Source: a virus. From it: a DNA stretch of 24,750 nucleotides. Shown here one piece after another: positions 1 through 24,750 of this stretch (position 1 is its first letter; every line of letters starts with the position of its first letter). A model generated the notes under the pieces. It did no database searches, was not told the DNA's origin, and saw nothing but the letters and a program-made list of their open reading frames with translations. Location: positions 1-24,750 of IMG/VR virus record IMGVR_UViG_3300023278_000782. One strand, given 5' to 3'. Position numbers and translations under genes: made by a program.

Positions 1-38
1 TGAACATTATCAATGTGAGATAAGAGAACAAAAATCAT

Positions 39-1148
39 ATGACAGACTTTATACCCCAGATTGAACCATGGATCGATGACAGCGAACTCAAAGAATTGAG
101 GCGAGTTATTGAGTCTACTTATGTCGTCGAGCATGATTTAACAAAAGAGTTTGAGAGTATGATTTGTGATCTGACAGGATCCAAGTACGCAGTCGCTATG
201 ACTAATGGTACTGTGGCTCTCTTCTGTTGCCTGAAGGCATTGGGTATCGGTAAGGGTGATGAAGTCATAGTCCCGAACATGACGTTCATTGCTTCAGCTA
301 ATGCAGTTCTTCTGTGTGGAGCAACACCTGTTTTATGTGAAGTTGATCCATACACTTTCTGTATGAGAGTCGAGGACATAGAAGCTTGTGTATCTGATTC
401 TACAAAGGCAATTATGCCTGTACATCTTTATGGTCAGTGTGCAGATATGAATTCTATTATGGACTTTGCAAATGAACGGAACATACAGGTAGTCGAGGAC
501 GCTGCGCAGGGTGTTGGTGTTCTTCTTGATGATCAACATGTTGGAACCTTTGGTCAGTTTGGTGTTCTATCTTTCTACGGAAACAAGACATTGACATGTG
601 GTGAGGGTGGAGTCATTATAACTGATGATAAGGATCTTAGGGACTGTTGTTATCGTCTCAAGAATCATGGTCGGGATGGTAAGGGAACATTCAAACACGA
701 TCATATTGGATATAATTTTTGCTTTACTGAAATGCAAGCAGCAGTGGGTATTTCCCAGATGAAAAAACTTACTGCTATCATTGAAAAGAAAAAGCAAATT
801 CATGACCTATATGTGAAGGAGCTTTCTGATATCTCACCCTGCTTCACTCCAGTCCATAAGGCAGATGGTTGTACCCCAGTCTATTGGTTTACTTCCTTTA
901 TGTGTGACAAGAAGACCGAGCTGATTGAATACATGAGATCTAAAAATATTCAAACTAGAGAATTCTTTTATCCACTAAACGATCAACCCTGTTACGCAGA
1001 AGAAGACTCTGTTCGAATGCCCGTAGATTATACTAATAGTATGGATCTTTTCAATAGAGGTATATCATTACCTTCTTCTTATAACCTCACAGAAGAAAAT
1101 CAGATAGCTGTTATAAATACACTGAAAGAATGGTTGTTTAAAAACTAA
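39..1148 (+). CDS. DegT/DnrJ/EryC1/StrS PLP aminotransferase, possibly GDP-perosamine synthase-like
   Basis: 369 aa, the usual length for this fold-type I PLP family. Visible motifs are a TNGTVAL segment (residues 55-61), the GDEVIVPNMTFIASANAV block (73-90), EDAAQ with the cofactor-binding Asp154, and FYGNKTLTCGEGG, whose Lys183 is the expected Schiff-base lysine. The family transaminates 4-keto (or 3-keto) nucleotide sugars using glutamate. The two GDP-mannose 4,6-dehydratases downstream would supply GDP-4-keto-6-deoxymannose, so a GDP-perosamine synthase is my best guess for substrate; that part is inferred from neighbours, not from residues. ATG at 39 follows a possible upstream stop (TGA at 1-3). 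The ribosome site is weak. The next gene begins 9 bases after the stop, as in an operon. A different amino sugar is equally possible. Confidence 0.9.
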   Translation: MTDFIPQIEPWIDDSELKELRRVIESTYVVEHDLTKEFESMICDLTGSKYAVAMTNGTVALFCCLKALGIGKGDEVIVPNMTFIASANAVLLCGATPVLCEVDPYTFCMRVEDIEACVSDSTKAIMPVHLYGQCADMNSIMDFANERNIQVVEDAAQGVGVLLDDQHVGTFGQFGVLSFYGNKTLTCGEGGVIITDDKDLRDCCYRLKNHGRDGKGTFKHDHIGYNFCFTEMQAAVGISQMKKLTAIIEKKKQIHDLYVKELSDISPCFTPVHKADGCTPVYWFTSFMCDKKTELIEYMRSKNIQTREFFYPLNDQPCYAEEDSVRMPVDYTNSMDLFNRGISLPSSYNLTEENQIAVINTLKEWLFKN

Positions 1149-1157
1149 GGATTTATT

Positions 1158-2291
1158 ATGAAGTGGAAGTTGATGACAGATGAGGCTATTAGTAGAGATC
1201 AACGAGAGGTTCTCAGTGATTTCGTGCTAAATGAGGATAAGTTGACTCAGGGCCCTGTTGTTAAAGAATTTGAAAAAGCATGGTCTGAGTGGTTGGGTTG
1301 TAAGTACTCAGTCTTTGTCAATTCCGGATCGTCTGCAAATCTAGCAATCACACGAGCGTTATCTGGTATAGAACAGAAACCATTATGGGTTTCTCAGGCG
1401 TGTACATGGGCTACTGCTGTTACACCTATCATGCAGTTTGCAAGACTTCAATTGTGTGATGTTGATCTGAAAAACTTTGGTCCAGATCTAGAGAACTTGG
1501 AACACATCTTCCAGACACATAAACCAAAATTCTTGTCTCTGACCCACCTTCTGGGTTTTCCTGCCATAACAGACGAGCTTATTTCGTTGTGCGAAAAGTA
1601 TGGAGTTACTCTAGTCGAGGATTGCTGTGAGTCACATGGAGCTTCGTTTAAGGGTAAGAAGGTGGGAACTTTCGGTATTGCGTCATCCTTCTCATTCTAT
1701 TATGGTCACCACATGACCACGATGGAGGGCGGTATGATCTGCACCGACGATGAAAACTTATACCACGAATTACTACTTCTCCGTTCGCATGGTTTACTTC
1801 GTGAGCTTCCAGAAGAAGAGCAGAAGAAGAGAGTCTCTAATCGGGTTGATCCTTTGTTCACATTCTTGCGTGATGGATTCAACATCAGAAGCACCGATCT
1901 CCATGCCAAGCTAGGGTTACTACAGCTACCAAATCTTGATTCTGCCATAGAAGAAAGAAATGAAAACTTTAGTTTGTTCTTGAGAAAGCTAGATCCAGAA
2001 TCTTTCCGAACAGATTTTGATGTTGAGGGTTGTAGCAATTTTGCCTTCCCTATCTTCACAAAGAACAATAACATTGATGATATTAAGAATCTTTTACGAG
2101 AAAACGACGTAGAATATAGACCCTGTATTGCAGGTAATTTATACGAGCATCCCTTCATGAATTTTGTTGAACAATCTAGGTTTGATAAGAATGCAAATGA
2201 AATTCATAACAATTGTATATACATCGGTAATCACAAAGATATCACACATGATATGATCACGGATATTTGTGACAAACTAAATAGACTATAA
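1158..2291 (+). CDS. PLP-dependent sugar 3-dehydratase of DegT fold with His in place of Lys (ColD/RfbH type)
   Basis: 377 aa, DegT fold. The motif that holds the catalytic lysine in aminotransferases reads SFYYGHHMTTMEGG here, and His184 aligns with Lys183 of the preceding gene. That Lys-to-His change is the hallmark of the 3-dehydratases ColD (GDP-4-keto-6-deoxymannose 3-dehydratase) and RfbH/E1 (CDP sugar), which use PLP or PMP to remove the C3 hydroxyl. Other family motifs are kept: NSGSSAN (55-61) and EDCCESHG (154-161). With two GMD genes in the same operon, GDP-4-keto-6-deoxymannose is the likely substrate and GDP-4-keto-3,6-dideoxymannose the likely product, as in colitose synthesis. 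No ColC-like epimerase/reductase is seen in the window. The start is supported by AAGGA at 1147-1151, six bases before the ATG. Confidence 0.87.
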   Translation: MKWKLMTDEAISRDQREVLSDFVLNEDKLTQGPVVKEFEKAWSEWLGCKYSVFVNSGSSANLAITRALSGIEQKPLWVSQACTWATAVTPIMQFARLQLCDVDLKNFGPDLENLEHIFQTHKPKFLSLTHLLGFPAITDELISLCEKYGVTLVEDCCESHGASFKGKKVGTFGIASSFSFYYGHHMTTMEGGMICTDDENLYHELLLLRSHGLLRELPEEEQKKRVSNRVDPLFTFLRDGFNIRSTDLHAKLGLLQLPNLDSAIEERNENFSLFLRKLDPESFRTDFDVEGCSNFAFPIFTKNNNIDDIKNLLRENDVEYRPCIAGNLYEHPFMNFVEQSRFDKNANEIHNNCIYIGNHKDITHDMITDICDKLNRL

Positions 2292-2306
2292 TGGAGATTT
2301 ATTATA

Positions 2307-2795
2307 ATGCAGTCCGTAAAAAACAATGACCAACCACCATTCGAATATCATCATGATTCTATGTCATTGAAGGGTAATTTTTTTGGACATTTCGGTCGAG
2401 TGGTTGAACCCGGATCGACTGTTCTAGAATTTGGTAGTGGTAAAGGAACAGAGAATCTAGTTAAATTGGGATACAATGTTTTTTCTGTCGAAGAACATGA
2501 GCACTTCTGTGGTTTGTATCACGAACAATATATTCATGCCCCCATAGTTGATGGTTGGTACGACAAAAAGATTGTGTTGGATTTTGTAAAGAAAATTAAA
2601 TATGATGTGATCATAGTAGATGGTCCTGCACATGGTGAGAGAAAAAAGATTATGGAAATCCTAGATGAACTTGATACCACAGTTCCAATTTTCGTTGATG
2701 ATATGAACAGAAAAGAAGACAGGGAACTGTTTGGTTTGATTTCAGGAAAAGATAGAAAGACATTTGACCATGGTGATTATGGATACATTATATGA
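2307..2795 (+). CDS. small class I SAM-dependent methyltransferase-like protein
   Basis: 162 aa with a Rossmann-type core. TVLEFGSGKGTENL (residues about 38-51) looks like the glycine-rich SAM-binding motif I. NVFSVEEHEHF follows as the acidic motif II strand, then DVIIVDGPAHGERKK and PIFVDDMNR as later core strands. The protein is short: it has the nucleotide-binding core but little room for a separate substrate domain. In this sugar operon it may methylate a sugar hydroxyl or amino group of the glycan, but nothing in the sequence fixes the acceptor. GGAG at 2293-2296 precedes the ATG by 10 bases, and the stop overlaps the next start by 4 bases (ATGA), suggesting coupled translation. Confidence 0.65.
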   Translation: MQSVKNNDQPPFEYHHDSMSLKGNFFGHFGRVVEPGSTVLEFGSGKGTENLVKLGYNVFSVEEHEHFCGLYHEQYIHAPIVDGWYDKKIVLDFVKKIKYDVIIVDGPAHGERKKIMEILDELDTTVPIFVDDMNRKEDRELFGLISGKDRKTFDHGDYGYII

Positions 2796-3730
2796 TTAAC
2801 ATTACACGAGAAACACACCCGGATTTATATTTTGATTACAGAAAGACCTTAGACTTTCTTGGTTCGATTAAGGAAGAAGATTACGAATACCCAGAAGAGG
2901 TTACTAATTTTCATGTCTATACTGAGGCAAGATCACCAAAAGAACTGGAAGCAATCAAGTCGTACATTGCAACACAGAATTTAGACAAAACTAAATTAAC
3001 TGTCTGGTCTGAATACGATATCAGTGAGCAAGAAAACATTCAACCATACAAGGACATTGTTGATCTCAAAGTGTATTCTGCCGATGAAGTATCAGAAGGT
3101 ACACCATTAGAGGGAAACAGTAAATACACAAACGTGTCTGATGATGACAGACACTGGATGTCGAGTGGTATCATGCGCTTCTTAGTTCTCTACAAGTTCG
3201 GTGGAATTTACATGGACATGGACATGATTCTTCTCCGAGACTTCAAACCAATTCTGGATCAGAACTTTGCTTACCAGTGGGGATCATCCATGGACTTCGC
3301 AAAGGAAAGAAGATGGGAACCTGACTGTCATGGACCATGTGCCGCCATGTTGGGTGCAGTCAAGGGAAGTGAATACATTGAGAGTTGCATGGAGCAACTG
3401 TTGAGGACACCAATCAGAACAAGAACCACTTGTTTCGATGAGGACATGCTTGGACCTGTGTACGCTAAAAATCCAAATGCATTTACAGTCTTCCCATCAC
3501 CCTTCTTTGATTGTGATTGGCTTGTTAGTAAGGTTGATGAACCATTAAGTAGAGAAGCTGAAGCTGCTTGGTTTGAAAACCCCACTGATCCAAGTAATCT
3601 GTTCTTGGAGTCATTTGCATGGCACTGGCATAACTCATCTAATAAACATAAAACTATAGTTGAAGGATCTAAGTTCTCTCTACTTAAAGATAGAAACGAT
3701 AAGGTTCTGAAAGAAATGGGAATAATTTAA
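2792..3730 (+). CDS. DXD glycosyltransferase (Gly_transf_sug/OCH1-like, capsular polysaccharide type)
   Basis: 312 aa. The block SGIMRFLVLYKFGGIYMDMD (125-144), continuing into ILLRDF, is the signature of the Gly_transf_sug DXD family: an R...L..GGIY helix followed by Asp142-x-Asp144, which binds the metal and the nucleotide-sugar diphosphate. The C-terminal SFAWHWHNSS is also typical of this family, where a late His often completes the active site. The family moves mannose, galactose or related sugars from nucleotide donors to glycans. Donor and acceptor cannot be read here. There is no signal peptide or membrane helix, so it should act in the cytoplasm. Its ATGA start overlaps the methyltransferase-like gene, and its stop overlaps the next start by 1 base (TAATG). 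Confidence 0.85.
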   Translation: MINITRETHPDLYFDYRKTLDFLGSIKEEDYEYPEEVTNFHVYTEARSPKELEAIKSYIATQNLDKTKLTVWSEYDISEQENIQPYKDIVDLKVYSADEVSEGTPLEGNSKYTNVSDDDRHWMSSGIMRFLVLYKFGGIYMDMDMILLRDFKPILDQNFAYQWGSSMDFAKERRWEPDCHGPCAAMLGAVKGSEYIESCMEQLLRTPIRTRTTCFDEDMLGPVYAKNPNAFTVFPSPFFDCDWLVSKVDEPLSREAEAAWFENPTDPSNLFLESFAWHWHNSSNKHKTIVEGSKFSLLKDRNDKVLKEMGII

Positions 3731-4722
3731 TGAAGAAGAAAGTCGCTCTTATTACTGGCATCGCCGGACAGGATGGTTCTTATCTAGCAGAATTCCTACT
3801 GTCAATTGGATATGAAGTTCACGGAATTCTAAGAAGGAACTCGGTATCAGAAAATCAAACATCACGGTTGGGTAGTTGCTACGAACAGTTGAATTTGCAC
3901 TATGGTGACATGACTGATCTCGCATCGCTCATCACGGTTCTCCAGAAGTGTAAACCTGATGAAGTCTATAATCTTGCCGCACAGTCACACGTCAGAGTTA
4001 GCTTTGATGTTCCCATCGAAACATCAACAGTGACTGGACTTGGTGCTCTCAATCTACTAGAGGCATGTAAGTTAATCTGTCCAGAAACCAAGATTTATCA
4101 GGCAAGCTCTTCTGAAATGTTTGGTAACTGTATTGATGAGGATGGATTCCAGAGAGAGACTACGCGAATGCTTCCTGTAAGTCCGTATGGGTGTGCAAAA
4201 TTATTCGCTTTTAATGCTTGCAGAAACTACAGAAATGCTTATGATATGTTTATATGTAATGGGATTCTATTCAATCACGAGTCACCAAGAAGAGGTTCTA
4301 ATTTTGTGACAAATAAAATTGTCAAGGGCGCAGTAGCTATTGCAATGGGTGAAGCAACTGATTTGAAGTTGGGTAACCTTGATGCAAGAAGAGACTGGGG
4401 ACATGCAAAGGATTATGTCAGAGCAATGTGGATGATGCTACAAGCAGATAAACCAAAGGATTATGTTTGCTCTACTGGAGTTTCTCACAGTGTTCGGAAT
4501 GTCTGTGAATATGTCTTTGCAAAGCTCGGTATGAATTACAAAGACTATATTGTCATTGGAGAGAAGTATCTCAGACCAGAGGAACTTCACGATCTCAAGG
4601 GTGATTCGACTCTACTCAGAGAAGAGCTGGGTTGGGAACCAGAATATAGCTTTGATAGCATGTTTGACGAGATGATTCTCAGTACAGAGAATTATTACAA
4701 CGCAGTAGAAAAGGTTGATTGA
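3730..4722 (+). CDS. gmd: GDP-mannose 4,6-dehydratase (first copy)
   Basis: 330 aa short-chain dehydrogenase. It has the NADP-binding glycine motif GIAGQDG (10-16), RR at 35-36, the catalytic SSSEMFG (126-132) corresponding to the Thr-Ser-Glu of E. coli GMD, and Tyr153-x3-Lys157 in SPYGCAK. The GMD-specific NHESPRRGSNFVTNK supports GMD over other sugar dehydratases. It converts GDP-mannose to GDP-4-keto-6-deoxymannose, the branch point for fucose, perosamine, rhamnose and colitose. It is a little shorter than typical bacterial GMDs (about 345-370 aa). It shares strong protein similarity with the second copy at 5725-6720, including 45 of 47 identical bases near 4255-4301. It starts 1 base inside the preceding stop. 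Confidence 0.95.
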   Translation: MKKKVALITGIAGQDGSYLAEFLLSIGYEVHGILRRNSVSENQTSRLGSCYEQLNLHYGDMTDLASLITVLQKCKPDEVYNLAAQSHVRVSFDVPIETSTVTGLGALNLLEACKLICPETKIYQASSSEMFGNCIDEDGFQRETTRMLPVSPYGCAKLFAFNACRNYRNAYDMFICNGILFNHESPRRGSNFVTNKIVKGAVAIAMGEATDLKLGNLDARRDWGHAKDYVRAMWMMLQADKPKDYVCSTGVSHSVRNVCEYVFAKLGMNYKDYIVIGEKYLRPEELHDLKGDSTLLREELGWEPEYSFDSMFDEMILSTENYYNAVEKVD

Positions 4723-4724
4723 TA

Positions 4725-5129
4725 ATGGATTATATTAAGTCAAAAGTTGATGATTCTCTACTTCATATCATCAATCGAAAAGAAGAGATTACTGCTCGGA
4801 CTAATGTATGTCCAGATGATGAGTTTCTACAACTAGCAACTATGCGCATGCCTCTTGGTATGACATTCAAGCCACACAAGCACATCTACAAAGATGGACC
4901 GAAGGAAGTAATCGCACAGGAATCTTGGATTGTAATTCAAGGTAAAGTTAAAGTAATTCTTTATGATATTGACGATACGATCATACATGAAGATGTTATA
5001 TTTCCCGGTGACTGTTCAATTACTTTCAAGGGTGGTCACAACTATGAAATACTGGAAGATGATACCATTGTTTATGAATATAAAACAGGTCCGTATCAGG
5101 GAATAGAAATGGATAAAGATTTTATCTGA
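4725..5129 (+). CDS. cupin-fold protein of sugar biosynthesis clusters
   Basis: 134 aa from ATG 4725. A TTG two codons upstream (4719) is possible, but ATG with AAGG at 4711-4714 is simpler. The single cupin domain shows FKPHKH (His51, His53), QES about 12 residues later (Glu66), a WIVIQGKVKVILYD strand pair and a second-motif His105 in FKGGHNYE. These are the expected metal ligands of a cupin barrel. Small cupins like this (WbuC-like, or FdtA/WxcM ketoisomerases) occur in O-antigen clusters. The metal-ligand set argues against a plain FdtA-type ketoisomerase but does not exclude isomerase or epimerase activity. It sits between the two gmd copies, and its stop overlaps the next start by 1 base (TGATG). 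Confidence 0.72.
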   Translation: MDYIKSKVDDSLLHIINRKEEITARTNVCPDDEFLQLATMRMPLGMTFKPHKHIYKDGPKEVIAQESWIVIQGKVKVILYDIDDTIIHEDVIFPGDCSITFKGGHNYEILEDDTIVYEYKTGPYQGIEMDKDFI

Positions 5130-5728
5130 TGAAAGCTGTTGAAGATTTTGAAAATGCTATAGCAGAGTTTTACGGTGCGCCTTACGCAGTTGCCGTTGAC
5201 TGTTGTACCCACGGTGTGGAACTTTGCTTAAGGTATAAGGACTTACGTTGGTTAACCGTCCCATGTAGAACCTACCTTTCGATTCCCATGCTCGCACAGA
5301 AGTTGGATATTGGTCTTACTTTTACTGAGGAGGAATGGAAAGATTATTACGAGATCCGTGGGTGGATTGGGAAACCAACTGGTGTTATTGATGCTGCCGT
5401 TTTCTGGAAGCGTGATGGATACATTCCCGGTAAATTCATGTGTCTTAGTTTTCAGTTTCAAAAGCACTTGAGTCTTGGTAGAGGTGGTATGATCTTAACA
5501 GATGATGCTGATGCTGCAAAGAAATTGAAGAAGATGTCATATGATGGTCGAGAACCAAACGTTCCTTGGAGGGAACAGAACATAGACACAATGGGCTATC
5601 ATTATTACATGACACCAGAGACTGCTGAAATTGGTATAAATAAATTACAGAAAGCAATTAAAACTGAACCTCGTGAATGGACAGTGCAAGACTGGCCAGA
5701 TCTTAGAGACATGGAGATTTTTAAATGA
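5129..5728 (+). CDS. miniature DegT-like PLP-fold protein
   Basis: 199 aa, about half the length of a normal DegT aminotransferase. It keeps a recognisable skeleton: an N-terminal FENAIAEFYGAPYAVAVDCC (FE.....G..YAVAV pattern), GVIDAA with Asp88 where EDAAQ normally sits, and SFQFQKHLSLGRGGMILTDD with Lys112 at the Schiff-base position. It then has KKMSYDGRE, resembling RLKNHGRDG, and PETAEIGINKL, resembling TEMQAAVG. Much of the segment between strands and nearly all of the C-terminal domain of the usual fold are missing. There is no frameshift or stop and the ends are tightly coupled (1-base overlap upstream, 4-base ATGA downstream), so it looks like a maintained gene rather than debris. 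It may be an aminotransferase, a dehydratase partner, or a subunit for the larger DegT proteins. Confidence 0.72.
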   Translation: MKAVEDFENAIAEFYGAPYAVAVDCCTHGVELCLRYKDLRWLTVPCRTYLSIPMLAQKLDIGLTFTEEEWKDYYEIRGWIGKPTGVIDAAVFWKRDGYIPGKFMCLSFQFQKHLSLGRGGMILTDDADAAKKLKKMSYDGREPNVPWREQNIDTMGYHYYMTPETAEIGINKLQKAIKTEPREWTVQDWPDLRDMEIFK

Positions 5729-6720
5729 AGAACGTGGCATTGATTACTGGTATTGCTGGACAGGATGGAAGTTACTTGTCCGAACATCTTATTGAACGTG
5801 GATATGAAGTTCATGGTGTAGTTCGTAGACAGTCTACTGCCGAAAATCAAGAATCTAGATTGGATCATCTTAGTGGTCAGGTTACCACACACTATGGTGA
5901 TCTACTCGATGTTCCATCACTTACCCGGATTTTCTTGGAAACTAAACCAACACATATTTTCAATCTAGGTGCAATGAGTCATGTTCGGATTAGTTTCGAT
6001 CTTCCTTCATTTACCATTCAGAGCAACTCTCTTGGTGTGTTGAACATGTTGGAATTGTATCGAGAGTTCTGTCCCACTGCAAAATTCTATCAAGCATCCT
6101 CATCTGAGATGTTTGGTAACTGTGTTGATGAAGACGGATTCCAAAGAGAGACCACAGGATTTAATCCTGTTAGTCCTTATGGATGCTCGAAGCTCCTTGG
6201 ATATAACTTGGTGCGTCATTATAGAAACGCCTACAATCTACATGCCTGTAATGGAATTCTATTCAATCACGAGTCACCAAGACGAGGTTCTAACTTCGTT
6301 ACTAACAAGGTAGTAAAGACCGCAGTACAAATTAAACTTGGCTTGACAGATGTTCTTGAGCTTGGTAATATGGATTCGTATAGGGATTGGGGTCACTCTA
6401 AAGACTATACGAGAGGAATGTTAGATATCATCAATCACGAAACACCAGATGACTTTGTTCTTTCTACAGGAGAAACTCATTCGGTTCGAGATTTATGTAA
6501 AACAGTATTTAATTATTTGGATATGGACTATAATGATTATGTCGTTCAGAATCCAAAGTACATGAGACCAGAAGAACTAAACTATCTAAAGGGTGACTGT
6601 ACAAAAGCAAAGAACACTTTAAATTGGAAAACAAAATATACTTTCGAAAGTATGATACATGAGATGGTTGATTATTGGATGAACTCACTTTCAACTACTC
6701 ATATGGAGATTAACTCATGA
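5725..6720 (+). CDS. gmd: GDP-mannose 4,6-dehydratase (second copy)
   Basis: 331 aa paralogue of the gene at 3730-4722, with the same motifs: GIAGQDG (9-15), RR (34-35), SSSEMFG (125-131), Tyr152-x3-Lys156 in SPYGCSK, and NHESPRRGSNFVTNK. Both copies keep all catalytic residues, so this is not obviously a reductase (RMD) or an inactive copy. The two may form one mixed tetramer or have different regulation or stability. GGAG at 5713-5716 sits 8 bases before the ATG. Start and stop both overlap neighbours through ATGA (5725-5728 and 6717-6720), placing it firmly inside the sugar operon. Confidence 0.95.
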   Translation: MKNVALITGIAGQDGSYLSEHLIERGYEVHGVVRRQSTAENQESRLDHLSGQVTTHYGDLLDVPSLTRIFLETKPTHIFNLGAMSHVRISFDLPSFTIQSNSLGVLNMLELYREFCPTAKFYQASSSEMFGNCVDEDGFQRETTGFNPVSPYGCSKLLGYNLVRHYRNAYNLHACNGILFNHESPRRGSNFVTNKVVKTAVQIKLGLTDVLELGNMDSYRDWGHSKDYTRGMLDIINHETPDDFVLSTGETHSVRDLCKTVFNYLDMDYNDYVVQNPKYMRPEELNYLKGDCTKAKNTLNWKTKYTFESMIHEMVDYWMNSLSTTHMEINS

Positions 6721-7976
6721 GAGATAAAAAAGTTACACTATGCATGATTGTCAAGGATGAGACTCACATTATTGAGCAATGTCTCCGCTCTATGGCAAAG
6801 TATGTTGACAGATACGATATTACAGATACTGGATCCACTGACGGAACTCCAGAACTAATCAAGAAGACGATGGATGAATTGGGTATACCCGGAGAAGTTC
6901 ATCTTGCTGACTGGAAGGGATTCGGTGATCATGCAAATAGGATTGGTTCACGTACAGAAGCCTTCCATAACGCAGAAAAATCTGATGCTGATTATGCATG
7001 GGTCATCGATGCTGATGACTACATTGAGGGTGATTTTGAATATCCCAAGAAGATGGATGCCGATGGATATACTCTTCTAATCAAGAGGGGTGACTTCTCT
7101 TGGTGGAGAAACCAGATATTCAAACTAGACCTCGGTTGGAGATACGTTGGTATTCTACATGAGTATGCTGATGCAACCAAGAAGAGTCCTGCTGTGTTTC
7201 AGAAGGTTGCTGGTAATTATAATATCACCGCACGAACTGAAGGTAATAGGAATGTCGGAATCACTCCAGTTGAGAAATACTCTCGTGATGCCGAAACTCT
7301 ACTTGGTGCTATTGAAGATGAGCCTGATAATCCCCGCTACCATTTCTACCTAGCACAGAGTTACTTTGATTCTCAGCAGTGGGAAAAGTCAAGGGAAGCA
7401 TATAAGAAGCGAGTTGAATTGGGTGGGTGGAATGAAGAAGTATTTTACTCACAGTTCCGTGTAGGACTTCTTTGTGCGATCATGCAGGAACCACCAGAGG
7501 TTACTATTCATGAGTTTACCTGCGCCTATAATATTAGACCAATCCGCGCAGAACCTCTTGTTGAGATCTCTAAGATTTACAGGTCGATTGAAAAACCTGC
7601 TGCCGCATACATCTTTGCAAAGCAGGCACTTGAGACACCATATCCAGCAGAGGATATTCTATTCATCAGTGAGGATGTATATCGCTACGGTGCTTTGGAT
7701 GAAATCTCTGCTACTGCTTTCTATGCGGGACGCGCTCTTGAGGGTTACAATGCGACTAAGAAGTTGATACAAGAAAACCTTGTACCAGAAGAACATAAGA
7801 AGCGTGTTCAGGATAACATGGAGCAATACGAAAAGGTTATGGCTGGCGCCCAACAGCAGCAAATGCAGGCAAACATGGAAGATCAGGTTAAGAAAATTCA
7901 AGAGAAAAAGAAGCTCAAAGAACAATCAAAATCTGATGGTACTAAATATAAGAAAAAGAAAGCACGAAGTAGGTAA
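6717..7976 (+). CDS. GT2 glycosyltransferase with C-terminal helical (TPR-like) repeats and basic tail
   Basis: 419 aa. The GT-A domain fills the N-terminal half: LCMIVKDE (8-15), DTGSTDGT (37-44) and the metal-binding DADD (98-101) are classic family 2 motifs. From about residue 190, segments such as EPDNPRYHFYLAQSYFDSQQ (206-225) and REAYKKRVELGGWNEEVFY resemble TPR helices, as in SunS-like GT2 proteins, and may hold the acceptor protein. The last 60 or so residues are Gln-rich (AQQQQMQ) and then strongly Lys-rich, ending YKKKKARSR, probably a disordered tail. GGAG at 6705-6708 precedes the ATG by 8 bases. It is the last gene of the sugar cassette and lies 5 bases before the collagen-like virion gene, so it may glycosylate a virion protein. 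Confidence 0.9.
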   Translation: MRDKKVTLCMIVKDETHIIEQCLRSMAKYVDRYDITDTGSTDGTPELIKKTMDELGIPGEVHLADWKGFGDHANRIGSRTEAFHNAEKSDADYAWVIDADDYIEGDFEYPKKMDADGYTLLIKRGDFSWWRNQIFKLDLGWRYVGILHEYADATKKSPAVFQKVAGNYNITARTEGNRNVGITPVEKYSRDAETLLGAIEDEPDNPRYHFYLAQSYFDSQQWEKSREAYKKRVELGGWNEEVFYSQFRVGLLCAIMQEPPEVTIHEFTCAYNIRPIRAEPLVEISKIYRSIEKPAAAYIFAKQALETPYPAEDILFISEDVYRYGALDEISATAFYAGRALEGYNATKKLIQENLVPEEHKKRVQDNMEQYEKVMAGAQQQQMQANMEDQVKKIQEKKKLKEQSKSDGTKYKKKKARSR

Positions 7977-7981
7977 TTAGT

Positions 7982-9268
7982 TTGTCATCGGGTAATTCAT
8001 TTGTTGTATTAAAAACATTGAATGATACGATCCTAGAAGGATCTGTTGTTGAGCCGGTATCTGCTGGTTCGACTCCAGATATCAATATAGTTCTAGGTAT
8101 CGGACTCAACGAGAGGAAATTTGTTACAGAAAGTGGATTGGTTTTTTCTGTAACAGGAACGAGTCAAAAAATAAATTCGTGCTTCGAGAGAGTTGCGGAA
8201 AAGCTCATACCACAAGTCGAACAAAGGACGCTTATACATGAACAAGGCAAACGAGGCCCTGTAGGAGAACAAGGACAACGTGGTCCAATTGGACCTGCTG
8301 GTCCTGTCGGTTTACAGGGAGTTCCGGGTGAACTTGGTCCACAGGGTCCGATGGGTGAGCGTGGGTCTAAAGGTGATCGTGGTGAAACAGGTGCGAGTGG
8401 TCTGGGTGTTAAGTCAGTAGAAAGTCTCGACCAAAAAACTATACTGATTCACTTGACAGATGGATCAGTCTTTAGTGCGGATTTACCGAAAGGTCCACCC
8501 GGATTCAATGGTATTCAGGGTGAGCAGGGTGTCACCGGTTCTGTTGGGGAACGTGGAGAAAGGGGTGACGCTGGTCCACAGGGAGAGCAAGGTGAAAAGG
8601 GCGATCGTGGTCCGATCGGTAAAGCTGGTTCCAAGGGCAAAGATGGCACCGATGGCAAAGATGGTGTGTCCGGTGAAGCTGGGCCAAGGGGACCAAAGGG
8701 TGAAAAGGGAACCAAAGGACCAAAGGGAGATTCTGGTAAGCAAGGTATACCCGGTCCAGTAGGACCAGTTGGTTCAAAGGGTGTTCAGGGTCCAGAAGGT
8801 AAACGAGGACAGAAGGGTGAAATCGGTAAGCGAGGAACAGAGGGTAAGTCCGGTGTTGTTCGAGCGAGATTCCCACTTAAGTATGATGAGAATAAACAGG
8901 AACTTACTTTTGATGCGAAGTCTCTTGAGCGTGTCCTCAGTGTAAATAACTTTGACCCAATGGCGGTAAATAACCTACTGACAGCTATCGGTGGTGGTGG
9001 TGCTGTTGGTATACGCCATGATGGTAGTATGATAATAAAATCAGTGTCCGACATTAACATTACTAGGGGTCTTGAGATTCTACCCAAAGGTAAAAATGTC
9101 GAATTGCAATTAGATACCGAAGTACCATTTTCCTTCGCAGGAACCACAACCGCAGATAAAAGAAACCATCCGTTGATTGGTACAGGAGATTTCTGGTTTG
9201 ATACTTCAGATAATGCTGGTGGGGGTAAATTATATTTTAGGATCGATGATAACTGGGTAGAAGTTTGA
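7982..9268 (+). CDS. collagen-like virion (fibre) protein
   Basis: 428 aa from a TTG start with AGG at 7971-7973 eight bases upstream. No ATG occurs in frame before the collagen repeats, and an in-frame stop lies just upstream, so TTG is the sensible start. Order: a globular N-terminal region (1-88), about 17 Gly-X-Y triplets (89-142), a short beta-like spacer (143-170), 40 uninterrupted Gly-X-Y triplets (171-291), and a C-terminal domain with GDFWFDTSDN and LYFRIDDNWVEV, a type of ending common in phage fibre and head decoration proteins. Collagen repeats in phages form trimeric stalks. The repeats are charged (GEK, GDR, GPK) rather than proline-rich, as in bacterial collagens, which are stable without hydroxyproline. 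The virion role is inferred from domains and neighbours. Confidence 0.88.
   Translation: MSSGNSFVVLKTLNDTILEGSVVEPVSAGSTPDINIVLGIGLNERKFVTESGLVFSVTGTSQKINSCFERVAEKLIPQVEQRTLIHEQGKRGPVGEQGQRGPIGPAGPVGLQGVPGELGPQGPMGERGSKGDRGETGASGLGVKSVESLDQKTILIHLTDGSVFSADLPKGPPGFNGIQGEQGVTGSVGERGERGDAGPQGEQGEKGDRGPIGKAGSKGKDGTDGKDGVSGEAGPRGPKGEKGTKGPKGDSGKQGIPGPVGPVGSKGVQGPEGKRGQKGEIGKRGTEGKSGVVRARFPLKYDENKQELTFDAKSLERVLSVNNFDPMAVNNLLTAIGGGGAVGIRHDGSMIIKSVSDINITRGLEILPKGKNVELQLDTEVPFSFAGTTTADKRNHPLIGTGDFWFDTSDNAGGGKLYFRIDDNWVEV
8246..8407 (+). repeat. collagen Gly-X-Y block 1
   Basis: Codes for residues 89-142 of the collagen-like protein. Glycine falls at every third residue from 89 to 140. The DNA is an imperfect 9-base periodicity (GGN NNN NNN) with varied codons, which suggests an old, selected repeat rather than recent slippage. 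Confidence 0.9.
8492..8854 (+). repeat. collagen Gly-X-Y block 2
   Basis: Codes for residues 171-291: forty uninterrupted Gly-X-Y triplets rich in Lys, Arg, Glu and Asp (for example GEKGDRG, GPKGEKG). Opposite charges in neighbouring positions are typical of bacterial and phage collagens that fold without hydroxyproline. Confidence 0.92.
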
Positions 9269-9274
9269 TAAATA
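9267..9274 (+). promoter_or_regulatory. possible T4-type late promoter (GATAAATA)
   Basis: Seven of eight bases match the T4 late promoter octamer TATAAATA. It overlaps the stop codon of the collagen-like gene and lies 17 bases before the next ATG, preceded by AGGAG near 9280-9284. The arrangement mirrors the perfect octamer at 19079-19086, which overlaps the thyX stop 20 bases before a virion-type gene. A one-mismatch AT-rich octamer alone is weak evidence. Confidence 0.4.
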
Positions 9275-9290
9275 GATTAAGGAGCATTAT

Positions 9291-9923
9291 ATGACAACGA
9301 GATTCCCAAAAAATCCAGCAAATGGCACAGAAGTATCTCTTGGAGGTAGGAATTGGAGATTTAATTCTACTTATGGAGTATGGGACAAGGTAGAATCTTC
9401 TATAACCGGTGTCTCATATGAATTTCTTGCTAATGGTCTAACACAAAACGGGCCTACGCTTAGTATTGATACTACAGTAAATATTGCTTTACAGGGATTT
9501 TCATCAAGTCAAGGAGCTAGTTTTCATGGTCCAGTTTATGCTTTAGATGGAATTAGTTTAGGTGCTGGTGGTATAAGTTTCAATGATGGTACAGGTATTA
9601 ACACTGCATTACGAAAAGAAGCATACACCGGACAGATCGAGACCGTCGCAGATAAAACTTATACTATTGATCCAGACGTAGCCACGGATAGGACGATCAC
9701 TGGATTCTACGCTAAAACTGCGTCTGGTACGTGCGTTGCTTATCTAAGGCGTCCCGGTGCTGGTGGTGGTATTAAATCTGCTTCTGTTAATGACACCGGT
9801 GGTTCGCATGGAGGATTAGCAAACACTTCTATTTCCGCAGGAGATGTGCTCATCATAGAAGTTTCCAGTAACTCTTCGGCACTTGACTTTATATTTAACG
9901 TAGAGTACACAACAGCATCATGA
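9291..9923 (+). CDS. phage tail fibre/structural protein
   Basis: 210 aa. The N-terminus has FPKNPANGTEVSLGGRNWRF then STYGVWDKV (about residues 5-38), a small beta module often seen at the start of virion fibre proteins in marine myoviruses. The middle is glycine-rich with a repetitive beta look (SFHGPVYALDGISLGAGGIS). The C-terminal half, with DKTYTIDPDVATDRTITGFY and a run of Gly-rich turns, looks like a compact beta-sandwich knob. No enzyme motif is seen. A strong ribosome site (AAGGAGC) precedes the ATG. The stop overlaps the next start (ATGA at 9920-9923), so the two proteins are probably made together. Confidence 0.7.
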   Translation: MTTRFPKNPANGTEVSLGGRNWRFNSTYGVWDKVESSITGVSYEFLANGLTQNGPTLSIDTTVNIALQGFSSSQGASFHGPVYALDGISLGAGGISFNDGTGINTALRKEAYTGQIETVADKTYTIDPDVATDRTITGFYAKTASGTCVAYLRRPGAGGGIKSASVNDTGGSHGGLANTSISAGDVLIIEVSSNSSALDFIFNVEYTTAS

Positions 9924-10384
9924 CTCCTCCACGTTGGTTATTCTTTCCTACACAGTCAACGGCTGCTCAGTACATCTATGAGGTCCAAACTGATAGATCT
10001 ATAGTTAAAGGTTCTACCCAGACAGACAAAAGAAGGCAGGACAGCACAGGAACAGAAAGTGGTAGTCTAGCAGATCAATTTTCTCCTTATGATAACAATT
10101 CTCAATTTCATAAAGCTAGTGATACTCAAATTAGATTCAGGACTAATAATGATGACAGTGTTGCAGGTTTTGAAACCAAGACTGATATTGGAAATAATTT
10201 GACCTCCATCACACTTACTGTGGGAGGTAATGTATTTACACCAGACTCAGTAGCAATTGGTGGTCAGAACAATAGACCTAGATTTGATATGAATACGTCT
10301 GACACCGCGGCCGGAACTTTTTGGTCTGACAATAATCTTGATGATACTGACGACATAACTATAACTGTGACAATAACATTCTAA
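9920..10384 (+). CDS. hypothetical virion-associated protein
   Basis: 154 aa; I do not recognise a family. Visible features are an N-terminal MTPPRWLFFPTQSTAAQYIY, a Ser/Thr/Asp/Asn-rich middle without predicted helices, and a C-terminus of alternating Thr/Ile (DDITITVTITF) ending on an aromatic residue, which suggests a beta-strand-rich fold. Composition and position, coupled by ATGA to the fibre-like gene before it, suggest a tail or fibre component. No signal peptide, membrane segment or catalytic motif is evident. Confidence 0.65.
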   Translation: MTPPRWLFFPTQSTAAQYIYEVQTDRSIVKGSTQTDKRRQDSTGTESGSLADQFSPYDNNSQFHKASDTQIRFRTNNDDSVAGFETKTDIGNNLTSITLTVGGNVFTPDSVAIGGQNNRPRFDMNTSDTAAGTFWSDNNLDDTDDITITVTITF

Positions 10385-10400
10385 AATAAGGATCTCGAAA

Positions 10401-10613
10401 ATGCTAAACGAAAACATTCAACACTACGCCGCATTGATCAAAGATGTCAACGCAATGGCATCAAGACTAAATGCCCTTGCATATAACTTCAAAGAAGAGG
10501 CTGCCATTACTACTCTAGACGAGTCTTTGATTGACAGTCTCGTTCTTGCTGCCACAGAAACGTTGACCGAAGCGAACGCCCTCAAAGGCATCACATTTAA
10601 TCCAACTCCATAA
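10401..10613 (+). CDS. small hypothetical protein
   Basis: 70 aa and mostly helical in appearance: NIQHYAALIKDVNAMASRLN and ESLIDSLVLAATETLTEANA have heptad-like hydrophobic spacing compatible with a short coiled coil. No family recognised. AAGGA at 10388-10392 is 8 bases before the ATG, supporting real translation. It is the last gene of the fibre-like group, ending just before the promoter of the replication operon. Confidence 0.6.
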   Translation: MLNENIQHYAALIKDVNAMASRLNALAYNFKEEAAITTLDESLIDSLVLAATETLTEANALKGITFNPTP

Positions 10614-10641
10614 TTGACTTAGTTCTGTTTTGTGTTATAAT
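10614..10641 (+). promoter_or_regulatory. strong sigma70-type promoter with extended -10
   Basis: TTGACT (10614-10619, five of six matches to the -35 consensus), a 16-base spacer, then TATAAT (10636-10641, perfect) preceded by TG at 10633-10634, giving the extended -10 TGTTATAAT. Transcription should begin near 10648, leaving a leader of about 16 bases with AGGA at 10653-10656 before the dut ATG at 10664. It separates the virion-type genes from the replication genes, so it probably drives the dut-to-thyX operon with unmodified host polymerase early in infection. Confidence 0.75.
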
Positions 10642-10663
10642 ATGGGTGTGAAAGGAATATATT

Positions 10664-11242
10664 ATGTCTGATAATGACTGGAGCTTTGGTGAAAATATGA
10701 TGACTGATTTTTTGGGTTTCTACCCACTACACGAGACTGTGAAACGACCAATCTGGGGAACCGAACAAGCTGCCTGTTTCGACTTGTATGCTCACTTTGA
10801 GCCGGGTACTGTTGTTCGTGGATATGACTCTGTTAACAAGGAGCGTCTATATGACCTCACCACAGATACTACTACTGTTCAGGGGGATAATTCACATTCT
10901 TATATTAGTATCCCTATGCAGAATCGTGTGCTGATCCCTACTGGATTGATCTTTGATATTCCAGAAGGTTTCTCTGTACGACTACACAGTAGGTCAAGTC
11001 TTTCTCTGAAAAAGGGATTGATGATGGTGAATGGTGAAGGTATAATTGACTCTGATTATTATCATGAGTGTTATATGATGTTGTACAATTCGAGTAACCA
11101 GACGGTTAGAATTCATCACGGTGAAAGAATTGCACAAGCGGAAATGATCGAGAACGTGGAATATGAAATTAAGCAAATCCCAGAAATGCCCACACAGAAG
11201 ACGAGTCGAGTCGGTGGGTTCGGAAGCACAGGAGTAAATTGA
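10664..11242 (+). CDS. dut: dUTP diphosphatase (trimeric dUTPase family)
   Basis: 192 aa. All five conserved motifs are present: ACFDLYA (motif 1, 37-43), IPTGLIFDIPEGF (2, 91-103), RSSLSLKKGL (about 110-119) and GIIDSDY with catalytic Asp129 (3), HGERIAQ (4, 152-158), and GGFGSTG (5, 184-190). It hydrolyses dUTP to dUMP and pyrophosphate, which keeps uracil out of DNA and supplies dUMP to ThyX, encoded at the end of this gene group. It is longer than typical trimeric dUTPases (about 150 aa): an N-terminal extension of about 30 residues and an insertion of about 30 residues between motifs 1 and 2 explain the excess. T4 itself uses an unrelated dUTPase (gp56). Confidence 0.95.
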   Translation: MSDNDWSFGENMMTDFLGFYPLHETVKRPIWGTEQAACFDLYAHFEPGTVVRGYDSVNKERLYDLTTDTTTVQGDNSHSYISIPMQNRVLIPTGLIFDIPEGFSVRLHSRSSLSLKKGLMMVNGEGIIDSDYYHECYMMLYNSSNQTVRIHHGERIAQAEMIENVEYEIKQIPEMPTQKTSRVGGFGSTGVN

Positions 11243-11640
11243 TGAACAGAGAAGAACTACTTATGCATCATGCGGAAGTGTGTGCAAGGGCTTTAGAAAT
11301 CATGCAGGTGAAGAACCATGACTATGCAGGTAAGGGTGGAGAGCAACCGTTCGCAAACTTTGAACGCTGTGAATCCATGGGAGTCTGCTCAACCGAGCAG
11401 GGGTTCCTTGTCCGTGTGATTGACAAGGTTTCGCGTCTTGCTACTTTCGTAGAAGCAGGAGAACTCAAGGTGAAGGGTGAGACTTGGAAGGATGCGGTCC
11501 TTGATATCATGAACTACATGATCCTATTCTCAGCCTACGTTAGTGATAAGCAAGGTGATGATCTCCCCAAAGGAGCAGAAGAGTTTCTGATTGAAGAGCT
11601 AGAAGTTACACCAAACACAGTAATGCATCACCCAGTTTAA
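11242..11640 (+). CDS. DUF1599-like (nucleotide modification-associated domain 1) protein
   Basis: 132 aa. ATG 11242 overlaps the dut stop by 1 base (TGATG) and has GGAG at 11231-11234 seven bases upstream, so it is preferred over the TTG one codon earlier. The core resembles the DUF1599 family: KNHDYAGKGG (about 25-34), FLVRVIDKVSRLATFVEAGE, then WKDAVLDIMNYMILFSAY, an all-helical pattern of Lys/Asp/Glu residues like MazG-type nucleotide pyrophosphatases. The family is common in phages next to nucleotide metabolism genes and has been linked by others to modified bases. Its biochemistry is not settled. Placement between dut and DNA polymerase supports a role in the nucleotide pool. Confidence 0.75.
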   Translation: MNREELLMHHAEVCARALEIMQVKNHDYAGKGGEQPFANFERCESMGVCSTEQGFLVRVIDKVSRLATFVEAGELKVKGETWKDAVLDIMNYMILFSAYVSDKQGDDLPKGAEEFLIEELEVTPNTVMHHPV

Positions 11641-11643
11641 ACT

Positions 11644-14157
11644 ATGGATAATTTTTATACTAACGTCTCTCTTGTTGGTGACGGAATACTTTACAGGGGC
11701 ATCGAAGATGGTGTCCCTGTAAAGCGTGTGGTGAAATACAATCCCACGCTCTTTATTCCCTCAAACAAAGAATCTCGATTCAAGACTCTTGACGGGAAAG
11801 TTGTAGAACCCATTCAACCGGGTTCTATTTCTGATTGTCGTGATTTTGTCAAGCAGTATGAGGGTGTCCCTAACTTCAAAATCTATGGTAACACTGATTA
11901 TGTCTACCAGTACATCGGCGACCTATACTCTGGTGAACTTGACTACGACATGGACAAGATCTCAGTTGCCCATATTGACATCGAAACACAATGTGAACAT
12001 GGTTTTCCACAGGTCGATGATCCAGAAGAGAAGGTGATCGGTATCACTCTCTTTGTGAATGGGAACAAGTACTCATTTGGGTTGGGTAATTTCTCTGTTC
12101 CGGGTATTGAGTGTAAGTGTTATGAGTATGAGGAAGATTTGCTTTCTGATTTCCTAGAAGTCTGGAAGAAAGAGTCTCCACATATCGTGACTGGCTGGAA
12201 CGTAAAGTTCTTCGACATTCCTTATCTGGTTCAGAGAATGAATCGTGTCCTCAGTCCCGTGGAGACTGCACATCTGTCTCCATGGAAGAAGATTCGAGAG
12301 AAGCAGATCGAAAGGGCGAACAGGAAGCACACCACTTTCCAGATCCTTGGTGTGTCTATTCTAGATTACTTGGATCTCTATCGCACTTTCACGTACAAGA
12401 ATCAAGAGTCGTACAAGCTAGATCACATTACATTTGTCGAACTCGGTGAACGTAAGATGGGGTATGGTGAGCATGAGACAATCAAGGACTTCTATCGAAA
12501 AGACTTTGCTCGTTTCATGGAATACAATGTCCGAGATGTTGAATTGATTGTCATGCTCGAAGACAAGATGAAGCTGCTTGAGCTTGCTCTTGCTTTGGCG
12601 TATTCTGCCAAGGTGAACTACGAGGATGTTTTCTCACAGGTCCGAACGTGGGACCAGATCATCTACCACCATCTCAGGGAAGATAACATTGTCATTCCTC
12701 CCAAGAAAGCTGGTAAGAAAGATGAGCAGTATGTTGGTGCGTATGTCAAAGATCCGATCACAGGTATTCATGACTGGGTTGTTTCGTTCGACTTGAACAG
12801 TCTCTATCCCCACCTGATCATGCAGTACAACATCAGTCCCGAGACCATGATCCACCAGATGCAGGATTTCATAATCACACCCGATGCAGTTCTTGGAGAA
12901 CAATCGGAACAATTGAAGAAAGCACTCAAGACTCACACAGATAAGAACTATTCGGTGGCGGCAAATGGTACGTGCTACACCAAAGAGTTTGCAGGGTTCC
13001 TTCCTGATCTGATGTCTAAGATGTATGACGAACGTAAAGCATACAAGAAGAAGATGATCGAGTGTCAGAAACGTCAGCAGGCAGGAGAAGCCAACCTAGA
13101 CAATCTGATCACCAAGTATAACAACTTCCAGTTGGTTCGTAAGATTCAATTGAACTCTGCTTATGGTGCGATTGGTAATCAATACTTCCGATACTATGCG
13201 ACTGATATGGCGGAAGCGATTACGACTTCCGGGCAGTTGAGTATCCGATGGGTTGCAGATGAACTCAACAAATTCCTAAACGAGACGGTTGGTACAGACA
13301 ACTACGATTACATTGTTGCGTCTGATACAGACTCCGTTTATGTTCGTCTAGGTAAGTTGGTTGATCGATTCCTTCCAGACTGTGATGATACAAAGAAGAT
13401 AGTTGACTTCTTGGATAGCAGTTCAGAAAAGATCATTCAGCCTCTCATCGACAAGAAGTATGATGAGCTTGCAAAGATGATGAATGCATATGAAAACAAA
13501 ATGCACATGGGTCGGGAAGTCATTGCAGAGAGAGGTATCTGGACTGCAAAGAAACGCTATGCACTCAACGTATGGGACAGTGAAGGTATTCGGTACGAAG
13601 AACCCAAGCTCAAGATCATGGGTATCGAAACGACTCGGAGTTCTACTCCTGCAATCGTGAGAGAGAAACTCAAGAATGCGATCCGTTTGATTCTGACACA
13701 GGACGAGAAGGATATCCAGAGCTATGTTGCCGAGTTCAAGGAAGAGTTCTTTAGTTGTGAACCAGAGGAGATCGCATTCCCCCGTGGTGTTTCTAATCTT
13801 GAGAAGTGGGAGTCCTCATCTGAGATCTATATTTCGGCAACGCCAATTGCCGTGAAAGGTTCACTCATATACAATCATTATATCAAGAAGCTAAAACTTG
13901 AGGAAAAATATGAGAAAATTCAGCAGGGTGATAAGATCAAGTTCATTTATCTGAAAGAAGAAAATCCTATCAGTGGCATGAAGGGTGATAAGGTTATTTC
14001 CTTCCCAGCAAGTATACCAAAAGAACTTGATATCCACAGGTTTGTAGACTATAATATGCAATTCACAAAGAGCTTCTTGGATCCCCTCGAAACAATACTC
14101 AATGTTGTTGGGTGGAAGTCTAAAGAAGAGGCAACTCTAGAAGGACTGTTCATATGA
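11644..14157 (+). CDS. 43: family B replicative DNA polymerase (T4 gp43-like)
   Basis: 837 aa (T4 gp43 is 898). Proofreading exonuclease: DIET with Asp112/Glu114 (Exo I), NVKFFD with Asp191 (Exo II), YNVRD with Asp298 (Exo III). Polymerase: SFDLNSLYPHLI with Asp383 (motif A), KIQLNSAYG (500-508, motif B), ASDTDS with Asp561 and Asp563 (motif C), and KKRY (636-639). The protein ends ATLEGLFI, resembling the C-terminal clamp-binding peptide of T4/RB69 polymerases. All catalytic residues are present. ATG 11644 lies 3 bases after the previous stop. I see no Shine-Dalgarno sequence, so translation probably depends on re-initiation by ribosomes finishing the DUF1599-like gene. The stop overlaps the next start (ATGA). 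Confidence 0.98.
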   Translation: MDNFYTNVSLVGDGILYRGIEDGVPVKRVVKYNPTLFIPSNKESRFKTLDGKVVEPIQPGSISDCRDFVKQYEGVPNFKIYGNTDYVYQYIGDLYSGELDYDMDKISVAHIDIETQCEHGFPQVDDPEEKVIGITLFVNGNKYSFGLGNFSVPGIECKCYEYEEDLLSDFLEVWKKESPHIVTGWNVKFFDIPYLVQRMNRVLSPVETAHLSPWKKIREKQIERANRKHTTFQILGVSILDYLDLYRTFTYKNQESYKLDHITFVELGERKMGYGEHETIKDFYRKDFARFMEYNVRDVELIVMLEDKMKLLELALALAYSAKVNYEDVFSQVRTWDQIIYHHLREDNIVIPPKKAGKKDEQYVGAYVKDPITGIHDWVVSFDLNSLYPHLIMQYNISPETMIHQMQDFIITPDAVLGEQSEQLKKALKTHTDKNYSVAANGTCYTKEFAGFLPDLMSKMYDERKAYKKKMIECQKRQQAGEANLDNLITKYNNFQLVRKIQLNSAYGAIGNQYFRYYATDMAEAITTSGQLSIRWVADELNKFLNETVGTDNYDYIVASDTDSVYVRLGKLVDRFLPDCDDTKKIVDFLDSSSEKIIQPLIDKKYDELAKMMNAYENKMHMGREVIAERGIWTAKKRYALNVWDSEGIRYEEPKLKIMGIETTRSSTPAIVREKLKNAIRLILTQDEKDIQSYVAEFKEEFFSCEPEEIAFPRGVSNLEKWESSSEIYISATPIAVKGSLIYNHYIKKLKLEEKYEKIQQGDKIKFIYLKEENPISGMKGDKVISFPASIPKELDIHRFVDYNMQFTKSFLDPLETILNVVGWKSKEEATLEGLFI

Positions 14158-14345
14158 AAGTAGAAATCGAATATAAAGATCTTATATTTTTACAAGCATA
14201 TCTATTAGAACAATCACAAGATCTAGATAAAATAGTGAAGGAGTCTTACATGGATGAAGAGACTCCATTAGAAGAAATAAGTTCACTGGGCAAGACAAGA
14301 GATGATCTTAATAAAATTGCCTCGCTAATTAAGAAACAAATTTAG
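14154..14345 (+). CDS. small hypothetical protein between polymerase and uvsX
   Basis: 63 aa, acidic and mostly helical ([20 protein letters not shown], then [13 protein letters not shown]). No family recognised. It overlaps the polymerase stop by 4 bases (ATGA), and its own stop overlaps the AGGAG that serves uvsX. Tight coupling on both sides supports a real gene. It does not resemble the T4 proteins found near gene 43 (RegA, gp62) as far as I can tell. Confidence 0.6.
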
Positions 14346-14355
14346 GAGAAATAAC

Positions 14356-15417
14356 ATGAGTGATTTTTTAAGTAATATTGTAAAAGAATCGGGCAACCAA
14401 TATGCAAACATTATATCAGAAGGTATTGAGGGAAGTGATGTCGATGGCTTCGTTGATACCGGATCTTTTGCATTTAATGCTCTTCTGTCTGGTTCTCTGT
14501 ATGGTGGAATTCCTAATAATAAGATTGTCGCGATCGCTGGAGAATCAGCCACTGGAAAGACGTATTTTACACTTGGCATCGTACACAAATTCCTGTCTGA
14601 TAATCCTGACGGTGTGGTACTTTATTTTGATACTGAACAAGCTGTAACTTCAGAGATGTTTGCTGACCGTGGTGTTGATCCTAATCGGGTAGCCGTGTTC
14701 CCTGTCGCAACGATTGAAGAGTTCAGACATCAGGCTATTACAATTGTTGACAAGTACCTTGAACTTTCTAAGGGTGAAAAGAAGCCTATTCTTATCTGTC
14801 TAGACTCATTGGGTATGTTGAGTACAGACAAGGAGATTGCCGACACTGCCGATGGTAAAGGTACTCGTGATATGACACGAGCACAGATGGTCAAGTCAAC
14901 TTTCCGTGTCCTGACTCTCAAGCTAGGTAAAGCAGGCATCCCACTCATCCTCACCAACCATACCTATGACGTGATTGGTTCTATGTTCCCTCAGAAGGAG
15001 ATGGGTGGTGGTTCTGGACTCAAGTATGCAGCATCTACCATCGTGTACCTTTCCAAGAAGAAGGTCAAGGATGGGACAGATGTAGTCGGAAACATTATCC
15101 ACTGTAAGCTATACAAGAGCCGATTCACCAAAGAGAATTCTATGGTCGATGTTCTTCTGAATTATGATGAAGGACTGAACCCATACTATGGTCTTGTTGA
15201 TATTGCTCTTAAGTATGAAATCTTCGATAAAGTCTCGACTCGGATCCAACTCCCAGATGGAGCCAAAGTCTACGAGAAGTCTATCTACAAGGATCCCGAA
15301 AAATACTTCACCGCAGATGTGATGGAGAAGCTCGAAGTGGCAGTAAAGAAAGAATTCATGTATGGTAAACTCGGTGCCGATGAAGAAGAAACAGAGGAAG
15401 TAAATGAAAGCTCCTGA
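14356..15417 (+). CDS. uvsX: UvsX, RecA-like recombinase
   Basis: 353 aa (T4 UvsX is about 390). Walker A GESATGKT (62-69), LYFDTEQAV as the RecA-like Glu segment after the first strand, and Walker [11 protein letters not shown] (about 144-153). These are followed by [18 protein letters not shown] and the LILTNHTYD strand with [14 protein letters not shown], the DNA-binding loop and Gly-rich part shared by UvsX proteins. It should coat single-stranded DNA and drive strand exchange for recombination-dependent replication. The acidic C-terminal tail (EEETEEVNE) is typical of this family. AGGAG at 14344-14348 precedes the ATG by 7 bases. The last 14 bases are shared with the next gene. Confidence 0.96.
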
Positions 15418-15739
15418 GTATCGTTATGTTGATGAATCAACTGAGGGTAATGTACCAATCGAAATTACTGATGGACATTACAAGGGTATTGTGATAAGAT
15501 ATGAACGTGTGGTTCTCGAAGAGAAAGAAGAGAATCTGCACTTTGATTATGACTATGACATTATTGAAAATCCAAACGAAGAAGAAGTAACAGATGAACT
15601 TCGTGATGTGTTTACGAATATTCTGATGTCAGTTCTAGAAGAACAGATATCTGCCGTACCCGAAGATTTGGATATACTGAAAGAGGCTAGTAGTGAAGAA
15701 CATAGAGTTGGTGATACTTCAAAATCTGATATACAATGA
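15404..15739 (+). CDS. small acidic hypothetical protein between uvsX and gp41
   Basis: 111 aa, very acidic ([17 protein letters not shown]). [29 protein letters not shown] and the acidic [20 protein letters not shown] suggest a small beta domain followed by helices. No family I can name. ATG 15404 has AGAGGA at 15393-15398, so its start inside the uvsX end is well supported. Its own last 47 bases overlap the gp41 start. The position suggests a replication accessory, but that is guesswork. Confidence 0.7.
15683..15695 (+). promoter_or_regulatory. ribosome site and GTG start of gp41 inside the previous gene
   Basis: GAGG (15683-15686) is 6 bases before GTG 15693. It selects a start that overlaps the previous gene by 47 bases. 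The N-terminal residues it adds ([17 protein letters not shown]) are expected for the start of a gp41-type helicase domain, so the overlap is probably real. Confidence 0.6.
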
Positions 15740-17105
15740 TGAGTTCTCTCGGAAGGTTACTCCCTTCCTAAAGAAGGAGTACTTCCATGATCAGATTGAA
15801 AAACTTGTCTTCGGGGCAATCCAAGACTTCATAGCTACATACAATGCGCTTCCCACCAAGGAAGCGATTGTTATTGATCTGGACAAGAAAACTAGCCTAA
15901 CAGAACCCCAGTTTGAAGAACTTGGGAAGCTCATGGAAAGTTTGACCGATGAGGATGTTCCGGAGCTTGATTGGTTATCATCACAGACAGAAGATTTTTG
16001 TAAAGATAAGGCGGTTTACAATGCGATCATGGAGTCAATCCACATCCTTGAGGACAAGTCAGACTCAAAGACACCGAATGCAATCCCAGAAATTCTCTCG
16101 GATGCCCTTGCAGTCTCGTTCGACACACACATCGGACACGACTACATCGAAGACGCAGAAGAAAGATATGACTTCTACCACCGAGTAGAAAAGAAAGTCC
16201 CATTTGATCTGGAGTACTTCAACACCATTACTGGTGGGGGAACTCCACAGAAGACTCTGAACATCATCATGGCTGGTACTGGTGTTGGTAAGTCCCTGTT
16301 CCTATGTCACCATGCAGCGAACTGTTTGACTCAGAATCAGAACGTTCTCTACATTACATGCGAGATGGCAGAAGAAAGAATCGCCGAGAGGATTGATGCG
16401 AATCTTTTTGATATGACAATTGATGATGTACAGGATCTTCCTCGACAGATGTACTACAAGAAACTTGAGGGATTCAAAGCGCATCTCAAGGGTAAACTTA
16501 TTGTAAAGGAGTATCCGACTGCAACTGCGAATGTGAATCACTTCAGAGCACTCCTCGATGAGCTTTGGATGAAGAAGCAGTTCAAGCCGGACATCATCTT
16601 TATTGACTACCTCAACATCTGTGCCTCTGCTCGTCTCAAGAATGGAAGTAACGTGAACTCGTACACATACATCAAAGCGATTGCAGAAGAACTTCGTGGT
16701 ATGGCGGTTGAGCGTTCTGTTCCTATCTTCTCTGCAACACAGGTCAATCGTAGCGGGTTCAACAACAGTGATGTTGGTCTCGAAGATACCTCAGAATCAT
16801 TCGGTCTACCAGCAACCGCAGACTTTATGATCGCTCTGATATCGACTGAAGAACTCGAAGAGAACAACCAGATTATGGTCAAACAATTAAAGAATAGATA
16901 CAATGATGTTGCTTCAAACAAGAAGTTCATCCTTGGTATTAACAGAGGAAAGATGAAACTGTATGACGTTGATAAAAATGACCAGAGTGGCCTACTTCAA
17001 ACCAACCAAACAAAAGACACCAAAGCTGGGAATGGGCTTGATGGACGAAACTTCGATGAAAAGTTTTCTCCTTCAAAAGGAAAGTTTGAAAGCTGGAGCA
17101 TCTGA
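15693..17105 (+). CDS. 41: replicative DNA helicase, DnaB-like (T4 gp41)
   Basis: 470 aa (T4 gp41 is 475). The N-terminal domain spans about 1-165, with KVTPFLKKEYF near its start. The RecA-like motor has Walker A AGTGVGKS (194-201), CEMAEERIAERI, Walker B PDIIFIDYLN, and ATQVNRSGFNNSDVGLEDTS, which carries the Gln/Arg motif H4 region of DnaB-type helicases. It unwinds DNA ahead of the polymerase as a hexamer and works with the primase encoded next. GTG start; the following primase ATG overlaps the stop by 1 base (TGATG). Confidence 0.95.
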   Translation: MKNIELVILQNLIYNDEFSRKVTPFLKKEYFHDQIEKLVFGAIQDFIATYNALPTKEAIVIDLDKKTSLTEPQFEELGKLMESLTDEDVPELDWLSSQTEDFCKDKAVYNAIMESIHILEDKSDSKTPNAIPEILSDALAVSFDTHIGHDYIEDAEERYDFYHRVEKKVPFDLEYFNTITGGGTPQKTLNIIMAGTGVGKSLFLCHHAANCLTQNQNVLYITCEMAEERIAERIDANLFDMTIDDVQDLPRQMYYKKLEGFKAHLKGKLIVKEYPTATANVNHFRALLDELWMKKQFKPDIIFIDYLNICASARLKNGSNVNSYTYIKAIAEELRGMAVERSVPIFSATQVNRSGFNNSDVGLEDTSESFGLPATADFMIALISTEELEENNQIMVKQLKNRYNDVASNKKFILGINRGKMKLYDVDKNDQSGLLQTNQTKDTKAGNGLDGRNFDEKFSPSKGKFESWSI

Positions 17106-18160
17106 TGTCGTATTACATCGACAAAAAATTCATAAACCTCGCATCAGGTAGCCTTCAGCAGTTCAAGTGGAAGAAAGAAGATTTAGCAAATTGTAGATGT
17201 CCGATATGTGGAGATTCAACAAGGAATAAAACAAAAGCTCGTGGATACTTTTACAAGAAGGGTAATGACTTCTTCTACAAGTGTCACAACTGTGGTGTGG
17301 GTCATTCACTCTACCGTTTCTTGGAAATGGTATCACCACTGCTGATGAAAGATTACTCTGTTGAGAGATGGAAGAATGGAGAAAATGGAAATTCAAACTA
17401 TAAAAAACCAAAGGAAGAAAGTATGTTTGGTGGTCTGTCGTTCAAGCCAAAATTTAAAACTAACTCAGTCTTACTGAATGATCTAACTCGGATTAAAGAT
17501 CTAGATTCTTCACATAAGGCGTATCAGTTCTGTAAGATGAGAAAGATCCCAGAGAAGTTCTATGACATTCTCTACTATACCAATGACTTTGGTACGTGGA
17601 TGAAGAAGCTAGACCCGGAGTGTCTTGCGCTTGGCGCAGAGGAACGTCTTATCATTCCTTTCTTCAATAAGTCCGGTGATGTTGTCGGTGCTCAGGGTAG
17701 ACTTCTTTCATTTAAGGGAGAAGAGACTGCTCGGTTCAGTGCTCGGTATATCACAGTGAAAGCCGACAAGAGTATCGATCGTCTATGGTATGGACTCTGG
17801 CGTGTCGATCCCAAGAAGAAAGTCTATGTGGTCGAGGGCCCAATCGACAGCCTGTTCATCCCTAACACAATTGCAATGGTTGGTGCTGGTGCGATAGAAA
17901 ATCTGCACGACAGGCTTATTGGTACTGAAGTAGTTTACGTTCTGGACAACGAACCACGGAACAAACAGATCGTAAACTACATGGACAGGCTTATTAACAA
18001 GGAATGTAAAATTTGTATCTGGCCTACCAACATGAAAGAAAAAGATATTAATGATATGATCTATAGTAAATCCGCTAAGGATATACAGAAGATCATAGAC
18101 AGGAATACATACAGCGGACTAGAAGCTAGACTGCATTTTAGAAATTGGAAAAAAGTATGA
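17105..18160 (+). CDS. 61: DNA primase, DnaG-like with zinc ribbon (T4 gp61)
   Basis: 351 aa (T4 gp61 is 342). An N-terminal zinc ribbon with CPIC (Cys32, Cys35) and CHNC (Cys60, Cys63) recognises the primer start site. The TOPRIM core has VYVVEGPIDSLF with Glu244, then VVYVLDNEPRNKQIV with Asp281/Glu283 as further metal ligands. IIPFFNKSGDVVGAQGRL is the strand pair typical of DnaG-like catalytic domains. It makes RNA primers and associates with gp41. It starts 1 base inside the helicase stop and ends in an ATGA overlap with the following small gene. Confidence 0.95.
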   Translation: MSYYIDKKFINLASGSLQQFKWKKEDLANCRCPICGDSTRNKTKARGYFYKKGNDFFYKCHNCGVGHSLYRFLEMVSPLLMKDYSVERWKNGENGNSNYKKPKEESMFGGLSFKPKFKTNSVLLNDLTRIKDLDSSHKAYQFCKMRKIPEKFYDILYYTNDFGTWMKKLDPECLALGAEERLIIPFFNKSGDVVGAQGRLLSFKGEETARFSARYITVKADKSIDRLWYGLWRVDPKKKVYVVEGPIDSLFIPNTIAMVGAGAIENLHDRLIGTEVVYVLDNEPRNKQIVNYMDRLINKECKICIWPTNMKEKDINDMIYSKSAKDIQKIIDRNTYSGLEARLHFRNWKKV

Positions 18161-18363
18161 CAGAATTTGAATATAATCGTGATGATATTCCACAAGAAGT
18201 TTTATTGGAAATCGTTTTAGAGTTTAACAGAAATTTTGCTAGTTACGTAAGAGAAGTTGATGCTGACTTGTTTGAAAGAGCCAAGGATTATGCTCGATCA
18301 TTTACAGAGCTAGAAGGATATGATATTACATTTTTAGATATAGAGAGTGATGACAATGACTAA
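18157..18363 (+). CDS. small hypothetical acidic protein
   Basis: 68 aa from ATG 18157, which overlaps the primase stop (ATGA). GGAA at 18147-18150 lies six bases upstream, so I prefer this to the TTG four codons earlier. The sequence is acidic and mainly helical (PQEVLLEIVLEFNRNFASYV, DLFERAKDYARSF) and ends in IESDDND. No family recognised. Its last few codons overlap the start of thyX. Confidence 0.6.
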   Translation: MTEFEYNRDDIPQEVLLEIVLEFNRNFASYVREVDADLFERAKDYARSFTELEGYDITFLDIESDDND

Positions 18364-19087
18364 GGTTCTTAATAAAGGCTATGTGGATCTTGTTGATCAT
18401 ATGGGTACAGATCTAACGGTAGTAAATGCTGCCCGTGTATCGTTCGATAAAGAGAGTGACTGGGGCTATGACGAAGAAGCAGTAAAGAATATTACTGGAC
18501 ACAATTGGAGTGAGGTAAGACTAAAGGAAGAGTTTAAGTGTTTATCTGATAAAGATGAGAAACTTATTAATTATCTTGCAAAACATAAACACTGGACACC
18601 ATTCGCCCACCCACAGATTACATTAAGGATCAAGGCACCAATCTCGATTCGGACACAGTTCTTCAAGCACAAGCAAGGATTTGTTGAGAATGAAATCAGT
18701 CGTCGATATGTTTCATTCAAACCAGACTTTTACATACCACAATGGAGAGGTAAGCCTGAAGGTAGTGCAAAGCAAGGTAGTGAAGAATTTATGGCGATAA
18801 AGGGTGAAAATGTTCGCTCATATGGTAATGCTATGGAACTCTGTCTCTATACCTATGATCAACTCATTGCAGAAGGTGTCGCACCAGAACAGGCTCGTTT
18901 CGTATTACCACAGGCAATGTTTACTGAATGGTACTGGACTGGTTCCCTTTCTGCATATGCTAGATTCTACAGTCAGCGGAGCGATGAACATGCTCAGTGG
19001 GAGATTCGCGAGTATGCTAGAGTCATCGGTGATATAATCCAGCCGTTGTTTCCCTCCTGTTGGGAGGTTCTCACAAAGTATAAATAG
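18356..19087 (+). CDS. thyX: flavin-dependent thymidylate synthase ThyX
   Basis: 243 aa from ATG 18356, which has GAGAG 8 bases upstream; in-frame GTG 18347 and ATG 18350 are possible alternatives. It shows the ThyX start pattern (LVDHMGTDLTVVNAARVSF), HKHWTPFAHPQITLRIKAPI (about 77-96) and FAHPQ, then the signature region KHKQGFVENEISRRY (about 104-118), and AQWEIREYARVIGDIIQPLF at the end. It makes dTMP from dUMP using FAD and folate, downstream of dut in the same pathway. The signature is a variant of RHRxxSxNExSxRY: both Arg are Lys, the first Ser is Phe, and there is one extra residue. Folate and dUMP contacts still look possible through ENEISRRY. Confidence 0.93.
   Translation: MTKVLNKGYVDLVDHMGTDLTVVNAARVSFDKESDWGYDEEAVKNITGHNWSEVRLKEEFKCLSDKDEKLINYLAKHKHWTPFAHPQITLRIKAPISIRTQFFKHKQGFVENEISRRYVSFKPDFYIPQWRGKPEGSAKQGSEEFMAIKGENVRSYGNAMELCLYTYDQLIAEGVAPEQARFVLPQAMFTEWYWTGSLSAYARFYSQRSDEHAQWEIREYARVIGDIIQPLFPSCWEVLTKYK
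19079..19086 (+). promoter_or_regulatory. T4-type late promoter octamer TATAAATA
   Basis: A perfect match to the T4 late promoter recognised by gp55 with gp33 and the clamp. It overlaps the thyX stop codon and sits 20 bases before the ATG of a virion-type gene, with AGAAGGAG just upstream of that start. This is the boundary where replication genes give way to virion genes, which is where a late promoter is expected. A random AT octamer would appear roughly once per strand in a window of this size, so position is the main support. Confidence 0.65.
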
Positions 19088-19105
19088 ATGAGAAGGAGAC
19101 GCTAA

Positions 19106-19582
19106 ATGCCAATTTACTGCAATAATTATGATATCAATCTTTATCAGGGACAGTCATACTTTTTAGACCTAGACTACACTGATGTCAATGACGAAGTTGT
19201 TGATCTCAATGGTGCCACATTTGAAGCAAGAATGCAGATTAGACGCTCTCCTCTAGTAGAAGAAAAGTTAGTAGCCATGAGCAGTGATTACTATCCCAAG
19301 GGTGTCGTTGGTGGTGGTATCACAGGATACTTCACTGGACCGGGATTTGGTTTACCCGAAGGGACCACTGGTGATTATATGGGTTTAATTGGTACTGGAG
19401 GAATCACTCTAAATTATGGTGGTGAATTGGGCACAATTCGGATTGAAATAGATGCCGCTACTACAGCAAATATTCCCGCTGGTAGACACTTCTATGACCT
19501 AGATGTGCGTAACAAATCAATCAATTTTGTTGATAAAGTTATAACCGGAACATTTGAAGTTTTGAGCGAAGTAACCCGATAA
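19106..19582 (+). CDS. phage virion protein, beta-rich (baseplate/fibre-associated type)
   Basis: 158 aa. The N-terminus (INLYQGQSYFLDLDYTDVND, then LNGATFEARMQIRRSP) and the C-terminus (GTIRIEIDAATTANIPAGRH, YDLDVRN, GTFEVLSEVTR) match the pattern of a small beta-sandwich protein seen in many phages near baseplate and fibre genes: oxygen-rich strands, an IPAGR turn and an EVTR end. A Gly-rich middle (VVGGGITGYFTGPGFGLPEG) interrupts the fold. No enzyme motif. It follows the late promoter and precedes the giant ORF, so the two are probably expressed late together. The exact tail position is unknown. Confidence 0.75.
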   Translation: MPIYCNNYDINLYQGQSYFLDLDYTDVNDEVVDLNGATFEARMQIRRSPLVEEKLVAMSSDYYPKGVVGGGITGYFTGPGFGLPEGTTGDYMGLIGTGGITLNYGGELGTIRIEIDAATTANIPAGRHFYDLDVRNKSINFVDKVITGTFEVLSEVTR

Positions 19583-19626
19583 AATTACTACATAATAGGA
19601 CTATTTTTATCTGAAATGGAGCCTAT

Positions 19627-22600
19627 ATGTCATCTTACGGATCAAGTCCCAGCAATCTGAATAATACAAACACCACGAATGTGACCTCTTCTTCAACGTC
19701 ATCTTCTTCAACGTCATCTTCTTCAACGTCATCTTCTTCAACGTCATCTTCTTTTACGAATTTAAACGTAACATCAAATAGAGGGGTTTATTCTCCATCT
19801 AGTGTAAATATAAATTCTACCACCAGTATAGGGCTGACCAATGTAACACCTCCACCTAGTACTCCATCATCCCAACGATCACAGACTCTTCGTTCAACCA
19901 CTCAATACCCACATCAAGTCACATTACAATATTCAACTAAGACAAACTTTGCCTATGATCAGAGCGATAAATACTTTGATGATGCAATTACCCCATATAA
20001 AGAAGAAAGTCAAACTGACGATCAAACACCAGAATATAAAGAAGATGAAACATATGGAATAGAAACGAAGACCATTTATTGGACTATAGGATCAAACGAA
20101 GCATTTAGCTATGGTTACCACTTAGACGGAACGCCATATGTACACGATAACAGTAATATTCCGGGTGGTAATGGTGGTTTGTATTTAGTTAGTACTACTG
20201 ATAGTGATGGTGGACCAAGAACAGAATTCAACGCATGGTATGAACCTGTTGAAATTTCTAGAACTGCAATCAACCCAGATAATGCTAAACTTCCTTCAGA
20301 GCACATTGGTCAAATGTCCCGAGGTGCTCAAGAGGGTGATATTTCCTTTACGTATGATCCAGATGCTCCAGAGGGATCGCGACACAATATAGAAATTGAA
20401 TTGAAACCTTGGATAGGAATTTCGGATTACCATTATGGTTCCATTCCTGCTGGACGTGGATATAATGATGGTGATTACAGCTCTGAAAGTAACAGTAATC
20501 CACCGCTCAATGGTATACCCGGTATTTCGGAAAGAAATACAGAACAGAATGCCGGCAACAATTATGGTACAGGTTTATTCTCCCAGAGTTATGTTTATCC
20601 GAATTACTATGACGGCCGTGGTCAAATGATTACTACTGGTCTCAATCAACTTCCCAGAGACCAAGTACTTGATGCAAATGTTGACAAAGCAAGCGATGAT
20701 ACTATTAATCCCGGAAATGAAGGGTGGATTGCCGCATATAGAGACGCCCCACGCAGTACCGACGAACCTGCCATCCCCGGAATCCTTTCTACAGGTGCTC
20801 CATGGCTCACCGAAGGTCAGTGGTTAACCATTGAAGAGGTTGTTGATAACAATTATTACGGAGAAGGTAAAAGTAATACTACTGGCTATAACTACTTGAC
20901 AGTGATTGAAGGAGTGCGGGGTAATAGATGGGCACCGGGAACAGGATCATTACCACCTACTGCGGCGTATGACTTTGCTGTTGCTAATAGTGGTATGATC
21001 AAGGATAGAGATGATATCGAAAGATGGAGTGGTCAGTATAATTATGAAGATAATAGTGGGGACCCATACCAACTAAAAGCAAATGATCTGATCGTTACTC
21101 AGGCCAGTCACTGGGATCACAGAGGCGTTGAGCAGATGAGAAAATATTGTAGACAGAGATATGAATTATATACTCTGATGAAGGCTGAATACACATCAGC
21201 TACACTAATGGATAGTGACGACTGGGCTACGGCAAATTTCGATATCGATATTCGAGACAATGGAAAGCTAGAGAAATTCAATTGGTATAGATTCGATGGA
21301 AAATTTCCTGTGTTCCCAATAAGCTTTATGAAGAATGGTACGGAAATTGAATTTGAAATTACTGATACTTTTGATGATTTAATCAAAGATAATCAGGACT
21401 TATATGGTTCTTTACCTGTTAATGACGCATCAGAAGGTGGACCGGGAGCAACAACTTTCCGTGAATATGCAGAAGCTGTTACGAATGATTACAGTGCGGG
21501 TGGTCTTGACAATAAAATTGATCCGTATAAAGGTTGGGGTCATTTATGCAGTAAATGGGACCGATATCCTTTCATTGATATGACAGCTTGTTTGTCTGTA
21601 GTTCCCCCAATTGAATTAATCGGAGACATCGCGGCCGCGGATTTTGATCAATCCGGTCAAGTGGATGGTGATGACCTTCTACAGATTTTAGCAAACTGGG
21701 GTACTACACCGAAAGACGAGAATTGGAGACCAGAATTAGATCTTAATGGTGATGGAATAGTTGATGCCGCAGACCTTACGATTCTTTTGGATGCATGGCA
21801 AAATCAGGGAGGATCGGTTCTTGATTATAGCAAGACTTTCAGACCTCCATTAAACTGGGATCCTACCGATAGAGGTTCTGTGCCATATATTACAGAGATT
21901 GATAATATTGAAGACTATACTATAGATGGTCCGGGTGCAAAGCCTCTTGCAGAAGGGATTAACCCGGCTACAGATATTCCTGTTGGTCAGATTGGATACC
22001 CTAATAAAGCTATAGATGGTGGTACAGCACAGGCATGGGAAATTTATACCGCCGACCCGAACCAAGGAACATACAAAGCTAATGACTATCCTTCAGGTTT
22101 GCAGATGAGTCTTACTGACACTTATTGGCCAGAATTAAAAATAGCTAGTAAAGAGGAACTGCGAGGTGATGGTGATCCTAATGACCCAACTACTTGGGAT
22201 TTTGAGTCTACTGTTAGACGAGCACAAGGATTAGGAAAAGCTCCAGCTAAGTATTTACGGCTCGGTGGTCATATATTATGGCATACCGCAGCAGAAAGTG
22301 ATAACAGAGTTCAGGGTTGTCATGGTGGATATGACTTATCTCTCAGTAACTACGGATCTCAGGAGGGTTGTGAGTATGAGTTATTATCAATGCTGGCATT
22401 TGATAGGAATCTAGATCCAGAAAATCTCAATAGTGCCGATAGGAATACCAATAAAAATATCAGCCCGTCTATTAGTTGGATTCGTGAACATTATGGCACC
22501 GATTGGGATCTAAAACCCGATCCAAACTCGACCAACGGAGATCTGATAGCCAAACGAGATAATTTTAGTCTTCGTCAGGTCATTAGGAGAGCATTAACCC

Positions 22601-24750
22601 AGAGAGGTATTGATATCTACGGTGGCCAGAGATCCGGCGGTAAATATATTGTACACAATGCAGGACACACCGACTGGTGGGATGTTGTAGCTATAATAGG
22701 TCTTAGTTGTACACAGCACGAAGACTGGGTTGATATGTTAAATACAGGTTCGATGGGTAGTAAAAAGACTGGTACACTCAAAAACTTTTCTCATCAGATT
22801 CCTAAAACTGATGAGAACGGAGACCCAAATCAAGACTATACTTACGGTGAAATGAATAACGTGGGAACTTTCCCCGGAGATATTGGTCACATGGGGGCCG
22901 AGGGAATGTCTAATCTGACTAATGTTCCCGGTAGTCACAAACAGGGTAACGGTCTAGGAGCTTATACACACAATTCCCTTAGATTCAAAGATCTATCAGT
23001 CAAGACGGTAAATGACTTCACCATTATACCATACCCAGATGATACTGGCGAGTCTATAAACCTATTTCCCGGTAAACCAATTCGACCGGAAAACTTGCCA
23101 AACGTGTTCCCCAATCAGTTAATTACTGTCTATCCCCCAGTTGGTGGTCAATGTGGTAATCAAATCGATAATCTTTATTATAGACTGAAAGAAATTGTGG
23201 ATGCAGATAAGGTAGATACTGAACGGACAGATGCGGATATACGAGATCGCAGTTGGAGAGGTCTATATACGCAAAACATACAGAACTCCGACAGCACTAT
23301 TGAACACGTAAAGGGTGATGATGTGACCACTTGGGTCGGGACAGATACTAAGGATAAGCCTTGGGGATCACCTGCACCAATGCCTGATCAACCATTGAAC
23401 AATCTCCAGTCTGGTGTGGAACCTGAGTGGGTCGCAGAAACAGATGAACCACATTCATTTTTGGTAGGAGTGTCTACAGAAAATCTTGTCCGATACGATG
23501 ACCAATTTTTTAATATAATGCGTGTAAAACTAGATGAAAATGGTAATGAACAACTAGATGAAAATGGTAATAGAGTTTTTGAAACTAATGGTAACTATTA
23601 TAGACCTCACAAAGAGCTATGGAGACATATTGAGGAGGATTTCAGACCAATTAACCGATGGGAGTTTGATGATGGTGATGGTGTTTGTGATGATAGCTAT
23701 GCTCTTCAATATACCCTGAGAGCACTAGACGATGCGACACAGGAAGACACTAAATATGCTCCATTGAATGGTATATACCCACGAGGGTATGATCCAATTA
23801 AGGGTGGTAATAACAAACATTGGGGTCTACTTACCAATCAAGATTATATGTCCTCCAACTATCATAGAGGGCTTTATGTAAAAAATACAACAATGGAATT
23901 AGATGCAACTGGTGTATTAGTTGAGGGTCCGCGATATGGTGAGATTTCAGTAATACTCGCAAGCATAACTGAACATGTTCGCAACTCTGAGTGTGTCAAG
24001 GTTAGTGCTGTGGGAACTAAGCCAAGAATCATAGATACTGTTAATGCTATGAACCCCGGTGCATCTAGTGTGCAATTAGAAGGTGGAAGAGAGAGTATTA
24101 GTGGTAAGAATGATAATACTGATCTTGGACCTACCGCTAGAGCTATGAATTTTCTTCTTCTAGATGATATAGGATTGAAAGAAGACCTTGATGCCGGCCG
24201 GAATGTTACAGTTGATATCGCACATAATCTAGAGGTTGATTTTGAGGATCCGGATGTACCAATGCCCAGTGTTAATAGTTGGGCAAACGGTGGTGGGTAT
24301 GGTAATGTTGCGTCCTTTGGTGGTTTCAAATCATATGACTATGTATATAATAGAGGAGCATTTTCGTTTGGTATGGCTGCAAGAATGTTTACTGGAATTA
24401 AAGACGAAGATAAACAAGATTCAACGAAGGTAAGACATAAACCACTAAGTGTTATCCTAGATGCCCTGCCCGCATATTATGCTAAATTGTTTGTTAAATA
24501 TCCTACGTTTTGGAATAATCCTTTAGGAAGATCTATCACAGAGGAAGATACAAACTCACTGCATAGTATATTTCTTGGTGGTAATTCACAGGGAGTTGGT
24601 TGGAGTGATGGAAGGTCAGATGTCAAGCTTGCTAATCATCAGGATCGTGGCGATCCTAATGATAATGTCAAGGATAATTTCTATGGTGGTGATCAATGGC
24701 CGGAACTTATACGCGCCCTGTTCAATCAAGAACTATTAGGTCGTATTAGT
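19627..24750 (+). CDS. giant virion-type protein with Ser/Thr repeat and dockerin-like domain (partial, runs off window)
   Basis: An ATG at 19627, with GGAG at 19618-19621 five bases upstream, opens a frame that stays free of stops for 1708 codons and is still open at the end of the window. Layout: a Ser/Thr tandem repeat (about residues 21-44), a disordered Asn/Pro/Ser region to about 120, then long Asn/Asp/Gly/Tyr-rich beta-like sequence. Two EF-hand-like loops with dockerin spacing occupy 672-724, followed by about 1000 more residues of similar composition, including a short duplicated LDENGN segment. There is no signal peptide or membrane helix. I do not recognise the large flanking regions and see no catalytic motif. 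Size, composition, late-promoter neighbourhood and the small virion gene before it suggest a tail, fibre or baseplate protein. Confidence 0.85.
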   Translation, partial: MSSYGSSPSNLNNTNTTNVTSSSTSSSSTSSSSTSSSSTSSSFTNLNVTSNRGVYSPSSVNINSTTSIGLTNVTPPPSTPSSQRSQTLRSTTQYPHQVTLQYSTKTNFAYDQSDKYFDDAITPYKEESQTDDQTPEYKEDETYGIETKTIYWTIGSNEAFSYGYHLDGTPYVHDNSNIPGGNGGLYLVSTTDSDGGPRTEFNAWYEPVEISRTAINPDNAKLPSEHIGQMSRGAQEGDISFTYDPDAPEGSRHNIEIELKPWIGISDYHYGSIPAGRGYNDGDYSSESNSNPPLNGIPGISERNTEQNAGNNYGTGLFSQSYVYPNYYDGRGQMITTGLNQLPRDQVLDANVDKASDDTINPGNEGWIAAYRDAPRSTDEPAIPGILSTGAPWLTEGQWLTIEEVVDNNYYGEGKSNTTGYNYLTVIEGVRGNRWAPGTGSLPPTAAYDFAVANSGMIKDRDDIERWSGQYNYEDNSGDPYQLKANDLIVTQASHWDHRGVEQMRKYCRQRYELYTLMKAEYTSATLMDSDDWATANFDIDIRDNGKLEKFNWYRFDGKFPVFPISFMKNGTEIEFEITDTFDDLIKDNQDLYGSLPVNDASEGGPGATTFREYAEAVTNDYSAGGLDNKIDPYKGWGHLCSKWDRYPFIDMTACLSVVPPIELIGDIAAADFDQSGQVDGDDLLQILANWGTTPKDENWRPELDLNGDGIVDAADLTILLDAWQNQGGSVLDYSKTFRPPLNWDPTDRGSVPYITEIDNIEDYTIDGPGAKPLAEGINPATDIPVGQIGYPNKAIDGGTAQAWEIYTADPNQGTYKANDYPSGLQMSLTDTYWPELKIASKEELRGDGDPNDPTTWDFESTVRRAQGLGKAPAKYLRLGGHILWHTAAESDNRVQGCHGGYDLSLSNYGSQEGCEYELLSMLAFDRNLDPENLNSADRNTNKNISPSISWIREHYGTDWDLKPDPNSTNGDLIAKRDNFSLRQVIRRALTQRGIDIYGGQRSGGKYIVHNAGHTDWWDVVAIIGLSCTQHEDWVDMLNTGSMGSKKTGTLKNFSHQIPKTDENGDPNQDYTYGEMNNVGTFPGDIGHMGAEGMSNLTNVPGSHKQGNGLGAYTHNSLRFKDLSVKTVNDFTIIPYPDDTGESINLFPGKPIRPENLPNVFPNQLITVYPPVGGQCGNQIDNLYYRLKEIVDADKVDTERTDADIRDRSWRGLYTQNIQNSDSTIEHVKGDDVTTWVGTDTKDKPWGSPAPMPDQPLNNLQSGVEPEWVAETDEPHSFLVGVSTENLVRYDDQFFNIMRVKLDENGNEQLDENGNRVFETNGNYYRPHKELWRHIEEDFRPINRWEFDDGDGVCDDSYALQYTLRALDDATQEDTKYAPLNGIYPRGYDPIKGGNNKHWGLLTNQDYMSSNYHRGLYVKNTTMELDATGVLVEGPRYGEISVILASITEHVRNSECVKVSAVGTKPRIIDTVNAMNPGASSVQLEGGRESISGKNDNTDLGPTARAMNFLLLDDIGLKEDLDAGRNVTVDIAHNLEVDFEDPDVPMPSVNSWANGGGYGNVASFGGFKSYDYVYNRGAFSFGMAARMFTGIKDEDKQDSTKVRHKPLSVILDALPAYYAKLFVKYPTFWNNPLGRSITEEDTNSLHSIFLGGNSQGVGWSDGRSDVKLANHQDRGDPNDNVKDNFYGGDQWPELIRALFNQELLGRIS
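19687..19758 (+). repeat. 15-base tandem repeat coding Ser/Thr
   Basis: Four perfect copies of TCTTCTTCAACGTCA (19687-19746) and a partial degenerate fifth to 19758. It codes for (SSSTS)n near the N-terminus of the giant protein. The copies are identical at DNA level, so they look recently expanded and probably vary in number between relatives. Confidence 0.95.
21640..21798 (+). other. type I dockerin-like domain within the giant protein
   Basis: Residues 672-724. Two 12-residue loops fit the calcium-binding pattern DxNxDGxxxxxD: DFDQSGQVDGDD (672-683) and DLNGDGIVDAAD (705-716). Each is followed by a short hydrophobic helix (LLQILANWG and LTILLDAW). The 33-residue spacing between loop starts and the loop-helix/loop-helix order match type I dockerins, which bind cohesins and fold on calcium. 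Ser at position 5 of loop 1 is a conservative change. Confidence 0.82.

Follow-up and report, generated by a model that had tools for sequence, protein, structure and literature searches.

A type I dockerin module as a loop insertion in a giant protein from the variable slot of an environmental T4-like phage

A giant protein encoded by a T4-like phage carries a short internal segment (residues 670-727, 21634..21807) that is confirmed as a type I dockerin as far as sequence and predicted structure can tell, by the PF00404 profile, an AF2 model, Foldseek and VIA-align. Bacteria use the dockerin, a calcium-folded plug, to attach surface enzymes to scaffolds, and dockerins are known from bacterial and archaeal extracellular complexes. 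The window, meaning the whole stretch of DNA analysed here, is a complete IMG/VR fragment of 24,750 bp (24.75 kb); most of that phage's genome lies outside it, and the giant, the features mapped within it, and the thyX and 158-aa protein genes upstream of it are on the plus strand (+). The module is very likely a domain insertion in a loop of the giant, and the sequences fit its gain as well as its loss. Our best reading, which we hold about as readily as we doubt it, is that an adhesin-like virion protein carries it as a tethering plug that folds with calcium.

In the giant open reading frame (19627..24750), which encodes 1708 aa and is still open where the contig ends, D672-FDQSGQVDGDDLLQILANWG and D705-LNGDGIVDAADLTILLDAW stand where the initial annotation had placed a type I dockerin, at residues 672-724, and both the coordinates and the loops of that proposal were correct. 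Calcium loop 1 covers residues 672-683 (DFDQSGQVDGDD, 21640..21675), with D, D, S, D and D at ligand positions 1, 3, 5, 9 and 12, and calcium loop 2 covers residues 705-716 (DLNGDGIVDAAD, 21739..21774), with D, N, D, D and D. The ligand columns of the loops are invariant or near-invariant across an alignment of 31 modules, comprising that of the window and 30 from fetched loci, and the module is conserved in two further contigs. A profile match to PF00404 had been anticipated. An 87-aa fragment exceeded the curated cut-off of 22.9 bits (26.7 bits, E 6e-6), as did a six-frame search of the genome (26.4 bits), while the whole 1708-aa protein scored slightly under it (20.6 bits, E 5e-4). The paired motif, which was defined after the sequence was seen, occurred in none of 20,000 shuffles of the protein. 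In the same profile search all EF-hand families fell under cut-off, and neither the giant nor any of its relatives matched another Pfam family besides PF00404 above cut-off. By inspection, the giant does not begin with a signal-peptide-like N-terminus. Its first residues (window 19627-19770) are a Ser/Thr-rich low-complexity stretch with TSSSS repeats, which varies in length and is shorter in the relative L002.

The predicted structure leaves little doubt about the fold; as modelled, the module almost certainly has that of a dockerin. The AF2 model, built from the 31-module alignment, has a mean pLDDT of 83.5, rising to 94-97 in the core. The only core helices of at least 4 residues are F-helix 1 (residues 681-689, 21667..21693) and F-helix 2 (residues 714-726, 21766..21804), one after each loop, and the full E-helix of an EF-hand is absent. 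The two EF-type loops with helix partners that had been read from the sequence agree with both the model and the ligand residues. In Foldseek against the PDB, the top 16 rows are all dockerin entries, and VIA-align returned dockerins in 19 of 19 rows. The best of these is 2ozn, the C. perfringens NagH dockerin (Z 9.1, 1.2 A over 55 residues), followed by 2y3n (Z 8.4). The top viral match in BFVD is A0A516MFS6, with 51% identity over 55 columns. A calmodulin-like EF-hand pair was rejected, as EF-hand profiles were under cut-off and calmodulins ranked far below dockerins in Foldseek. Profile searches pointing to an unrelated beta fold, or a predicted structure lacking paired calcium loops, had been named at the outset as results that could overturn the assignment; the profile is that of a dockerin, and the model has a dockerin fold with paired loops.

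The giant belongs to a family of six loci of 1600-1900 aa, found on IMG/VR contigs only. The first relative found, L002/L071, has 79% identity to the window giant across residues 1-1186, and further giants were sought among the 80 loci of related phages yielded by a gp61 scan. The giant of L076 is 49% identical over almost its full length, contains the module and passes the PF00404 cut-off clearly (34.9 bits, E 1.8e-8); those of L084, L088 and L089 are 27-38% identical by segment. Three giants (window, L002 and L076) have the module, two (L084 and L088) lack it at that point, and the sequence of L089 stops ahead of the site. The three with the module align as ...IDMTACLSVVPP-[dockerin]-YSKTFRPPLNWDPT.... 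The upstream flank IDMTACLSVVPPIEL (residues 650-664, 21574..21618) adjoins the downstream flank YSKTFRPPLNWDPT (residues 734-747, 21826..21867) in L088, which reads IDMYGALVCVPNDDVDYSERFRPPFNWDPT at the module site with its flanks contiguous. The downstream flank is conserved in L084 as well, where just 18 unrelated residues separate the flanks, and a profile search of L084 breaks precisely at the module. Since members exist with and without the module and the flanks can be contiguous, the module is very likely a loop insertion, and one that the giant does not require.

Neither the giant nor the module has a counterpart above chance in 50,697 GenBank phage records; the giant drew three chance matches of E 4-10. 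Modules of the type seen in a second phage protein, that of L052, gave three weak matches in unannotated faecal phage fragments. The giant matches no PHROG family and contains no collagen repeats, and a search of solved structures with the region downstream of the module gave no match.

Judged from its genes, the window phage is a T4-like (Kyanoviridae-related) myovirus known from environmental DNA only. Its gp43 DNA polymerase is 51-52% identical to those of cyanophages over the full length, and its gp61 primase was recognised by profile, which bears out the phage setting assumed in the initial annotation. UvsX-like and gp41-like ORFs were recognised from sequence and gene order, and the window also encodes ThyX and a collagen-like fibre, the latter with profile matches to collagen and tail-fibre families. 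Ahead of the fibre genes, window 39-7976 contains a run of sugar-nucleotide/glycosyltransferase-like genes that includes aminotransferases, two dehydratase-like ORFs and a GT2 enzyme.

Comparison of related phages defines a variable slot between thyX (18347..19087), its left edge, and an ORF of about 650 aa that reads by eye as a putative class II ribonucleotide reductase. The slot is empty in L104, L116 and L130, contains a collagen-like protein in L081, L083 and L123-L129, and contains other large ORFs in L100-L102. In six contigs it holds a 158-aa protein and a giant of this family, and in L091-L095 the 158-aa protein and a protein of 1250-1306 aa unrelated to the giant. In the window the 158-aa protein lies at 19106..19582 and matches phrog_1084 and phrog_3304, 'L-shaped tail fiber protein assembly'; it sits before the giant in all six giant-bearing contigs. 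Because the giant replaces collagen-like fibres in the slot and follows a fibre-assembly-like gene, we place it in the adsorption apparatus, among interchangeable genes of fibre/adhesin type. It is probably a virion protein, and slot context is the main ground for calling it so. The contents of window 18347-24750 and of related loci L081-L150 make this a hypervariable cargo slot.

Across 11.5 kb of aligned, ungapped DNA, the window agrees with L002/L071 at 94.5% of positions, and of the two exchanged segments that differ most between them, one is the first half of the dockerin. This patch covers residues 666-703 (21622..21735), that is, loop 1, helix 1 and the linker. Its synonymous difference (pS) is about 0.6, against 0.13 in the rest of the gene (Fisher p 1.6e-7). 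Loop 2 and helix 2, by contrast, hardly differ, and every calcium ligand is kept. Synonymous divergence this high speaks for recombination with a different allele and not for positive selection, to which the dN/dS of the diverged half (about 0.37, and about 0.5 across the module) gives no support. A diversity-generating retroelement was also rejected as the source of this half, as many of the differences are synonymous and all bases, not only A, have changed. Nor is the module uniquely variable, as a second patch outside the dockerin (residues 791-831, window 21997-22119) is equally diverged. That patch is indel-rich between the window and L002, with a synonymous difference of up to 0.7.

A tethering plug would work in the following way. 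The module would fold once both loops bind Ca2+, and would then project from the giant on the virion. The two F-helices would form a reversible protein-protein contact, which would tether the virion to a protein in the surface or matrix of the host or of cells nearby, be it a cohesin or something cohesin-like. The first half of the module would be swapped between strains with the calcium ligands retained. We favour this reading because the dockerin is a dedicated docking fold, because the module is dispensable yet keeps its loops intact down to 49% giant identity, and because the variable half spans loop 1 and helix 1, which in known dockerins are part of the face used for cohesins. Against it, the module is internal, no cohesin exceeded cut-off in 39 phage contigs (mostly fragments), the diverged half has a dN/dS of only about 0.37, the second patch lies outside the module, and an AF2 model of giant residues 445-1192, made from six sequences, has a pLDDT of 31. 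On balance, we lean slightly towards a module that binds a partner over one that serves as a spacer; that the partner is a cohesin seems rather doubtful.

Dockerins also occur elsewhere in phages. A scan of viral contigs with the module identified ten more contigs, with dockerins in at least six other protein contexts that include tail and baseplate types. The largest phage dockerin array in this survey is in a 2148-aa baseplate-wedge-like protein (L052:4713-11156), in which 15 tandem dockerins with 30 calcium loops occupy residues 783-1680; a wedge-type N-terminus precedes them and a C-terminal domain follows. PAAR-like and gp6-like genes were recognised nearby by eye. L054 has one dockerin in a shorter protein that weakly matches the families of the L052 protein, and L057 has one close to an N-terminus. 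A 260-aa family (MGYL...LSGN..RIYLSDYG) has the dockerin in its C-terminal half (L053:7500-8279 and L058:7500-8276). In L056 a phrog_1084 protein ends in a dockerin (L056:7656-8270, 35 bits); this contig looks siphophage-like, with tape measure and lysozyme-like ORFs by eye. Two proteins combine a signal-peptide-like start with a planctomycete-type dockerin (L055:7491-8315 and L059:3432-4484) and are possibly secreted or host-derived. Finally, L060 and L061 encode a 131-aa protein with a partial module, and that of L061 shares its contig with the module-less giant L084.

The L052 array, together with the missing cohesin, makes a calcium-rigidified spacer a serious rival, although one we consider less probable than a partner-binding role. 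As a spacer, the module would stiffen or space the giant, or guide its folding in environmental calcium, without any partner. Ig-like and other small domains pad phage fibres, and the internal position of the module, like that of the L052 tandem repeats between two end domains, would suit such a role. However, the giant has a single copy, the contiguous flanks of L088 indicate that the backbone can dispense with it, and a spacer has no obvious need to keep both dockerin helices and both calcium loops.

The initial annotation had proposed docking to a cohesin on the virion or host surface and a search of the genome and likely hosts for cohesins. On the phage side, PF00963 did not exceed its cut-off of 24.1 bits in the window or in 38 other phage contigs, most of them fragments; the best score was 12.9 bits. 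Four contigs of 136-157 kb have no dockerin above cut-off either, and are hence a weak test for cohesins. Among cellular genomes, cohesins exceeded cut-off in 5 of the 16 from Planctomycetota with the closest dockerins; all 16 have 10-80 dockerins each. None passes in the other 11, so a Pfam-type cohesin may not be the partner of many planctomycete dockerins at all. The phage-side result also weighs on an intra-virion clamp, in which the dockerin would dock the giant to another phage protein with a cohesin or a diverged cohesin-like domain. Most of the window phage's genome is unseen, and the L061/L084 phage has its partial dockerin on a separate small protein, both of which would allow for such a partner, but none of the 39 related or dockerin-bearing contigs has a cohesin above cut-off, and we regard the clamp as improbable.

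The module is of planctomycete sequence type, as judged by its cellular relatives. Among 84,980 species genomes of bacteria and archaea, a scan found 46 dockerin loci. Of these, 36 carry the name of Planctomycetota or one of its subgroups, predominantly Phycisphaerae; three more are in bins without a taxon name. The planctomycete dockerins share xDLxxLLxxW helices with the module, and the earlier remark that these helices resemble those of Planctomycetes was well founded. More than half of the cellular modules (26 of 46) end within 13 residues of the C-terminus; the phage module lies inside its protein, at residues 670-727 of over 1708. L006 and L008, two of the closest matches, are Planctomycetota bins named ZH-13MAY13, which may come from the study that proposed the planctosome.

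Planctomycete-type sequence and variable presence among relatives are what one would expect of a neutral passenger, a host-derived module captured through recombination and retained without function. This is very improbable, given that both calcium loops are kept in three phages with giants down to 49% identity, that dN/dS over the module is about 0.5, and that a similar module recurs in several unrelated phage proteins.

The host remains as speculative as it was first said to be. Searched at the DNA level, 298 Phycisphaerae genomes contained no convincing match of the CRISPR-spacer kind. Matches did occur in 22 of the 298, but nearly all were to GDP-mannose-dehydratase-like genes or to the Ser/Thr low-complexity start of the giant and establish no host link, and a CRISPR or prophage connection to Phycisphaerae was rejected. 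The dehydratase DNA of the window is 79-87% identical to some Phycisphaerae genomes over 45-81 bp. The T4-like phage with the module-less giant L084 also encodes a Porin_4 outer-membrane porin (L061:7266-8291, minus strand, 38.8 bits) and a beta-helix-like protein of 1059 aa that looks similar to secreted proteins of planctomycetes (L061:10629-13805, minus strand). A porin in a phage is unusual. A host link through these two proteins was rejected, as they match a minority of Phycisphaerae genomes at 26-43%. It is tempting to speculate that T4-like phages of Planctomycetota, or of cohabiting cells, use the adhesin dockerin to plug into the cohesins of host surface complexes as a hijacked receptor, while recombination exchanges recognition halves that are specific to each strain; we consider this unlikely.

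With a dockerin that can be inserted in a fibre-slot protein and arrayed in a baseplate-like one, phages would be shown to reuse a calcium-gated plug, and the insertion suggests that they can borrow it to hold on to something outside the cell. For phages of Planctomycetota, it would also single out a concrete candidate receptor system. The domain family itself is known. What is new, within searchable papers and the 50,697 GenBank phage records, is its place in a phage fibre-slot protein. The literature searched, with subscription journals mostly outside it, contained no report that any virion protein of a phage has a dockerin fold and no paper on phages isolated on Phycisphaerae; both are weak absences.

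The module shares with type I dockerins (PF00404) the two 12-residue DxNxDG-type calcium loops with a helix each, the profile and the predicted fold, but it lies within a phage protein and is internal instead of terminal. No enzyme or scaffoldin was recognised around it, and, unlike a cellulosomal dockerin enzyme, the giant has neither a recognisable catalytic domain nor a signal-peptide-like start. The closest sequences, with the same xDLxxLLxxW helices, are the C-terminal dockerins of Planctomycetota (Phycisphaerae), which mostly end their proteins, whereas that of the phage giant is a loop insertion. A cohesin-dockerin 'planctosome' has been proposed for freshwater Planctomycetes (PMC6461901). 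The collagen-like and other variable tail fibres of T4-like phages occupy the same slot downstream of thyX; the giant lacks collagen repeats and PHROG matches. A related phage case is gp02 of phage vB_EcoS_HSE2, reported from structure modelling to be similar to a dockerin-associated carbohydrate module (PMC5967307). Both cases place a cellulosome-like module in a phage structural protein; the gp02 template, 2wz8, is a carbohydrate-binding module according to its authors, and not a dockerin with paired calcium loops (PMC5967307).
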